The translations under genes and the position numbers were made by a program. The notes beneath the pieces were generated by a model, which had not been told where the DNA came from, did not search any database, and was given only the letters and a program-made list of their open reading frames with translations. Of a stretch of 64,000 nt of DNA, positions 1-64,000 are shown piece by piece (position 1 is the stretch's first letter; every line of letters starts with the position of its first letter). Source of the DNA: Algorimicrobium algoritergicola (GTDB taxonomy: Bacteria > Bacteroidota > Bacteroidia > Flavobacteriales > Flavobacteriaceae); the NCBI RefSeq assembly GCF_008086165.1, contig NZ_VSKL01000003.1:248001-312000 (forward strand), read 5' to 3'.

Positions 1-683
1 CTGAAGTAGAACAAGCTTACAACACCATGCAAAACCAGTTAGAATTGGTAGCGCAAAGTCAAGCTGTTGAAGCACCAAATGCTATTCTGAATTCTATTTT
101 GAATACCTTGGATGAAGAAACTCCAGTTATTCCGCTTAATAAACCAAGAACACGTAAAAAATGGTTCCAATTAAGTATTGCTGCTAGTGTTATTGCCATT
201 ATGTTTGCAAGTACGACGTATATTTTCTTTCAACAAAATCAGTTGTTAAAAATTGAAAATCAGAAAATTGCCGATGAAATATATGACAGATTGGATGATT
301 TAGACCAGAAAAACATGCGTTTAGATGAAATCATGCGTCAAATGAATCAACTAAACAATCCAGAAACTGAAAAGTATATTATAAACGGTAATAATCGTGC
401 TAAAAACTTAAAAACCGTTGCCTACATAAATCCAAGAGAAAAAACATCTATGTTAGATGTGGTTTCTTTACCACAATTACCAGAAGAACAATGTTATCAG
501 ATTTGGGCAGAATTGGAAGACAAAATGGTTAATTTAGGTATATTAAATGAAGGCGATAGACAATTAAAATCTATTCCATACACGGAAGATGCTTTAGCTT
601 TAAGTATTACCATAGAACAAAGAGGCAGTAAATTAAGTGCTACTAAAGAAAATTCGGTTGCAGAAATTACTCTGAATAAATAA
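1..683 (+). CDS. Anti-sigma factor (RskA-like), 5' end outside window
   Basis: The open frame enters from the left edge, so the N-terminus, including any zinc-binding anti-sigma domain, is missing. Counted from the first in-window Met (base 27), residues 47-69 form one membrane span after a basic RTRKK stretch. Residues 70-112 are charged and likely coiled coil. Residues 118-216 resemble the extracytoplasmic RskA domain, with a YxIWAEL-type core. Such proteins hold an ECF sigma factor at the membrane until a signal releases it. The cognate sigma gene usually lies just upstream, which is outside the window. The gene ends at a strong hairpin terminator. The family call is fairly sure; the regulated sigma factor is unknown. 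Confidence 0.8.
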   Translation, partial: EVEQAYNTMQNQLELVAQSQAVEAPNAILNSILNTLDEETPVIPLNKPRTRKKWFQLSIAASVIAIMFASTTYIFFQQNQLLKIENQKIADEIYDRLDDLDQKNMRLDEIMRQMNQLNNPETEKYIINGNNRAKNLKTVAYINPREKTSMLDVVSLPQLPEEQCYQIWAELEDKMVNLGILNEGDRQLKSIPYTEDALALSITIEQRGSKLSATKENSVAEITLNK

Positions 684-698
684 TCGGTATTAAAACTT

Positions 699-739
699 AA
701 AACAGACCTCGGTTTTCTTTGAAAATCGAGGTCTGTTTA
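699..739 (+). terminator. Rho-independent terminator after the anti-sigma gene
   Basis: The inverted repeat AACAGACCTCG / CGAGGTCTGTT is extended by a GTTTTC/GAAAAT stem and closed by a short TTT loop. It lies 16 bases after the anti-sigma stop codon and runs into T-rich sequence. It separates the anti-sigma transcript from the next promoter. Confidence 0.8.
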
Positions 740-753
740 TTTCTGGAAATCCG

Positions 754-761
754 TATCTTTG
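754..761 (+). promoter_or_regulatory. Bacteroidetes -7 box (TATCTTTG)
   Basis: This is an exact match to the TAnnTTTG -7 consensus of Bacteroidetes sigma factor RpoD. It lies 14 bases before the ATG at 776, and immediately after a terminator. Confidence 0.7.
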
Positions 762-775
762 CAAAAACAAATTTT

Positions 776-979
776 ATGAAACTTTTTTTAATAACATTAG
801 TATTATTAGGAATTGCTGTTGCAGGAATTGCCATTAAAATATGGGCCAAAAAGGATGGGAAATTTGCAGGCACTTGCGCTAGTCAAAATCCCATGATAAA
901 CACAACAGGTGAATCTTGCGGATTTTGCGGTAAAACACCAGACCAATATGAAAATTGTAACGAACCTCAACACTCGTAA
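776..979 (+). CDS. Small cysteine-containing membrane protein
   Basis: This 67-residue protein has a single hydrophobic segment at about residues 3-23, followed by a short soluble tail. The tail holds four cysteines, two of them in CGFCG, a CxxC pair that could bind metal or a cofactor or form a disulfide. A longer frame opens at 719, but that start lies inside the preceding terminator and upstream of the -7 box at 754-761, so ATG 776 is chosen. I recognise no named family; similar short proteins occur in Flavobacteriaceae. The glycosyltransferase gene follows after 5 bases, so the two are probably cotranscribed. Confidence 0.7.
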   Translation: MKLFLITLVLLGIAVAGIAIKIWAKKDGKFAGTCASQNPMINTTGESCGFCGKTPDQYENCNEPQHS

Positions 980-984
980 ACTTA

Positions 985-2097
985 ATGCTCATATTAGATA
1001 TTCTCTACTATGTTTTTATAATAGTAGCATGTTTTCAGGTTTGTTATTTTCTCTTTTTTTTTAGTCCCTTTGCATTTCAAAAAGAAAGCAATCCATCAAC
1101 TAAAAACATACCGATTTCGGTTATAATCTGTGCTAAAAACGAAGCCGAAAATCTCAAGAAATTTCTTCCAACCGTCATTGCTCAAAACTACCCTAATTTT
1201 GAAATTGTTTTAATTAATGATGCATCTTATGATGATACATTAGATGTCATGGAAGCTTTTGCCGAGAACCATCCAAATATTAAAATTGTAGATGTTAAAA
1301 ATAATGAAGCCTTTTGGGCCAACAAAAAATATGCTTTAACGTTAGGTATTAAATCCGCTAAAAACAATCATTTATTATTTACAGACGCAGATTGCACACC
1401 TGTTTCCAACAATTGGATTTCACAAATGAGCGCACATTTCAGCGCGGAGAAATCCATTGTTTTAGGTTATGGTGGTTATTACAAAATAAAAAACTCTTTA
1501 CTTAATAAGATTATCCGATTTGAAACCCTGCTCACCGCAATTCAGTACCTCTCATTTGCCAGAATGGGTTTACCATACATGGGAGTCGGGAGAAATTTAG
1601 CATACACCAAGGACGATTTTTTCAAGGCCAGTGGATTTATGAAACACATGTATATACGTTCTGGTGATGATGATTTATTCATTAATGAAATTGCAACAGC
1701 TACTAATACAAGTGTCTGTGTATCCAGAGAAAGCTTCACGATGTCTAATCCAAAAACAACATTTAAATCTTGGGTAACCCAAAAAAAACGGCATATTACA
1801 ACTGCCAGCCACTATAAAATCAGTCACCAAATGTTGCTAGCTTCTTTTTATGCATCACAATTATTATTTTGGCTTTCAGGAATTGTGCTTTTAAGCTTTT
1901 TATTTAAATGGGAAGTGGTTTTGGTATTTATAAGTTTGCGCTTTATAAGTCAATTTGTTATCGTATCGTTTATATCAAAAAAATTAGACGAACAGGATCT
2001 ATTGCCATTCTTTCCTTTTTTAGAATTCTTTTTAGTTATTTTTCAATTGACTATATTTATATCCAACCTGATATCAAAACCTAAACATTGGAAATAA
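985..2097 (+). CDS. Membrane glycosyltransferase, family 2 (GT-A fold)
   Basis: The 370-residue protein has an N-terminal membrane span (about 5-28), a GT2 catalytic domain (about 45-270) and two or three C-terminal spans (about 290-365). Visible motifs are SVIICAKNEAENL at the start of the domain, a DAD triad near residues 133-135 for nucleotide-sugar and metal binding, and GDDDLF near residue 230. The enzyme probably transfers a sugar from a nucleotide donor to a lipid or surface glycan at the inner membrane; the substrate is not evident. Its 3' end overlaps the start of the sigma factor gene by 10 bases, which suggests translational coupling. Confidence 0.85.
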   Translation: MLILDILYYVFIIVACFQVCYFLFFFSPFAFQKESNPSTKNIPISVIICAKNEAENLKKFLPTVIAQNYPNFEIVLINDASYDDTLDVMEAFAENHPNIKIVDVKNNEAFWANKKYALTLGIKSAKNNHLLFTDADCTPVSNNWISQMSAHFSAEKSIVLGYGGYYKIKNSLLNKIIRFETLLTAIQYLSFARMGLPYMGVGRNLAYTKDDFFKASGFMKHMYIRSGDDDLFINEIATATNTSVCVSRESFTMSNPKTTFKSWVTQKKRHITTASHYKISHQMLLASFYASQLLFWLSGIVLLSFLFKWEVVLVFISLRFISQFVIVSFISKKLDEQDLLPFFPFLEFFLVIFQLTIFISNLISKPKHWK

Positions 2098-2642
2098 CCC
2101 AAGCCATAGAACGCGCAAAAAACAATGACCAAAAAGCCTTTAATTTTTTATTGGATTCGTTTTGGGATAATGTCTATGGGTTTCAATTAAAGCGTGTACA
2201 AAATGAAAATGATGCGGAAGATATTACCATCCAAACATTCTCAAAAGCATTCGATAAAATTGACACCTATAATAGCGACTACAATTTTAAAACCTGGCTT
2301 ATTGCCATTTCAAAAAATATTCATATTGATTTAATTCGGAAGCAAAAAAATTCCATTTCACAAAACATAGCCCGTAGTGATGAAGATGGTTATCAGTATA
2401 TTTTAGATGATTCGCCTTCACCTGAGGACAAATTAATCACCGAACAAAATCTAGCCAAACTACTTCGCGATATTAAAAAACTGAAACCACATTATCAGAA
2501 AGTGATTAATTTAAGATACTTTCAAGAGTTGAGTTATAAAGAAATTTCAGTAGAGATTAACGAACCTATTAATAACGTGAAAGTTAAATTGCTACGTGCC
2601 AAGAAATTATTGGCTGAAATTATTCAAACCACCCGAGCATAA
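2088..2642 (+). CDS. ECF-type RNA polymerase sigma-70 factor
   Basis: The 184-residue protein has sigma region 2 (about 20-90, with AEDITIQTFSKAFDKI) and region 4 (about 125-182, with a LSYKEIS helix-turn-helix). The start must be the TTG at 2088: it is only the second codon after an in-frame TAA and gives the family-typical N-terminus (AIERAKNNDQKAF). It overlaps the end of the glycosyltransferase gene. No anti-sigma gene follows directly, so its control is unclear. Family assignment is secure. Confidence 0.9.
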   Translation: MEITQAIERAKNNDQKAFNFLLDSFWDNVYGFQLKRVQNENDAEDITIQTFSKAFDKIDTYNSDYNFKTWLIAISKNIHIDLIRKQKNSISQNIARSDEDGYQYILDDSPSPEDKLITEQNLAKLLRDIKKLKPHYQKVINLRYFQELSYKEISVEINEPINNVKVKLLRAKKLLAEIIQTTRA

Positions 2643-2700
2643 GCCTATTACCGAGATTTGTACTTTAACGAATTCACCATTCATTTTCCATAATACTTTG

Positions 2701-2708
2701 TATCTTTG
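2701..2708 (+). promoter_or_regulatory. -7 box (TATCTTTG) of lipA
   Basis: Exact TAnnTTTG match 18 bases before the lipA ATG at 2727. No convincing -33 TTG was seen at the usual distance. Confidence 0.65.
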
Positions 2709-2726
2709 CAACGGAAAATTTAGTGT

Positions 2727-3605
2727 ATGAAAACAGAAACAGTTTCAAATATTTTACCCGAAAGACAAGCTAAACCCAAATGGTTGCGTGTGAAATTGCC
2801 TACTGGCAAAAAATACACGGAATTACGAAGTTTAGTAGACAAATACAGCTTAAACACCATCTGTGCCTCTGGAAGTTGCCCAAATATGGGTGAATGTTGG
2901 GGTGAAGGTACCGCAACCTTCATGATTTTAGGAAATGTCTGTACACGTTCTTGCGGTTTTTGTGGTGTAAAAACCGGTAGACCAGAAACGGTAGATTGGG
3001 ACGAACCTGAAAAAGTAGCGCGCTCCATTAAACTCATGCAAATTAAGCATGCCGTTTTAACAAGTGTAGATCGTGATGATTTAAAAGACATGGGTAGTAT
3101 TATGTGGGCCGAAACTGTAAAATCTGTTAGACGTATGAATCCTGAAACGACACTAGAAACACTAATTCCAGACTTCCAAGGTGTGGAACAACATATAGAT
3201 AGAATTATTGATGTGGCACCAGAAGTGGTATCTCATAATATTGAAACCGTTCGTCGTTTAACACGCGAAGTACGAATTCAAGCTAAATACGACCGTAGTT
3301 TAGGTGTTTTAAAATATTTAAAATCCCAAGGGCAACGACGTACTAAATCTGGTATTATGCTTGGTCTTGGTGAAGAACGTGAAGAAGTTATTGAAACACT
3401 TCATGATTTACGCGCAAATGATGTGGATGTTGTAACTATTGGTCAATATTTACAGCCTAGTAAAAAACACTTACCTGTTAAGCGTTTTATTATGCCAGAT
3501 CAATTTGAAGAATATAGAGAAATTGGACTAGAATTAGGTTTCAGACATGTGGAAAGTAGCGCATTAGTGCGCTCATCTTACAAAGCTCAAAAACATATTA
3601 ATTAA
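2727..3605 (+). CDS. lipA: Lipoyl synthase
   Basis: This radical SAM enzyme inserts two sulfurs into protein-bound octanoyl groups to make the lipoyl cofactor of 2-oxoacid dehydrogenases. The LipA-specific auxiliary cluster ligands are C46, C51 and C57 ([12 protein letters not shown]). The radical SAM cluster ligands are C72, C76 and C79 (CTRSCGFC). A serine-rich RSS motif near the C-terminus supplies the usual serine ligand to the auxiliary cluster. Length 292 matches the family. The stop overlaps the gap start by one base (TAATG), so the two genes are likely cotranscribed. Confidence 0.97.
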
Positions 3606-4603
3606 TGATTCGTATTGGTATTAATGGTTTCGGGAGAATAGGCAGACGTGTATTGCGGTTGATTCATAATCATCCAGAGCTGGAAGTGGTTGCAATAAAT
3701 GATTTAGCCGACTCGAAAACGTTAAGTCACCTATTAAAATACGATAGTATTCATGGCATTTTTCATGAAAACATCTCTCATGACGAGCAGCATATAATCA
3801 TCAATGATAAAAAAATAGTTTTATCACACCAAAACCATCCGAAAGATATTGATTGGAAAGCCTCTCAAGTTGATTATGTTATTGAATCTACTGGGAAATT
3901 CAAAACAAAAGACGCTTTAGAATTTCATATTAAAAATGGTGCCAAGCGCGTTATTTTAAGTGTTCCTTCAGAAGACGACTCTATAAAAACCATTGTTTTA
4001 GGCATCAATGAATCTACTATTGACGGTACAGAAACCATTATTTCAAATGCATCATGCACCACAAATAATGCAGCGCCAATGATAGATGTGATCCATAAAT
4101 TATGTGGTATAAAACAAGCGTACATAACAACGGTTCATTCCTATACTACAGACCAAAGTTTACATGATCAGCCACATCGCGATTTACGTCGCGCACGTGC
4201 AGCTGGACAATCCATAGTACCAACAACAACAGGTGCAGCCAAAGCATTAACACGTATTTTCCCAGAGCTATCAGATGTTATTGGTGGCTGTGGCATTCGC
4301 GTTCCGGTAGCTAATGGTTCCTTAACAGACGTGACTCTAAATGTTGAAAAAACCGTGAGTATTGACATGGTTAATAATGCTTTTAAAAAGGCATCGGAAG
4401 GGTATTTAAAAAATGTACTAGCCTATACTGAAGATCCTATTGTATCCATTGATATAGTTGGAAATCCATACTCGTGTGTGTTCGATTCTCAAATGACTTC
4501 TGTCATCGGGAATATGGTTAAAATAATTGGATGGTATGATAATGAAACAGCCTATTCCCAAAGAATTATTGATTTAATCCGCTTTTTGTCGATAAAAAAA
4601 TAA
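3605..4603 (+). CDS. gap: Type I glyceraldehyde-3-phosphate dehydrogenase
   Basis: This enzyme converts glyceraldehyde-3-phosphate, NAD(P)+ and phosphate to 1,3-bisphosphoglycerate. The Rossmann motif GINGFGRIGR is at residues 5-14. The catalytic cysteine C151 sits in SNASCTTN and the catalytic histidine is H178 (TTVHSYT). The cysteine four residues after C151, common in this family, is replaced by Asn (CTTNN). Length is 332. D33 in the first strand-loop favours NAD. The gene starts within the lipA stop codon. Flavobacteria often carry more than one GAPDH, so whether this copy is glycolytic or gluconeogenic cannot be told. Confidence 0.96.
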   Translation: MIRIGINGFGRIGRRVLRLIHNHPELEVVAINDLADSKTLSHLLKYDSIHGIFHENISHDEQHIIINDKKIVLSHQNHPKDIDWKASQVDYVIESTGKFKTKDALEFHIKNGAKRVILSVPSEDDSIKTIVLGINESTIDGTETIISNASCTTNNAAPMIDVIHKLCGIKQAYITTVHSYTTDQSLHDQPHRDLRRARAAGQSIVPTTTGAAKALTRIFPELSDVIGGCGIRVPVANGSLTDVTLNVEKTVSIDMVNNAFKKASEGYLKNVLAYTEDPIVSIDIVGNPYSCVFDSQMTSVIGNMVKIIGWYDNETAYSQRIIDLIRFLSIKK

Positions 4604-4622
4604 CCTTTATCGAAAAAAAAAT

Positions 4623-4630
4623 TATATTTG
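4623..4630 (+). promoter_or_regulatory. -7 box (TATATTTG) of the hybrid kinase gene
   Basis: Exact TAnnTTTG match. The TTG at 4628, which opens the reading frame, is part of this box, so translation should begin at ATG 4652, 22 bases downstream. Confidence 0.7.
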
Positions 4631-4651
4631 TTCATAATAGTTACTCAAATT

Positions 4652-6880
4652 ATGTCCCAGATATATAAATATATATACCTTATTTTCATGCTGTTAAGCT
4701 TTAGTCTTTCAGCACAAGTTGATATTAGTGAAGATGAAGAATCTATTCAAATTAATATTGATTATAAAATAAACCAAGCTCAACAGGACATTGAAAACAG
4801 CAATTTTTTTGAGTCACAAAAAAAACTAGAAGAAGCCCTAGTTCTTGCCGAAAAAATTAGCAGCAAAAAAAGCATTGGAATTATATATGCCAAACTAGGC
4901 AAACTACAATATATAATTGAAGAGCCAGATGACGCTCTTATTAGCTTATTTAAAGCCAACGAAATCCAACGAATTATAAAGGACGATGTGAATCGTGCCG
5001 AAACTTACAAAACAATTGGTAACGTTTATAACAGTAAAAAAGATTACCGACAAGCTTTAGATTATTATGTATCAGCAAACACACTTTTTGACCAAGAAGG
5101 GCTTGATGATTTTGTAGCTGAAGTACTCCTCAACGAAGGTAAAACCCTTATTAAATTAAAGGACTACAAAAAAGCAAATAAGCAATTAGAAAAATCTATA
5201 GCATTAGCCAATCGCTACGAATTAGACAAAATACAGAGTAGCGCTATGATTCACAACGGATTAGCGCTAACGTATTTAGATAAAAAACAAGCTGGATTAG
5301 AATCTACTTTAAAAGGTGTTCAATTAGCAAAAGAATATAAGTTTAACACCGTACTTACAAATGGGTATTTAATTTTAAGCGATTTAAATGAAATAAATGG
5401 CGACTATCAAACGTCTTCAGAATATTTGAAAAAATACATGAAGCTGTCTGATTCTTTGCTTCAAGTAAAACGGGCAAATTTATCACCAGAAAAGCGCATT
5501 AAAATTCTACTGAACAACCAAACGGAATTCCAAAAAGAACAAGCCGCAAATTTAGAAGAGAAAATCAAAGAAAACAATTTAAGTAAACTTACTACCATTT
5601 TAAGTATTGCCTTAATCACCATTCTTTCTTTACTTACGCTATCCTTATATAAAAACAATAATATTAGACTGAAAACCAACAACATGCTTCACATTAAAAA
5701 CAGTGAACTTATTGTTGCCATGGAAAAAGCCGAATTGGCATCCAAAACCAAGGCCAACTTTCTATCTACTGTAACACATGAATTACGAACACCATTATAC
5801 GCTGTAACAGGTTTAACGAATATGCTATTGGATGAAGATCCAAAACCAAATCAAATTCAGCATTTAAAATCGCTAAAATTTTCAGGGGAATACTTACTGA
5901 CCTTTATTAACGATATTCTTCAGATTAATAAAATTGAAGCCAATAAAGTGGATGTTGAGCCCGAGAATTTCAACCTTAAAAAGAAAATGACCAATGTTAT
6001 TGCAGCCTTAAATAATTCGGCAAGCGACAATAACACCCAATTACATTTGGAATACGATATGGATATTCCTGAAACCTATAATGCAGATCAGCTTAAAATT
6101 TCGCAAATCCTGATTAATTTAATAGGCAATTCCATCAAGTTTACTAAAGATGGTGATATCTGGATTCGTGCTAAAAAACTCAAGCAAGATGGTGATTATT
6201 ATACCATTCGTTTTGAAGTAGAAGATAATGGAATAGGTATTAGCAAAGAAAAGCAAGAACGTCTTTTTGAAAGCTTCTCTCAAGGTTCCATACAAATTAA
6301 TAGAAAATATGGCGGAACTGGTTTAGGTTTATCTATTGTAAAAGGGCTTATTGATATTTTAAAAGGAAATATTTATTTAAAAAGTGAAATTGGAAAAGGT
6401 TCTAATTTTATTTTTGAAGTTCCTATGAAATATGCAGCTCCTGTTGCCAAACCTAAAAAAATAGAGTATTTCAATAATGTTACAGAAATTGATTTGGAAA
6501 ACATAAAAATATTAGTTGTTGAGGATAATAAGATCAACCAAATGATCACGAAAAAAATCCTTAACAAAATGAAACTAAATTGTGAAATAGTAGATAATGG
6601 CGAAGAAGCTGTTGAAAAAGTACGAACTGAAGCGTTTGATGTTGTTTTAATGGATATTCACATGCCAGGAATTAGCGGACTTGAAGCAACCAAGCGCATC
6701 AGAAAATTCAATCCAGATCTAACAATTTTTGCGCTAACGGCTGTAACTATTGAAGATAAAATGCATGAATTTGATGAAGCTGGATTTACAGATATTATTT
6801 CAAAACCTTTCAAACAAGAAGATTTTGAGAAAAAGCTTTATGAAACGTTAATAGAAAATAAAGAAACGAAATCTGTTTAA
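4652..6880 (+). CDS. TPR-sensor hybrid histidine kinase / response regulator
   Basis: The 742-residue protein has a signal peptide (about 1-22), TPR repeats (about 30-270), one membrane span near 315-335, a HisKA domain with HELRTP (H376) and an HATPase domain (ILINLIGNSIKF, EDNGIGIS, GGTGLGLSIVKG). It ends in a receiver domain with acceptor D668 (VLMDIHMPG) and the usual Lys in SKPF. The TPR part is likely periplasmic. No output domain follows, so phosphate probably passes to a separate regulator. ATG 4652 is chosen because the upstream TTG lies in the -7 box. Its stop overlaps that of the convergent lpxK gene. Confidence 0.92.
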   Translation: MSQIYKYIYLIFMLLSFSLSAQVDISEDEESIQINIDYKINQAQQDIENSNFFESQKKLEEALVLAEKISSKKSIGIIYAKLGKLQYIIEEPDDALISLFKANEIQRIIKDDVNRAETYKTIGNVYNSKKDYRQALDYYVSANTLFDQEGLDDFVAEVLLNEGKTLIKLKDYKKANKQLEKSIALANRYELDKIQSSAMIHNGLALTYLDKKQAGLESTLKGVQLAKEYKFNTVLTNGYLILSDLNEINGDYQTSSEYLKKYMKLSDSLLQVKRANLSPEKRIKILLNNQTEFQKEQAANLEEKIKENNLSKLTTILSIALITILSLLTLSLYKNNNIRLKTNNMLHIKNSELIVAMEKAELASKTKANFLSTVTHELRTPLYAVTGLTNMLLDEDPKPNQIQHLKSLKFSGEYLLTFINDILQINKIEANKVDVEPENFNLKKKMTNVIAALNNSASDNNTQLHLEYDMDIPETYNADQLKISQILINLIGNSIKFTKDGDIWIRAKKLKQDGDYYTIRFEVEDNGIGISKEKQERLFESFSQGSIQINRKYGGTGLGLSIVKGLIDILKGNIYLKSEIGKGSNFIFEVPMKYAAPVAKPKKIEYFNNVTEIDLENIKILVVEDNKINQMITKKILNKMKLNCEIVDNGEEAVEKVRTEAFDVVLMDIHMPGISGLEATKRIRKFNPDLTIFALTAVTIEDKMHEFDEAGFTDIISKPFKQEDFEKKLYETLIENKETKSV

Positions 6881-7887
6881 TTACCTGATTTTACATAATT
6901 CAAAACATGTTGTTTAAAAACTTCATGTTCATGAACGACGGCCTTTATTGGTAAGTAGAATAATTTTTCACGCAGATTCTCAAATCCTTTTAAGCGCATA
7001 AAATCCTTTTCTGTTGTTAGCAATAATTTTTGTTGTCCCAATCGGGATATATCCGCATCTGTAAACGCATGGTGATCGGGAAAATTCAAATGTTCAAATT
7101 GCAATCCATTATTTTTTAAATGCAACACCAACGGACTCGCATTCGCAATTCCAGTTACTAAAGTAAAATTTTCAAGACTCAATAAATCACGAGAGGTATC
7201 TTCTGAAAAAACAACTTCAGAATAATCTATAGAACTAAAAAAAACGTTTTGATTCGCCTCTGGTTTCAATTTTAAAATAATCTGCTCTTTTTCTGAATCC
7301 GAAATATCATTTGGACATTTAGTTACCACAATTAGTTGAGCACGTTTAGCACCTTGTTTTGGTTCACGCAAATTACCCGTAGGCAAAACCCAATCATCAG
7401 CATATAAATCGTGATATGTTGTAAGCAAAATATTAAAACCAGCCGCTACCTTCCGATGTTGAAAAGCATCATCCAACAAAATTACATCAGGTTTTTTGGG
7501 TAAACTTATTAAGTTTTCAATACCACGTTGCCTATTAGAATCAACAGCTATTTGAACATCATTATAAAACTTACTAAAAAACTGAAACGGCTCATCACCC
7601 AAGGTTTTAGCAGTATCCGAATTATCCGCCAAACGAAATCCTTGTGTTTCCCTTTTATAACCACGACTTAAAGTTGCCACTTGATAGGAATCCTTTAAAA
7701 CACGGATTAAAAGTTCAATCATAGGCGATTTCCCCGTTCCACCTGTACTCAAATTTCCAACACAAATAACAGGTAGATTATAGGATTTACTTTTAAAAAC
7801 CCCCAAATCGTAAAACCAATTGCGCATCCAAGTCACCACATAGTAAATTGGAACAATAGGAAATAATATTTTTCGAAGAAGCTTCAT
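6877..7887 (-). CDS. lpxK: Tetraacyldisaccharide 4'-kinase (lipid A synthesis)
   Basis: LpxK phosphorylates the 4' position of the lipid A precursor at the inner membrane. The N-terminal hydrophobic anchor is about residues 5-25. The Walker A loop GGTGKSP is at 49-55, preceded by VICVGNLS, and a DDAFQHR motif follows, typical of LpxK. ATG 7887 gives 336 residues and the family-typical start MKLLRKILFP. A 13-residue upstream extension to 7926 is open, but it would overlap the promoter of the divergent gene. The 3' end is convergent with the kinase gene. Confidence 0.93.
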   Translation of the reverse strand: MKLLRKILFPIVPIYYVVTWMRNWFYDLGVFKSKSYNLPVICVGNLSTGGTGKSPMIELLIRVLKDSYQVATLSRGYKRETQGFRLADNSDTAKTLGDEPFQFFSKFYNDVQIAVDSNRQRGIENLISLPKKPDVILLDDAFQHRKVAAGFNILLTTYHDLYADDWVLPTGNLREPKQGAKRAQLIVVTKCPNDISDSEKEQIILKLKPEANQNVFFSSIDYSEVVFSEDTSRDLLSLENFTLVTGIANASPLVLHLKNNGLQFEHLNFPDHHAFTDADISRLGQQKLLLTTEKDFMRLKGFENLREKLFYLPIKAVVHEHEVFKQHVLNYVKSGN

Positions 7888-7907
7888 AACAACGAAAGTA
7901 ATTATTT

Positions 7908-7915
7908 TATCTTTG
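7908..7915 (+). promoter_or_regulatory. -7 box (TATCTTTG) of the NIF3-family gene
   Basis: Exact TAnnTTTG match 19 bases before ATG 7935, in the divergent gap with lpxK. Confidence 0.65.
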
Positions 7916-7934
7916 AAGTTAAACATAAATAGAA

Positions 7935-9050
7935 ATGATTGTTCAAGACGTTATAAATTGTTTAGAAAATTTTGCACCAACTTCCTATGCAGAAGATTTT
8001 GATAATGTGGGTTTATTAGTTGGGAATACCCAAGAAAACGTAACTGGAATTTTGGTGACTTTAGATACAACAGAAGCCGTTATTGATGAAGCCATAGCAA
8101 CCAATTGCAACCTCATCATCAGTTTTCACCCGATTGTTTTTAAAGGCTTAAAAAAAATTACAGGACAAAGTTATGTAGAACGCGTGGTAATAAAAGCCAT
8201 CCAAAATAACATAGCTATTTTTGCTATTCACACGGCTTTAGATAATGCCTTTCATGGTGTGAATGATATGATTTGTGAAAAACTCAACCTTACAAATCGC
8301 AAAATCCTAATTCCACAATCAGGAACCATCAAAAAACTAACAACCTATGCACCACATGCTGAAGCGGCTACCATTCGGGAGGCGTTATTTACCGCTGGCG
8401 CTGGAAGCATTGGCAATTATGATCATTGTAGTTTTAATATGGAAGGCATTGGCACTTTTAGAGGTGGTGAAACATCAAATCCTACAAAAGGCAAAAAAAT
8501 GGAAATTCATTCCGAACCGGAAACTAAAATATCGGTCACGTTTCCGAAGCATTTAGAATCTCAAATACTAGAAGCACTTTTTTCTACACATTCTTATGAA
8601 GAAGTAGCTTATGAAATAGTAAATATTGACAATACCAATCAGCATATTGGAATGGGAATGATTGGCTCTTTAGATAAACCGATGACGGAATCTGATTTTT
8701 TTAACTATTTGAAAGTAGAAATGGAAACAAATACGATTAGGCATTCGGCTTTTTTAAATAAACCCATTCAGAAAATTGCTGTTTTAGGAGGCTCCGGAAG
8801 TTTTGCTATTTCTGCTGCTAAACGTGCTGGCGCTGACATATTTATCACGGCCGACTTAAAATACCACGATTTCTTTCAAGCCGAAAACAACATAATTCTA
8901 GCTGATATTGGTCATTATGAAAGTGAGCAGTTCACAAAAAACCTTTTAGTAGCATTTCTTAACAAAAAAATTACTAATTTTGCACCTGCCTTACCGGTAG
9001 GTAGGCTTATTTTATCAAAGACCAGTACAAATCCTGTTAAGTATTATTAG
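7935..9050 (+). CDS. NIF3 / YbgI-family dinuclear metal protein
   Basis: The 371-residue protein belongs to the NIF3 family, often labelled GTP cyclohydrolase 1 type 2-like. Likely metal ligands are H65 (SFHPIVFKG), H99 and D103 (IHTALDNA) and the C-terminal GHYESEQ. The central insert (about 130-240) is the PII/CutA-like domain found in the longer bacterial members. The cellular role of the family is not settled. The coiled-coil gene starts 3 bases after its stop, a pairing common in Bacteroidetes and likely an operon. Confidence 0.9.
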   Translation: MIVQDVINCLENFAPTSYAEDFDNVGLLVGNTQENVTGILVTLDTTEAVIDEAIATNCNLIISFHPIVFKGLKKITGQSYVERVVIKAIQNNIAIFAIHTALDNAFHGVNDMICEKLNLTNRKILIPQSGTIKKLTTYAPHAEAATIREALFTAGAGSIGNYDHCSFNMEGIGTFRGGETSNPTKGKKMEIHSEPETKISVTFPKHLESQILEALFSTHSYEEVAYEIVNIDNTNQHIGMGMIGSLDKPMTESDFFNYLKVEMETNTIRHSAFLNKPIQKIAVLGGSGSFAISAAKRAGADIFITADLKYHDFFQAENNIILADIGHYESEQFTKNLLVAFLNKKITNFAPALPVGRLILSKTSTNPVKYY

Positions 9051-9053
9051 AGT

Positions 9054-9833
9054 ATGGCAAAAAAGAAAGAAGCAACGGTAGAAGAGCGTTTAAGAGCCTT
9101 GTATGATTTACAACTTGTAGATTCTCGTATCGATGAAATTAGAAATGTTCGTGGAGAACTTCCTTTAGAAGTACGCGATTTAGAAGATGAAGTTGCTGGA
9201 ATGAATACCAGATTTGAAAAGCTTGAAGACAGCTTAGATGTTATAAAAACAGATATCAGTTCTAAAAAGAACCTGATTGAAGAGGCTAAAGCGCTTATCA
9301 AAAAATACAACGAACAACAAAAAAATGTTCGTAACAATAGAGAATACAACTCGATTTCAAAAGAAATTGAATTTCAAGAATTAGAAATTCAATTAGCTGA
9401 AAAAAATATCAATGAGCATAAAGTTCAGATTGAGCAGAAAAAGGATGTGATTGCACAGACTAAAGAACGCTTAAAAGAACGCCAATTGCACCTAAAACAC
9501 AAAAAAAGTGAATTAGATGATATTTTAGCTGAAACTGAAAAAGAAGAACAAGCGCTAATTAAAAAATCGGATGATTTCAAAAAATCTATCGAAGAACGTT
9601 TAGTAGCTGCTTATACCAGAATTAGAACGAATGTAAAAAATGGCCTAGCGGTTGTACCAATTGAAAGAGGTGCAGCAGGAGGTTCTTTCTTTACTATTCC
9701 ACCACAAGTTCAAATGGAAATTGCAGCTCGCAAGAAAATCATTACAGATGAACATAGTGGACGTATTCTAGTTGATGCTGCGTTAGCAGACGAAGAACGT
9801 GCAAAAATGGAAAAGCTTTTCTCTAAATTATAA
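9054..9833 (+). CDS. Coiled-coil protein with a cysteine-less zinc-ribbon-type C-terminus
   Basis: The 259-residue protein is almost all charged helix (about 10-185), matching the CT398-like coiled-coil hairpin family. Its C-terminus (about 200-255) keeps the family core FTIPPQVQMEIAARKKI and SGRIL. The four zinc cysteines expected in the C4-type ribbon are absent: RGAAGGSFF and ITDEHSGR stand where CxxC pairs occur in relatives. There is not one cysteine in the protein. It forms a likely operon with the NIF3-family gene and ends at a strong terminator. Molecular function is unknown. Confidence 0.85.
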   Translation: MAKKKEATVEERLRALYDLQLVDSRIDEIRNVRGELPLEVRDLEDEVAGMNTRFEKLEDSLDVIKTDISSKKNLIEEAKALIKKYNEQQKNVRNNREYNSISKEIEFQELEIQLAEKNINEHKVQIEQKKDVIAQTKERLKERQLHLKHKKSELDDILAETEKEEQALIKKSDDFKKSIEERLVAAYTRIRTNVKNGLAVVPIERGAAGGSFFTIPPQVQMEIAARKKIITDEHSGRILVDAALADEERAKMEKLFSKL

Positions 9834-9855
9834 GCTATTTCAAAACATATATTAA

Positions 9856-9886
9856 AAGCCTTCAATTCGTTGAAGGCTTTTTTTTT
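9856..9886 (+). terminator. Rho-independent terminator
   Basis: The perfect stem AAGCCTTCAA / TTGAAGGCTT has a TTCG tetraloop and is followed by a run of T, about 20 bases after the coiled-coil gene. Confidence 0.9.
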
Positions 9887-9953
9887 AGTATAATTTTAGC
9901 ATTTTATTTATAAGGTAATTAAATGCATTACGTCTAAATAAAAAAAGAAAGCT

Positions 9954-10610
9954 ATGAATAAGTTACTCGTAATGCTATTTACTGCCATGTTATTTAGTTG
10001 TAATAACCACGCACAAGTCAGCCCAAAACAACAAGATGTTATTAATGCAGAGCCTATAGAAGTGGCTATGCAAAATGGTAAAGCCAAAGCCTATTTTGCT
10101 AGCGGTTGTTTTTGGTGTGTTGAAGCTATTTACGAAAGTGTAAAAGGTGTTGATGAATCCATTTCAGGGTACGCAGGAGGACATACTAAAAATCCAACAT
10201 ACGAATCTAGCAACACAGGTAGAACAGGTCATGCGGAAGCTGTAGAAATACTATACGACCCAAAAGTAGTTAGTTTTGAAACGTTAGTAGATGTGTATTT
10301 TTCATCTCAAAACCCAACGCAAATTAATGGACAAGGAGGCGATAAAGGATCTCAATACCGTTCTATTATTTTTTATCAAAATGCGGAACAAAAAACAATT
10401 ATTTCCAACAAAATCCAAGCGTTGGAGAAGCAGTTAGGAGAAAAAGTAGCTGCTGAAGTTTATCCATTTCAGAAATTTTGGATAGCTGAAGATTACCATC
10501 AAGACTATGAACGTTTAAATCCTGACAATCCTTACATCCAGAATGTATCCGTTCCAAGATTAAATCGTTTTAAACGAAAAATGCCAGGCGCTTTAAAGGC
10601 CAATCATTAA
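9954..10610 (+). CDS. msrA: Peptide-methionine (S)-S-oxide reductase, lipoprotein form
   Basis: MsrA reduces methionine-S-sulfoxide in proteins. The catalytic motif GCFWCVE is at residues 51-57, with C52 the attacking cysteine. Family blocks GYAGGHTKNPTYE, TGHAEAVE and SQYRSIIF follow. An N-terminal lipoprotein signal with lipobox cysteine near residue 16 (MLFSC) is present, so the enzyme acts outside the inner membrane. Length (218) fits a secreted MsrA. It stands alone, after a terminator. Confidence 0.95.
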   Translation: MNKLLVMLFTAMLFSCNNHAQVSPKQQDVINAEPIEVAMQNGKAKAYFASGCFWCVEAIYESVKGVDESISGYAGGHTKNPTYESSNTGRTGHAEAVEILYDPKVVSFETLVDVYFSSQNPTQINGQGGDKGSQYRSIIFYQNAEQKTIISNKIQALEKQLGEKVAAEVYPFQKFWIAEDYHQDYERLNPDNPYIQNVSVPRLNRFKRKMPGALKANH

Positions 10611-10639
10611 AAAAAGAGGACAATCTAAATCCATAAAAC

Positions 10640-10672
10640 GGTCAGATTGAGCGCAGTTGAAATGTTTCAAGT
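10640..10672. repeat. Degenerate copy of the GAGCGCAGT-type flavobacterial repeat
   Basis: ATTGAGCGCAGTTGAAATGT near 10646-10665 resembles one arm of the long palindrome at 51474-51616 (ATTGAGCGCAGTTGAAG near 51512). It sits in the 94-base convergent gap between msrA and the methyltransferase. It looks like a decayed half-copy of the same intergenic repeat. Confidence 0.5.
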
Positions 10673-10704
10673 TGATAAATTAAATACGTATAAAACACTG
10701 ATTT

Positions 10705-11505
10705 TTATGGCTTCGTTGCCTTTATAGTAAAAATTAATGGATATAAATTATCGGCTGTTTTGAACATCCCATTTTCTGTTTCAACCAAATCTGGTAAAAC
10801 ATTATAAGGACTTTCATGATACTCGTTTAAGTATTCTATATGTAAACCAGCTTCCGTTAATGCATTTACAACTTCACTTAAACCGTGATTCCAACCGTAT
10901 TCTTTACTAATTATTTTAGAATCTTGATTGGCATAGGTTCCTTCGTATTCTTCAAAGATTACGTCATCTTGCATATAACCATATTCCATAATAGGCTTAC
11001 CTTCTAAATAATCGAACATCCAAACTATTGGATGAAATTCCGCCATAAAAAAGGTGCCACCATTTTTTAAGCGCTCCGCAATCATAACTCCCCAAGGTTT
11101 TAAATCAGGTAGCCAACCAATAACACCATAACTGGTAAAAACAATATCAAATTTTTCTTTTATGTGTTCTGAAGTGTCCAAAACATTGCAGCAAACAAAT
11201 TTAGCATCAAGTTTTAATTCTTCATTTAGGCTTTTGGCTAATTTGATGCCTTCATCACTTAAATCGACACCTACACATGTTGCTCCCATTCTACTCCAAC
11301 TTAATGTGTCCTGTCCAAAATGACATTGCAAATGCAACAAGGACTTTCCTGAAACATTGCCCAAAGCCTTCAATTCATATGGCATTAATGACGTCTTGCC
11401 TTCTTTAAAAGCCTTCATATTATACATATCACTTTCTGCATGCACGTTTACTTTGGCATTCCAAGTCGCTTTATTAGTGTCAAAATAGTTTTTTTCTAAA
11501 TCCAT
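10705..11505 (-). CDS. Class I SAM-dependent methyltransferase
   Basis: The 266-residue protein has SAM-binding motif I LLHLQCHFGQDTLSW (about 54-68), an acidic strand-2 end GVDLSDEG, and FDIVFTSYGVIGWLPDL as motif IV/post-motif. ATG 11505 gives a plausible start (MDLEKNYFDTNKATW), a beginning common in this flavobacterial group. The methyl acceptor is unknown. It is convergent with msrA and divergent from the lipoprotein gene. Confidence 0.85.
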   Translation of the reverse strand: MDLEKNYFDTNKATWNAKVNVHAESDMYNMKAFKEGKTSLMPYELKALGNVSGKSLLHLQCHFGQDTLSWSRMGATCVGVDLSDEGIKLAKSLNEELKLDAKFVCCNVLDTSEHIKEKFDIVFTSYGVIGWLPDLKPWGVMIAERLKNGGTFFMAEFHPIVWMFDYLEGKPIMEYGYMQDDVIFEEYEGTYANQDSKIISKEYGWNHGLSEVVNALTEAGLHIEYLNEYHESPYNVLPDLVETENGMFKTADNLYPLIFTIKATKP

Positions 11506-11535
11506 ATTCTCTAAATTTATCTGCCTAATTTACTA

Positions 11536-11543
11536 TAACTTTG
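11536..11543 (+). promoter_or_regulatory. -7 box (TAACTTTG)
   Basis: Exact TAnnTTTG match 21 bases before the ATG of the lipoprotein gene at 11565. Confidence 0.65.
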
Positions 11544-11564
11544 TAACTTCTTAAAAATTAAACT

Positions 11565-12239
11565 ATGAAACAGTATATACTTATATTCAGTGTCCTACTT
11601 TTTATTCAATCTTGCAAACCAGATAAGAATACGGAAAGTACTGAAGCAATTGATGAAAAAACACTTACAACTTCAGAAAAAATAGCACAGGCTTATGGGG
11701 TTGAAAACTGGGATTCCGTTAATACCATTACTTTCGCTTTTAATGTACAAAAAGACAGCACACTTTTTAAACGTTCTTGGAAATGGTCGCCAAAAACCAA
11801 CGATATTACATTAATAACGGCAAATGACACAATACGTTACAACAGAAATCAAATGGATAGCACATTCGTAAATGCGGATAAAGCTTTTATAAATGATAAA
11901 TTTTGGTTACTGGCACCTTTTAATCTCGTGTGGGATTCAGGAACAACAATCTCTGAACCTATAGAAGAAATGGCGCCAATCAGTAAAAAAATGTTAAATA
12001 AAATTACCACAACCTATTCTAATGATGGTGGCTACACACCAGGCGATGCTTATGATTTTTATTATAACAATAACTACTTAATCGAAGAATGGGTTTATAG
12101 AAAAGGGAATGCAAAAGAGCCCTCCATGATGTCCACTTGGGAAAACAATAAAGACTTTAAAGGTGTTTTAGTATCTTTAAGTCATAAAAAAACAGATGAT
12201 AATTGGGAATTATTTTTTGATGATGTTTCAATAGATTAA
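11565..12239 (+). CDS. Predicted lipoprotein of unknown function
   Basis: The 224-residue protein starts with a lipoprotein signal; the lipobox cysteine is near residue 17 (FIQSC). The rest is soluble, rich in Trp and Tyr, with blocks such as WSPKTNDITLI and DGGYTPGDAYDFYY that suggest a beta-rich periplasmic or outer-membrane-attached fold. It resembles conserved hypothetical proteins of Flavobacteriaceae. I recognise no enzyme motif. It has its own -7 box and a terminator. Confidence 0.75.
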   Translation: MKQYILIFSVLLFIQSCKPDKNTESTEAIDEKTLTTSEKIAQAYGVENWDSVNTITFAFNVQKDSTLFKRSWKWSPKTNDITLITANDTIRYNRNQMDSTFVNADKAFINDKFWLLAPFNLVWDSGTTISEPIEEMAPISKKMLNKITTTYSNDGGYTPGDAYDFYYNNNYLIEEWVYRKGNAKEPSMMSTWENNKDFKGVLVSLSHKKTDDNWELFFDDVSID

Positions 12240-12313
12240 AATTAAAACATCCAAAACTACCAATCTCAACGTATATATAGTAAATATCCCGCTTTAAGCG
12301 TCTATATATATTC

Positions 12314-12348
12314 AAAAAGGGCTTCAATCATTGGTTGAAGCCCTTTTT
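12314..12348 (+). terminator. Rho-independent terminator
   Basis: The stem AAGGGCTTCAA / TTGAAGCCCTT has a 7-base loop and is flanked by A- and T-runs, so it may work in both directions. Just upstream (12272-12310) lies a weaker nested inverted repeat, TATATATAG / CTATATATA, around CGCTTTAAGCG. Confidence 0.85.
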
Positions 12349-12380
12349 CCTTTTCGCTTCATTCCTAAATTTATAATTCT

Positions 12381-12388
12381 TATTTTTG
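12381..12388 (+). promoter_or_regulatory. -7 box (TATTTTTG) of the kynurenine cluster
   Basis: Exact TAnnTTTG match directly after the terminator. It places the transcript start near 12392-12395, so kynU cannot begin at the upstream TTG (12386), which is inside the box. Confidence 0.65.
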
Positions 12389-12412
12389 TGGGAAACCGAA
12401 AAACACAACACC

Positions 12413-13681
12413 TTGTCCAACTATAAAACGGGTTTAGAATTCGCAAAAGAACTAGACCAAAAAGACCCATTAGCAAGCTATCGCGAGCAATTTCATATTC
12501 CAAAAGATAAACACGGTAATGCGCTAATTTATCTTTGCGGTAATTCGCTAGGACTACAACCAAAATCAACTAAAAGCTATATTAATCAAGAATTAGAAGA
12601 TTGGGCTAATTTAGGCGTTGAAGGTCATACAGATGCTAAAAACCCCTGGTTACCATATCATGAATTTCTAACAGAAAGCATGGCAAATGTGGTGGGAGCC
12701 AAACCAATAGAAGTGGTTGTTATGAATACCTTAACGGCCAATTTACATTTCATGATGGTGTCGTTTTACAAGCCAACAGCTAAACGTTACAAAATTGTTA
12801 TTGAAGCGGATGCCTTTCCATCTGATAAATATGCAGTAGAATCCCAATTGCGTCATCATGGGTATGATGATAAAGAAGGTTTATTACTGTGGAAAGCACG
12901 TGAAGGGGAAGAATTACTCCGTTATGAAGATTTAGAAGCTATTCTTAATGAACATGGTGATGAAGTGGCACTCGTTATGATTGGCGGTGTCAATTATTAC
13001 ACAGGACAATTTTTCGATTTAAAACGCATTACAAAACTCGGGCACAAACACGGTTGTATGGTAGGTTTTGACTGTGCGCATGGTGCTGGAAATGTAGAAC
13101 TTAATTTACATGATTCTGGAGCCGATTTTGCCGTTTGGTGTACTTATAAATATTTAAATTCTGGACCAGGAAGTTTAGGTGGTTGCTTTGTTCATGAGCG
13201 TCATGCACATGATAAAACATTAAATCGCTTTACAGGTTGGTGGAGTCATAACAAAGAAACACGTTTTAAAATGCGCGATGAATTTGATGTTATTCCAGGT
13301 GCCGAAGGTTGGCAATTAAGTAATCCACCAATTCTATCTATGGCAGCTATTAAAGCGTCTTTGGATATATTTGAAGAAGTTGGCATAAAAAAACTCAATG
13401 AAAAATCGAGAAACTTAACAGCTTACTTCGAATTCCTATTGAAACAATTGGGTGAAGATGTTATTCGGATTATAACCCCTGAAAACCCAGATGAACGCGG
13501 TTGTCAATTATCCATTCAAGTAAAAACTGCCGACAGGAATTTATATGACAAACTTACTCAAGCTGGCGTTATTAGCGATTGGCGGGAACCAGACGTTATT
13601 CGTTGTGCGCCTATTCCATTATACAACTCCTATCAAGATGTTTATGAGATGGTGGAGAAATTAAAAAGTATATTAAAATAA
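12413..13681 (+). CDS. kynU: Kynureninase
   Basis: This PLP enzyme cleaves kynurenine or 3-hydroxykynurenine to (3-hydroxy)anthranilate plus alanine. Seen in the sequence: the PLP lysine K246 (CTYKYLNSGPG), DCAHGAGN, and GWWSHN. The TTG at 12413 is chosen as start. It yields MSNYKTGLEFAKE, like typical kynureninase N-termini, and lies 24 bases after the -7 box. The longer frame from TTG 12386 would start inside the promoter. Length is 422. It is the first gene of the kynurenine cluster; kmo follows after 90 bases. Confidence 0.95.
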   Translation: MSNYKTGLEFAKELDQKDPLASYREQFHIPKDKHGNALIYLCGNSLGLQPKSTKSYINQELEDWANLGVEGHTDAKNPWLPYHEFLTESMANVVGAKPIEVVVMNTLTANLHFMMVSFYKPTAKRYKIVIEADAFPSDKYAVESQLRHHGYDDKEGLLLWKAREGEELLRYEDLEAILNEHGDEVALVMIGGVNYYTGQFFDLKRITKLGHKHGCMVGFDCAHGAGNVELNLHDSGADFAVWCTYKYLNSGPGSLGGCFVHERHAHDKTLNRFTGWWSHNKETRFKMRDEFDVIPGAEGWQLSNPPILSMAAIKASLDIFEEVGIKKLNEKSRNLTAYFEFLLKQLGEDVIRIITPENPDERGCQLSIQVKTADRNLYDKLTQAGVISDWREPDVIRCAPIPLYNSYQDVYEMVEKLKSILK

Positions 13682-13771
13682 AATGTCATTCAGAACGTCG
13701 TGAAAAATCTTATTAAAGATCCTTCAAAACACTCTAAATAACAATAAACATCACAGTTGTGATACATTAAT

Positions 13772-15187
13772 ATGAAAAACAAACAACAAAACATACTCAT
13801 TATCGGTGCTGGACTTTGCGGTAGCCTTTTAGCTTTGCGTATGGGACAGCGCGGTTATAAAGTAACCCTTATGGAAATGCGTCCCGATTTGCGAAAAGTA
13901 GATATCAGCGCAGGTCGCTCCATAAATTTGGCATTGTCAGATCGTGGAATTAAAGCTATGAATTTAGTAGGTATTCAAGATAAAGTAGAACCGCTTTGTA
14001 TTCCCATGAATGGTCGTATGTTACATGACACGGAAGGCAATACTACCTTGGCGCCATACAGTGGTCGTGATCATGAATACATCAACTCCATATCTCGAGG
14101 ACAACTAAATGCGCTTTTATTAGATGAAGCTGAAAAACATGATAACGTGGATATCTATTTCAATAGAAAATGTGAATCTGTTGATTTTGAAAATACCACA
14201 GCTCGTTTTACAGAATTCAATACCGAAAAGGAATTTATAGAGGATGCCGATATTATTATTGCAACCGATGGTGCTGGTTCAGCCATGCGCCAAAGTTACT
14301 ATTTAGGACATAAATTTTTGTTTAGCTTTTCACAAGACTATTTAACCCATGGCTACAAAGAATTAAGTATTCTCCCTGGCGAAAATGGCAGCTATAAAAC
14401 CTATAAAAATGCCTTACATATATGGGGTCGCGAAGCATTTATGCTTATTGCATTACCAAATTTAGATGGCAGTTTTACGGTTACTTTATTTTTAAGTTTT
14501 GATGAAGGTGAATACAATTTCAATAATTTAATCACCAAAGAGCGTGTTTTAGAATTCTTTACAAAATACTTTAAAGATGCATTAGAGTTGATGCCCAATT
14601 TGGTTGAAGATTTCTTTGAGAACCCCACCGCACCTTTAGGAACTGTAAAATGTTCGCCTTGGCATTATAAGGGAAACACATTGCTCATGGGTGATGCCGC
14701 TCATGCTATTGTACCGTTTTACGGACAAGGTATGAATGCGTCTTTTGAAGATGTGGTAGAATTTGATAAAATTTTAGATGCAGGTCATGCTGATTGGGAA
14801 ACTATTTTTAGTCAATATGAAACCTCTCGTAAAAAAGATACCGATGCTATTGCCGATTTAGCTATCGATAATTTCCACGAAATGAAAGGCCATGTCAATC
14901 ATGCTAATTTCAGAGAAAAGCGTACATTAGAAATGGCTTTTGAAAAAACATTTCCCGATCACTATTCATCCAAATATTCATTGGTGACATTTAATGAAAA
15001 TGTTAGTTATCACGATGCCATGACACGAGGTCGTGCGCAAGATAAAGCCATTTTGAACATGTTGGCTGATGGTGCAATTACAGAAGTAGAAAATTTATCA
15101 AACGAAAAACTAAAAACTATTTTAGAAAACGTAAAAGCCGAAACCGAAGCCATTCTTGAAGATGATAGAATTGCTGGATTGAAATAA
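13772..15187 (+). CDS. kmo: Kynurenine 3-monooxygenase (FAD)
   Basis: This enzyme hydroxylates L-kynurenine to 3-hydroxykynurenine using NADPH and O2. The Rossmann motif GAGLCGSLLA is at about 11-20. AGRSINLALSDRG is the kmo substrate-pocket signature. GDAAHAIVPFYGQGMN is the second FAD motif (GDAAH). Length 471 is normal. A C-terminal membrane-anchor helix, as in the eukaryotic enzyme, is not evident. It stands between kynU and the ring-cleavage genes. Confidence 0.95.
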   Translation: MKNKQQNILIIGAGLCGSLLALRMGQRGYKVTLMEMRPDLRKVDISAGRSINLALSDRGIKAMNLVGIQDKVEPLCIPMNGRMLHDTEGNTTLAPYSGRDHEYINSISRGQLNALLLDEAEKHDNVDIYFNRKCESVDFENTTARFTEFNTEKEFIEDADIIIATDGAGSAMRQSYYLGHKFLFSFSQDYLTHGYKELSILPGENGSYKTYKNALHIWGREAFMLIALPNLDGSFTVTLFLSFDEGEYNFNNLITKERVLEFFTKYFKDALELMPNLVEDFFENPTAPLGTVKCSPWHYKGNTLLMGDAAHAIVPFYGQGMNASFEDVVEFDKILDAGHADWETIFSQYETSRKKDTDAIADLAIDNFHEMKGHVNHANFREKRTLEMAFEKTFPDHYSSKYSLVTFNENVSYHDAMTRGRAQDKAILNMLADGAITEVENLSNEKLKTILENVKAETEAILEDDRIAGLK

Positions 15188-15189
15188 CT

Positions 15190-15312
15190 AAAAGCCTACC
15201 CTAACCCTTCCAAAGGAAGGGAATTGTAAGTTTAAAATTAGTATTAATAAAGTATTCTTGTTTTCGCCCGAATAAGAGTTCCTTCCCCTTGGGAAGGTTA
15301 GGAAGGGCTTTT
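15190..15312. repeat. Imperfect palindromic intergenic repeat, copy 1
   Basis: Arms AAAGCC..CCCTAACCCTTCC (about 15192-15222) and GGGAAGGTTAGGAAGGGC (about 15289-15309) are inverted copies, each with its own small CCTTCC/GGAAGG palindrome. The element fills the kmo-ridA gap and has a sibling at 17232-17338. It can fold into one long stem and may act as a processing site or a REP-like element inside the transcript. Confidence 0.7.
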
Positions 15313-15316
15313 TATT

Positions 15317-15718
15317 ATGACTAAAGTAACACCAAGAGGAGCCTATCCACACGTAAAACGTGTTGGCGATTTTATATTCGTTTCAGGCACCAGTTCCCGA
15401 AGAGCTGACAATACCATTGCAGGCGTTGATATTATTGACGAAATGGGAACGAAACACCTAAATTCCGAAGTTCAAACACGTGAGGTTTTAAAAAATATTG
15501 ATAGAAACTTACAAACTATTGGAGCATCTATAAAAGATGTAGTGGATGTTTCTACGTTTTTAGTAAACATGAACGATTTTGCGGGCTACAATAAAGCCTA
15601 TGCTGAATTTTTCGATAAAGAAACGGGACCAACAAGAACAACCGTTGCCGTACACCAATTACCACATCCAGATTTAGTAGTGGAAATTAAGGTAACGGCT
15701 TACAGAAAAGAGGAATAA
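15317..15718 (+). CDS. RidA-family 2-aminomuconate deaminase (predicted)
   Basis: The 133-residue protein has the RidA/YjgF fold signature: [13 protein letters not shown] near the start, the conserved [14 protein letters not shown] block and the arginine-containing GPTRTTVAV loop. General RidA proteins hydrolyse reactive enamines and imines. Here the position between kmo and the aminomuconate-semialdehyde dehydrogenase gene points to deamination of 2-aminomuconate. The family call is sure; the substrate is inferred from context. Confidence 0.88.
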
Positions 15719-15791
15719 AGAATTAAGACAAAAGAATAAAGACCGAATAGATCTCTATTCTTTTAACTTTTGTCTATCATCTTGAAATCAA

Positions 15792-17231
15792 ATGAACATT
15801 CAAAACTACATAAACGGAAAATTCATACCTCCCATTTCTAATGAGTGGATTGACAATTACAATCCTTCTAATGGTGAGATTTACGGACAAATTCCAAATT
15901 CATCAAAAGAAGATATAGAAAACGCTTATATAGCTGCAAAATCAGCTTTCCCTAGTTGGTCTCAAACTACACTAGACGAACGTAGTCGCATTCTCATTAG
16001 AATTTCAGAATTACTAGAAGCCCATTTACAACAATTTGCAGAAGCTGAAAGTAAAGACAATGGCAAACCTATTTCTTTAGCCAAAGCCGTGGATATTCCT
16101 CGAGCAGCCAGTAACTTTCGTTTCTTTGGAAATGCCATTACGCAATTCGCAAGTGAAAGCCATGAAAGCGTTGGTCAAGATGCTATAAATTACACCTTAC
16201 GTCAACCAATTGGTGTTGTGGGTTGTATTTCGCCATGGAATTTACCTTTGTATTTATTTACATGGAAAATTGCACCAGCTTTAGCTGCTGGAAATTGTGT
16301 GGTTGCCAAACCAAGTGAAGTCACACCCATGACAGCTTATTTATTAGGAGAAATTTGCAACGAAGCAGGTTTACCTAAAGGCGTGTTGAACATTGTTCAT
16401 GGTTTGGGTGGTTCAACAGGTCAAGCTATTATTGAACATCCAGATATTAAGGCCATTTCATTTACTGGAGGCACCGCAACAGGCGCGCATATTGCCAAAG
16501 TAGCGGCTCCTATGTTTAAAAAATTATCTTTGGAATTAGGCGGGAAAAACCCCAATATTATATTCGCAGATTGTGATTATGATGATATGCTGGACACAAC
16601 TGTTCGGTCCTCATTTGCCAATCAAGGTCAGATTTGTTTATGTGGTAGCAGAATTTTTGTAGAAGCGTCTATTTACGAAAAATTTAAATCTGATTTCGTT
16701 GCTAGAATACAAGCTTTAAAAGTTGGACATCCATCAGAAGCCTCAACAAATATTGGTGCTTTGGTTTCCAAATCGCATCTTGAAAAAGTGATGGAATACA
16801 TCCAAATTGCCAAAGACGAAAAGGGTAAAATTCTTTGTGGTGGCAATCAAGTCACTGTTGCCGGTTTTGAAAATGGCTACTATTTAGAGCCTACTGTTAT
16901 TGAAGTACCAACCGACGAATGTCGCGTAAATCAAGAAGAAATTTTCGGTCCAGTTGTTACAATCATGCCTTTCGAAACGGAAGATGCCGTTTTACAAATG
17001 GCAAACAAAGTTAAATACGGTTTATCAGCGACACTGTGGACAAATAACTTGAAACGCACCATGCGCATGAGCAATGAATTGCAAGCTGGTATTGTTTGGG
17101 TAAATACGTGGATGATGCGTGATTTACGAACTCCTTTTGGAGGTGTAAAAGCATCTGGTGTTGGTCGTGAAGGTGGCTTTGAAGCCTTGCGCTTTTTTAC
17201 GGAAGCGAAAAATGTGTGTATTAAATACTAA
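15792..17231 (+). CDS. 2-aminomuconate-6-semialdehyde dehydrogenase (ALDH superfamily)
   Basis: This NAD-dependent aldehyde dehydrogenase has 479 residues. Catalytic C282 lies in NQGQICLCGSR and the general base Glu in LELGGKN. The Asn in SPWNLPL and the EEIFGPVV block are also present. Its place among the kmo, RidA-like, dioxygenase and decarboxylase genes indicates that it oxidises 2-aminomuconate semialdehyde to 2-aminomuconate. Related semialdehyde dehydrogenases of other pathways cannot be excluded from sequence alone. Confidence 0.9.
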   Translation: MNIQNYINGKFIPPISNEWIDNYNPSNGEIYGQIPNSSKEDIENAYIAAKSAFPSWSQTTLDERSRILIRISELLEAHLQQFAEAESKDNGKPISLAKAVDIPRAASNFRFFGNAITQFASESHESVGQDAINYTLRQPIGVVGCISPWNLPLYLFTWKIAPALAAGNCVVAKPSEVTPMTAYLLGEICNEAGLPKGVLNIVHGLGGSTGQAIIEHPDIKAISFTGGTATGAHIAKVAAPMFKKLSLELGGKNPNIIFADCDYDDMLDTTVRSSFANQGQICLCGSRIFVEASIYEKFKSDFVARIQALKVGHPSEASTNIGALVSKSHLEKVMEYIQIAKDEKGKILCGGNQVTVAGFENGYYLEPTVIEVPTDECRVNQEEIFGPVVTIMPFETEDAVLQMANKVKYGLSATLWTNNLKRTMRMSNELQAGIVWVNTWMMRDLRTPFGGVKASGVGREGGFEALRFFTEAKNVCIKY

Positions 17232-17338
17232 AAATCCCATCTTCCGTCTTCCCAAAGGGAAGATACCAGATGGCGAGTAAAACAGAATAATATTAACTTA
17301 AATAAAACGCCTTCCCATTGGGAAGGTTAAGATAGGCT
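17232..17338. repeat. Imperfect palindromic intergenic repeat, copy 2
   Basis: Arms CCCATCTTCCGTCTTCCC (about 17235-17252) and CCCATTGGGAAGGTTAAG (about 17313-17330), each with a small CTTCCC/GGGAAG palindrome, pair into an imperfect hairpin like the element at 15190-15312. It fills the gap between the dehydrogenase and SDR genes. Confidence 0.65.
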
Positions 17339-17341
17339 TAT

Positions 17342-18124
17342 ATGAATCTAGAACTAAATAATAAATACGCACTCGTCTGCGGTAGCACAGCAGGAATAGG
17401 AAAAGCAACAGCCATGGCACTTGCCAATGAAGGTGTTCAAGTTACCTTAATTGCTAGAAACGAAGACAAGCTAAAAGCGACTTTAGCAGACTTATCACAA
17501 CAAAGAAACCACGATTATATTGTAGCGGATTTTTCAAACCCAGACGAATTGAAGTCGAAAGTTTCCGAATATATTTCAAATAATCACGGATTTCATATTT
17601 TGGTAAATAACACAGGTGGACCAGCGGGAGGCCCAGTTTTTATGGCAGATTTGGACGAATTTCAAAAGGCATTCACACAACATTTAAAATGTAATCATGT
17701 GTTAGCGCAAACGGTTGTTCCCTTTATGAAGGAAGTTGGTTATGGTAGAATTGTAAATGTTATTTCTACATCCGTTAAGCAACCACTTGATGGTCTAGGT
17801 GTCAGCAACACCATTCGTGGCGCTGTTGCCAATTGGAGTAAAACCCTTGCCAATGAGTTAGGACAATTTGGAATTACGGTGAATAACGTGCTTCCTGGTG
17901 CGACTGGAACTGAAAGATTGACAGAGATTATTAAAAACAAATCGGCTAAATCCGGAAATAGCGAAGAAGAAGCTGCCAACGCTATGAAACAAGCCGTTCC
18001 AGCTAAACGTTTTGCGAAACCTGAAGAGTTAGCTGATGCTATTACCTTCTTGGCTAGCGAGCGCGCTAGTTATATTAATGGTATTAATCTTCCTGTTGAT
18101 GGCGGACGAACTAAAAGTCTTTAA
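17342..18124 (+). CDS. Short-chain dehydrogenase family protein, atypical active site
   Basis: The 260-residue Rossmann protein has the cofactor loop GSTAGIGKA (about 15-23), the NNTGGPAGG block where NAG is usual, and ISTSVKQP as the catalytic-Ser strand. The usual YxxxK is absent: the aligned stretch reads SNTIRGAVANW, with Ser and Arg where Tyr and Lys are expected. The C-terminus (INGINLPVDGGRT) is typical. Its place in the kynurenine cluster suggests a role on a muconate-derived intermediate, but activity is not assured. Three bases separate it from the next gene. Confidence 0.82.
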   Translation: MNLELNNKYALVCGSTAGIGKATAMALANEGVQVTLIARNEDKLKATLADLSQQRNHDYIVADFSNPDELKSKVSEYISNNHGFHILVNNTGGPAGGPVFMADLDEFQKAFTQHLKCNHVLAQTVVPFMKEVGYGRIVNVISTSVKQPLDGLGVSNTIRGAVANWSKTLANELGQFGITVNNVLPGATGTERLTEIIKNKSAKSGNSEEEAANAMKQAVPAKRFAKPEELADAITFLASERASYINGINLPVDGGRTKSL

Positions 18125-18127
18125 AAA

Positions 18128-18583
18128 ATGATTAAGACCTTATATATCACAATTGTTTTCATGCTTTTTTCAGGAATAGGTCATGCCCAATATACGCTGA
18201 AAAACTATTCCAATGCAGAAATTGATAAACTGCCAATAGTTAAAGAAATTGCTAATTGGATTCAGTATAATCAAATTGATTACGTTATACCTTTATTAGC
18301 CAATAAAAATGTTATTGATCAAACGTATTTGGATTCAGAAACAACATTTTTATCCCTTGAGTATACAAGAGATCGAATTGATTCCAATACACATACCACA
18401 GTAGTAGATGATCGTAACATTGTTTGGTATGAACGCAACTTTTATAAAAACAGCAAGTCGAAATTAAAACCACGCTATCAAATTTACTTTACCGTAGAAT
18501 TTATCAACGACTCTTATAGAATAATTGACCTTCGGTTTGGCAAGAAGAAAAAAATAAACACGAGTGAATATGATACAAATTGA
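18128..18583 (+). CDS. Small secreted protein of unknown function
   Basis: The 151-residue protein has a signal peptide at about 1-21, ending near GHAQ, so it is exported. The mature part is charged, with a basic KKKK patch near the C-terminus and no cysteine. I recognise no family. It sits between the SDR and the 3-hydroxyanthranilate dioxygenase genes, nearly contiguous with the former, so it is likely cotranscribed. A link to the pathway is not evident. Confidence 0.65.
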   Translation: MIKTLYITIVFMLFSGIGHAQYTLKNYSNAEIDKLPIVKEIANWIQYNQIDYVIPLLANKNVIDQTYLDSETTFLSLEYTRDRIDSNTHTTVVDDRNIVWYERNFYKNSKSKLKPRYQIYFTVEFINDSYRIIDLRFGKKKKINTSEYDTN

Positions 18584-18631
18584 TACCAAAGTTTGTAACT
18601 TTATATCATTCATTTCTTAAAAAAATACAAA

Positions 18632-19168
18632 ATGAGCACCATATTTCCACCTATTAATTTTAAAGCATGGATTGAAGAAAACAGACATCTTTTAAAACCA
18701 CCAGTTGGCAATAAAGTTGTTTGGAAGGATGGCGATTTTATTGTGATGGTTGTTGGCGGTCCAAATAACCGAAAGGACTACCATTATAACGAAACACCTG
18801 AATTCTTTTATCAAATAGAAGGTGACATGGTTTTAAAGGTTATAGAAAATGGCGAACCAAAAGATATTCATATAAATGAAGGAGACATTTTCTTACTACC
18901 ACCAAAAGTGCCGCATTCTCCACAACGAGGTGCCAACACCGTTGGATTAGTAATTGAATATCCACGAGAAAAAGGTGTTCAAGATGCCTTACTTTGGTTC
19001 TGCGAAAACTGCACCACTAAATTATACGAAGAGGATTTTACAGTTGAAAATATTGAAACGGATATGCCTGTAATTTTTGATAAATATTATGGCGATCAAG
19101 CCAAACGAACATGTCCTAATTGTGGCGAAACCATGGAGCCACCTAAAAAAGTACAGATAGAAGACTAA
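18632..19168 (+). CDS. 3-hydroxyanthranilate 3,4-dioxygenase
   Basis: This non-heme Fe(II) cupin enzyme opens the ring of 3-hydroxyanthranilate to give 2-amino-3-carboxymuconate semialdehyde (ACMS). The iron ligands H51, E57 and H95 are visible (DYHYNETPEFFY and VPHSPQ). The C-terminal rubredoxin-like metal site has C124, C127, C161 and C164 (CENC and CPNC), as in the bacterial and yeast forms. Length is 178. The ACMS decarboxylase gene follows after 3 bases. Confidence 0.95.
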   Translation: MSTIFPPINFKAWIEENRHLLKPPVGNKVVWKDGDFIVMVVGGPNNRKDYHYNETPEFFYQIEGDMVLKVIENGEPKDIHINEGDIFLLPPKVPHSPQRGANTVGLVIEYPREKGVQDALLWFCENCTTKLYEEDFTVENIETDMPVIFDKYYGDQAKRTCPNCGETMEPPKKVQIED

Positions 19169-19171
19169 ATT

Positions 19172-20254
19172 ATGAAACGAAAACTTCGAATTAACGGCCA
19201 CTCACACCTACTTCCCTATCCAGAGGAAATTCCCCAGTTTATGCAAGACAAGGGTATTTTCTGGGTAGATAAAGACCGGAAATTTATGCTTCAGAAAGAT
19301 TGGAACAGACCCATTACGGATTCTAGTTTCTTTTTAGATGAAAAGTTAGCATGGATGGAGCGTTTTAATATTGACCACGCCGTAGTTTTAAATTTATCGC
19401 AGTTGTACGGAAATGGTTTACGTGTGGAAGAAATGCGAAAAGCTTTGCGTTTTCAAAATGATTTTAATGCAAAAGCACAACGCGAAAACCCAAGTAAATT
19501 TACTTGTGGTTTTGTTGTTCACCCTGGTTTTGTAGAAGGTGCCTGTTGGGAAATTGAACGTTGTGTGGAAGAATTAGGCATGCAATTGCTTTGCTTACCA
19601 ACGCACTATATGGATACCATTGGTACGTGGCGTTGTATTTTTGATGAAGAAAATGAGCCCATTTTTGAATTGGCCAATAAATATAATTTAGCCGTAGAAA
19701 TTCATCCTTATGATGGTGAAAAGTTCATTAAGTTAGAAAACACCTCTTGGCGTTTTCACTTAATTTGGATGTTGGCGCAATGTGCGGATGCCTATCATTT
19801 TTTAACCTTAAATGGGTACCAAGATAAGTTTCCAAATATGCGAACCTGTTTTGCACATGGAGGCCAATTAGCACAAATTAATTTAGGCCGCCGAATTCAA
19901 GGATTTGATGGCAGACCTGATTTATTTGAAGGCAAAAGTCACCCGAGAAAAGCCGTTGGACATAAAAATATCTTTTTTGACACTTTGGTTCATGACACTG
20001 GTGGCTTGCAATTATTAATAAAAAATCAAGGCTCCAAACAAGTATTGATGGGACTTGATGATCCATATCCTTTAGGCGAAATGGAAAGTGAAAAACAATC
20101 ATCCTATCCCGGGAAGATTTTGGATTTAGCCATGGAACAAAAAATAATTTCAGAAACCGAACGCGATGCCATTTGGGAAGACAACGTTATCCAGTGGTTA
20201 TGCGGTGATGATGAAGTAGCGAAACAGAAATTAGTTAATCGGATTTTAGGATAA
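19172..20254 (+). CDS. 2-amino-3-carboxymuconate-6-semialdehyde decarboxylase (ACMSD)
   Basis: This amidohydrolase-superfamily zinc enzyme decarboxylates ACMS to 2-aminomuconate semialdehyde, diverting it from quinolinate. The HxH zinc pair H10/H12 (NGHSHL), later histidines in EIHPYD and CFAHGG, and the Asp in LMGLDDPYPLGE match ACMSD. Length is 360. It directly follows the dioxygenase gene, so substrate and product chemistry agree with gene order. Confidence 0.93.
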   Translation: MKRKLRINGHSHLLPYPEEIPQFMQDKGIFWVDKDRKFMLQKDWNRPITDSSFFLDEKLAWMERFNIDHAVVLNLSQLYGNGLRVEEMRKALRFQNDFNAKAQRENPSKFTCGFVVHPGFVEGACWEIERCVEELGMQLLCLPTHYMDTIGTWRCIFDEENEPIFELANKYNLAVEIHPYDGEKFIKLENTSWRFHLIWMLAQCADAYHFLTLNGYQDKFPNMRTCFAHGGQLAQINLGRRIQGFDGRPDLFEGKSHPRKAVGHKNIFFDTLVHDTGGLQLLIKNQGSKQVLMGLDDPYPLGEMESEKQSSYPGKILDLAMEQKIISETERDAIWEDNVIQWLCGDDEVAKQKLVNRILG

Positions 20255-20317
20255 AATGCTACTATAAACAGGCAAGCAGCTCAACAACAAACAACTCGCA
20301 ACAGTTAACAATAAAAC

Positions 20318-20962
20318 ATGCATTTCCTTTCAGAAGATTTAGATACCTATGTGGTAAACCATTCGGAAGACGAACCCGAATTACTACAACAGTTAACACG
20401 AGAAACCTACCAGAAAATATTGCAACCACGCATGTTGAGCGGGCATTATCAAGGTCGTGTGTTGAGTATGATTTCTAAATTAGTCAACCCAAAAAACATT
20501 TTGGAAATAGGCACCTACACGGGGTATTCTGCTTTGTGTTTGGCTGAAGGTATGCAAACAGTAGGCGAACTTCATACCATTGATATTAACGAAGAGCTTG
20601 TAGATTTTCAGCGCAACTATTTTAATAAATCTGGGTTTGGAAAGCAGATTCATCAGCATTTAGGGAACGCCTTGGATATTATTCCAACACTCAATAAAAC
20701 CTACGATTTGGTTTTTATAGATGCCGATAAGGAAAACTACTCTGCGTATTTTGAACTGATTGTAGAGCGTTTAAATCCTGGAGGCATCATCTTGTCAGAT
20801 AATGTACTTTGGAGTGGTAAAATACTCGATACAAGCTTTAAAAAGGACGATACGTCCACACCCGCATTAATTGCATATAACACACTATTAAAAAACGATC
20901 CACGCGTAGAAACTGTTTTATTACCCATTCGTGATGGGTTAACGATTAGTAGAAAACGCTAA
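20318..20962 (+). CDS. O-methyltransferase, class I SAM (family 3, catechol type)
   Basis: The 214-residue protein has motif I EIGTYTGYSALCLAEG (about 68-83), LHTIDINEE, and FIDADKENY with the metal-binding Asp of cation-dependent O-methyltransferases. It ends DGLTISRKR, as many relatives do. It is the last gene of the kynurenine cluster; a phenolic intermediate could be its substrate, but that is inference. A diverged second copy of its last 11 codons lies 400 bases downstream (21356-21388), beyond a small accessory gene. Confidence 0.88.
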   Translation: MHFLSEDLDTYVVNHSEDEPELLQQLTRETYQKILQPRMLSGHYQGRVLSMISKLVNPKNILEIGTYTGYSALCLAEGMQTVGELHTIDINEELVDFQRNYFNKSGFGKQIHQHLGNALDIIPTLNKTYDLVFIDADKENYSAYFELIVERLNPGGIILSDNVLWSGKILDTSFKKDDTSTPALIAYNTLLKNDPRVETVLLPIRDGLTISRKR

Positions 20963-21123
20963 ATTCCTACGAATGCAGGAAACCGAAGGTTCAGCGAAGC
21001 TAATCTCTTTATTTAATTTTACCTAACTTGGTTTCTGTCTCAAATAAACTAATTAATCGATATTCATATTATGTTGATGTGTCGTCTCGATTCTAATATA
21101 TTGCATTTATAAATTATATAATT

Positions 21124-21348
21124 ATGAAATTAAACTTATTATCATGTGATGCTCCAAGACCAGATAGACGAGCGATAGCCAAATGTATTGTTGAAATTTC
21201 AGCTAATATAAGTGACTCCCTAGCCAATGAACTCACCGATATTCTTTTAGAAGGCGATGCTGTTGCTATTGCCGTATCCGATAAAAACTCGGGTTCCGCT
21301 TTACGCGCCTTGCGAAAATTGGATATTGATTATGAGATTTTGGAATAA
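21124..21348 (+). CDS. Small protein of unknown function (cargo beside the O-methyltransferase gene)
   Basis: The 74-residue soluble protein has a repeated helix-strand pattern (RRAIAKCIVEIS, LLEGDAVAIAVSD, SALRALRKLDIDYEIL). This vaguely recalls the ribosomal L7/L12 C-terminal fold used by some small adaptor proteins; that is a resemblance, not an identification. It lies between the O-methyltransferase gene and a detached copy of that gene's 3' end, so it looks like the cargo of an insertion. Coding status is supported by good codon periodicity only. Confidence 0.6.
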   Translation: MKLNLLSCDAPRPDRRAIAKCIVEISANISDSLANELTDILLEGDAVAIAVSDKNSGSALRALRKLDIDYEILE

Positions 21349-21355
21349 GGTAATA

Positions 21356-21388
21356 AATCGTGATGGTTTGACAATTAACAGAAAACGT
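21356..21388 (+). pseudogene. Detached 3' end of the O-methyltransferase gene
   Basis: Eleven codons read NRDGLTINRKR, against IRDGLTISRKR at 20927-20959. By eye 26 of 33 bases and 9 of 11 residues match, in the same orientation. The stop codon position reads TTA instead of TAA. It is read as a remnant of the resident gene's original 3' end, pushed downstream by an insertion of roughly 0.4 kb. It is short, so chance is possible, but two stronger cases in this window have the same layout. Confidence 0.6.
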
Positions 21389-21489
21389 TTAAAATTGACT
21401 TTCATAAAAATAATAACGAACTTCGTTCCTGTCTGCCGAAAGGCAAGATACATATGATATAAAACATTCAAACGATTTCATATCATAAC

Positions 21490-22080
21490 GTTACCAAAAA
21501 TATCCAATATGTACTATAAGTTTAGAGATTTAAAAAATTATAAATATATTTTGGACATTTTTTTAAATCAACGCTTATTTTCATCAAGTTTTATAAATTT
21601 GAATGACAATTTCGAAGGACAATTCTTTTCTAATAATTTTGGGGAATCAAAAAGAGTCCGTTTAAATCCTAATAAAGAAAAACATATAAGTATATGCTCT
21701 TTTTCTGAGAATTACAAAAGTCATTTAATGTGGTCGCATTATGCAAATGGTCATAGAGGAATAGCCATAGGATTTGAAATAGATAAATCGGAATATAAAA
21801 TTGATAAAGTTGAATATAATGGATTAGGTTCCTTTGAAAATCTTCCTCTAAAAGTTGATGAACTTAAATCAGTATTTTTAAATAAACTTAATGAATGGAA
21901 ATACGAAGAAGAGTATCGAATAATTACTGAAAAACAAGATTACATAAAAATTAAAATTAAAAAAGTGATTTTTGGAGCGGAAACTAAAAATCATGATAAA
22001 GAGATTATAAGTAAACTTGTTGAATTAGTTGATAATAGGATAATTATAGAAACTTATAAGGGTTAAAAAATTTTGGTAAC
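21490..22080. repeat. 10-bp inverted repeat flanking the DUF2971 gene
   Basis: GTTACCAAAA at 21490-21499 and TTTTGGTAAC at 22071-22080 are perfect inverted copies. They lie 9 bases before the start codon and 4 bases after the stop of the single gene between them. This is compatible with a gene cassette or a very small mobile unit, but no transposase is present. Confidence 0.6.
21509..22066 (+). CDS. DUF2971 domain protein
   Basis: The 185-residue protein has the DUF2971 signatures: an early YYKFRDL, a SSFINLNDNFEGQF block, ISICSFSE and the hallmark LMWSHYANGHRGIAIGFEID near residues 72-92. The biochemical role of DUF2971 is unknown, and such genes are scattered in accessory regions and near defence genes. 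This gene is more AT-rich than its neighbours and is tightly bracketed by an inverted repeat, which points to recent acquisition. Confidence 0.85.
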   Translation: MYYKFRDLKNYKYILDIFLNQRLFSSSFINLNDNFEGQFFSNNFGESKRVRLNPNKEKHISICSFSENYKSHLMWSHYANGHRGIAIGFEIDKSEYKIDKVEYNGLGSFENLPLKVDELKSVFLNKLNEWKYEEEYRIITEKQDYIKIKIKKVIFGAETKNHDKEIISKLVELVDNRIIIETYKG

Positions 22081-22201
22081 ACCGTGTATAATTAATTGCT
22101 AGTTCTAGCCTGCTTACGAATATTCCTGCGGAATATTCTATCTGTGTTTTATTTAATAAATTAGTTGCTAAATCACGCTAACTTAAGATACACAACACGT
22201 A
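22078..22201. repeat. REP-like multi-hairpin element
   Basis: The non-coding stretch holds two perfect hairpins: GCTAG-TT-CTAGC (22098-22109) and GAATATTCC-TGC-GGAATATTC (22118-22138). They lie between outer arms CGTGTAT (22083-22089) and ATACAC (about 22188-22193) plus CACG. This layered design is typical of repeated palindromic intergenic elements of flavobacteria. No other full copy is in the window. It lies between DUF2971 and the end of tatA. Confidence 0.6.
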
Positions 22202-22276
22202 AACGAAACTGAAACTGAAACTAAAAAATTAAAATAAAGAAATACTTATCTAATAAAGTAAAGGCCCAATATTCTT

Positions 22277-22564
22277 TTAAAGTTTCCGCCTCACAGACCC
22301 CGTAAAATCCTCCAATTCGTCTTTAACTTTATTCAATTCGTCTTGAACATCTTTGGTAACGCTGGTATCAATGCCATTTTTTTCGGCACTTTTGGTGATT
22401 TCAGATTTCAGGTCGTTGGACGCATCTTTAAGCATGCGCATACCTTTACCCATTCCGCGCGCTATTTCGGGAATTTTATCGGCACCAAAGACCATGACTA
22501 CTATAAATAGTATAAACATGATTTCGGTTGTGCCTATAAATAAGAATATTGCTTGTTGTATCAC
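22277..22564 (-). CDS. tatA: Sec-independent translocase subunit TatA/TatE family
   Basis: The 95-residue protein has one membrane helix (about 12-28), the conserved FGADKIPEIARGMGKGMR hinge with the FG pair, then an amphipathic helix and a charged tail. With TatC it forms the pore for folded twin-arginine substrates at the inner membrane; tatC is not in the window. GTG 22564 is the first start in the frame. The -7 box on this strand ends only 4 bases before it, so the mRNA may be leaderless. Confidence 0.9.
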   Translation of the reverse strand: MIQQAIFLFIGTTEIMFILFIVVMVFGADKIPEIARGMGKGMRMLKDASNDLKSEITKSAEKNGIDTSVTKDVQDELNKVKDELEDFTGSVRRKL

Positions 22565-22568
22565 GATG

Positions 22569-22576
22569 CAAATATA
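22569..22576 (-). promoter_or_regulatory. -7 box (TATATTTG) of tatA
   Basis: CAAATATA on the plus strand reads TATATTTG on the minus strand. It is 4 bases from the GTG start, which would put transcription start at or next to the start codon. Confidence 0.6.
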
Positions 22577-22596
22577 GTAAGTAGTTTGATACGAAT

Positions 22597-22628
22597 AAAA
22601 AAAGCCGACTGTAAAAAGTCGGCTTTTA
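22597..22628 (-). terminator. Rho-independent terminator of the M1 peptidase gene
   Basis: The stem AAAAGCCGACT / AGTCGGCTTTT has a 6-base loop, with a T-run when read on the minus strand, 18 bases beyond the peptidase stop. Confidence 0.88.
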
Positions 22629-22645
22629 ATAAAATATTATAATAA

Positions 22646-24955
22646 TTAGTCTTTTTTCTTATCCTTGAACTGATCAAACTGACTTTGCTTAATCTCTCGT
22701 GGCCACGAATTGTTTGATGTATCTACATCAGCTGTCTCTAAATTAGGATCGACTGTAATTTTAACAATCTCCTTGTCAGACGCTACTGCTTTGCTCACTT
22801 CTTTATCATTTAAACGCCAGATTTGTGCTGGATATTTTTCTGATTTAGTTGTACCATCAGCATAGGTATACTCTACAATAATTGGCATTACTAATCCGCC
22901 TGGCTTTTCAAACGTTACGCTATAGAAATATTTTGGTTGTTTAATTTTAGCACGTTCTTCCGGCGTAAAATTATCCATTACATATTCCTTTAAAGTTGGT
23001 GAATTTTCTAAAAGTGTACCGTTTTTCATACTGTCTTTATACTCGTCACTACCTTCTTCTACCATATATACTAAAGCTGGCAAATCGCTCATTTTCATGC
23101 CACGTTGCTTCACAATATTTTTCACATATTCATTTGGCTCACTTGAAACATAGAACTTTTTAACTTCTTTAACACCAATATCTACATAATCTGTTGTATA
23201 AAACCAACCTCTCCAAAACCAATCTAAATCGAATGCAGACGCATCTTCCATTGTTCTAAAGAAATCTTCTGGTGTTGGGTGCTTAAACATCCAACGGTGC
23301 GCATATTCTTTAAATGCATAATCAAATAACTCACGACCCATAACGGTTTCTCTTAAAATATTAAGTGCTGTTCCTGGTTTTCCATACGCGTTATTTCCAA
23401 ACTGATAGGTATTTAAACCTTTGGTCATAATTGGTGCAATATAATCTTGATCGCCACCCATATAAGGTACAATATTAGCAGCAGGCCCACGACTTGAAGG
23501 GTATTTAGCATCACCTTCAGATAAAGCAGTTGGATACCACTCACCAAAATCTTGTTCTGCTACATATTGAGCAAAGGTATTTAAACCTTCATCCATCCAT
23601 GTCCACTGACGCTCATCACTATTTACAATCATCGGGAAAAAGTTATGTCCTACTTCGTGAATAATAACGCTAATCATACCGTATTTTGTACGATCGCTGT
23701 ATTTTCCATCTTTATCTGGACGACCAAAGTTAAAGCAGATCATTGGGTATTCCATACCTTGTTGCTTGGCATGAACCGAAATAGCTTTGTGGTACGGGTA
23801 ATCAAATGTCATACGTGAGTATGTTTTAAGTGTACTTGCAACAGCATACGTTGACCACTCTTCCCATAACGGGTTTCCTTCTTTCGGGTACATAGAAACA
23901 GCCATGACATCTCTGTCACCAATTTTAACTGCCATCATATCCCAAATGTATTTTCTAGAGGTTGCAAATGCAAAATCTCGAACATTTTCAGCCGAATATT
24001 TCCATGTTTTACTTCCGGTTGCGCGCCCTTTTTCAGCCTTTTCAGCTTCTTCTTGCGTTACAATAAAAACAGGCTTATCATACGATTTTTGCGCTTGTTC
24101 ATAACGCTTCATCATATCTTTTGAAAACACCTCTTTACGATTTGTTAAAACGCCTGTTGCATCCATAATATGATCTGAAGGAACGGTAATGTTCACTTCA
24201 TAATTACCGAATGGTAATGCAAATTCATCACGTCCCCAAAATTGCGAGTTTTGCCAGCCTTCTACATCACTGTAAACAGCCATTCTTGGAAAGAATTGCG
24301 CAATTATATAGTTTCTATTACCATCTTCTGGGAAAAATTCATAACCTGAACGTCCACCCATATTTACATAATCATTAATGTTGTACCACCATTTGATAGA
24401 GAATACAAATTTATCACCTGTACCCATTGCTTTTGGCAATTCAACACGCATCATGGTACGATTTATCATGTGAGGTAATGCTTTCCCGCTAGCATCGGTA
24501 ACGGATTCAATTTTAAAACCACCATCAAAACCATCTGTCATGTATGCTGAAGCAAAACTTCCTGCTTGTTGTGCAGGAGCCACACCACTACCTTCAATTA
24601 AAGGCGACTGCGAATCTTTAGCACGCATATTTTGATCTAATTGCACCCAGATATACTTTAATTGATCGGGTGAATTATTGGTATATGTAATAGTTTCAAA
24701 ACCAGATATCGTGGCTTTGTCATCATCCAAAGTCAAATCCATTTTATAATCTGCTTGCTGCTGATAATAAGCTGGACCTGGTGCTCCTGATGCTGTACGA
24801 AACATGTTCGGTGTTGAAAATTCATCATACAATTGCTTAAATTTGTTGTTGTTTGTATGACCGGGTTTACGTTCTGGTTTCTGTTCCTCATCTTGAGCAA
24901 ATGCTCCAAGAGAAACAAATAAAGCAGATAAGAAAAGATACTTTAGTTTTTTCAT
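22646..24955 (-). CDS. M1-family zinc metallopeptidase, secreted
   Basis: The 769-residue protein has a signal peptide (about 1-20). The gluzincin site is H433-E-V-G-H437 (IIHEVGHNFFP), followed by WMDEGLNTFAQY, whose Glu completes the zinc ligands. The N-terminal beta domain (about 50-300) and the C-terminal tail match Bacteroidetes M1 peptidases, which are longer than the catalytic core. It probably trims peptides in the periplasm or outside the cell. A DUF6702-type gene lies upstream on the same strand, followed by a row of four paralogous genes. Confidence 0.93.
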   Translation of the reverse strand: MKKLKYLFLSALFVSLGAFAQDEEQKPERKPGHTNNNKFKQLYDEFSTPNMFRTASGAPGPAYYQQQADYKMDLTLDDDKATISGFETITYTNNSPDQLKYIWVQLDQNMRAKDSQSPLIEGSGVAPAQQAGSFASAYMTDGFDGGFKIESVTDASGKALPHMINRTMMRVELPKAMGTGDKFVFSIKWWYNINDYVNMGGRSGYEFFPEDGNRNYIIAQFFPRMAVYSDVEGWQNSQFWGRDEFALPFGNYEVNITVPSDHIMDATGVLTNRKEVFSKDMMKRYEQAQKSYDKPVFIVTQEEAEKAEKGRATGSKTWKYSAENVRDFAFATSRKYIWDMMAVKIGDRDVMAVSMYPKEGNPLWEEWSTYAVASTLKTYSRMTFDYPYHKAISVHAKQQGMEYPMICFNFGRPDKDGKYSDRTKYGMISVIIHEVGHNFFPMIVNSDERQWTWMDEGLNTFAQYVAEQDFGEWYPTALSEGDAKYPSSRGPAANIVPYMGGDQDYIAPIMTKGLNTYQFGNNAYGKPGTALNILRETVMGRELFDYAFKEYAHRWMFKHPTPEDFFRTMEDASAFDLDWFWRGWFYTTDYVDIGVKEVKKFYVSSEPNEYVKNIVKQRGMKMSDLPALVYMVEEGSDEYKDSMKNGTLLENSPTLKEYVMDNFTPEERAKIKQPKYFYSVTFEKPGGLVMPIIVEYTYADGTTKSEKYPAQIWRLNDKEVSKAVASDKEIVKITVDPNLETADVDTSNNSWPREIKQSQFDQFKDKKKD

Positions 24956-25019
24956 AGTTGGTTTGTATTACTATATAATTGATTGGAAAATTAACGCTTT
25001 TTTAAGGTAATGAATTAAT

Positions 25020-25523
25020 TTATTTAAAGTTTAACATTCCTTTATCATTTTGCTTTATCAGTATAAAGCTATTATTCTCATCATTAATATTGGTGCGTAC
25101 AATATTTTTCTGATCAGAAAATAAATCGAATAAAACGTGATTACTGATTTCAAAGGATTGGATTGAAGCCACATTTTTAATTTCTAAATAACAGTACACA
25201 ATATCATTTTCATATTCTTTTCCTAAAAAAACCATGTTAGTGTGCTTGCCATTAATGGTAATTGCCATTTTTTCGCCTAGATATTTTTCAATATACTGAT
25301 CCACATTTTTAGACTCACTCTTGGCTGCTAATGTTACGGTTTCGTCATAACGCGTGCGAATTAAACGTTCCAAATCATCAACAAATATTCGTGTTATAAT
25401 TTGAACAGATTGCTTTTCCTTAACGTATTCAATTTGCGTAATACTTACATAATATTTGTGTGCTGAAGCAAAAGCTACAAGTGGAATAATGGCTAAAATG
25501 AATAGATATTTAAATGATTTCAT
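25020..25523 (-). CDS. DUF6702-type secreted protein
   Basis: The 167-residue protein has a signal peptide (about 1-20, ending near FASA). It begins the mature part with HKYYVSITQIEY, the block typical of the DUF6702 group found in Bacteroidetes next to M1 peptidase genes. A conserved RIFVDDLERLI segment follows. Function is unknown. It lies just upstream of the M1 peptidase gene on the same strand, and a joint role in peptide handling is inference. Confidence 0.78.
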   Translation of the reverse strand: MKSFKYLFILAIIPLVAFASAHKYYVSITQIEYVKEKQSVQIITRIFVDDLERLIRTRYDETVTLAAKSESKNVDQYIEKYLGEKMAITINGKHTNMVFLGKEYENDIVYCYLEIKNVASIQSFEISNHVLFDLFSDQKNIVRTNINDENNSFILIKQNDKGMLNFK

Positions 25524-25589
25524 TTATTTGTGATTTTTAAAATGCTAATGTAGTTATTTGATAGGTTCAAAAATTATTCCATCTTAAAA

Positions 25590-26393
25590 TTACGGATACT
25601 TTATATGTTTATTATCATAATATATAAGCAGCTTTTCTTTAAGATATTCATATTGATTAACCGCTGTTTTGTTTTTACAGCGCTCCAGAAAGTCCGGTTG
25701 TTCTGAAGCAAAATAGAGAAACTCCATAACATAAGCGTCATCCAATGGATAGTCGGCAAAAACAGTTTCCGAAATATGGGTTTTTAAATGATACATAAGC
25801 GCTTCCTTTTCCTCTAATTGCACATAAGTTTTCATTTCCTTTGTTCTACCAGTGATAGCATTAATAACCGGAACCAACCTAATTGAAGCACCCAAACCAC
25901 CTAATGAGCCACCGAGCTTCGGGTCTAAATCGCCAGCATCTTTTAAATGCCGTTCGACTTGTGTTAATGGTTTCCCTTGAAAGCTAGGAATACCTGCTTT
26001 TTTAGATGTCATGGGTTCGCCTTCCACATTAGCAACATCAGAATTCATATTTCCGGTTAAGACTTTTCCAACGGTTACCTCATCTAGTTTATTTACGTGT
26101 TCCAATAAGGTAATAACTACCGTTCCGTTTTTATAAGTTTCTTGATCCACAATGAGCACTTGCAATTCATGCTGAAGAGACGAAAAAATTAAAGTATCTT
26201 GCAATTTAACTTCAACTTTAAACAGTCCAGAACTATTAGTAATAGTATTCTTTTTTGATGATTTATTAATAACATGAACATTCTCGGCATCTTGAGACGT
26301 CAGCACTTTACCATGAAGTATTTTAGTTTGCGCAACCACATGACCCTGCGAAAAGCTACAAACTAAAAACAGGATGAATACGAACTTGCCCAT
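25590..26393 (-). CDS. Carboxypeptidase-regulatory-domain protein, paralog 4
   Basis: The 267-residue protein has a signal peptide (about 1-21) and a CarboxypepD_reg-like beta-sandwich (about 23-110, with GKVLTSQDAENVHVIN). A shared C-terminal half follows, with EPMTSKKAGIPSFQG, TQVERHL and FYFA/CKN-type blocks. The domain type occurs at the N-terminus of TonB-dependent receptors but stands alone here. It is the last of four tandem relatives, 7 bases after its neighbour. It carries an extra glycine-rich PKLGGSLGGLGASIRL stretch. Function is unknown. Confidence 0.8.
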   Translation of the reverse strand: MGKFVFILFLVCSFSQGHVVAQTKILHGKVLTSQDAENVHVINKSSKKNTITNSSGLFKVEVKLQDTLIFSSLQHELQVLIVDQETYKNGTVVITLLEHVNKLDEVTVGKVLTGNMNSDVANVEGEPMTSKKAGIPSFQGKPLTQVERHLKDAGDLDPKLGGSLGGLGASIRLVPVINAITGRTKEMKTYVQLEEKEALMYHLKTHISETVFADYPLDDAYVMEFLYFASEQPDFLERCKNKTAVNQYEYLKEKLLIYYDNKHIKYP

Positions 26394-26400
26394 AATACTT

Positions 26401-27144
26401 TTACTTTTTTATATCTTGCTTATAGAGCTCTAATTTTTCAACTAAAAACTGCAAAATAACAATCCCATTTTTGTTCTTACAACGTTCTAAAAATTGCGAA
26501 TCTTCAGAACAAAAGTAAAAATAATCCATACGGGAAGCAGGTTCTAATGGGTAATTAGCAAATAAATCAGCTTCGTGCGCTACCCGGATTTCATGTAAAA
26601 GCTCATCTTTCTCTTCCAATACGGCTTGCATTTTATAACGTTTAATGTTGCCATTAATGGTGTTTACCAACATCCCAATCATGCCATTTTTAGCATAGCT
26701 TAAACGTCTTTCGGTTTGGGTGGGCATTTTTCCTTGATAACTAGGAATACCTGCTTTTTTAGCTGTCATGGGTTGGCCTTCTACAGCTTGAACATCTTGA
26801 AGCAAATAACCAGAAAGCACTTTTCCTACCACGACTTCATCCAGCATGTTCACTAACGGCTCCAAAAACACCTGAATTTGTGTCTCTTCAAGCATTTCAG
26901 CATCTACAACCAAAGAAACTAATTGATGTTGAATAGATGAAATAATTATGATATCATTTAACTTACCCGGAATTACAAACCCGCCAGAAGCATTGGTTAT
27001 GGTAAATTTTTTTGATGTTTTATTAATAATATGAATATTTTCAGCATCTAAATTTGTGATAACCTGACCTTCCAAATCTGTAGTTTGAGAAAACATATTT
27101 GAGGTGAAAATAAATAGTAAGAATCCAAATCTAATCGCTTTCAT
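26401..27144 (-). CDS. Carboxypeptidase-regulatory-domain protein, paralog 3
   Basis: The 247-residue protein has a signal peptide (about 1-19), a regulatory-type beta-sandwich (GQVITNLDAENIHIIN to about residue 105), then the family blocks VVGKVLSGYLLQDV, QPMTAKKAGIPSYQG and CKNKNGI. It is the shortest of the four. Its start codon overlaps the end of the upstream paralog by 14 bases, so the two genes are translationally coupled. The predicted location is periplasm or outer membrane. Confidence 0.8.
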   Translation of the reverse strand: MKAIRFGFLLFIFTSNMFSQTTDLEGQVITNLDAENIHIINKTSKKFTITNASGGFVIPGKLNDIIIISSIQHQLVSLVVDAEMLEETQIQVFLEPLVNMLDEVVVGKVLSGYLLQDVQAVEGQPMTAKKAGIPSYQGKMPTQTERRLSYAKNGMIGMLVNTINGNIKRYKMQAVLEEKDELLHEIRVAHEADLFANYPLEPASRMDYFYFCSEDSQFLERCKNKNGIVILQFLVEKLELYKQDIKK

Positions 27145-27910
27145 GGGAATTAGCGATTTTTAGATTTTGTTTGAAAATTTGTAATTTTTCAATTAAATAA
27201 TTTAGAATTTCAATAGATGATTTGTTTTTGCAGCGCGCTAAAAAATCGGGTTGTTCAGAAGCAAAGTAAAAATATTCCATAACATATTCTTCTTGGAGTG
27301 GGTTTTCGGTAAACAAATCATTAGAAAGCTCGTTCTTTATACTAAACATTAAATCGTCTTTCTCTTCTAGTTTCACCTGCTTTTTCAACTTTTTGGTTCT
27401 GCCTGAAATAGCATTTAAAATAGGATTTAGCGGAATAAACCCACCTCCTGTAGTCGCTTCGTTTAGTTTACGTTCACTTTGGGTTTTTAGTGGTCCTTGA
27501 TAACTGGGAACGCCGGCTTTTTGAGATGTCATCGGTTCATCTTCAACACTAGAAACGTCTAACACCATATTTCCTGTTAATATTTTTCCAACGACTACTT
27601 GATCCAATTCATTTAATTGCTCCTCTAAAGTGACCACCAAGGTTTTATTCTGGATAATCTCAGCATCCATTAAAATAGATGTAATTTTATGTTGAATAGA
27701 TGTAAAAATCAACGTATCATTTAAAGTTGCAGAAACCCGAAACGTACCATCTGCATTGGTAATCGTGAATTTCTGTGCAGTTTTATTAATAACGTGAATG
27801 TTCTCTACGTCTGTTGTACTTTGCACTTTCCCGGATAGCACTATAGTTTGTGAGTAACTTTGTTGAACTGTAACCAACAGCAATAAAAGAAATAATTTAA
27901 TTCTGCCCAT
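27131..27910 (-). CDS. Carboxypeptidase-regulatory-domain protein, paralog 2
   Basis: The 259-residue protein has a signal peptide (about 1-20), a beta-sandwich domain (GKVQSTTDVENIHVIN), VVGKILTGNMVLDV, EPMTSQKAGVPSYQG and CKNKSSI blocks shared with its downstream neighbours. It overlaps both neighbours by 14 bases. It is closest to paralog 4 in the segment ILNAISGRTKKLKKQ, suggesting stepwise duplication. No catalytic motif is seen. Confidence 0.8.
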   Translation of the reverse strand: MGRIKLFLLLLLVTVQQSYSQTIVLSGKVQSTTDVENIHVINKTAQKFTITNADGTFRVSATLNDTLIFTSIQHKITSILMDAEIIQNKTLVVTLEEQLNELDQVVVGKILTGNMVLDVSSVEDEPMTSQKAGVPSYQGPLKTQSERKLNEATTGGGFIPLNPILNAISGRTKKLKKQVKLEEKDDLMFSIKNELSNDLFTENPLQEEYVMEYFYFASEQPDFLARCKNKSSIEILNYLIEKLQIFKQNLKIANSHESD

Positions 27911-28682
27911 TGGTTTGTTTTAAAAACAATTCGCTTTGTTCTTGCAAGAATTCCATACGATTCATTTCATTTTTTTCTCCCAACATGCTTACTTCAAATC
28001 CGTTTTCGACACAGAATGCAAAAAAGGACTCAACCTGATTTAAAGGAATATTATAGGTTTCATTAATGTATTGTGGTGAATAAATATCGGCCAAATCCAA
28101 AGGTCTATTGTCACGAAGCATTTGAATTGTTTCCTTTTTTAATGGACCATTCAATATTTTATTGATTCCAAAAATATTGGCGAAATTCAACCCATTATAA
28201 AAAACACCAGGATCTGTAGCTATATTCTGTGGTTTTGAAAACTCGTCTTCACCAAATTCCAAATTACTCAAATTACCAAAACTCATAAGAATTGCTTTTT
28301 GAGTTTCTGCATTATTAACATCAACTAACAAATCGCCTGTTAATTTGGAAGGCAACAAAATTACTTCACTTAAAGTATTTATAGCTTCCACTAAAAATAA
28401 TCGCAGTTTTTTAGAATCAATAACATCTTTTGTTATTACAACTGTTCGTGCTTCATATTGTAATGCCGAAATTTCCAGTACATCTTTAATAGCCACTTCC
28501 ATGGTGAAATTACCTTCAATATCTGCAATGGTTCCTTTATTAGATGATATATTAAAAATGGTAACACCTTCTACATCGCTATTCGCAATAATTTTTCCTT
28601 CCACTTCAACACGTGATGTATTTTGAGAAAAAACAGTTCCAATTGTAAATAAAAAAAGAAATCCGAGTAATTGATGCTTCAT
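27897..28682 (-). CDS. Carboxypeptidase-regulatory-domain protein, paralog 1 (divergent)
   Basis: The 261-residue protein has a signal peptide (about 1-19) and the same beta-sandwich plan (GKIIANSDVEGVTIFN). Its second half has diverged: it keeps SKLTGDLLVDVNNAE but lacks the MTxKKAGxPSYQG block and the CKN motif. It is the first gene of the run of four and overlaps the next by 14 bases. It is probably the older, outgroup member. Function is unknown. Confidence 0.78.
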   Translation of the reverse strand: MKHQLLGFLFLFTIGTVFSQNTSRVEVEGKIIANSDVEGVTIFNISSNKGTIADIEGNFTMEVAIKDVLEISALQYEARTVVITKDVIDSKKLRLFLVEAINTLSEVILLPSKLTGDLLVDVNNAETQKAILMSFGNLSNLEFGEDEFSKPQNIATDPGVFYNGLNFANIFGINKILNGPLKKETIQMLRDNRPLDLADIYSPQYINETYNIPLNQVESFFAFCVENGFEVSMLGEKNEMNRMEFLQEQSELFLKQTNGQN

Positions 28683-28795
28683 AGTGGTAGGTTTAGTTGT
28701 GATAAAGAAACTATTTCAAATCTTAATTAAAATGCAAATAGCTGATAAACTTTTGTTAAATCCAATGTTTACTTAAATTTACAAAAAATTGGCTT

Positions 28796-29503
28796 ATGAA
28801 ACAATTACTTATTGCAAGCACATCAACTATTCATGGTAGTGGATATTTAGACTATTTATTGGACGATTTAAACGTATTCTTCAAAAATTGCCAAACTATT
28901 TTATTCATCCCTTATGCACGACCAGGCGGTATTTCGCATGACGCATACACCCAAAAAGCGCAAGAGGCTTTTCAGAAAATCAATAAAAATGTTATCGGTA
29001 TTCATGAATTTGAATCGGCTGCAGACGCTATAAATCAAGCTGAAGGTATTTTTACAGGTGGTGGCAATACCTTTGTTTTACTTTCGCAACTGTATAAAAA
29101 CAATTGTATTGAAGCTTTAAAGAATGCAATCCATTCCGGCACACCTTATTTAGGAACTAGCGCAGGAAGTAATATTTGTGGATTAACTATTAATACCACC
29201 AATGACATGCCAATTGTGTATCCACCAAGTTTTAAAGCGTTGGCATTTGTTCCTTTTAATATTAATCCGCATTATCTAGATCCAATTCCCAATACCAAAC
29301 ACATGGGTGAAACCCGTGAAACACGAATTAAAGAATTTCATGCCTATAATACATTTCCTGTTATTGGCTTGCGTGAAGGTAGTTGGTTAGAAGTAAAAGG
29401 TAAAACCATAACATTAAAAGGAACTTTAGAGGCGCGAATTTTTGAATATGAGAAAGAACCTTATGAGATTAAAAGTGATACTACTTTACAGCATTTAAAA
29501 TAA
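28796..29503 (+). CDS. pepE: Alpha-aspartyl dipeptidase (peptidase S51)
   Basis: This serine peptidase is specific for dipeptides with N-terminal aspartate. The nucleophile is S122 in LGTSAGSNICG. GGGNTF (about 88-93) and FNINPHYLDP, with its histidine, are family landmarks. Length 235 is normal and there is no signal peptide, so it is cytoplasmic. The acetyltransferase gene starts 2 bases after its stop, so they form a pair. Confidence 0.93.
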   Translation: MKQLLIASTSTIHGSGYLDYLLDDLNVFFKNCQTILFIPYARPGGISHDAYTQKAQEAFQKINKNVIGIHEFESAADAINQAEGIFTGGGNTFVLLSQLYKNNCIEALKNAIHSGTPYLGTSAGSNICGLTINTTNDMPIVYPPSFKALAFVPFNINPHYLDPIPNTKHMGETRETRIKEFHAYNTFPVIGLREGSWLEVKGKTITLKGTLEARIFEYEKEPYEIKSDTTLQHLK

Positions 29504-29505
29504 TT

Positions 29506-29973
29506 ATGACAAGTGATTCCCATAAAATAGACCATTTTAATTATAGTGTTAAACGTATTTCTGCTGAAGAAACGTATGCTGTTAGGCAATCCATTTTAAG
29601 AGCTGGCAGACCCATTGACGATTGTGTTTTTGAAGGCGACACGCTAGAATCAACATTTCATTTAGGATTGTATTTTAAAGCGTCATTAATTGGTGTTGCA
29701 ACCTATATAAAGAATAAAAATGCTGTTTTTCCTGAAGAATCACAATATCAATTACGTGGTATGGCTATTTTAAAAAAACATCAAAAAAAAGGGTTAGGAA
29801 CACTTTTAATTCAGGCAGGTGAAGCGGAATTATTAAAAATGAAGGTTGACAGATTATGGTTTAATGCTCGCGAAGTGGCCACCAAATTCTATACAAATCA
29901 TGGCTACAAAATTCAAGGAGACAGCTTTAATATTGAAAGCATTGGTATTCATTTTTTAATGACTAATAAATGA
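29506..29973 (+). CDS. GNAT-family N-acetyltransferase
   Basis: The 155-residue protein has the acetyl-CoA loop KKHQKKGLGTLLIQ (about 97-110) preceded by a YQLRGMAIL strand, and a closing YTNHGYKIQG typical of GNAT folds. The acceptor is unknown. It is nearly contiguous with pepE. Confidence 0.88.
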   Translation: MTSDSHKIDHFNYSVKRISAEETYAVRQSILRAGRPIDDCVFEGDTLESTFHLGLYFKASLIGVATYIKNKNAVFPEESQYQLRGMAILKKHQKKGLGTLLIQAGEAELLKMKVDRLWFNAREVATKFYTNHGYKIQGDSFNIESIGIHFLMTNK

Positions 29974-30052
29974 TTAATGTTATTGAGTTATTAATTAATA
30001 ACGGAATAACTAATATCAAATCAAAATAACTTTCAACTAGGCAATAAACGTA

Positions 30053-30060
30053 TATCTTTG
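30053..30060 (+). promoter_or_regulatory. -7 box (TATCTTTG) of gpmI
   Basis: Exact TAnnTTTG match 27 bases before the ATG at 30088. Confidence 0.65.
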
Positions 30061-30087
30061 TAATTTAAATTTTTTACCACATTCACT

Positions 30088-31605
30088 ATGAATAAAAAAG
30101 TGATATTAATGATTTTAGACGGTTGGGGGAAATCTCCTGACCCTAAAGTTTCTGCAATAGATCATGCTAACACACCATTTATAGATTCCTTATATTCCAA
30201 ATATCCACATGCAAGTTTACGCACTGACGGTTTGCATGTTGGACTTCCGGAAGGTCAAATGGGAAATAGCGAAGTGGGACACATGAATCTTGGCGCTGGA
30301 CGCATTGTATATCAGGATTTGGTGAAAATTAATTTGGCCGTAAAGAATAATACCCTCAAAGATGAACACACGTTAATTGATGCCTTTAACTATGCAAAAA
30401 CCCATAACAAACCAGTTCATTTTGTAGGTTTAGTGAGTGATGGCGGTGTACATTCTCATATTAATCATTTATTCGGATTAATTGATGCAGCAAATCAGGC
30501 CGGTGTTACCAATTCGTATATTCATGCCTTCACAGATGGTCGTGATGTAGACCCACATTCTGGTTTGGACTTCATTTCCAAACTTGGGAATTTTATAATT
30601 AATTCACCAACCGAATTAGCAAGTATTACAGGTAGATATTATGCCATGGATCGCGATAAACGCTGGGAACGCATTAAGTTAGCTTATGATGCTTTGGTGA
30701 ATGGCATTGGCGTACATTCAAAAAATGCTACGGACGCCATTCAGCAAAGTTATGATGCTGATATTACAGATGAATTTATAAAACCTATCGTCATGGTTGA
30801 TGCGCAAAATCAACCAAAAGCAACCATCAAGGATGGCGATGTTATTATTTATTTTAACTTCAGAACAGATAGAGGTCGCGAGTTAACGGAAGCATTAACA
30901 CAGGCTAATTTTCATGAGCAAAACATGCATAAGCTCAATTTATATTATGTAACCATGACGAGTTATGATGACACTTATAATAATATTCACGTCGTGTATC
31001 ATAAAGACAATCTAAATAATACGCTTGGCGAAGTTTTAGAAACGCACAATAAAAAACAGATTCGGATTGCCGAAACTGAAAAATATCCACACGTAACATT
31101 TTTCTTTTCTGGCGGTCGTGAAACACCGTTTGAAGGCGAAACCCGTATTTTAAGAAACTCGCCAAAAGTAGCTACTTACGATTTAAAACCCGAAATGAGT
31201 GCCTACGAATTGCGTGATGCTTTAATTCCAGAATTGCAAAAAGGCGATGTAGATTTCGTGTGTTTAAATTTTGCAAATGGGGATATGGTTGGACATACAG
31301 GTGTTATGGCTGCAGCTATCAAAGCTTGTGAAGTGGTTGATACGTGCGTAAAAGATGTCGTAACAACAGCGCTTGAAAATGGCTATACCACATTATTAAT
31401 TGCCGATCATGGCAATTGTGAAACCATGATAAATCCTGATGGTTCACCAAATACAGCACATACCACAAATCCGGTTCCAATAATTTTAATTGATAACGAT
31501 TTAAAGTCTATTAAAGATGGTGTTTTAGCCGATTTAGCACCAACAATTTTAAAACTCATGGGAATTCCGCAACCGAAAGCCATGACACAACATCCAATTA
31601 TATAA
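30088..31605 (+). CDS. gpmI: 2,3-bisphosphoglycerate-independent phosphoglycerate mutase
   Basis: This enzyme interconverts 3- and 2-phosphoglycerate in glycolysis using two Mn ions. The first metal site is ILDGWG near residue 10. The phospho-serine lies in QMGNSEVGHMNLGAGR (about 60-75), and FTDGRDVDPHSG, IADHGNCE and TAHTTNPVP are the other conserved metal and substrate blocks. Length is 505. It has its own promoter. Confidence 0.97.
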   Translation: MNKKVILMILDGWGKSPDPKVSAIDHANTPFIDSLYSKYPHASLRTDGLHVGLPEGQMGNSEVGHMNLGAGRIVYQDLVKINLAVKNNTLKDEHTLIDAFNYAKTHNKPVHFVGLVSDGGVHSHINHLFGLIDAANQAGVTNSYIHAFTDGRDVDPHSGLDFISKLGNFIINSPTELASITGRYYAMDRDKRWERIKLAYDALVNGIGVHSKNATDAIQQSYDADITDEFIKPIVMVDAQNQPKATIKDGDVIIYFNFRTDRGRELTEALTQANFHEQNMHKLNLYYVTMTSYDDTYNNIHVVYHKDNLNNTLGEVLETHNKKQIRIAETEKYPHVTFFFSGGRETPFEGETRILRNSPKVATYDLKPEMSAYELRDALIPELQKGDVDFVCLNFANGDMVGHTGVMAAAIKACEVVDTCVKDVVTTALENGYTTLLIADHGNCETMINPDGSPNTAHTTNPVPIILIDNDLKSIKDGVLADLAPTILKLMGIPQPKAMTQHPII

Positions 31606-31640
31606 GCTAAATTTTGTATTTTAGGAATTAGAAATAGTAT

Positions 31641-32054
31641 ATGAATTTCACTGATAAACTTATTATAGCCGTCGATTTTGATGGAACCATTGTAGAAGAT
31701 GCCTATCCAAAAATTGGTAAGCCTAAACTATTTGCTTTTGAAACACTTGAACGCTTGCAAAAAGAAGGTCACAGATTAATTCTCTGGACGTATAGAAGCG
31801 ATATTCGCTTAGCAGAAGCTGTTGCGTTTTGTAAAGAAAATGGCTTGGAATTTTATGCTGTAAATAAAAGTTTTCCTGAAGAGCAATTCGATTATGCGAA
31901 AAGCCGAAAAATCCATGCGGACATTTTTATAGATGACAGAAATATAGGTGGTCTTTTGGGTTGGGGTGAAATTTATCAATTACTTGCCAACCCAAAATAC
32001 CATCCTCATAAACTTCCAAAAAAGAAAGGATTATTTTCCTTTTTAAGAAGATAA
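31641..32054 (+). CDS. HAD-superfamily phosphatase, BT0820 type
   Basis: The 137-residue protein has the HAD motif I VDFDGTIVED (about 11-20), WTYRSD as motif II region, and a late acidic DDRNIGG as motif IV. This short cap-less form matches the BT0820 group of Bacteroidetes. The substrate is unknown. It is convergent with the CoA-transferase gene; only two bases separate the two stop codons. Confidence 0.85.
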   Translation: MNFTDKLIIAVDFDGTIVEDAYPKIGKPKLFAFETLERLQKEGHRLILWTYRSDIRLAEAVAFCKENGLEFYAVNKSFPEEQFDYAKSRKIHADIFIDDRNIGGLLGWGEIYQLLANPKYHPHKLPKKKGLFSFLRR

Positions 32055-32056
32055 AA

Positions 32057-33328
32057 TTATCCTCTTATTAATTCGAAGTAACTTTTATCAACAGTCTCTT
32101 GATGATCAGGATGCGCTATATTTACTAATGCTTTCACGCGTTCTTTAATAGTTTTCCCGTATAAATTGGCAATGCCATATTCCGTTACCACATAGTGCAC
32201 ATGTGATCTGGTTGTTACCACACCAGCTCCAGGTTTTAAACTTGGTACAATTCTGCTAATTCCTGACTTTGTTGTAGATGGTAAGGCAATAATTGCTTTT
32301 CCGCCTTCACTTAATGAGGCACCCCGGATAAAATCCATTTGACCACCAACACCAGAGTACATGTGTGCTCCTATAGAATCTGCACAAACTTGTCCGGTGA
32401 CATCCACCTCTATAGCCGAGTTTATAGCGACCATTTTAGGATTTCGTTTTATTATGGATACATCATTTGTGTAATTAGAAGCCCGCATTTCTACAAACGG
32501 ATTATCGTCTACATAATCATAAAGTCGCTTGGAACCCATTAAAAAGGTTGTTAAAGCACGACCACGATTAATGCCTTTATAGTTTCCGTTAATGACATCG
32601 TTTAAAATTAAATCAATAACACCATCGGAAAACATTTCAGTATGCAAGCCTAAATCTTTATGATTCGTTAAGCGTGTTAAAACCGCATTTGGAATATTGC
32701 CAATTCCCATTTGAAGCGTGCTTCTATCTTCAATTAAACCAGCTACATGGATTCCTATTTTATTTTCAATTTCTGAAGGTGTTACCATGTCATGTGTTGG
32801 TAAAGCTTCATCACAATCTACAAAAATATTAATTTCAGAATGGTGAATAATACCTGCGCCATGCGTTCTTGGCATTTGGACATTTACTTGTGCTATGACA
32901 ACATCTGCATTATCAATAGCTGCTAACGTTGCTTCAACAGAAACACCTAAAGAGCAATAACCATGTTTATCAGGCACAGACACATGAATAAAGGCATATT
33001 GTAAATCCACAATATTGCGCTTAAAAAGCAAAGGTAATTCACTTAAAAAAACAGGCGTATATGAACCGTTTCCAGCTTTTAAGGTATGACGCACATTTTT
33101 TCCTATAAAAAAGGAATTCACATGAAAACTATCGCGATATTCTGGGTTCGCATAAGGCGCATCACCTTCAGTATGTAATTGACAAATTTCCACATTGCGT
33201 AATTCTTCATGTCTATCTGTTAAAGCGCGAAGCAAAACTTGAGGCGCTGCAGCAGCTGCTTGAATATAAATTTTACTATTTGATTTTACGACTTTTACGG
33301 CCTCTTCTGCCGAAACTGATTTATACAT
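32057..33328 (-). CDS. Acetyl-CoA hydrolase/transferase family CoA-transferase
   Basis: The 423-residue protein belongs to the 4-hydroxybutyrate/acetate CoA-transferase family. The catalytic glutamate is in LHTEMFSDGVIDL, and a late GVGGQMDFIRGA glycine loop binds CoA. A 14-residue longer frame opens at 33370, but ATG 33328 gives MYKSVSAEEAVKVV, the usual family start. It may move CoA between acetate and succinyl- or hydroxyacyl-CoA; the exact acids are not evident. Confidence 0.88.
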   Translation of the reverse strand: MYKSVSAEEAVKVVKSNSKIYIQAAAAAPQVLLRALTDRHEELRNVEICQLHTEGDAPYANPEYRDSFHVNSFFIGKNVRHTLKAGNGSYTPVFLSELPLLFKRNIVDLQYAFIHVSVPDKHGYCSLGVSVEATLAAIDNADVVIAQVNVQMPRTHGAGIIHHSEINIFVDCDEALPTHDMVTPSEIENKIGIHVAGLIEDRSTLQMGIGNIPNAVLTRLTNHKDLGLHTEMFSDGVIDLILNDVINGNYKGINRGRALTTFLMGSKRLYDYVDDNPFVEMRASNYTNDVSIIKRNPKMVAINSAIEVDVTGQVCADSIGAHMYSGVGGQMDFIRGASLSEGGKAIIALPSTTKSGISRIVPSLKPGAGVVTTRSHVHYVVTEYGIANLYGKTIKERVKALVNIAHPDHQETVDKSYFELIRG

Positions 33329-33425
33329 AGGTTCCAATTTTAAAGTGTAAAGTTCGAGAAAAAGAATCAACTAAAACCTGTCAAAAGTCATATTCCTAAA
33401 GATTACATAGCTTGTATAAATTAAG

Positions 33426-33433
33426 TATCTTTG
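33426..33433 (+). promoter_or_regulatory. -7 box (TATCTTTG) of map
   Basis: Exact TAnnTTTG match 17 bases before ATG 33451. It rules out the longer frame that opens at 33412. Confidence 0.7.
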
Positions 33434-33450
33434 CACATATTTTTGAATAT

Positions 33451-34269
33451 ATGATTATAGTAAAAACAAGAGAAGAGATAGAATTAATGCGTGAAAGTGC
33501 TTTAATTGTATCTAAAACTTTAGGAATGCTTGCCAAAGAGGTAAAGCCGGGTGTTACCACATTGCAATTAGATAAATTGGCTGAAGATTTTATTCGGGAA
33601 CAAGCTGCTATACCTGGGTTTTTAGGTTTGTATGATTTTCCAAATACGCTTTGTATGAGTCCAAACTCGCAAGTTGTCCATGGATTCCCAACAAATGAAC
33701 CTTTGCAAGAAGGCGATATTATTTCTATAGACTGTGGTGCTATAAAAAACAACTACTACGGTGATCATGCCTATACATTTGCTGTTGGCGAAATAGATCC
33801 AGAAATTCAAACGCTTTTAGATGTTACCAAGCAATCTTTATATGAAGGGATTCGTGAATTTAAAGTTGGTAATCGTGTTGGAGATGTTGGTTATGCTATT
33901 CAAAAATACTGTGAAGACAGAGGTTATGGCGTGGTTCGTGAATTAGTAGGTCATGGCATAGGTCGTAAAATGCATGAAGATCCCGAAATGCCAAATTACG
34001 GCAAACGCGGTCGTGGTAAAAAGTTTATTGAAGGCCAAGTAGTAGCTATTGAACCTATGATAAACATGGGAACACATAGAATAAAACAACATCGTGATGG
34101 TTGGACCATTACCACTCTAGATAATAAACCATCGGCACATTTTGAGCACGATGTGGCTATTGTAGATGGGAAACCTGAATTGCTTTCTACGTTTGCTTAT
34201 GTTTATGATGCTTTAGGGATTGTGAGTGATGAGGAGGATGCGTTTAGACGTGAACCGATTGTGCTTTAA
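33451..34269 (+). CDS. map: Methionine aminopeptidase, type I
   Basis: MetAP removes the initiator methionine from nascent proteins. The dimetal ligands are visible in order: SIDCGA (Asp), YYGDHAYTF (Asp), VGHGIGRKMHEDPE (His), VAIEPMINMG (Glu) and a final Glu in HFEHDVAI. VVHGFP carries the substrate-pocket His. Length from ATG 33451 is 272. The gene ends 115 bases before a GxxExxY cassette. Confidence 0.96.
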   Translation: MIIVKTREEIELMRESALIVSKTLGMLAKEVKPGVTTLQLDKLAEDFIREQAAIPGFLGLYDFPNTLCMSPNSQVVHGFPTNEPLQEGDIISIDCGAIKNNYYGDHAYTFAVGEIDPEIQTLLDVTKQSLYEGIREFKVGNRVGDVGYAIQKYCEDRGYGVVRELVGHGIGRKMHEDPEMPNYGKRGRGKKFIEGQVVAIEPMINMGTHRIKQHRDGWTITTLDNKPSAHFEHDVAIVDGKPELLSTFAYVYDALGIVSDEEDAFRREPIVL

Positions 34270-34318
34270 CTATTGTGCGGAGATTCAATAATTGGAATAA
34301 ATGCTTTTACACTATTTT

Positions 34319-34790
34319 GACACGAATTTTACTAATTTGCACTAATGTTTGGAATCCAATTCTATAATGTTCAACAAAAAAACTATGTCGAATCTAATTT
34401 ATAAAGAAGAAGCTTATAAAATTATTGGCATATGTATGGAAGTGCATAATCAGCTTGGAAAAGGTTTTAATGAAGTAGTTTATTCTGATGCGTTAGAAAT
34501 TGAATTGATGGATAATAATATTTCATATTCGCGTGAAAAAAAATATGGAATTCTATATAAAGGGAATTTACTTCGACACAAGTATAAAGCAGATTTTATA
34601 ATTGATGACAAAATCGTTCTGGAGTTAAAAGCCGTTGAATGTTTGCATTCTGCGCACTTGAAACAAACGTTGAATTATTTAGCAGTCTCCAAGTTAAAGC
34701 TAGGTTTACTAATTAATTTTGGTGAAGAAAGTTTAAAATATAAAAGAATCGTTCTCTAACTGATTCGTGAAAATCCGTGAAATCTGTGTC
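34319..34790. repeat. Imperfect 24-bp inverted repeats bracketing the GxxExxY gene
   Basis: The left arm, 34319-34342 (GACACGAATTTTAC...), and the right arm, 34767-34790 (GTGAAAATCC...CTGTGTC), are inverted copies with 18 of 24 positions matching by eye. The right arm contains the start codon region of the next methyltransferase gene. CACGAATTTT-type strings are common intergenic repeats in Bacteroidetes and often accompany GxxExxY genes. This suggests the gene and its flanks move as one unit. Confidence 0.6.
34385..34759 (+). CDS. GxxExxY protein (PD-(D/E)XK nuclease-like)
   Basis: The 124-residue protein carries the naming motif GFNEVVY (about 25-31) after EVHNQLG. It also has HKYKADFIIDDKIVLELKAV, whose D...ExK pattern (about 68-86) is the nuclease-like core of this family. 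ATG 34385 is chosen to match usual N-termini; ATG 34367 is also open. Biological role is unknown. Placement between map and a methyltransferase, within inverted repeats, marks it as an insertion. Confidence 0.85.
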   Translation: MSNLIYKEEAYKIIGICMEVHNQLGKGFNEVVYSDALEIELMDNNISYSREKKYGILYKGNLLRHKYKADFIIDDKIVLELKAVECLHSAHLKQTLNYLAVSKLKLGLLINFGEESLKYKRIVL

Positions 34791-35553
34791 TAAAAATCTA
34801 TTCAAAAAAATCCTAAACACCATACCAAGACCAATCTTAATCCGATTGAGTTATGTAGCACGTCCTGTTTTAGCTTTTTTTATGAAAGGCGATACCTATA
34901 CAGATCCTATTGATGGCAAAAGTTTTAAATCGTTTCTACCATACGGTTACGGGAATCAGCGTGACAATGTGTTATCACCTTCTACCCTTTCTTTAGAACG
35001 TCATAGATTACTTTGGCTTTATTTACAAAATGAGACCAATTTTTTTACAGCTGAAAAAAGCGTGCTTCACTTTGCACCAGAACAATGTTTTTTAAAACGC
35101 TTCCAAAAACTTAATAACCTCAACTATACAACAACCGATTTAGAATCGCCAATTGCTGATGTAAAAGCAGATATTTGTAATCTTCCATTTGAAGATAACA
35201 GTTATGATATAATTTTATGCAATCATGTTTTAGAGCATATTCCAGATGACACCAAAGCCATGCAAGAATTATACAGAGTGATGAAACCAGGTGGTTATGG
35301 CATATTTCAGATTCCACAAGATTTAAATCGCGATAGCACTTTTGAAGATGATAGCATTACCGATAAAAAAGAACGTGCTGCCATTTTTGGACAATATGAT
35401 CATGTGCGAATTTATGGCCGTGATTATTTTGATAAACTCCGTAATATTGGATTTAAAGCTGAAGAAATGGATTACACAGCTAAACTTACCGATGGTGAAA
35501 TAGAACGCTATTGCTTGGCTAAAGGTGAGATTATTCCGGTAGTTTATAAATAA
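34777..35553 (+). CDS. Class I SAM-dependent methyltransferase
   Basis: The 258-residue protein has motif I in SVLHFAPEQCFLKRF (about 88-102), TTTDLESPIADVKADICNLPF, and NHVLEHIPDDTKAMQELYRVMKPGG, the classical Methyltransf_11 post-motif. The start is GTG 34777 or GTG 34786; both lie inside the right arm of the repeat flanking the GxxExxY cassette, so the native start may have been altered by that insertion. Substrate is unknown; the N-terminus resembles relatives annotated as SAM methyltransferases near surface-glycan genes. Confidence 0.82.
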   Translation: MKSVSKNLFKKILNTIPRPILIRLSYVARPVLAFFMKGDTYTDPIDGKSFKSFLPYGYGNQRDNVLSPSTLSLERHRLLWLYLQNETNFFTAEKSVLHFAPEQCFLKRFQKLNNLNYTTTDLESPIADVKADICNLPFEDNSYDIILCNHVLEHIPDDTKAMQELYRVMKPGGYGIFQIPQDLNRDSTFEDDSITDKKERAAIFGQYDHVRIYGRDYFDKLRNIGFKAEEMDYTAKLTDGEIERYCLAKGEIIPVVYK

Positions 35554-35678
35554 AAGTTGTTTCGCAAAGCTACACAGAGAAATCTGTCGTTTTTAACGAC
35601 TTTTAGTGCTTTTACAGTTAGAAAACTATATGTAACAATTTGAATATTAATTAACCTGACCTTCTAAAACTTACTAAA

Positions 35679-36059
35679 ATGACACATCAAATTATAATTG
35701 CAACAGCTGCTATTTTTGGAATGTTAGCCGTAATTTTTGGCGCTTTTGGCGCACATGCTTTAAAGAAAATCTTATCTCCAGATCAACTACAAAGTTTTGA
35801 AGTTGGCGTGAAATACCAAATGTATCATGCTATTGTTTTATTAGCTTTAGGTTTTAGCTCGTATAATGTTACCTCCACAACCTATTGGTGTTTTACTATT
35901 GGAATTGTATTGTTTTCTTTCAGTATATATGGGTTGGTATTATCTGATGCTAAAGGAAAAAAAATGCGGTTTTTAGGCCCCATTACACCTATTGGAGGCT
36001 TGCTTTTAGTTGCTGGATGGTTTTTATTATTGGTGAATGCGTTTTTATTAGTAATTTAA
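35679..36059 (+). CDS. DUF423 membrane protein
   Basis: The 126-residue protein has four hydrophobic segments (about 5-22, 45-62, 68-86, 98-122). The family signature FGAFGAHALKK is in the first loop and GPITPIGG in the last loop. This is an inner-membrane protein of unknown function, typical in length. Confidence 0.88.
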   Translation: MTHQIIIATAAIFGMLAVIFGAFGAHALKKILSPDQLQSFEVGVKYQMYHAIVLLALGFSSYNVTSTTYWCFTIGIVLFSFSIYGLVLSDAKGKKMRFLGPITPIGGLLLVAGWFLLLVNAFLLVI

Positions 36060-36092
36060 TACTGTTTGATAAACAAATGGCGCTTGGGCTAT

Positions 36093-36552
36093 TTATTTTT
36101 GAGCTCCTGAATTTCCAATATCATTTTTAATTAAAAAATCCTCCAATACCGGTAACGTTTTATCTTTAAAAACAAGTTGATGCCTACAATGCACCATTTG
36201 CAGAATCTGAAATGAACCATTCGTGTTTTTTACAAATTTCGAATTTCCTGAATACGCACCACTGGTATTTTCTAGTGTTTCAAATCAAAATAGATTTCAA
36301 ACATTATTTTAACTTTTGTATAATCCCGAACATCATTACTAACCAAAGCATTTATTTTGGCTACATTACTGTCTCAATATCTTTAATATAGCGTCTTGCT
36401 TTACTAAAATATTCTAATGCGCTATCTAAATCGCCTTCCAACAAACTTATTTCCGACTTGTCTACATTTATAGCCCTAATTTCGGCATCAGATTGTGATA
36501 AAACAGGCAGTACAAAAAACATCAGAAATGCAGTAGTAAATAGAAATTTCAT
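36093..36552 (-). pseudogene. Decayed gene for a secreted, TPR-like protein
   Basis: The intact start (36552) encodes a signal peptide and a TPR-like helix pair (LLEGDLDSALEYFSKARRYI). The frame then stops near 36361. Shifting frame continues the sense (NVAKINALVSNDVRDYTKV...) until about 36280. A second shift restores ETLENTSGAYSGNSKFVK and so on, to a stop at 36093-36095 (DIGNSGAQK). Two frameshifts in about 150 codons indicate a pseudogene, or sequencing errors. The family is not recognised beyond the helical repeat. Confidence 0.7.
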
Positions 36553-36690
36553 AAAATTATAAAATAGATTTAATTATAAAATATACTTGATACATATCGG
36601 AGCAGATGTATATCAACATGTTATAATCTAAAAGAGCAAGAAGTTTAAAAAAGAAAAAATGTGTAAACAGAAGTTTTTCTTACTATGTTA

Positions 36691-36734
36691 AATTAAGATT
36701 ATAAAAAACACTTTTTAAAGCTATAATCTTAATT
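36691..36734 (-). terminator. Possible hairpin after apbE
   Basis: The perfect 13-bp stem AATTAAGATTATA / TATAATCTTAATT has an 18-base loop, 26 bases beyond the apbE stop. It is AT-rich and has no clear T-run on the minus strand, so terminator function is uncertain. The rest of 36553-36759 shows nothing else. Confidence 0.4.
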
Positions 36735-36759
36735 ATTACAAGATTGGAAGTCTAAAACA

Positions 36760-37743
36760 CTAGTTATCAGGAAAACCATTTATAGAAACCGTTTCAAATT
36801 CATTGAGGTCATTTTCAAAAATCAAAAACACTTTTAATTCAGGATGTGTTTCTAAAAATTCTTCAACTTTTTCAATTCCCATGGCTTTAAAAGCGGTAGC
36901 ATACGCATCAGCAATCATACAATTTTCTGCAATGACTGAAATACTCAACAAATTGGTTTTGCTTGGATAACCTGTTTTGGTATCGATAATGTGAGAATAG
37001 CGATTTCCTTGGTCATCAATTTTAAACTTCCGGTAGGTTCCTGATGTTGCCATAGACTCATTTTTTAAGCTTATAGCATTTAAAATGGATTGTTCACCAT
37101 CAAAATGTGGCATTTCTACACCTACTTTCCAACTGCTTTGTTTTTCTATATTGGTACCACGCGTTCGGATTTCACCACCAATTTCAACTAAATAATTTTT
37201 AACGTTTTTTGACTCCAAAAATAAACCAATTACATCCACACCATATCCTTTGGCAATAGCATTAAAATCAATAAATGTACTTGTGGGTTTAGTAATCGTA
37301 TTATTCTTAATAGAAACTTTATTAAAACCAACACCGAGCATGAGGCTATCAATTTTAAGACTATCTAAAGCTACTATTTTTCCTTCAGGACCAAAATCCC
37401 AAGCGTTTACAACAGCTCCAATTGTAGGGTCGAAAGCACCATTAGTTGCTTGATAAATAGTGTTTGAAGTGTTGAATACATTTAAAAAATGATCATCAAC
37501 GGAAACAGTTTCATTTCGGTTTAATTTTGAAATATCAGAATCTGGAATATAAGTAGACATAGATGTATTGATAACCGCAAACAGACTATCAAATTGTGGT
37601 TGATAATTGACTTCCGAATCGTAAATAACGGAATACATGGTTCCAAAAACTGGACCTGTTAACTTCGTATTTGTCGGTTCTTGATTACAAGAGACCATAA
37701 ATATAACAAATGAAAAAGTAAATAATATATGTTTTAGTTTCAT
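36760..37743 (-). CDS. apbE: FAD:protein FMN transferase, lipoprotein
   Basis: ApbE attaches FMN to threonine residues of NqrB and NqrC. The 327-residue protein has a lipoprotein signal (lipobox cysteine near residue 19, MVSC). Family blocks FGTMYSV, NAWDFGP, KGYGVDVI, VEIGGEIRTRG and HIIDTKTGYP are present, the last two around the Mg/FAD site. It would act in the periplasm. It is encoded next to the nqr genes on the same strand, with one small gene between, fitting its role in maturing the Na+-NQR complex. Confidence 0.95.
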   Translation of the reverse strand: MKLKHILFTFSFVIFMVSCNQEPTNTKLTGPVFGTMYSVIYDSEVNYQPQFDSLFAVINTSMSTYIPDSDISKLNRNETVSVDDHFLNVFNTSNTIYQATNGAFDPTIGAVVNAWDFGPEGKIVALDSLKIDSLMLGVGFNKVSIKNNTITKPTSTFIDFNAIAKGYGVDVIGLFLESKNVKNYLVEIGGEIRTRGTNIEKQSSWKVGVEMPHFDGEQSILNAISLKNESMATSGTYRKFKIDDQGNRYSHIIDTKTGYPSKTNLLSISVIAENCMIADAYATAFKAMGIEKVEEFLETHPELKVFLIFENDLNEFETVSINGFPDN

Positions 37744-37810
37744 TTTAAAAGTATTTCAGTTCTTCGGATATCTCACCAAAATACGAGAATATTTTAGTTA
37801 ACCGTTATTT

Positions 37811-38188
37811 TTAATTTAGGTTGGTTTCAATTACTTGAATTCCGTTGTATTCTATAAGATATTCTTCGTTTAAATAGATTGGTAAATCTTCGCCATCAGG
37901 ATTACCTAATCCTACGCCAGCATAAAGCACTTTAGCATCTTTTTCAGCCGCGTGTTTTTTAAAAGTTTCCATCCAAACTATGTCATAATTATTTGGATTA
38001 TCAGGCAATAAAACAGCCCGAATTATCACAAAAAAATACTGACTATTTTTATCAATACACACAAATTGCGGATGTCTTTTTAGTTTACTATTAATGGCTA
38101 CAAATTCAAAACCACGCTGCTCCAAATCTTTACCAACATGGTTCATGGCTAAATTATGACGCTCTTGTTCTGTGAGTTCTTTTTTCAT
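37811..38188 (-). CDS. Conserved small protein linked to Na+-NQR genes
   Basis: The 125-residue soluble protein has no signal peptide. Blocks such as DLEQRGFEFVAINSKLKRHP and VLYAGVGLGNPDGEDLP are conserved in flavobacterial proteins found beside nqrF, sometimes mislabelled as an NQR subunit. It contains a single Cys and no cofactor motif. It lies between the nqr terminator and apbE. A role with NQR or ApbE is suggested by position only. Confidence 0.7.
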   Translation of the reverse strand: MKKELTEQERHNLAMNHVGKDLEQRGFEFVAINSKLKRHPQFVCIDKNSQYFFVIIRAVLLPDNPNNYDIVWMETFKKHAAEKDAKVLYAGVGLGNPDGEDLPIYLNEEYLIEYNGIQVIETNLN

Positions 38189-38285
38189 AGTGCAAAATTA
38201 CAAATTATTAAAAAAACAAGGAGAATAATCTTATTTTAAATTAGTTCACTATCGGATTTAATCCGTGTCAATTATTCCCAATAAA

Positions 38286-38312
38286 AAAGCCAACTCTGAA
38301 GAGTCGGCTTTA
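38286..38312 (-). terminator. Terminator of the nqr operon
   Basis: The stem AAAGCCAACTCT / AGAGTCGGCTTT, with one mismatch, is followed on the minus strand by a T-run, 22 bases beyond the nqrF stop. Confidence 0.82.
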
Positions 38313-38333
38313 AATTGTATTAATACATTCAGA

Positions 38334-39641
38334 TTATCCTCCAAAGTCATCAAAACGAATGTTCTCATCTGGAATACCAAAATCCTCTCCCATTTTTTGA
38401 ACTGCTTGGTTCATTAAAGGTGGTCCACAGAAATATAATTCAATATCTTCTGGTGCATCATGATGATTTAAGTAATTATCAATTACACAGTTGTGAATGA
38501 ATCCTACGAAACCATCACCTGGTGCATCAATATTTTCTTTTACTTTCCAATTATCTTCTTCCATTGGTTCAGACAATGCTAAATAGAACTTGAAGTTCGG
38601 AAATTCTCTTTCTAATGCATTAAAATGCTCTAAATAAAACAATTCACGTTTCGAACGTCCACCATACCAATAGGTTACTTTTCTACCTGTTTTTAGGGTT
38701 TTGAATAAGTGATATAAGTGTGAACGCATTGGCGCCATTCCTGCTCCACCACCTACATACAACATTTCTGCTTCAGACTCGTTGATGAAGAATTCACCAT
38801 AAGGTCCAGAAATAATTACTTTATCTCCTGGTTTCTGAGCAAAAATATAAGACGAAGCAATACCTGGATTTACATCCATCCAACCGTTTTTAGCACGATC
38901 AAAAGGGGGTGTTGCAATACGTACGTTTAACATAATTTCACGTCCTTCAGCTGGATAAGAAGCCATAGAATAAGCACGTTCAACCGTTTCTGTGTTTTTC
39001 ATCACTAATGGCCATAATGCAAATTTATCCCATTCTGCTTGAAACTTATCAGGCGTTTCATGCTCTTCTGGATGTGCTGTAATATCCATGTCTGAAAATT
39101 TAATTTCACAGTTAGGAATTTCAATCTGGATATAACCACCAGCTTTGTAACCCATATCTTCAGGAATTTCAACAACAAACTCCTTAATAAATGATGCCAC
39201 GTTATAATTACGAACAACGGTAGCTTCCCATTTCTTAATACCAAATACTTCTTCTGGAATAGAAATTTCCATGTCTTGTTTCACTTTTACCTGACAAGAT
39301 AAACGTGCACCCTCTGCTAATTCTTTTCTAGAAAAATGTGGTGTTTCAGTCGGTAATGCTTCGCCACCACCATCTAGTACGTGGCATTCACATTGAATAC
39401 ACGTTCCACCTCCACCACATGCAGATGGTAAGAATATTTTATTTGCGCTTAAGGTAGACAATAATGTATCTCCAGAAGCTACTTCAATTTCTCTTTCTCC
39501 GTTGATTAAGATCTTTACGGGACCTGATGGAGATAATTTTTGTTTGACAACTAAAAGTAAAGTTACCAGTAGTAAGGTTATGATTAAAAACGCTATTACT
39601 GTTGTTATTACTGTTCCTAATGTTCCTGTTGCTAAAATCAT
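38334..39641 (-). CDS. nqrF: Na+-translocating NADH:quinone reductase subunit F
   Basis: NqrF accepts hydride from NADH and feeds electrons into the complex. The 435-residue protein has an N-terminal membrane helix (about 5-28) and a 2Fe-2S domain with cysteines in [14 protein letters not shown] plus a later Cys (SCQV). An FAD domain (RAYSMASYP) and an NADH-binding domain ([14 protein letters not shown]) follow. It is the last gene of the operon; one base separates it from nqrE. Confidence 0.97.
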
Positions 39642-39642
39642 A

Positions 39643-40380
39643 TTACTCTATTACTTTAGTGTTTGCAGCTAATTCTTTAGCGTCTTCAGTTTGTATTTCT
39701 TGTACTTGTGCTGTTGGCTCTGTTGATGGTTCTCCTTCTTCATCTCCACCTGTTAACATACCACCAAAACTTAAAAATCCAATTCCCATTAAACCTGTAA
39801 TTATAAATGTAATTCCGAGTCCTCTTAATGGAGCTGGCACATTAGAATATCTAATTTTTTCACGAATGGCTGCAATAGCTAAAATGGCTAAAAACCAACC
39901 AATACCTGAAGATATTCCGTAGTTAAGCGCTAAACCAAAGGTTTCAATTTCACGAGACTGCATAAATAATGAACCACCTAAAATGGCACAGTTTACCGCA
40001 ATTAATGGCAAAAATATACCTAGTGAATTATATAATGATGGTGAAAACTTTTCAACAATAATTTCTACCAATTGCACCATGGTTGCAATAGTTGCAATAA
40101 ACATAATAAAGGAAAGAAAGCCTAAATCCATTCCAGAGAAACCTTCTCCGTTGGCACTTCCATCTATCCAAGCTAATGCTCCAGGTTGTAGTAAATACTG
40201 ATCTAATAACCAGTTTAAAGGGACTGTTATAGCTAATACAAATATTACAGCTGCTCCAAGACCTACGGCTGTTGCAACTTTTTTAGATACGGCTAAGTAT
40301 GAACACATACCTAAGAATACCGCAAAGACCATGTTATCTATAAAAATGGACTTGAAAAATAACTCTAAATGCTCTATCAT
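39643..40380 (-). CDS. nqrE: Na+-NQR subunit E
   Basis: This is a membrane subunit with six helices in the first 205 residues. Conserved [10 protein letters not shown] lies in a half-helix next to the Na+/electron path. Unlike the roughly 200-residue proteobacterial form, it has an acidic, soluble C-terminal extension (about 208-245, [20 protein letters not shown]). Function of the tail is unknown. Order and spacing place it in the nqr operon. Confidence 0.96.
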
Positions 40381-40445
40381 TTTTTTATTCTTTTAAATTT
40401 TCTACTGTAGTTTCTGTTAAGGTCTATTGAAAACGACTAACTGAT

Positions 40446-41105
40446 TTAGTCTTCTATTAAATCTTTATTTCTACTACGTTGTACCCAAATAATTAGTCCG
40501 ACAATAATTAATGCCATTGGTGGCATTAACATAAAACCATTATTTTCATATCCAAATGCGTAAATGCCTGTTGGTCCCGTTTCTGGACTCCCAATTGGAT
40601 CTCCTAAAACTGGAATCCCAAAAAGTGTCCCTGAACCTAAAAGCTCTCTAAAGAAACCAACTATAACCAAAATCACAGCGTAACCTAATGCGTTTCCAAC
40701 ACCATCTAAAAAGGATCTCCATGGTTTGTTTGCTAAAGCAAATGCTTCAAAGCGCCCCATAATGATACAGTTAGTAATAATTAAACCAATAAATACAGAT
40801 AGTGTTTTACTCAACTCATATTGAAAGGCTTTTAAAACCTGATCTACAATAATAACTAAAGATGCAACTACAACTAGTTGTACAATAATTCTAATTTTAG
40901 AAGGAATGATATTTCGCATTAATGAAATAACAACATTACCAACACCCATAACAAAAAGTACAGCAATACTCATTACTATAGACGGCTTAAGCTCCGCAGT
41001 AATAGCTAATGCTGAACAAATACCTAATACTTGAATGGTAATTGGGTTGTTATCTGATAACGGGTCTGTAATTAACTTTAGGTCTTTTTTTGTAAGTAGT
41101 GCCAT
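40446..41105 (-). CDS. nqrD: Na+-NQR subunit D
   Basis: The 219-residue subunit has six membrane helices, is homologous to NqrE, and shows the matching half-helix motif NCIIMGRFEAFA. With NqrE it forms the membrane core that binds the intramembrane iron site. Two bases separate it from nqrC. Confidence 0.96.
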   Translation of the reverse strand: MALLTKKDLKLITDPLSDNNPITIQVLGICSALAITAELKPSIVMSIAVLFVMGVGNVVISLMRNIIPSKIRIIVQLVVVASLVIIVDQVLKAFQYELSKTLSVFIGLIITNCIIMGRFEAFALANKPWRSFLDGVGNALGYAVILVIVGFFRELLGSGTLFGIPVLGDPIGSPETGPTGIYAFGYENNGFMLMPPMALIIVGLIIWVQRSRNKDLIED

Positions 41106-41107
41106 AA

Positions 41108-41917
41108 TTAATTGTTGTTATTTTTTAAGTTCATAAAGTATGGTAAATACAATTTTAAATCTTTCTTAATCATTGCCGTTACACCATCTCCTGTAATTGT
41201 AGATCCTGCAATAGCATCAACTGCGTGATCATCTTTGTCACTATTAACAGGGTCATTATTTCCTTTAGCAACAGTAATTCCTTTAAATACACCTACATCC
41301 GTTAATAATCTTTCACCATAGAAATCATCCATGAAATAACGTTGCTTAATGTTTGCACCTAAACCAGGTGTTTCACCAGCGTGGTCAAAAAACACACCTC
41401 TAACAACCATTTCTTCATCTAGAGCTACAAAACCCCAAATAGCATCCCAAAGTCCTTTTCCTCTAATTGGCACAACATAAACCGTTTTACCGTCTTGCTG
41501 ACCTTTAAATATAGGTAAGTATCTTGACTCACCATTTTTAGCTTTAGATTGCTCTTTTTTAATGTCTATTAAATAAGGTTCTTTTCCAGCACCTTGTTCT
41601 TTAGAACTCATGAACTCATCACGATTCATTTCTTTTATGATATTGCCATCTTTTACTTCTAAAACAATTTGTTCAGAAATATTAGTTTCAAACGCTTCAG
41701 CAACTTTACTTGTAGAAATAAAAGCAATATCTCCTGTACCTTCATTTTCATTTACGCCTAAAGCATACAATATATTCTGTTGCTTTTCCTTTCTTTCATT
41801 TTCTTCAATATTAGGTCTTAAAGACGATGCTGTAAACGCTAATAATGAACCTACAACGACTACCATTGCTATTGCAAAAAATATCGTGTATGAATTTTTA
41901 TCTGTATTAACTGCCAT
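41108..41917 (-). CDS. nqrC: Na+-NQR subunit C (FMN-carrying)
   Basis: The 269-residue protein has one N-terminal membrane helix (about 12-30) and a periplasmic FMN-binding domain. The flavinylation motif is DAIAGSTITGDGVT near residue 235; the Thr in GSTIT aligns with the FMN-bearing Thr of the SGAT consensus, although Ser-Gly-Ala is replaced by Ala-Gly-Ser. ApbE encoded downstream is the expected modifier. GETPGLGA is the other conserved block. Confidence 0.95.
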   Translation of the reverse strand: MAVNTDKNSYTIFFAIAMVVVVGSLLAFTASSLRPNIEENERKEKQQNILYALGVNENEGTGDIAFISTSKVAEAFETNISEQIVLEVKDGNIIKEMNRDEFMSSKEQGAGKEPYLIDIKKEQSKAKNGESRYLPIFKGQQDGKTVYVVPIRGKGLWDAIWGFVALDEEMVVRGVFFDHAGETPGLGANIKQRYFMDDFYGERLLTDVGVFKGITVAKGNNDPVNSDKDDHAVDAIAGSTITGDGVTAMIKKDLKLYLPYFMNLKNNNN

Positions 41918-41919
41918 AA

Positions 41920-43125
41920 TTATGCTGTTTTAACTTTTAAACGCTTCATTCTACGTTTCACATTACCTTGAACCACATAATGGTCAATAGTAGGAGCAAA
42001 AACGTTCATTAATAAAATTGCTAAGAATACACCTTCTGGGTAGGCTGGATTAAAGACACGAATCATTATAGAAATAAATCCTATTAAGAAACCGTAAATC
42101 CATTTTCCTTTATTAGTTTGTGAAGCTGTTACTGGGTCTGTTGCCATATAAACGGCTCCAAATAGTATACTACCAATAATTAAATGTTGCCAGAATGGAA
42201 CATTCATTAATCCGTAAAACTTACTTGATTCTGTTATCCAACCAGCATCTACAACACCGTTGAATATTAAGCCCATAACTAAAGCACCAATAAGCGTACT
42301 TACTATAATTCTCCAGCTTCCCACTTTCGTGAAGATTAAGAATAATGCACCAATAATAATTAAGACTTTAGAGGTTTCCCCAACCGAGCCTGGAATAATT
42401 CCCCAGAACATATCCCAATAATCATACATTACAGAATTATTTTGAGCATAAGAACCTAAAATGGTTTCACCTGAAATAGCGTCTGGTGTTCCTTCTAAAG
42501 CTTTTGCCCCATGAACCCAAACCTTATCTCCTGACATCCACGTAGGATACGCAAAAAACAAAAAGGCACGAATAGTTAATGCTGGGTTCAGGATATTCAT
42601 TCCTGTACCACCAAAAACTTCTTTACCAATTACAACACCAAAAACAACGGCTGTTGCTAACATCCATAATGGAATATCAACCGGAACAATTAATGGCACT
42701 AACATACCTGTTACTAAATAACCTTCTTCTACTTCGTGACCTTTAATTACAGCAAATAAGAATTCTACTGCAAGACCTACACCATAGGAAACGGCTACCA
42801 AAGGCAATACCGTCCAAGCTCCGATAATCAAGTTATCTAAAGTCCAGAATGATGCTCCTAAAAAACCTTTAGCAGATTCAATATCTCCTAAAGCTAAATA
42901 ATGCTGATAACCGGCATTAAACATCCCAAATATTAAACATGGCACTAAAGCCATGATTACAATATTCATGGTTCTTTTTAAATCATCGGCTGCTTTAATA
43001 TGAGTCCCATTATGCGTGGTCTCATTAGGCAAATACAAAAAAGTATGAAGTGCGTTAAACGCAGGAGCCATTTTGGTCCCTTTGTACTTCTCCTTTAAGT
43101 TATGTAAACTACTTTTTAAACTCAT
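41920..43125 (-). CDS. nqrB: Na+-NQR subunit B
   Basis: This is the main membrane subunit, 401 residues and about ten helices. It binds covalent FMN and riboflavin and takes part in Na+ transport. The motif DAISGETILGSYA (about 213-225) carries the threonine expected to receive FMN. FGGTGMNILNPALTIRAF and ATDPVTASQTNKGKW are further family blocks. The operon continues to nqrC after two bases. Confidence 0.96.
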   Translation of the reverse strand: MSLKSSLHNLKEKYKGTKMAPAFNALHTFLYLPNETTHNGTHIKAADDLKRTMNIVIMALVPCLIFGMFNAGYQHYLALGDIESAKGFLGASFWTLDNLIIGAWTVLPLVAVSYGVGLAVEFLFAVIKGHEVEEGYLVTGMLVPLIVPVDIPLWMLATAVVFGVVIGKEVFGGTGMNILNPALTIRAFLFFAYPTWMSGDKVWVHGAKALEGTPDAISGETILGSYAQNNSVMYDYWDMFWGIIPGSVGETSKVLIIIGALFLIFTKVGSWRIIVSTLIGALVMGLIFNGVVDAGWITESSKFYGLMNVPFWQHLIIGSILFGAVYMATDPVTASQTNKGKWIYGFLIGFISIMIRVFNPAYPEGVFLAILLMNVFAPTIDHYVVQGNVKRRMKRLKVKTA

Positions 43126-43164
43126 CTTTATATATATTTTTCATTTTACAGTGAAAATGAATCA

Positions 43165-44520
43165 TTATCCAATTTCTTTTATCATCACGTCCAATCCTTT
43201 TCTGATAATGGCTTGGTGTGGTTGTTTAGACACGCAAACAAATTCAGTTAAAGCAAAATCTTCTGGAGCAACTTCATACATACCTAAAGCTTCCATTTCG
43301 TCTAAATCCTGATACATACACGATTTTAAAATCTGTAGTGGGTAAATATCTAATGGAAAAACGGTTTCATAGGTTCCCGTTAACACAAAATTTCTGTGTT
43401 CTCCATTTGTATTAGTATTTAAATCGTATTTTTTGTTTGGTGTTAACCATGAGAATGTTAACGCTCTAGATGTTGATATTTTATTGAAAACGGGCTTATT
43501 CCATCCAAAAAATTCATAATCATCACCTTCTGGAATTACCGTAATAGTATTACTGTAATAATCCAAGCTTCCGTCTGGTTTTACCTGTTTTCCAGATAAT
43601 ACGTTTCCAGAAATAATACGATCGTTTCCATCTTTATCAACGCCATTATCATAAACCATAGTAGCAACTTCACTACCAATTTTAGTTTTAAAGTAGCGCG
43701 GCTTTTTAACAGACGAACCTACTAAAGCTACTAAACGTTCTGCATTGAATTTACCTGTTAAAAGTAATTCACCAATGATGACTAAATCCTGCGGATTTAT
43801 AGTCCAAACGGTTTCACCTTTATTTACAGGGTCAATTTTATTAATTTGCGTCCCCACGTTTCCTATTGGATGTGGACCCGAAACCTTATGAATTGACACA
43901 CCTTTTAAACCTGCTAATGGCGAAGCACCATTTTTAGCAACCGAAACGTGTACTTTGCCTTCCGTTAATTTTCCTAATGCATTTACTGCTGCTTGTAATT
44001 CCGCTTCTTTTCCTTGAAGTACGAAATCATAATCAGCAACTAAAGGCGCAGAAGCATATCCTGAAATAAAAATAGCTTTTGGCAATCTTTCCGGATTTGC
44101 AATAATATCATACGGTCTTTGCTTAATAAAAGGCCAGCATCCTGATGCTAATAAATGTGTTTTAACAGACTCTGCAGTTGCAGATTCTATATTAAACACA
44201 CCGTGATCATGGAAAACTTGCTCTTTATCCGCTTGGATTTTTAAAGCTAAAATGCGACGTTTGTCACCTCTTGGAATGTCTATTATTTCCCCTGATACAG
44301 GCGAAACAAATATAACAGCATCTTGAGCCTTATCATAAAAAATAGGCTCTCCAGCTTTTACTTTGGTTCCAACTTTAGCAATTAATTTTGGTGTAACACC
44401 GTGGAAGTCTTCTGGTCTAACAGTGCAAAAATTACTAATGATAGCATTTTCAGTCACCTTTTCAGCAGCACCTTTAAGCTTGATGTCTAGACCTTTTTTA
44501 ATGGTAATGTCGTTTGACAT
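43165..44520 (-). CDS. nqrA: Na+-NQR subunit A
   Basis: This is a cytoplasmic peripheral subunit of 451 residues. It has the DIKLKGAAEK N-terminal block, GEPIFYDK and SPVSGEI barrel-sandwich motifs and GPHPIGNVGTQINKID. It is the first gene of the operon, with a promoter about 65 bases upstream. In Bacteroidetes this pump commonly replaces or supplements complex I. Confidence 0.96.
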   Translation of the reverse strand: MSNDITIKKGLDIKLKGAAEKVTENAIISNFCTVRPEDFHGVTPKLIAKVGTKVKAGEPIFYDKAQDAVIFVSPVSGEIIDIPRGDKRRILALKIQADKEQVFHDHGVFNIESATAESVKTHLLASGCWPFIKQRPYDIIANPERLPKAIFISGYASAPLVADYDFVLQGKEAELQAAVNALGKLTEGKVHVSVAKNGASPLAGLKGVSIHKVSGPHPIGNVGTQINKIDPVNKGETVWTINPQDLVIIGELLLTGKFNAERLVALVGSSVKKPRYFKTKIGSEVATMVYDNGVDKDGNDRIISGNVLSGKQVKPDGSLDYYSNTITVIPEGDDYEFFGWNKPVFNKISTSRALTFSWLTPNKKYDLNTNTNGEHRNFVLTGTYETVFPLDIYPLQILKSCMYQDLDEMEALGMYEVAPEDFALTEFVCVSKQPHQAIIRKGLDVMIKEIG

Positions 44521-44585
44521 ATTTATAAATCTATTTGTTAATAGTAAAAAATATCATTCTGATTTTAATTGAGCTAAAATCGGTG

Positions 44586-44593
44586 CAAATTTA
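44586..44593 (-). promoter_or_regulatory. -7 box (TAAATTTG) of nqrA
   Basis: CAAATTTA on the plus strand reads TAAATTTG on the minus strand, 65 bases before the nqrA ATG. This leaves a 5' leader of about 60 bases in which I see no riboswitch. Confidence 0.6.
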
Positions 44594-44714
44594 CGAAATT
44601 ATACATCATTTTATACCAGACTTCCATGAAGTTTGTTATTTATACCTATTCTAAATAAGTAAAATTATTTAGGCATAAAAATTGTTTATCTTTAACCCTT
44701 AAAACAAATATTGC

Positions 44715-45968
44715 ATGTTTAAATCTTTTCTATCGGTATTCCTTATAATTTGTGGTCAATCCATTTTTTCCCAAATAGCACAGGAAGTGAATCCTCCTGG
44801 CTATATTAAATCCATAACCTTTCAAGGTCAAACACGCGAAAGTCAACTTCCTATTCTTGAACTAGGTCAACAATTAATCTTGGAATTTGATGCATTAAAT
44901 GGTGATGAAGATGATTTCTATTATAAAATTGAACATTTTGATTATGATTGGACACCTTCGCAGCTCATGCAAACCGAATTTTTAAATGGCATTGATAATC
45001 AGCGTATTCGTAATTACGAAAACTCGTTTAATACCTATCAAATTTATTCACATTACATATTACGACTCCCAAATCAGCAAACTCGTGGCTTAAAAGTTTC
45101 GGGCAATTACATGATTAAGGTTTACAATGATTTAGATGAATTGGTTTTCTCTAGAAAATTTATGGTTCAGGAAAATTTAGCTAACGTTGGTGTTTCTATC
45201 AAACGTTCGCGCGATGTAAGGCAAGTGGAAAGCATGCAAAGTGTAGATATTGTTATTAACTCTGGGAATTTGCAATTTAATAATCCGCTGCAAACGGTAA
45301 AGACATTAATCATTCAGAATAATAATTTAAATTCCGCCATTAGGAATGTTCCACCACAATATACGTTAGGTAATGAATTAATTTACAAATACACCAAAGA
45401 AACCCTATTTGAAGGTGGCAACGAATATTTTTACTTTGAAAATAAAGATATTCGCGGCGCCAATGCTGCTATTCAATATATAGAGTTATTTGAACTGTAC
45501 AGCAATTATTTATTCACCAATGTACCACGCTTTAACAAGCCTTATACGTACAATCCAGATATTAACGGTAACTTTTTAATTACAGCTATTGATGCCGAAA
45601 AACCTTCCATTGAAGCAGATTATGCTTGGATGCACTTTTCATTATTACTGAACGAATTACCTCCAAACCAATCTATTCATGTATATGGTAATTTTAATAA
45701 TTATGCCGTTGATGAGTTCACCAAAATGACTTTTAATCCTGCAAAAGGTATTTATGAAGTTCCTATTATATTGAAGCAAGGGTTTTATAACTACAAATAT
45801 GTTATTGTAGATAATCAAACCGGTAAAATAAATGAAAGTGCCATAAGTGGTAGTTTTTGGCAAACGGAAAACGATTATAAAGTGTTGGTTTATTATCGTG
45901 ATTTAGGCGCCAGATACGACCGTATAATAGGTATAGGCGAAGGAAATTCCGTGAATATATCCAATTAA
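44715..45968 (+). CDS. Type IX secretion system plug protein (DUF5103)
   Basis: The 417-residue exported protein has a signal peptide (about 1-20, ending SIFSQ) and matches the DUF5103 / T9SS plug family. Landmarks are ITFQGQTRESQLPILELG near the start, DYDWTPSQLMQTEFLNGI, and YTYNPDINGNFLI. In the known system this protein closes the periplasmic side of the SprA translocon when it is idle. The gene stands alone, divergent from nqrA; a near-consensus TATCTTTA box lies at 44687-44694. Confidence 0.9.
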   Translation: MFKSFLSVFLIICGQSIFSQIAQEVNPPGYIKSITFQGQTRESQLPILELGQQLILEFDALNGDEDDFYYKIEHFDYDWTPSQLMQTEFLNGIDNQRIRNYENSFNTYQIYSHYILRLPNQQTRGLKVSGNYMIKVYNDLDELVFSRKFMVQENLANVGVSIKRSRDVRQVESMQSVDIVINSGNLQFNNPLQTVKTLIIQNNNLNSAIRNVPPQYTLGNELIYKYTKETLFEGGNEYFYFENKDIRGANAAIQYIELFELYSNYLFTNVPRFNKPYTYNPDINGNFLITAIDAEKPSIEADYAWMHFSLLLNELPPNQSIHVYGNFNNYAVDEFTKMTFNPAKGIYEVPIILKQGFYNYKYVIVDNQTGKINESAISGSFWQTENDYKVLVYYRDLGARYDRIIGIGEGNSVNISN

Positions 45969-46064
45969 GCCACCTGTTAATCGACTAAAAACTAATTTTT
46001 TTTATTCTCGAGTAATATTTATTACATTAGCATTCATCTAAACCCTTGAAAACCTATTAATACC

Positions 46065-46451
46065 ATGGTTCAACAAGTAACAAAAGGCATTAAAATTTCT
46101 GTAGAAACACATTTTGAAGGCACGTTTTATAAAGATTATAAAATTCAGTTTGCCTTTGGTTATAAAGTGACTATTGAAAACCAAAGTAAAAACACAGTCC
46201 AATTATACGCTAGAGAATGGACTATTTTAGACGCACTAAATAATGTAGAAATGGTTTCAGGCGAAGGTGTTATCGGTAAAAAACCGATTTTAAAACCAGG
46301 CGAATCCCACACCTACACTTCTGGCTGCTTACTTACATCGCCATTTGGAGCTATGCAAGGATTCTATAATATGATTAATTTAGAAACCGAGAAGAAATTT
46401 AAAGTGGCTATTCCTGCTTTCAGATTAAGCGCTCCTTTCGCATTAAATTAA
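46065..46451 (+). CDS. apaG: ApaG-domain protein
   Basis: The 128-residue protein is a single fibronectin-III-like ApaG domain. It has GYKVTIENQSKNTVQLYAREW, GVIGKKPILKPGESHTYTSG and a closing GFYNMINLE block. In enterobacteria ApaG is linked to Co2+ sensitivity; its molecular role is not clear. Convergent with the NRDE gene. Confidence 0.92.
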   Translation: MVQQVTKGIKISVETHFEGTFYKDYKIQFAFGYKVTIENQSKNTVQLYAREWTILDALNNVEMVSGEGVIGKKPILKPGESHTYTSGCLLTSPFGAMQGFYNMINLETEKKFKVAIPAFRLSAPFALN

Positions 46452-46466
46452 TAATACACCATTTAT

Positions 46467-47174
46467 TCAGAAAAGCATTTCCTTTTCAATAACGTTTTCA
46501 TCTTGCAAATTTGTGTATCGCATATTAACAAGCGAATTACATTTTTCAACTTGGGTAATACTAGTTGTTTTCACAAAACCTCTATCCATTATTAATCCGA
46601 ATTCCGCATGCTGGTGACCAGCTGTTTTATGAAACTGCATGATAGATTCAGCCTGAAAATTAGTTTGCTTTTTAAATTCATCAAACCACTCTAATCGCAA
46701 TACTTTCATAGATTCGGAGTATAAGGATGATGAAGACCATAAACGTGGTTCATTCGGCAATTTCTTTAGGTGTTTTTGATTCCCATCCCAAACCAATTGA
46801 TATAGATCTAAAGTCTTTTCCCAATCCACAATGAGCATGGTAAATGGCTCAATATTTGTAAACCTATAAGTCTCAATTGTTTTTAAAAAATCGGGTGCTA
46901 TTAAAACATCTTTAACCACTACGCCTCTACTCAATCTGTAATGATCTTCTTGTTCATGAGCCGTAAATCCACCATTCAACAAACAGACTAATCGGCTTTT
47001 TTCGCTGACACCAATCCAAGTACCTCCAGCTTTTTCATCTTTCGGATACAGTAATTTAACGTCATGCTCCATATAAAAATCAGGCGCTAGCGTTTCACGA
47101 ATAGGCGATTCATCCCGATTTGAAGTGAATATAAAATCCGTATTATTTTTAGGAATAAAGGTTACTGTACACAT
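46467..47174 (-). CDS. NRDE family protein (TANGO2-like)
   Basis: The 235-residue protein starts MCTVTFIPKN and carries FTSNRDESPIRET, the NRDE signature, and GGTWIGVS. The exposed Cys2 suggests an N-terminal nucleophile hydrolase-like fold, as proposed for the family. Eukaryotic TANGO2 is implicated in membrane and heme trafficking; the bacterial role is unknown. It is divergent from pruA. Confidence 0.9.
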   Translation of the reverse strand: MCTVTFIPKNNTDFIFTSNRDESPIRETLAPDFYMEHDVKLLYPKDEKAGGTWIGVSEKSRLVCLLNGGFTAHEQEDHYRLSRGVVVKDVLIAPDFLKTIETYRFTNIEPFTMLIVDWEKTLDLYQLVWDGNQKHLKKLPNEPRLWSSSSLYSESMKVLRLEWFDEFKKQTNFQAESIMQFHKTAGHQHAEFGLIMDRGFVKTTSITQVEKCNSLVNMRYTNLQDENVIEKEMLF

Positions 47175-47273
47175 AATTAAACGGTCGATAAATAAAAATG
47201 GAACTTACAAAAATCGACAAACTTTTAACGTGTTTTTAAGAGCTTTTCTATCAAAAAAATAGTTAAAAAATCG

Positions 47274-47281
47274 TACATTTG
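47274..47281 (+). promoter_or_regulatory. -7 box (TACATTTG) of pruA
   Basis: Exact TAnnTTTG match 41 bases before ATG 47323. Confidence 0.6.
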
Positions 47282-47322
47282 CAGCTTGAAAACAACATAA
47301 ACAATTAAATACCAATATATTC

Positions 47323-48951
47323 ATGGGAAAAGGATTCTTTAACGTACCACTAGCAGTAAATGAGCCTGTAAAAACTTATGCTCCAGGATCGCCAGAGCGC
47401 GAAGAAGTTTTAAAAGCTTATAAAGACATGTACAACAGTAAAGTTGATGTAGGCATGTACATCAATGGGAAAGAGGTGAAAACTGGAAACACGAGAACAA
47501 TGTCTCCTCCACATGATCATCAACATATTGTTGGAACTTATCATTTAGCCGAAAAATCTCATATTGAAGAAGCCATTTCGACAGCTTTAGAAGCTAGAAA
47601 AGAATGGTCTCAAATGCCATGGGAACAACGCGCTGGAATATTTTTAAAAGCTGCCGAATTAATTGCAGGTCCTTACAGAGCTAAAATTAATGCTGCAACC
47701 ATGATTGCACAATCTAAAAATATTTATCAAGCTGAAATTGACGCGGCTTGTGAGTTAATTGACTTTTTACGTTTCAACGTACAATTCATGTCAGACATTT
47801 ACATGGACCAACCAGAGAGCACCAGTGATGCTTGGAACCGTGTGGAGTATCGTCCATTAGAAGGTTTCACGTATGCTGTAACACCTTTTAACTTTACAGC
47901 TATTGCTGGAAACCTACCGTCGTGTATGGCATTAATGGGAAATGTTGTTATTTGGAAACCAAGTAATAACCAAATTTTCTCTGCTAAAGTCATTATGGAT
48001 GTCTTTCAAGAAGCTGGTGTTCCAGATGGCGTTATTAACGTTGTTTTTGGTAATCCAGGTATGATTACAGATACGGTTATGGCTAGTCCAGATTTTTCTG
48101 GTTTACATTATACGGGTTCAACACCGGTGTTTCAAGATTTATGGAAACAAATAGGAAATAACATAACAAATTATAAAACGTATCCAAGAATCGTTGGTGA
48201 AACGGGCGGAAAAGATTTTATAATAGCGCACAAATCTGCAAACGCTAAACAAGTAGCAACAGCTATTTCTAGAGGTGCTTTTGAATTCCAAGGTCAGAAA
48301 TGTAGTGCTGCATCTAGAGCTTACATTCCAAGCAACCTTTGGGAGGATGTTAAAAAATATGTGATTGAGGACGTGAAGTCTTTTAAAATGGGTTCTCCAG
48401 AAGACATGGGGAATTTCATTACAGCCGTAATCAACGAAGGCTCTTTTGATAAATTAGCCAAGTATATTGACAACGCTAAATCAGATAAAGATGCTGAAAT
48501 TATTGTTGGTGGAAATTATGATAAATCGAAAGGATACTTTATTGAACCTACGGTTATTGTAACAACTAACCCACAATACACAACGATGGTAGAGGAGCTC
48601 TTTGGCCCAGTTATGACCATTTATGTATATGATGAAAACGATTTTTCTGAAACATTAAAATTAGTAGACCAAACAAGTGAATACGCCTTAACAGGTGCTA
48701 TTTTATCTACGTGTCGTTATGCTGTTCAAGAAGCTACCAATGCGCTTCAAAATAGTGCCGGTAACTTTTATATTAATGATAAACCAACAGGAGCTGTTGT
48801 TGGTCAGCAACCATTTGGAGGAGCAAGAGCATCTGGAACAAATGACAAAGCGGGATCAGCACAGAACTTGTTACGTTGGGTATCACCTAGATTAATTAAG
48901 GAAACATTTGTAACACCAGTTGATTACAGATATCCATTTTTAGGAGAATAA
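47323..48951 (+). CDS. pruA: L-glutamate gamma-semialdehyde dehydrogenase (P5C dehydrogenase)
   Basis: This is the second step of proline catabolism, oxidising glutamate semialdehyde to glutamate with NAD+. The 542-residue ALDH has the catalytic Cys in FQGQKCSAASR, the Glu in VGETGGKDF, PFNFTAIAGNLPS and EELFGPVMT. Length and N-terminus (MGKGFFNVPLAVNEPV) match the stand-alone form. It has its own promoter and terminator. No proline dehydrogenase gene is in the window. Confidence 0.96.
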   Translation: MGKGFFNVPLAVNEPVKTYAPGSPEREEVLKAYKDMYNSKVDVGMYINGKEVKTGNTRTMSPPHDHQHIVGTYHLAEKSHIEEAISTALEARKEWSQMPWEQRAGIFLKAAELIAGPYRAKINAATMIAQSKNIYQAEIDAACELIDFLRFNVQFMSDIYMDQPESTSDAWNRVEYRPLEGFTYAVTPFNFTAIAGNLPSCMALMGNVVIWKPSNNQIFSAKVIMDVFQEAGVPDGVINVVFGNPGMITDTVMASPDFSGLHYTGSTPVFQDLWKQIGNNITNYKTYPRIVGETGGKDFIIAHKSANAKQVATAISRGAFEFQGQKCSAASRAYIPSNLWEDVKKYVIEDVKSFKMGSPEDMGNFITAVINEGSFDKLAKYIDNAKSDKDAEIIVGGNYDKSKGYFIEPTVIVTTNPQYTTMVEELFGPVMTIYVYDENDFSETLKLVDQTSEYALTGAILSTCRYAVQEATNALQNSAGNFYINDKPTGAVVGQQPFGGARASGTNDKAGSAQNLLRWVSPRLIKETFVTPVDYRYPFLGE

Positions 48952-48971
48952 TAATCCAAATCAATTTATTT

Positions 48972-49006
48972 AAAAGCCCTTATCAATACCTGTTAAGGGC
49001 TTTTTT
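48972..49006 (+). terminator. Rho-independent terminator of pruA
   Basis: The stem AAAAGCCCTTA / TAAGGGCTTTT has an 11-base loop and a T-run, 20 bases after the stop. Confidence 0.9.
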
Positions 49007-49079
49007 ATGTCGTTTATCCAAAGTATTAGTACTAATTCATTTCAGGCAGTATATTTAAGCAATCAATACGCATATACAC

Positions 49080-51455
49080 ATGAAAATAAACTACTTTTTA
49101 TTAGTCGCACTGCTTTCTGTCTCTGTTTTTTCGCAGAATCAAAAAGCCTTCGAAAAATTTGATACAAAGGGAATGGAAACCAGCATTTTGGTTCCACAAT
49201 CGCCCGTTGTTGACATTACAGATTACAACAACAAACCCATAAACACCTATAGTTTTTACCAAGCGTATAAAACCATAGCACAAAACGATTTTCAAGACCG
49301 TTTTAAGCCACTTTCAAGTTTAAAAGAAGACAGCAAACAAAGTTATTTTACGAAAAGTATTCCATTGGCCATTTTGCTCTCTGATTTTGAATCTATAACC
49401 GAACAAGCATTCCAAAACCAAGCCGTAACAAGAGATGCCCAAGGTTTCATTATTCGCAGAAACACAAATGAAGTTATTTTTGAGAAAAAAAACCTATCCA
49501 TTGCTGCGCCTTTTAGAACGGAACACAAAGGATTAGAAACTACGTTTTCAATATCTTCAAATCACATCTTTAATACAACAAAAAATGCCATTGAAGAAAT
49601 AGCTATTAATTTTGATGATGGTCAAGATTTCATACCAATAACTATCAATCAAAATTTACAAGTTTCCTATTTAGAACCTGGAGATAAAACACTGACATTT
49701 CAAATTACATTAGCTGATGGATCCATTATTTACCGTCAAGCCAAAATAGAAATCGCCTATTCCAACGCCGATTTAAATCGAAATTTCAATCGTATTATAA
49801 CAACTTTCAATTCATCTATTACGCCAGATCTTTCGCCTTATGGTGAAACCACATCTTATAATGGAACAGGTGAATATGAATTGTTTTTAAGTGCTGATAA
49901 TATTTTAGATAAACCTATTATTTTAGTCGATGGTTTTGATCCTGCTGATGGACGTGACATTGCCGGGATTTATGAACTTCTCAACTTTACAGAAAATGGA
50001 ACGACTTCTAATTTAGGCGATTTGGTAAGAGACGAAGGTTTTGATGTTGTGATACTAAATTTCCCAATTTACACACGTGCAGCGGACAATAAAGTTATTG
50101 ATGGTGGTGTTGATTTTATTGAACGAAACGCCATGCTTTTAGTAGAATTAATAAATACCATCAACGCACAAAAAATTGGCGCAGAAGACAATGTAATTAT
50201 TGGCCCAAGTATGGGTGGATTAATTTCAAGATACGCCATAAATTATATGGAGAATAATAATTTAGATCATGAAACCAGGTTATGGATTTCTTTTGATTCA
50301 CCTCACCATGGTGCTAATGTGCCAATCGGATTTCAACACCAGTTTAATTTTTTAGCTTTTGGCTTGGATGATTTTGCCGTCATAGGCGATCAGAATGTAG
50401 AAGAATTACAACCTATTATTGATGGCATGTTACGCTCTTCAGCTGCTAGACAAATGCTAGTAGATCAGTTTGAACCACATATTACAAATAGTGATGGCGT
50501 TTCTTTTAATGGATCTTTAGATTTACCTCAAGAACATCCATATAAGGCTATTTTAGACATGAGAATGAATAGTTTAACCACATCTGGATTCCCAGAATTA
50601 ACGCGAAATATATCAATTATTAATGGTAGTGGTATTAATGCTAGATATCAAGATAATACAGCAGCAACAAATAGTTTAAATCCTGGCAGTCGCATTCTCA
50701 ATGCCAATATTGATGTTATTTCAGGCGCCGAATTAAAAGCCGAAACACGTTTTACGCCCAATGCTAGTACACAAGTTTATAGTAGTAAAGTCCATTTGGA
50801 TTTTGCTTGGTGGTTTCCTTTAGCAAACGACCGAATAAATAATGCCACATCTACAGCACCAAGTTTTTCCAATGGTGTAGATGCCGCTTCTGGCGGATTA
50901 TTTGATATTTTAACCTTGACTGAAGATTTATCAACAGATGGTCTGGTAGGTGACTTTTTAAATTCCTTATCCACAGATTATTTTAATTTTATTCCAAGTG
51001 TCAGTTCTATGGCTTTTGAAATTACTAATAATGAAATCAATTGGTTTCATACACCAAGTAATGTAACCTCGGCTCGAGGAACTACTAGCACCACACCTTT
51101 TGATGCTTGGTACATGCCAAATGAAAATGAACCACATGTAACATTAACACCTCTAAATGTTGATTTTGCTTTAGACGAAATTATTTTGGAAACATTAAGT
51201 ACAGATTCTTTTTCTGGAAACTTTATTAAACTCGAACAAAATCCGGTATCGCAAAGTTTTACAATTTTAAGCACTGAAGTTTATAACAATGTAAATATAT
51301 TCATTGTAGATATTACCGGAAAAATTGTTTTACAATCAACTTTAGATCTAAACCAACGCACAAACGTTCCTTTTAAAATGGCTTCTGGATTATACGTTTT
51401 AAATGTAGAAAGTGAAGGCAATCAAATTTTAAAAACAAAATTATTGGTTAAATAA
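49080..51455 (+). CDS. T9SS-exported alpha/beta-hydrolase (lipase/esterase-like)
   Basis: The 791-residue protein has a Sec signal peptide (about 1-18, VFSQ). From about residue 275 it has an alpha/beta-hydrolase core: KPIILVDGFDP, a nucleophile elbow VIIGPSMGGLISRY (Ser in GPSMGG near residue 379) and SFDSPHHGANVP, a block common in lipases. The last 75 residues form a T9SS type A sorting domain (NNVNIFIVDITGKIV ... ILKTKLLVK). It is thus predicted to be secreted or surface-bound through T9SS. The substrate is unknown. Confidence 0.87.
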   Translation: MKINYFLLVALLSVSVFSQNQKAFEKFDTKGMETSILVPQSPVVDITDYNNKPINTYSFYQAYKTIAQNDFQDRFKPLSSLKEDSKQSYFTKSIPLAILLSDFESITEQAFQNQAVTRDAQGFIIRRNTNEVIFEKKNLSIAAPFRTEHKGLETTFSISSNHIFNTTKNAIEEIAINFDDGQDFIPITINQNLQVSYLEPGDKTLTFQITLADGSIIYRQAKIEIAYSNADLNRNFNRIITTFNSSITPDLSPYGETTSYNGTGEYELFLSADNILDKPIILVDGFDPADGRDIAGIYELLNFTENGTTSNLGDLVRDEGFDVVILNFPIYTRAADNKVIDGGVDFIERNAMLLVELINTINAQKIGAEDNVIIGPSMGGLISRYAINYMENNNLDHETRLWISFDSPHHGANVPIGFQHQFNFLAFGLDDFAVIGDQNVEELQPIIDGMLRSSAARQMLVDQFEPHITNSDGVSFNGSLDLPQEHPYKAILDMRMNSLTTSGFPELTRNISIINGSGINARYQDNTAATNSLNPGSRILNANIDVISGAELKAETRFTPNASTQVYSSKVHLDFAWWFPLANDRINNATSTAPSFSNGVDAASGGLFDILTLTEDLSTDGLVGDFLNSLSTDYFNFIPSVSSMAFEITNNEINWFHTPSNVTSARGTTSTTPFDAWYMPNENEPHVTLTPLNVDFALDEIILETLSTDSFSGNFIKLEQNPVSQSFTILSTEVYNNVNIFIVDITGKIVLQSTLDLNQRTNVPFKMASGLYVLNVESEGNQILKTKLLVK

Positions 51456-51473
51456 ACAATCTTGAATCTTAAT

Positions 51474-51616
51474 TAAAAGAGGCTGTCTTAAAAGTAGCTA
51501 CGCGATGTCCAATTGAGCGCAGTTGAAGTTTTCATGTTTTTATAATCCAAACATTTCGACTGCACTCAATGTGATATTTAGAGTAAAAATTTACTTTTCA
51601 GACAGCCTCTTTTTAG
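51474..51616. repeat. Long imperfect palindrome (MITE/REP-like)
   Basis: The outer arms AAAGAGGCTGTCT (51476-51488) and AGACAGCCTCTTT (about 51600-51612) are perfect inverted copies. Inside are AAAAGTA/TACTTTT and ATTGAGCGCAGTTGAA against TTTCGACTGCACTCAAT, so nearly the whole 140 bp folds on itself. It lies beside the detached rsmG end and could serve as a two-way terminator or be a small non-autonomous element. No target-site duplication is obvious. Confidence 0.75.
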
Positions 51617-51653
51617 TTTTATAAAATTTTATTCCGATTCAAAATTAAATATA

Positions 51654-51917
51654 CTACCCTTTAAACTTAATGGGTAAATGAACCACCTTTTTAGTCTCAA
51701 AAAATTCCTCCGAATAAAAGTCGGAAATATTATAAATAGTTGCTGTTTTATAGTCTTGAAGTTCTTCAGATAAATCGCCTCCTTTTAAATACAAAATACC
51801 ATTTTTAAGTTCATGATTTTGTTTTTTGGCAACACGCCCTTTTATCCAATGCACAAAAGTTGGCATGGCAGCTACTGCTCTACTGATGATGAAGTCCTAA
51901 GTATCTTTAGTTTCTTC
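51654..51917 (-). pseudogene. Detached 3' end of rsmG
   Basis: 264 bases align without gaps to the last 264 bases of intact rsmG (53249-53512), same strand, about 89 % identical by eye. It ends FKG-TAG like the gene. One codon (Tyr in DTYDFIIS) is a TAG stop here. Homology ends abruptly after TTTCTTC at 51917, where lipoprotein-associated DNA begins. The 70-residue open frame here has no start region or fold of its own. It is the probable original 3' end of the resident gene, left behind by an insertion. Confidence 0.88.
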
Positions 51918-52060
51918 TAAACAAGAACACATAGTGTTTTGAAAAATAATTTTATTTGATATTAGAAAAATTATTATTAATTTAGTTTAAATTGTAAAAC
52001 TCATTGAATAAAACAATTTAAAAAAAGCTTTATATACTAATCTATAAAATTGAACGTATT

Positions 52061-53197
52061 ATGAGAAATTTAAATTTACTCTACCTATTATTTATATGTA
52101 TTGCAATTAACTTGACCTCCTGCGATAAAGATGAACAAGATTGTGTTAACTGCTTCACTGAATCTGAAGGCAATAGATCAATTATTATTCTAAATAATAA
52201 ATTTGACTTTGACTTTTGGGAGGATATAGAAGAGCAATACACAACTTACATTTTGGAAGAAAAATTCAGTAAATTAAAAGCCAATTTCACTCTCACTTCT
52301 GATAATATTTTCGAAAAAAACATAATATCCTATATCGTTTTTACAAACAAATTTTATAAAACAAACGAAATAGTTGACCTTAATAATATCTTGGGAGTAC
52401 AAATATATTTTTCGAAGGGTGAACAAATGTATATAGATGTATATAAAAATAATGATGGTGATTTCACAAAAATCAATGAACTTTCATCAACTGTGAAGCA
52501 CCTTTCATTCAACGATATTTATGCTTGCTCAACAATTTTTGGAAATTGTGAAAAAAGTGTTTTTGTGTTTCTAAATAAAGAAGTAAGAACACCAACTAAT
52601 AGTGAGGAATCTAATTTTAATAATAATATAATTAAATATAATTTAGACAATGAATTAAACAATGTAAATCAAGTTAGGATACCTGATGCTGGATCTGGCT
52701 GTAAAAGTCCTTGTAGCAAAACATCTAAAGGTCAATGCTCATATGTTAACGATAGTCCTAGACCCAGTTATTATAAATGTGTGAGAACCACAGTAGATGA
52801 TTGTCCTTGGTCTAGAATGTCTAATAATGAAAATGAAACTAATATTATTTATGAATTAAGAGACCAATATCTAGCTCAAAACAGTAATTTAGGTCAAAAG
52901 TATGTTGATTATTATTATTTTCTGGGAAGTAATCAAAATTTATTTACAAATGAAATTTGGGATGAATTATCCCAAATTAAACCACTAATATTGGAAAAGG
53001 CAAACCTTTTCATTTTCGGAGAAAACAATAAAATTTTATTTGATAACAAGGACAAAAATGAATTTATTTCCGTAATTAATAAATTAAAGACGATTAATTC
53101 TGATATTGAATTTCAAAATATGTTAAATGACGTTAATCTAGACTTGAATTTTTATGCAAATAAGAAAATAAGTGAAATAAAAAATGACCTGAATTGA
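52061..53197 (+). CDS. Predicted lipoprotein of unknown function (cargo at rsmG)
   Basis: The 378-residue protein has a lipoprotein signal; the lipobox cysteine is near residue 21 (NLTSC). A cysteine-rich middle part follows (about 213-250: GCKSPCSKTSKGQC, YYKCVRTTVDDCPW), likely disulfide-bonded. The C-terminus (260-378) is charged and helical. AT-rich codon use differs from neighbours. It lies between rsmG and the detached rsmG 3' end. I recognise no family. An exported toxin-like or surface-antigen role is possible, but only from context. Confidence 0.72.
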   Translation: MRNLNLLYLLFICIAINLTSCDKDEQDCVNCFTESEGNRSIIILNNKFDFDFWEDIEEQYTTYILEEKFSKLKANFTLTSDNIFEKNIISYIVFTNKFYKTNEIVDLNNILGVQIYFSKGEQMYIDVYKNNDGDFTKINELSSTVKHLSFNDIYACSTIFGNCEKSVFVFLNKEVRTPTNSEESNFNNNIIKYNLDNELNNVNQVRIPDAGSGCKSPCSKTSKGQCSYVNDSPRPSYYKCVRTTVDDCPWSRMSNNENETNIIYELRDQYLAQNSNLGQKYVDYYYFLGSNQNLFTNEIWDELSQIKPLILEKANLFIFGENNKILFDNKDKNEFISVINKLKTINSDIEFQNMLNDVNLDLNFYANKKISEIKNDLN

Positions 53198-53248
53198 TGA
53201 TGCCAATAATTTAAAATAAATATTACATGGTTAGGAGTTTAAAAGCTT

Positions 53249-53878
53249 CTAACCTTTAAACTTAATCGGTAAATGAACCACCTTTTTTGTATCGAAAAAT
53301 TCTTCTGTATAGAAATCGGAAATATTATAAATCGTAGCAGTTCTATAATCTTGAAGCTCTTCAGATAAATCGCCACCTTTTAAATAGAGAATCCCATTTT
53401 TAAGATCATGATTTTGTTTTTTGGCAACACGACCTTTTATCCAATGAACAAAAGTTGGCATAGCTGCTACTGCTCTACTGATGATAAAATCATAAGTATC
53501 TTTAATTTCTTCAACACGTGCATGTGTGGTTTTTACGTTGGTTAGCTCTAAACCTGCAACAACCTCATCCACCACTTTCAATTTTTTGGCAATACTATCT
53601 ACCAAATGAAACGAACATTCTGGAAATAAAATGGCTAACGGAATGCCTGGAAATCCACCACCAGTTCCAACATCCATCAATTTAGTGCCTGGCTTAAAAT
53701 CTATCACTTTTGCAATAGCCAAGGCATGTAAAACATGGCGTAAATACAGCTCATCAATATCTTTTCTGGACACGACATTAATTTTCAAATTCCAGTCTTG
53801 ATACAACGTTTCTAATTGCGTAAATTTAGCAATCTGATCTTCCGTTAGGTCAGGAAAATACTTTAAAATGAGTTCCAT
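53249..53878 (-). CDS. rsmG: 16S rRNA (guanine-N7) methyltransferase
   Basis: RsmG methylates G527 of 16S rRNA. The 209-residue protein has motif I KLMDVGTGGGFPGIPLAI (about 65-82), LVDSIAKKLKVV and FIISRAVAAMPTF. Length is normal and the gene is intact. Its last 88 codons are duplicated at 51654-51917 beyond the lipoprotein gene, so the 3' third of the intact gene may be an imported, recombined segment. Confidence 0.95.
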   Translation of the reverse strand: MELILKYFPDLTEDQIAKFTQLETLYQDWNLKINVVSRKDIDELYLRHVLHALAIAKVIDFKPGTKLMDVGTGGGFPGIPLAILFPECSFHLVDSIAKKLKVVDEVVAGLELTNVKTTHARVEEIKDTYDFIISRAVAAMPTFVHWIKGRVAKKQNHDLKNGILYLKGGDLSEELQDYRTATIYNISDFYTEEFFDTKKVVHLPIKFKG

Positions 53879-53894
53879 ATTCTTCGATTTTCGA

Positions 53895-53902
53895 CAAAAG
53901 TA
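53895..53902 (-). promoter_or_regulatory. -7 box (TACTTTTG) of rsmG
   Basis: CAAAAGTA on the plus strand reads TACTTTTG on the minus strand, 16 bases before the rsmG ATG. Confidence 0.6.
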
Positions 53903-53960
53903 GGTAAATTTTTGTGCATATTTTTATGAAAACTTTGTGTTCATAACGGCTCATTATAAT

Positions 53961-53968
53961 TATATTTG
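53961..53968 (+). promoter_or_regulatory. Promoter of the desaturase gene (TTTG / TATATTTG)
   Basis: The -7 box TATATTTG is preceded at a 23-base spacing by TTTG (53934-53937), a fair -33 element. The ATG is 51 bases further on. Confidence 0.65.
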
Positions 53969-54019
53969 CATAAATATGTGTTACAACATGGTTTGTAAGT
54001 ACATTTTAAATTACATAGT

Positions 54020-55114
54020 ATGACAAATAAAACCCTTTCTTTCTCAAGAAATGATTCTGCAAAATTCTTCAGAACATTGAATAAGCGTGTGAATGATTAT
54101 TTCAAAGAGAATAACATAAAAAAAACAGGCAACTGGACTTTATATATTAAAGCCATTGTCATGTTTACCCTACTTTTAGGACCATTAGTACTTTTATTAA
54201 CGGTAACCATGCCTGGCTGGTTGCAAATAATTTGTATGGTAGTCATTGGAATTGGTATTGCTGGTGTTGGAATGAACGTGATGCATGATGCTAATCATGG
54301 TTCTTTTTCAAGTAAAAAATGGGTAAATACTTTAATGGGAAGTAGTATCCATATTTTAGCAGGAAACGATTACAATTGGAAAGTACAACATAATGTTTTA
54401 CACCATACGTACACGAATATTCAAGGTCATGATGAAGATATTGATGCTGGACGTATTATCCGATTCTCAAAACATTCTAAATGGATGAAAATCCACCAAT
54501 ACCAGAAGTATTATGCATTTCTACTATATGGACTATTAACTGTAAACTGGGCAATTACAACCGATTTCAAACAAACCTATATTTACCTAAAAAGAAAATT
54601 ATCTTATGGTGAGTTTCCAAATCCTGCTACACAATGGACCAAGTTAATTATTGGTAAAATATTATATTATTCACTTTGGGTGGTTTTACCATTAGCGCTA
54701 GGCTTTGCCTGGTGGAAGGTGTTAATCGGATTCTTAATTATGCATTACACAGCTGGTGTAATTTTAAGTGTAATATTCCAATTAGCACATGTTATGCCAA
54801 ACACGGAAATGCCGTTGCCTGATGAAAAAGGGAATATGAAAAATACCTGGGCCATTCACCAGTTATTTACTACGTCTAATTTTTCACCAAAAAGCTGGAT
54901 GGTAGAATTTTACACAGGTGGTTTAAACAGACAGGTAGAACACCATTTGTTCGCTCATATTAGTCATGTTCATTACAAAAACATTGCTAAAATAGTAAGA
55001 GAAACAGCGCATGAATTTAGCTTACCTTATAATGAATACAATTCAATTTGGACCGCTATTGCTGAACACTACAACCAATTAAAAACACTTGGCGCAAAAC
55101 CAAGTATGGCTTAA
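54020..55114 (+). CDS. Membrane fatty acid / acyl-CoA desaturase
   Basis: The 364-residue di-iron desaturase has three histidine boxes: HDANHGS (about 92-96), HNVLHHTYTN (about 123-128) and RQVEHHLF near residue 313. Membrane pairs lie at about 45-85 and 205-250. QxEHH as the third box points to the front-end (linoleoyl-CoA desaturase-like) group rather than delta-9 enzymes, though position specificity cannot be read from sequence. It likely tunes membrane fluidity. Confidence 0.9.
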   Translation: MTNKTLSFSRNDSAKFFRTLNKRVNDYFKENNIKKTGNWTLYIKAIVMFTLLLGPLVLLLTVTMPGWLQIICMVVIGIGIAGVGMNVMHDANHGSFSSKKWVNTLMGSSIHILAGNDYNWKVQHNVLHHTYTNIQGHDEDIDAGRIIRFSKHSKWMKIHQYQKYYAFLLYGLLTVNWAITTDFKQTYIYLKRKLSYGEFPNPATQWTKLIIGKILYYSLWVVLPLALGFAWWKVLIGFLIMHYTAGVILSVIFQLAHVMPNTEMPLPDEKGNMKNTWAIHQLFTTSNFSPKSWMVEFYTGGLNRQVEHHLFAHISHVHYKNIAKIVRETAHEFSLPYNEYNSIWTAIAEHYNQLKTLGAKPSMA

Positions 55115-55144
55115 TTTTTATTTACTTTTAAAAAGATATTTCTA

Positions 55145-56332
55145 ATGAATGTACTTTCAGATAGAGTTTTAAACATGGCCACGTCTGCCACATTAGCTAT
55201 GGCAGCTAAAACGCGCGAATTACGTGCGGAAGGCAAAGATATTATTGGTTTGAGTTTGGGTGAGCCAGATTTTAATACACCAGATTATATTAAAGAAGCA
55301 GCTATTCAAGCCATTCATGATAATTACAGTTCGTACACACCAGTTGATGGTTATGTAGAATTGAAACAAGCCATTATCACCAAATTTAAGCGTGATAATA
55401 ACTTAACATATACCTTACCACAAATTGTAGTTTCTACAGGTGCTAAACAAGCACTTTATAATGTAGCACAAGTGATGATTAATCCAGGTGATGAAGTTAT
55501 TTTACCTTGTCCATATTGGGTAAGTTATGCAGATATTGTTGCCCTTGCCGAAGGTGTTCCTGTAGAAGTAGAAACTAGTATTACTACCGATTTTAAAATG
55601 ACACCGGCACAATTAGAAGCTGCTATTACACCAAAAACAAAAATGATTTGGTATAGTTCGCCTTGTAATCCAAGTGGCTCACTTTACAGTAAAGAAGAAT
55701 TACGCGCTTTAGCAGATGTGCTTCAAAAGCACCCAAATATTTATGTAGTTTCTGATGAAATTTACGAGCATATCAACTTTACAGAAAACGGTCACGCTAG
55801 TATGGCACAATTTCCAGATATGTTTGACAGAACCATTACTATAAATGGTGTTTCTAAAGCGTTTGCTATGACAGGCTGGCGAATTGGCTATTTAGGTGCT
55901 CCAGAAAATATTGCTCGTGCCTGCAACAAAATGCAAGGTCAAGTAACGAGTGGTGCTAATAGCATTGCGCAACGTGCTGTGATTACGGCTTTAAACGAAT
56001 CGCCAACACGCGTGAAATTCATGGTTGACGAATTTAAAATTCGCAGAGATTTGGTGTTAACCTTATTAGATGATGTTCCTGGATTTATTAATAATACACC
56101 AGAAGGTGCGTTTTATGTATTTCCTAATATTTCGGCTTTCTTCGGAAAAACGCTAAAGGGAACAGCCATCAATAATGCAACCGACTTCTCATTATTCTTA
56201 TTAGAACATGCGTTAGTGGCAACCGTTACAGGTGATGCGTTTGGTGATCCAAATTGCATTAGATTATCTTATGCTGCTAGTCAAGCACAAATTGTGGAAG
56301 CGATTAAGCGGATTAAAGATGCTGTGACTTAA
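55145..56332 (+). CDS. Pyridoxal-phosphate aminotransferase, class I (aspartate type)
   Basis: The 395-residue protein has the PLP lysine in INGVSKAFAMTGWRIGYLG (about 235-253), VVSDEIYEH with the Asp that holds the pyridine nitrogen, and the substrate Arg in a late CIRLSYA. It resembles the subgroup I-gamma aspartate aminotransferases (MNVLSDRVLNM...SATLAMAAKTRELRAEGKD). Some members also act on prephenate. It is followed by a hairpin terminator that is shared with a displaced trkH end. Confidence 0.92.
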   Translation: MNVLSDRVLNMATSATLAMAAKTRELRAEGKDIIGLSLGEPDFNTPDYIKEAAIQAIHDNYSSYTPVDGYVELKQAIITKFKRDNNLTYTLPQIVVSTGAKQALYNVAQVMINPGDEVILPCPYWVSYADIVALAEGVPVEVETSITTDFKMTPAQLEAAITPKTKMIWYSSPCNPSGSLYSKEELRALADVLQKHPNIYVVSDEIYEHINFTENGHASMAQFPDMFDRTITINGVSKAFAMTGWRIGYLGAPENIARACNKMQGQVTSGANSIAQRAVITALNESPTRVKFMVDEFKIRRDLVLTLLDDVPGFINNTPEGAFYVFPNISAFFGKTLKGTAINNATDFSLFLLEHALVATVTGDAFGDPNCIRLSYAASQAQIVEAIKRIKDAVT

Positions 56333-56349
56333 AGGTTAAAAGAATTTAT

Positions 56350-56389
56350 TAATTGAATAAAAAAATCCACTTCGCTTGAAGTGGATTTT
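56350..56389. terminator. Two-way terminator, copy 1 of a 40-bp direct repeat
   Basis: The stem AAAATCCACTTC / GAAGTGGATTTT has a 4-base loop, with A- and T-runs on its two sides. The 40 bases from 56350 to 56389 recur without change at 57884-57923. This copy now ends the aminotransferase transcript and precedes the detached trkH end. Confidence 0.88.
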
Positions 56390-56401
56390 CTAATTTTTAT
56401 A

Positions 56402-56448
56402 TTACCTATTCCTCCAAAAGAAAGGCGTTAACAAGATTAAAACCGTAA
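56402..56448 (-). pseudogene. Detached 3' end of trkH
   Basis: On the minus strand it reads TVLILLTPFFWRNR-stop, identical in protein to the TrkH C-terminus at 57938-57984, with about 6 of 47 bases different by eye. Upstream of it homology fades (VHNLL against RLELF). Together with the adjacent 40-bp terminator repeat it is a displaced copy of the trkH end. Confidence 0.88.
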
Positions 56449-56707
56449 GTAGATTATGAACTCAATAAACATAAATGAAGCGCTTCTCGAAATATACGTA
56501 GAACTACGTACAAACAAAATTGATTAAAAGTTATATTTTTGACAAAATAAATAGACAAATTTATATTAACTAAACTGACTAAATCATTTAAACGATCTTA
56601 CAGACTGATCATCTTAATAGCAAAAACAAAGTTAAATTTAATCGATTATATGAATAAAAAACATCTCATATTTTCACCAAAAAGTAAAAAATGAATCTAA
56701 TTAAAAC
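56449..56707. other. AT-rich non-coding stretch before the cargo lipoprotein gene
   Basis: No reading frame of note and no clear repeat. It may hold the promoter of the lipoprotein gene; a loose TATATTTTTG-like string is near 56532-56541. Composition is strongly AT-rich, like the cargo genes. Confidence 0.5.
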
Positions 56708-57506
56708 ATGAAGAAATAAGTATTTATTATTAATTCTAATTGCAATAAGCGTGTTTTATTCTTGCAGCACTGAAGAAAAAAAAATCGACACTGCTGAATT
56801 GAATCTATTTAAGACAGAATTAAGTATTTTTGAAGATAGTTTAAAAAACAATGATGAGTATGTTAATAATTTACAAAATACTATAGAGCAGGAAGATGTG
56901 TTTTCTGAAATAAACGAATACGATTTTTTTGGAATCCAATATTCTCAATTCCTAATTGATCTAAATGAATACATTACTATTAATGAAATATCCAGCTCGG
57001 ATAGCATAGCTATTCGGAATTATATTGAGGGAAATTTAACTCCTATTTTAAACAATTTGTCATTGGAGAATTCAGAGACCAATGAGTTCGAACAATTACT
57101 TTTAGAGAGCTTTGCCAATAACTCTGATATCGATAATGTTATTTTGTTCTCAAAAGAATATGAGAATTTTGTTCACGAAAATTTCTCCGACGAAATAGAG
57201 AGAAAGCATATATTATCAACTATTTCAGGATATAAATGGATAGCATATAATTTATATTATAAGAATTTAGACAATGCTGATGATGTTATAACTTCATCAT
57301 TGACTGACGGATCATCTTCTGGAAGTGGTGGTAGTTCTATTGCGTGTGGTCGTAGAACTGGTATAGAATATTGTTTGTGTAAAAAACTACAATCAAGAGA
57401 AGGTGATTGGACTTGGGTTGATACAGCTTATTTTTTAGCAACTGGAGCGGAACAATTGGCTATTGACTTAGCATCATGTATCGCAGCAGAAATTGAAAAA
57501 CCATGA
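56708..57506 (+). CDS. Predicted lipoprotein, start region frameshifted (cargo at trkH)
   Basis: From GTG 56751 the frame gives 251 residues. The upstream codons of the same frame encode NKYLLLILIAIS, which continues into VFYSC, a complete lipoprotein signal, but this frame has no start codon. An ATG at 56708 (ATG AAG AAA TAA) is one frame off. A small indel between 56708 and 56722 thus seems to have broken the N-terminus. The rest is acidic and helical; then comes a Gly-Ser linker (SSGSGGSS) and a cysteine-containing end (ACGRRTGIEYCLCKKL). No family is recognised. It overlaps the next gene by 4 bases. Confidence 0.65.
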
Positions 57507-57886
57507 TAAAACACATAAAACCATTTGTCTTTATATTGCTATATTTAATTGTGATTATATTTATAAAGGCAAATTATTATTTGATATTAATTTTATCAAT
57601 ATTATTAATATTATTTGCAATAAGTAAATTAAATAAACAAAGAGATTTTTTACATTTTAAATTGTCATATATGTTTTTAATTTTATTGGTTATAGTATCA
57701 TTTATTCAATTGTATTATGGTAATCGTATTTTGAATTTTTGTATTAAGTTATTGGTATTAGTGAATATATTGATACCAATATTTCTAACTTTAAGAAAAA
57801 GTGAAGTAAATAAGAACTTAATCTTTGAAAATAGTGTAAATCACTTCTTATACACTTTTATCTTAATTTCTTCCATAAACGAATAA
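57503..57886 (+). CDS. Small multi-pass membrane protein (partner of the cargo lipoprotein)
   Basis: The 127-residue protein has four clear hydrophobic segments (about 8-22, 25-42, 54-70, 79-99) and perhaps a fifth near the end. It starts inside the stop of the lipoprotein gene (ATGA), so the two are coupled, as in toxin-immunity or other two-part cassettes. Its stop codon touches the start of the second 40-bp terminator repeat. Very AT-rich. Function is unknown. Confidence 0.68.
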   Translation: MIKHIKPFVFILLYLIVIIFIKANYYLILILSILLILFAISKLNKQRDFLHFKLSYMFLILLVIVSFIQLYYGNRILNFCIKLLVLVNILIPIFLTLRKSEVNKNLIFENSVNHFLYTFILISSINE

Positions 57887-57923
57887 TTGAATAAAAAAAT
57901 CCACTTCGCTTGAAGTGGATTTT
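57884..57923. terminator. Two-way terminator, copy 2 of the 40-bp direct repeat
   Basis: Identical to 56350-56389. It forms the terminator of trkH (minus strand) and of the cargo pair (plus strand), and its first base is within the stop codon of the membrane protein gene. Confidence 0.9.
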
Positions 57924-57937
57924 TTTTTATTTTTAGA

Positions 57938-59431
57938 TTACCTATTTCTCCAAAAGAAAGGCGTCAACAAAATCAATACGGTAAACAATTCCAAACGCCC
58001 AATCAGCATTAAAAAGGCTGCCCACCATTTTGCTAAATCAGGTAAAGATGCATAATTATCAACTGGACCAAAATCGCCAAAAGCAGGACCTACGTTTCCT
58101 AAACTAGAAGCTGCAATTCCTATGGATGACATGAGGTCTAATCCAAACATAGAGAACACTAAAGAACCTACAATAAAGGACAACATATATAGAATAAAGA
58201 ATGCTAGAATATTAAATACAATATCTCCTGAAACCGCTCTGGAGTTGTAACGGACAGGCAAAATAGCATTAGGATGTAAAGCGCGTTTGAATTCTAAAAA
58301 ACCATTGCGTATTAAAATTAAATGTCGCACCACTTTTACACCACCTGAAGTACTGCCTGCTGAACCTCCTAAAAACATCAACCCAAAAAAGAATACCACT
58401 AAAAATGGTGACCATAAGGTATAATCGGCTGTGATAAAACCTGTAGTTGTAATAACGCTTAGCACCTGAAACATACCATGACGAAGGGCACTTTCTGCTT
58501 CACCCCAAACCATGGGATGAGCTATGGATGATATAGTTGGATCTGCTTTGAAATAAATTATGGCAGCCGCAATGATGGTAAAAATCACAATAAAAGACAG
58601 GTAGAGTTTAAACTCGTCATCTTTTAATATTTTCTGAACTTTCCCTTTAAATGCAAAATAGCTTAAAACAAAATTAGTTCCTGCTAAAAACATAAACAGG
58701 ATAATGATATACTGTATAACAGGTTGGTCATTCCAATACGCTATACTCGCATTTTTAGTTGAAAACCCACCCGTAGACAAGGTACTCATGGCATGATTCA
58801 TGGCATCAAATAAATTCATTCCAGCCACTTTCAACAAAATAGTTTCGGCTACGGTATACCCAAAATAAATAAGCCATAATCGCTTCGCAGTATCGGTAAT
58901 TCTTGGATGCAATTTATCTGCATTGGGTCCAGGTGCTTCGGCAGCAAACAACTGCATACCTCCTATTCCCAGCAATGGTAAAATAGCTATGGCTAAAACA
59001 ATAATTCCCATTCCGCCAATCCAATGTGTCATACTACGCCAAAAAAGCACCCCTTTTGGAATAACTTCAATATCATTCAGAATGGTAGCACCTGTAGTGG
59101 TATATCCAGACATGGTTTCTAGAAATGCACTGGTAAAATCTGGAATAGCACCTGTAAAAATATAAGGCAAGCATCCCGAAAAAGCCATAATAAGCCAGCC
59201 AAAAGTAACCACGACATAACCTTCACGTTTATCCATAATTTTCTTATGATCACGTGTTGGGTACATCATTGAAGCACCTAATAGCAGCGTGCTAATACCT
59301 GCTAAAAATAATTGAAACGTAACACCATCTTTATAAATATAGCTTATGAGTGTAGACACGAGCATAAAGCCACCATTAAATAGAAGCAGTAATCCTAAAA
59401 AGTGAAAAATGATTTTATAATTCAGTTTCAT
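57938..59431 (-). CDS. trkH: Trk-type K+ transporter membrane subunit
   Basis: The 497-residue protein has about ten helices and four pore-loop repeats: YTTTGATIL, STLSTGGFST, VITTTGFIT and SLGNVGPAFG, each carrying the filter glycine. It takes up K+ with its regulatory partner TrkA, whose gene lies directly upstream with a two-base gap. The last 15 codons and terminator are duplicated at 56350-56448. Confidence 0.95.
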   Translation of the reverse strand: MKLNYKIIFHFLGLLLLFNGGFMLVSTLISYIYKDGVTFQLFLAGISTLLLGASMMYPTRDHKKIMDKREGYVVVTFGWLIMAFSGCLPYIFTGAIPDFTSAFLETMSGYTTTGATILNDIEVIPKGVLFWRSMTHWIGGMGIIVLAIAILPLLGIGGMQLFAAEAPGPNADKLHPRITDTAKRLWLIYFGYTVAETILLKVAGMNLFDAMNHAMSTLSTGGFSTKNASIAYWNDQPVIQYIIILFMFLAGTNFVLSYFAFKGKVQKILKDDEFKLYLSFIVIFTIIAAAIIYFKADPTISSIAHPMVWGEAESALRHGMFQVLSVITTTGFITADYTLWSPFLVVFFFGLMFLGGSAGSTSGGVKVVRHLILIRNGFLEFKRALHPNAILPVRYNSRAVSGDIVFNILAFFILYMLSFIVGSLVFSMFGLDLMSSIGIAASSLGNVGPAFGDFGPVDNYASLPDLAKWWAAFLMLIGRLELFTVLILLTPFFWRNR

Positions 59432-59433
59432 AC

Positions 59434-60783
59434 TTACAAGAACAGTTTTTCAACCTCTTTAATAGAACGTGGCAAACCGCAAATTACGACTAAATCACCC
59501 TCTTGAATCTTGAAATCTCCCAAAGCAATATTTCCAATCCCATCTCTTATAACGCCTGCAATAATAGCAGATCTTGGAAAGCCAGCATCTTTAATTAATT
59601 TATTGCAAATTTTTGAACGTGCTTTCACTTTAAATTCTAAAAGCTCGGCATCCATATTATTTAATTTGGTCATGGCTAATACTTCACCACGCCTTACGTA
59701 TCTAAAAATTGTATTGGCAGCTAATAATTTTTTATTTATTAAGGTATCAATTCCTATGGATTGCGATAACTCAAAATAATCCATGTTTTCAACCAAAGAA
59801 ATCGTTTTTCTAACACCTTTTGATTTGGCTACCAAACTGGACATGATATTAATTTCACTATTCCCTGTTACGGCAATAAAGGCATCCATATCCGCAATGT
59901 TTTCTTCATTCAATAAATCAACATTCCGACCATCACCATTTATGACCAGTACATTTGGCAACTCATCGGCAATATCAAAAGCACGGTTTTTGTCTTTTTC
60001 AATCAACTTCACATTAAAACCGCTAGAAGCTAAATCGCGAGCTGTTTTATAACCAATTTTACTCCCTCCAAGAATCATGACATTCTTAATTTCTGTATTG
60101 ATTTTGCCCGTAATTTTACATAATTCTTCAGCACCACCTTCTGATGTTATAAACACCACATGATCGCCTTCCTTTAGCTGGGTGTCTCCTCTAGGAATAA
60201 TGGTATATTGTGTACCAAAACGTTGAATAGCGATTGGCACAAAATGTATATCTGGAAATATTTCGGCAGCTTCTTGGACTGTTTTTCCAGCAAAAGGCAT
60301 GGTTCTAGACAAGTCTAATCCAACCATAGTAAGCGCACCATCTTCAAAAGCATAGGTGTCACTAAAAGCGGATTGAGATAGTAATAATCGGATTTCTGAA
60401 GCCGCTAAAGCTTCTGGTGAAATAAGTTCATCAATACCAAATTTGGTAAAACCTACTTCATCTTTATGTTGAATAAATTCGGTGTTTGATATTCTAGCAA
60501 TTGTTCGTTTGGCACCTAGTTGTTTCGCCAAAACACAAACCGTAATGTTGGTTGTTTCAGAAGATGTTACTGCAATCACCAAATCACTTTCGGCAACACG
60601 CGCATCTTTTAAAATAGAAATTGAGGTTGAATCGCCTTTCATAACCTTTATATCCAAATGATTATCTGCATTAAGCAAACATTCTTTATTGGTATCTATC
60701 AGTGTAATTTCTTGCGATTCAAAAGACAATAGTTTTGCTAAATGAAATCCGACTTCACCAGCACCCGCAATAATAATTTTCAT
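59434..60783 (-). CDS. trkA: Trk system K+ uptake regulatory protein
   Basis: The 449-residue cytoplasmic protein has two RCK units. The Rossmann loops are IIAGAGEVGFHLA (about 3-15) and VMILGGSKIGYKTA (about 233-246), each followed by acidic NAD-binding ends (LIDTNKE, LIEKDK). TrkA_C domains close both halves. It gates TrkH in response to nucleotides. First gene of the trkA-trkH operon. Confidence 0.95.
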   Translation of the reverse strand: MKIIIAGAGEVGFHLAKLLSFESQEITLIDTNKECLLNADNHLDIKVMKGDSTSISILKDARVAESDLVIAVTSSETTNITVCVLAKQLGAKRTIARISNTEFIQHKDEVGFTKFGIDELISPEALAASEIRLLLSQSAFSDTYAFEDGALTMVGLDLSRTMPFAGKTVQEAAEIFPDIHFVPIAIQRFGTQYTIIPRGDTQLKEGDHVVFITSEGGAEELCKITGKINTEIKNVMILGGSKIGYKTARDLASSGFNVKLIEKDKNRAFDIADELPNVLVINGDGRNVDLLNEENIADMDAFIAVTGNSEINIMSSLVAKSKGVRKTISLVENMDYFELSQSIGIDTLINKKLLAANTIFRYVRRGEVLAMTKLNNMDAELLEFKVKARSKICNKLIKDAGFPRSAIIAGVIRDGIGNIALGDFKIQEGDLVVICGLPRSIKEVEKLFL

Positions 60784-60976
60784 CTGCTTACTTTTATTGT
60801 TTTTTCAATGGTCAGATGGAACCTTAAATAATTAAATCTATTATAAGCTTGCATCCTACTGCAAAAATTTAATCAATTTCGGTTTCATGTAGTTTTTTCC
60901 TAAAAAGTAGTACAAAGATAAAGGAAAAAATAGGACTTCTATAAATTTCAATAGGTTATAATAAATTACCATGTAG

Positions 60977-61008
60977 TTGCTTAATGGTTATGTAATAGTT
61001 TATATTTG
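60977..61008 (+). promoter_or_regulatory. Promoter of the ubiE/menG gene (TTG / TATATTTG)
   Basis: The -33 TTG (60977-60979) and -7 TATATTTG (61001-61008) are separated by 21 bases, a full Bacteroidetes promoter. The translation start TTG 61025 is 16 bases downstream. Confidence 0.7.
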
Positions 61009-61024
61009 CGAAAAAAATCACAAG

Positions 61025-61750
61025 TTGTCAAAAGTAAATCCATATAAAGACAGTAACCTAGGAAAGAAAGAGCAGGTTACAAAAATGTTTGATACTATTT
61101 CTGGAAATTACGATGGTTTAAATCGTGTAATTTCCTTTGGTATTGATGTGTCTTGGCGTAAAAAAGTACTCGCTATAATTAAGGCTAGTAATCCTGAAAC
61201 TATTTTAGACATTGCTACTGGAACTGGCGATTTAGCTATTATGCTTGCGCAAACCAATGCCAAAAAAATTGTTGGCTTTGATATTAGTAGCGGTATGTTA
61301 GAAATAGGTAAACAGAAAGTAGCCCATAAAAACCTAGATGATAAGATTGATATGGTTTTAGGCGATTCTGAAAACATGCCATTTGAAGATAATTCCTTTG
61401 ATGCTATTACGGTTGCTTTTGGTATTCGAAATTTTGAAACCCTAGAAAAAGGCTTATCTGAAATTCATCGTGTGCTAAAACCTGGAGGTACATTCGTTAT
61501 TCTTGAAACGTCCATGCCAACCAAAACACCTTATAAACAAGGTTATAAATTTTACACTAAAAATATTTTACCAGTTATTGGAAAATTGTTTTCAAAAGAC
61601 AAAACGGCTTATGCATATTTATGCGAATCGGCTTCTGTTTTTCCTTTTGGTGAGGAATTAAACAATATTTTGCGTAAAATTGGGTTTACTAATGTGAATG
61701 ACTTGCCACAAACATTTGGTGTGGCTACTATTTATACATTATCAAAATAG
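61025..61750 (+). CDS. ubiE: Demethylmenaquinone methyltransferase
   Basis: This SAM enzyme performs the last methylation of menaquinone, the quinone that Na+-NQR reduces in these bacteria. The protein from TTG 61025 has 241 residues, starting MSKVNPYKDSNLGKKEQV, as in relatives. The frame further upstream lies in the promoter. Motif I is LDIATGTGDLAIML, and VAFGIRNFE and LKPGGTFVILE are UbiE/MenG blocks. Also called menG. It is followed by porT after 4 bases. Confidence 0.94.
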   Translation: MSKVNPYKDSNLGKKEQVTKMFDTISGNYDGLNRVISFGIDVSWRKKVLAIIKASNPETILDIATGTGDLAIMLAQTNAKKIVGFDISSGMLEIGKQKVAHKNLDDKIDMVLGDSENMPFEDNSFDAITVAFGIRNFETLEKGLSEIHRVLKPGGTFVILETSMPTKTPYKQGYKFYTKNILPVIGKLFSKDKTAYAYLCESASVFPFGEELNNILRKIGFTNVNDLPQTFGVATIYTLSK

Positions 61751-61754
61751 TTTT

Positions 61755-62468
61755 ATGAGAAAACACCTTGTCCTTTTTGGGTTTATTTTACTATCGCAAG
61801 TAGCTTCGGCACAATTATTTTCAAAAGAAAAAATCAGAAATCTTGAAACTGAAGATAAAAGGCTTTTAAGTTATGGTTTCTATTTAGGCTACAACAGTTA
61901 TGATTTCAATTTTGATTATAACACAGATCAAGCTGATATTTTAGTTCAGAAAACAGGTGGCTTTAGTGTTGGTTTAGTCGGGAATTTACGTGTCATGGAA
62001 TATATGGATTTACGTTTTGAGCCCGGCTTATATATTACAACACGGAATTTAGAATACTCTGAAACCTATTTTCAAGGTATGGAATTTACGGATACAGATT
62101 TGAAGCGCGAAGTAAAATCTACCTATATCCATTTTCCTTTATTAATGAAATTTTCTACCAAACGTATTAATAACTTTAAGCCGTTTGTGGTTGCTGGATT
62201 ATCAACAGCATTAAATTTATCAAGCAACGAAAATAACCCAGACGATAATAGCAGCGGACAATTTAGAACTAAAAAGAATATGTTCTTTTATGAAATTGGT
62301 TTCGGCGTGGACTTTTATTTATACTTCTTTAAATTTACACCTTCCATTCGAGGCGTTTTTGCGCTTAATGACGAAATCATCCAAGATAAGGATCCTAACA
62401 GTCCATGGACAAGCAATGTAAATACCATGAAAACACGTGGTGTGTTTTTAAACTTTACGTTCCAGTAG
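61755..62468 (+). CDS. porT: PorT-family outer-membrane protein (T9SS)
   Basis: The 237-residue protein has a signal peptide (about 1-20, ending ASAQ) and alternating strands typical of a small beta-barrel (GFYLGYNSYDFNF, LRFEPGLYITTRNL, KFTPSIRGVFALND). PorT is a required part of the type IX secretion machinery. Pairing with ubiE/menG is common in Flavobacteriaceae and supports the call. The start is ATG 61755; a longer frame inside the end of ubiE is less likely. Confidence 0.87.
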   Translation: MRKHLVLFGFILLSQVASAQLFSKEKIRNLETEDKRLLSYGFYLGYNSYDFNFDYNTDQADILVQKTGGFSVGLVGNLRVMEYMDLRFEPGLYITTRNLEYSETYFQGMEFTDTDLKREVKSTYIHFPLLMKFSTKRINNFKPFVVAGLSTALNLSSNENNPDDNSSGQFRTKKNMFFYEIGFGVDFYLYFFKFTPSIRGVFALNDEIIQDKDPNSPWTSNVNTMKTRGVFLNFTFQ

Positions 62469-62531
62469 TTGTTTGTTGTTAACAAAAAATGAATAATTCC
62501 TGTTTCAACTCAACAACCAACACCTTAACAA

Positions 62532-63251
62532 TTAACCCCTTTTAAACTCACTCAACAAAATAGCTGTTGCAGTAGCCACATTTAAGCTTTCAGTAGCTTG
62601 AATTGAACCAAAACGCGGAATACAGACACGTTTTGTTATCTGTTTTTCAATAGCTTCAGAAATGCCATTAGCTTCATTTCCCATAACTAAAACGCCTTCT
62701 GGAATTAATGCTTCTTTATAGACATTGTCACCATCCATAAAAGCACCATAAATCGGGGATTTTGTCGCGCTCAAATAGGTATTCAAATCCGTATAATTCA
62801 CGTGAACACGTGTAATAGAACCCATGGTTGCTTGAATAACCTTTGGATTATAACAATCTACGGTTTGTTCACTACAAACTAAATTTTGTATTCCAAACCA
62901 ATCACATAACCTGATAATTGTTCCTAAATTTCCTGGATCGCGAATATCATCAAGCGCTAAAATAAAACCATTATTAGGCAGCTTTTCAGCTTTGGGAATT
63001 TTAAAAACAGCTAAAGCTTGATTAGGTGTTTTTAAGGAACTGATTTTCTTTAAATCTTTCTCTGTAATAAGCGTTTCCAATTCAGAATCTAAATTAAAAG
63101 TCGAAACGGCATACACGTGTTGTAACTCCAGATTAGAATTTAAAAGCTCTTGAATGGTTTTTACACCTTCGGCAACAAATAATCCGTGCTGCTGTCGGTA
63201 CTTTTTTTGTTTTAAACTCGTTACTAGTTTTATTTGGTTTTTTGATAACAT
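62532..63251 (-). CDS. SpoU/TrmH-family rRNA methyltransferase
   Basis: The 239-residue protein has a substrate-binding N-terminal domain (about 1-90) and a SPOUT knot domain with LDDIRDPGNLGTIIRLCDWFG (motif 1), VLVMGNEANGIS (motif 2) and PRFGSIQATESLNVATA (motif 3). It probably 2'-O-methylates a ribose in 23S rRNA, in the RlmB/TsnR group; the exact site is not known. ATG 63251 gives MLSKNQIKLVTSLKQKK, the usual start. Confidence 0.92.
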   Translation of the reverse strand: MLSKNQIKLVTSLKQKKYRQQHGLFVAEGVKTIQELLNSNLELQHVYAVSTFNLDSELETLITEKDLKKISSLKTPNQALAVFKIPKAEKLPNNGFILALDDIRDPGNLGTIIRLCDWFGIQNLVCSEQTVDCYNPKVIQATMGSITRVHVNYTDLNTYLSATKSPIYGAFMDGDNVYKEALIPEGVLVMGNEANGISEAIEKQITKRVCIPRFGSIQATESLNVATATAILLSEFKRG

Positions 63252-63351
63252 GAAACCGATTTTAATTGGTGCTAACAAAATTAGAAATAATAAAACACAA
63301 ACCTTTCAAAATGTGTCATTATATATATGCTTTATTTCCGTGGAAATAATG

Positions 63352-63359
63352 TATTTTTG
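63352..63359 (+). promoter_or_regulatory. -7 box (TATTTTTG) of the TamA/BamA-like gene
   Basis: Exact TAnnTTTG match in the divergent gap with the SpoU methyltransferase, 74 bases before the proposed TTG start at 63434. Confidence 0.55.
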
Positions 63360-63433
63360 AAGCAATTATTATATTTTTTGTCAGTCCAAATTACATACAA
63401 AAATCATCACTAAATTTTTATAAATCAGTATCC

Positions 63434-64000
63434 TTGAGAATACATTCTTCAAAAATAGCATTTTATATTACGTTCGCTCTGTTTTTTGTGTCTTGTAATA
63501 CCATAAAACATGTTAAAGAAGATCAGCAATTACTGACTAAAAATACCGTTTCTGTCAACGATAAAGTTAATAACACAGAAACCGTGAACAACTTACTTTA
63601 TCAGAAACCAAACCGAAAACTATTAACGATTCCCATTCGGCTGCATATTTATAATTTAGCACGGCCAAATATCGATTCTATTTTAAAAGCAAATATTGCT
63701 AAAAAACCCAATCGCGAGGAAAACTTGGAACGCTTTCTTTCCAAAAAGCAACTAGATCAATATATAGAATCCAGAAAAGGTATTAATACCTGGTTAAAAA
63801 CCACAGGTGAAGCACCAGTTATTTTAAATGATGAAAAAACCAAACGTTCTATAAATCGGCTGGAAGCTTACTATTTTCATAATGGTTGGTTTACTGCCAA
63901 AGCAACATCAGAAACCACGAAAATAGATTCTAGTCGTTCAAAAGTGGATTATTATGTGACCACAGGCAATCCGTATATCGTTGATTCTTTAAGCGTGAAA
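63434..64000 (+). CDS. TamA/BamA-like outer-membrane assembly lipoprotein, 3' end outside window
   Basis: The frame is open to the right edge. From TTG 63434 it reads MRIHSSKIAFYITFALFFVSC, a lipoprotein signal with lipobox cysteine at residue 21, then CNTIKHV. The ILKANIAKKPNR, INRLEAYYFHNGWF and VDYYVTTGNPYIVDSL segments resemble the POTRA-containing N-terminus of the flavobacterial lipoprotein form of TamA/BamA. No ATG is in frame upstream, so TTG is the best start. The C-terminal barrel would be beyond the window. Neighbouring porT and SpoU genes fit known gene order. Confidence 0.78.
   Translation, partial: MRIHSSKIAFYITFALFFVSCNTIKHVKEDQQLLTKNTVSVNDKVNNTETVNNLLYQKPNRKLLTIPIRLHIYNLARPNIDSILKANIAKKPNREENLERFLSKKQLDQYIESRKGINTWLKTTGEAPVILNDEKTKRSINRLEAYYFHNGWFTAKATSETTKIDSSRSKVDYYVTTGNPYIVDSLSVK

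Follow-up and report, generated by a model that had tools for sequence, protein, structure and literature searches.

GxxExxY genes framed by inverted arms of short tandem units: possible homing-like cassettes at operon junctions

Results

Organization of the GxxExxY locus

The locus lies in a 64,000-nucleotide stretch of DNA from Algorimicrobium algoritergicola (the window), between the genes for a methionyl aminopeptidase (map) and a methyltransferase (MTase). It comprises the following features.

33451–34269, + strand: map, type I methionyl aminopeptidase, upstream host gene (TIGR00500, 295.4 bits, cut-off 171.35)
34268–34287, + strand: degenerate CACAGAG-type arm outside the present cassette (agrees with the G112 arm, L050, from the same junction at 17 of 20 positions)
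34319–34347, + strand: left arm of imperfect units of about 9–10 nt, CACGAATTT type (21 of 29 positions complementary to the right arm)
34385–34759, + strand: GxxExxY gene, 375 bases, 124 amino acids, predicted minimal Cas4/RecB-type PD-(D/E)XK nuclease
TTG 34349 and ATG 34367, + strand: alternative in-frame upstream starts of the GxxExxY gene
34762–34790, − strand: right arm, the left-arm unit inverted, beginning 2 nt past the GxxExxY stop codon
34777–34788, + strand: MTase start candidates GTG 34777 and GTG 34786, both within the right arm
34786–35553, + strand: MTase, downstream host gene (PF08241, 60.4 bits, cut-off 21.2)

The central gene is a member of the GxxExxY family. It scores 142.8 bits against TIGR04256 (cut-off 35), covering profile positions 2–116 of 116, and 128.8 bits against PF13366 (PDDEXK_3; cut-off 22), and it is the sole match in its genome. 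Each arm is composed of about three imperfect units of 9–10 nt apiece. A preliminary description of this DNA had placed the gene between inverted repeats matching at 18 of 24 positions. This layout is confirmed, and the match becomes 21 of 29 once the arms are extended to 34319–34347 and 34762–34790. Local alignment of the flanks gives an arm score with p = 0.015 against dinucleotide-shuffled flanks, so that the arm pair of the window is by itself only suggestive. Since this value is not strong alone, the arms were tested across the gene family, and the family-level test makes the inverted arms firm.

The right arm spans the only plausible start codons of the MTase gene, as had been described. 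Both GTG codons are in frame, with a stop codon of that frame (TGA) ahead of them at 34768; the next possible start in the frame, a TTG at about 34846, is already within the conserved part of the protein. The assignment of the arms to a CACGAATTTT-type intergenic repeat did not hold: CACGAATTTT shows no enrichment in the window (8 matches with ≤1 mismatch versus 11.7 expected), and the arms are of many types rather than one. A longer arm pattern has eight matches in the genome, including the window locus, versus none for the reversed pattern, and three of the others (L004, L005, L006) are arm-like by eye. Rfam gave no match at E ≤ 1 in 34150–34900 and none at the gathering score in eight loci.

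The arm-like sequence at 34268–34287 is a possible trace of an earlier element at the map–MTase junction. Its likeness to a CACAGAG arm has an expectation of 0.01 in the window, for a pattern that was chosen post hoc, the likeness having been noticed beforehand.

Predicted structure of the GxxExxY protein

Conservation was assessed in an alignment of the window protein with 60 of 71 eligible proteins (61 in all). Invariant residues are G25, G27, E30, Y33, D70, E80, K82, Q94, Y98, N111, F112, and R121. Among 21 diverse Flavobacteriaceae-type proteins, D70, Q94, and Y98 are invariant, and E30, E80, and K82 are present in at least 90%, though not in all. The motif set GxxxE, D, ExK, and QxxxY characterizes RecB/Cas4-type nucleases.

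The AlphaFold model of the protein has a mean pLDDT of 92.7. In a Foldseek search, the only match at E ≤ 0.001 is 4ic1 (SSO0001, a Cas4; E = 5e-4), with a Z score of 10.0 over 98 residues. It is followed by phage-type exonucleases when ranked by E-value and, in a second structural comparison, by mixed nucleases of the same fold with Z scores of 6–8; the matches other than 4ic1 are thus of middling strength. Sequence search found no solved structure at E ≤ 1. The D…ExK signature of the PD-(D/E)XK superfamily lies on the fold (D70, E80, and K82, from the model and 4ic1). We model the protein as a minimal Cas4/RecB-type nuclease, an activity predicted from its fold and motifs.

The protein resembles Cas4/RecB nucleases in its predicted fold, in the GxxxE/D/ExK/QxxxY motifs, and in 4ic1 being its best solved match. 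In contrast to Cas4, it has only 124 residues, compared with 202–206 in the 4ic1 chains, and no conserved iron–sulfur cysteines. Cas4 proteins carry four conserved cysteines that hold an iron–sulfur cluster; no cysteine occurs in the invariant or near-invariant columns of the 61- and 21-protein alignments.

GxxExxY is under purifying selection. The pN/pS ratio is 0.08–0.18 in eight of nine pairs, with synonymous sites near saturation, and the ninth pair (0.74) consists of distant paralogues.

An assignment to an anti-phage system was considered and rejected: profile matches are weak throughout and comprise Cas4 types (E = 0.0003–0.008) and one reverse-transcriptase-associated nuclease model, the best E-value being 0.0003. 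Against PHROGs, the best match is phrog_5928, a group of unknown function, at E = 4e-5 for one and 0.0014 for another of three proteins; the remaining matches are weaker.

Inverted arms across the family

The Flavobacteriaceae-type set comprises 52 loci, namely 48 of 64 places, with 16 fragments, frame-broken, or truncated genes excluded, and four extra loci of the window's own genus. Inverted arms score better than shuffled flanks (p ≤ 0.05) at 41 of these loci, and at 32 the test reaches its floor (p = 0.005). When downstream flanks were ranked as partners of each upstream flank, the true one came first at 17 loci and had a median rank of 3 of 52. Control open reading frames of at least 100 residues at the same loci reach p ≤ 0.05 in one of 35 cases and never the floor.

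A second set was drawn from other phyla by taking 80 of at least 578 relatives; three (L183, L186, L189) were skipped for short flanks, leaving 77 loci. In this sample, 52 loci have p ≤ 0.05, with 44 at the floor. By record title, passing loci come from Planctomycetota (L128), Prosthecobacter (L138), Acidobacteria (L184), Tolypothrix (L192), Neomarinimicrobiota (L172), Chloroflexota and Anaerolineae (L187, L199, L202), and alpha- and betaproteobacteria (L177, L190, L149). The same phyla also contain failing loci (for example, L156, L179, L181, and L198), and the archaeal locus L125 fails too. Single phylum labels may be wrong, because many of the records are metagenome bins. Arms resembling those of Flavobacterium frigidimaris (L173) by eye are seen at L174, titled as a Rhizobium sp. 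metagenome-assembled genome; because of this resemblance, the bin is perhaps contaminated or the cassette recently transferred.

The preliminary description had proposed that the flanks of other GxxExxY genes be listed for conserved inverted ends. Such ends are found at most loci tested, in many phyla. No significant arms are detected at 11 of the 52 Flavobacteriaceae-type loci and at 25 of the 77 loci from other phyla, the latter among the matches listed. The arrangement can depart from a plain inverted pair: the direct-repeat score exceeds the inverted score in the flanks of 17 of 52 loci, and at some loci (L045, L073) a palindromic gene-less unit flanks the gene on both sides.

Arm dialects follow the protein

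The arms are built from several dialects of an 8–10-nt tandem unit, and the dialect goes with the protein. The main types are CACGAATTT and CACGGATTT (the class of the window), CACAGAGAT, CGCAAAGAC, CGCAGATTTCGCGGATT, ACGCAGATGACACAGATT, GTCTGAACC…GGATT, and GCCACGAATACACGAAT. We compared arm and protein distances by a Mantel test on the 37 of 52 loci with an arm score of at least 30, with 2000 permutations and hence a floor of p = 0.0005; some of the extracted arms contain host bases. The correlation is r = 0.60 over all 666 pairs and 0.59 over the 634 pairs between genera (both p = 0.0005). It is 0.46 (p = 0.0005) over the 571 pairs that are left when those sharing the map–MTase site are removed and those sharing other sites are retained. 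Among the matches listed for other phyla, r is 0.42 (n = 46, p = 0.001). Within genomes, protein and arm identity correlate with r = 0.47 (p = 0.046), over 18 pairs that are too few to lean on.

Self-similarity at offsets of mostly 8–10 nt is detected in 19 of 37 arms on the left and in as many on the right, compared with 2 of 52 and 6 of 52 in controls. Among the matches listed for other phyla, the period is significant in 14 of 44 and 21 of 44 arms. A tandem period in the single arm is thus significant in half of the arms or fewer. An outer ACCRC is present in both arms at 28 of 44 of the listed loci from other phyla, where it is common without being general.

The mismatches between paired arms were classified at 35 loci, selected by an arm score of at least 30 and 70% arm identity. 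They contain no excess of G–U over A–C type (43 versus 50), and the counts for the four-helix genes described below are 23 and 24. Selection on a stem in the transcript should favor G–U mismatches, and the lack of such an excess suggests that the arms act at the DNA level rather than at the RNA level.

The map–MTase junction in related genomes

The MTase region was matched in 55 of 60 genomes, and the state of the junction was read at 30 loci among these. Six junctions hold a GxxExxY cassette, 11 have abutting genes (computed gap ≤7 nt), five contain 27–156 nt with no cassette, and eight contain other DNA of 310–1188 nt. Because these eight relatives hold other DNA there, the junction appears to tolerate insertions in general.

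In the six genomes of the genus, the site is filled in G000, G003, and G004, abutting in G001 and G002, and occupied by other DNA in G005. Presence and absence at one site in close relatives, as for homing genes, is therefore observed (three filled, two abutting, one with other DNA). The preliminary description had named conservation of GxxExxY at this locus in all relatives, together with unconserved flanks at other GxxExxY loci, as an argument against its own reading, and the gene is in fact absent from the locus in some of them. The junction without a cassette, which it had proposed to compare, exists in G001 and G002, where the map stop codon TAA is followed by TA and then directly by the MTase ATG. 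Both checks that it proposed agree with its interpretation, which is supported in part. At seven of the eight filled loci with CACGAAT/CACGGAT arms, the GTG that terminates the right arm shares the frame of the MTase and falls at the start of that gene; the exception is G004, where a stop codon interrupts the GTG frame and a TTG farther downstream suits the MTase.

Fourteen of the 52 loci lie at the map–MTase junction, eight with CACGAAT/CACGGAT arms and six with CACAGAG arms. They carry two protein clades that are 32–43% identical to each other. We compared the identities of cassette proteins with those of the adjacent MTases, the latter computed over up to 180 residues. The two run in parallel (cassette/MTase) in G000–G152 (81/79%), G000–G004 (87/90%), G000–G024 (75/78%), and G000–G162 (66/70%). 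They do not in G089–G112 (86/78%) and G116–G032 (79/69%). Most pairs are as old vertical descent with loss would give.

Apparent replacement at this junction shows in three places. The cassette of G003 shares 73% identity with that of G000, a member of the same genus with 91% MTase identity, yet 82% with that of G161 and 79% with that of G097 (MTase 83% in both). In G004, a left arm of the G003 type remains outside the genome's own G000-type cassette, and in the window the arm at 34268–34287 lies outside the present one. No target-site duplication is recognizable by eye between filled and empty junctions.

A second junction, site use, and placement

A second junction lies between the end of an alanyl-tRNA synthetase-like gene and a GSCFA-like gene (both named by eye). 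For the GCAAAG type, G001 and G004 have a cassette with the gene and G005 has gene-less arms. G002 has gene-less CACAGAG-type arms, and G004 an additional gene-less CACGGAG-type pair. G000 and G003 have no element and a different downstream gene. The site is common to two loci of other genera (L049, L086). Sequence matching the flank of the G002 cassette is absent from the other five genomes of the genus, so that no empty site is readable there.

The 52 GxxExxY loci occupy 31 sites, and 25 of them are concentrated on only four (14, 4, 4, and 3 loci). Of 51 cassettes with readable neighbors, 48 stand in sense between co-directional genes, as do 29 of 30 four-helix cassettes and, among the matches listed, 53 of 69 cassettes from other phyla. 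The background for co-directional placement, taken from this one window, is 31 of 59 open reading frame calls.

Up to six matches are found per genome, fragments included. The highest identity between copies within one genome is 61%, in 14 genomes with at least two examined copies (fragments were not compared). Recent near-identical copies, as a transposon would leave, are therefore absent from these 14 genomes. Phage or plasmid cargo was also considered and set aside: a single query of one protein class (L123) found matches in none of 50,697 phage records and in six of 72,556 plasmid records. In these respects the cassette resembles neither a phage gene nor an insertion sequence that multiplies.

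Gene-less arms and arrays

Arms are also found apart from genes. In the six genomes of the genus, CRCNGAGNNNCRCNGAG has 18 matches versus one for the reversed pattern, CRCRAAGNCRCRAAG 42 versus none, and CACNRATTTNCACNRATT (≤1 mismatch) 38 versus eight; the counts of 18, 42, and 38 include overlapping matches and a few within gene-bearing cassettes. CACAGAG arms are thus present in the genus, although none of its six GxxExxY proteins is of the CACAGAG class. Of the 18 CRCNGAGNNNCRCNGAG matches, 12 were inspected in their surroundings, the rest being neighboring or at the second junction; for 11 of the 12, no strong inverted match lies within 750 nt. Some gene-less CRCNGAGNNNCRCNGAG arms sit between convergent genes.

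Different dialects also cluster. Among 18 loci with CACAGAG arms, several of them neighboring, 7 have a CRCNRATT arm within 300 nt and none has one at 300–1500 nt. Clustering is less clear for CRCRAAG arms, of which five are near CACAGAG arms and four far. Older arms would fit as candidate landing places for repeated occupation, which is compatible with the gene-less-arm data.

At C8:208928–209382 of G003, 16 partly overlapping GCAAAG-type matches lie on one strand in a repeat of about 50 nt, forming an expanded arm array. The genome of the window has a tandem duplication with a 214-nt period at C26:70959–71194 (L005, L006) that contains several dialects (CACGAATTTCACGG, CACGGAGTTGCACGGGAG). 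An intergenic site that is similar by eye and carries differing dialect mixtures is found at C22:280161–280254 of the same genome, at C69:341157 of G004, and at C10:304599 of G003.

Four-helix cassettes

Genes of the S23-type four-helix family TIGR02436 are present in 74 of 100 genomes of the Flavobacteriaceae-type set, with seven matches in the genome of the window. We examined 30 loci, which fall on 18 sites. Inverted flanks are significant (p ≤ 0.05) at 23 of them, 11 at the floor. The arms consist of other tandem units, for example AGTATTG or TTAGTTG, and their type again follows the protein (r = 0.71, n = 17, p = 0.001).

Ten of the 30 cassettes (L098, L104, L109, L110, L112, L113, L115, L116, L117, L122) share one junction, whose downstream gene starts like MKTAYIVKAYRTAVGKAP and appears thiolase-like by eye. 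Four others (L108, L111, L119, L121) lie between two parts resembling a split methionine synthase. Several matches contain a stop codon (L094, L095, L102, L107), including L095, the best-scoring one in the genome of the window, so decay may be frequent among four-helix genes as well.

Discussion

The gene–arm unit, the match of dialect to protein, the inverted layout at most loci, and the sense placement were all computed, as were presence, absence, and replacement at one junction, the dispersed gene-less arms, the nuclease fold, and the conserved active-site residues. The best reading, to which we give a probability of roughly 0.45, is a selfish DNA cassette of a homing-like kind, with slow turnover at operon junctions. 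The unit would consist of one small Cas4/RecB-type nuclease gene and inverted arms of imperfect 8–10-nt tandem units, the nuclease being specific for the arms or for a DNA structure on which it acts. The cassette would persist in sense at co-directional junctions, where host transcription could express the gene and no host gene is broken. It would spread rarely, by DNA cutting and recombinational copying into junctions that are empty or hold remnants of another element. Long inheritance would follow, until the gene is lost and only paired or single arms mark a junction that may be reoccupied.

The selfish or mobile character proposed in the preliminary description is consistent with the patchy presence, the gene-linked arms, the replacement at the same junction, and the gene-less arms; movement itself we infer, and recent multiplication within genomes is not seen. 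Much of the map–MTase pattern would equally fit vertical descent with loss. Two unrelated dialects at one junction count against homing, as this is unlike entry into one recognition sequence.

GxxExxY could instead be an accessory gene that serves the host, is inherited vertically and often lost, and has arms that act in the mRNA as an insulating stem or RNase III target. The sense placement (48 of 51, and 29 of 30 for four-helix genes), the purifying selection, and the parallel cassette and MTase identities in most pairs agree with this, and RNase III cuts the terminal inverted repeats of the S23-ORF intervening sequences in rRNA, according to PMC4990558. We nevertheless regard this alternative as unlikely. 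The equal share of G–U and A–C mismatches (43:50, 23:24) speaks against a purely RNA-level role of the arms, a stem needs no tandem unit, and the Rfam searches of these loci gave no match. Gene-less and single arms are moreover dispersed, also between convergent genes, and two protein clades with different arms occupy the map–MTase junction.

It is improbable, in our view, that the arms are an autonomous dispersing repeat, similar to minisatellites or TAACTGA heptamers, that disperses through replication or repair accidents and has caught small genes as passengers. The dialect tracks the protein in both families (r = 0.59 across genera, and 0.71), and other open reading frames are hardly ever framed (1 of 35). 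On the other hand, arm-pattern matches (18, 42, and 38, overlaps included) outnumber the six GxxExxY genes of the genus, tandem arrays such as that at C8:208928–209382 of G003 exist, and 17 of 52 loci have direct repeats next to the inverted ones. Two unrelated gene families also have this layout in common, and arms of different dialects occur near one another (7 of 18 CACAGAG loci with CRCNRATT at up to 300 nt; CRCRAAG five near, four far). A conventional transposon of the cut-and-paste or replicative kind, with terminal inverted repeats and the PD-(D/E)XK protein as transposase, would explain the gene between inverted ends, the MITE-like gene-less forms, and the up to six matches per genome (fragments included). 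A fast transposon is disfavored because recent within-genome copies are lacking (at most 61% identity in 14 genomes) and the single query matched only 6 of 72,556 plasmid records and none of 50,697 phage records. In addition, 25 of 52 loci fall on four sites and no target duplication is recognized. We regard this explanation as very unlikely.

The proposed homing-like cassette has parallels in known systems. RAYTs are Y1 HUH transposases associated with REP units, palindromes of 20–40 nt with many gene-less copies. As in REP/RAYT, short inverted repeats flank the gene and follow its protein, and gene-less copies are many. Unlike REP/RAYT, the protein here belongs to PDDEXK_3, a PD-(D/E)XK family, rather than being a Y1 HUH transposase, and the arms are made of tandem units on either side. 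With free-standing homing endonuclease genes, some of which are PD-(D/E)XK, the cassette shares an intergenic nuclease, a lineage-favored site, presence and absence, and decay after gain. We know of no matched inverted arms around free-standing homing endonuclease genes.

According to PMC4990558, the S23-ORF intervening sequence of 23S rRNA has terminal inverted repeats, is excised by RNase III, and carries three tandem heptamers before the open reading frame; the element is there called selfish, and its movement is left open. As described there, these sequences resemble the cassettes in having a small open reading frame within terminal inverted repeats, a patchy distribution, and few favored sites. 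The cassettes differ from them in lying between protein genes, as the window cassette does between map and MTase, in encoding a predicted nuclease, and in showing no RNA-pairing bias in the arms. The four-helix cassettes are intermediate, with an S23-family protein as in the intervening sequences, but at protein-gene junctions and with tandem-unit arms. TAACTGA heptamers, as described in PMC4679880, form direct intergenic arrays tied to possible translation control, with horizontal spread suspected and no mechanism given. They too are short tandem intergenic units in distant bacteria; the arms described here are in contrast inverted around a gene. We found no description of a gene–arm cassette in the open-access literature. 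That literature yielded no mention of PDDEXK_3 or TIGR02436, nor of the four helix bundle protein in connection with mobile intergenic repeats; GxxExxY is mentioned as a CRISPR-like call in a reverse-transcriptase annotation (PMC8934634).

A wider reading, tentative and with the odds somewhat against it, is that selfish "arm cassettes" are pan-bacterial and comprise small genes of at least two unrelated families (the Cas4-like GxxExxY nuclease and the S23/four-helix protein) with their own dialects and homing-like turnover, with the rRNA S23 intervening sequences as a branch. Such cassettes would reside in sense orientation between operon genes, and the gene-less arms they leave would make up short intergenic repeats. 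Because an S23-family protein has the same layout outside rRNA, the four-helix cassettes offer a clue to how the 23S rRNA intervening sequences arose. Several kinds of short intergenic repeat (the CACAGAG, GCAAAG, CACGAATT, and GGATT types) become tied to protein families, and GxxExxY, a family known by its motif name only, now has a defined genetic unit, a predicted enzymatic activity, and target sites open to testing.
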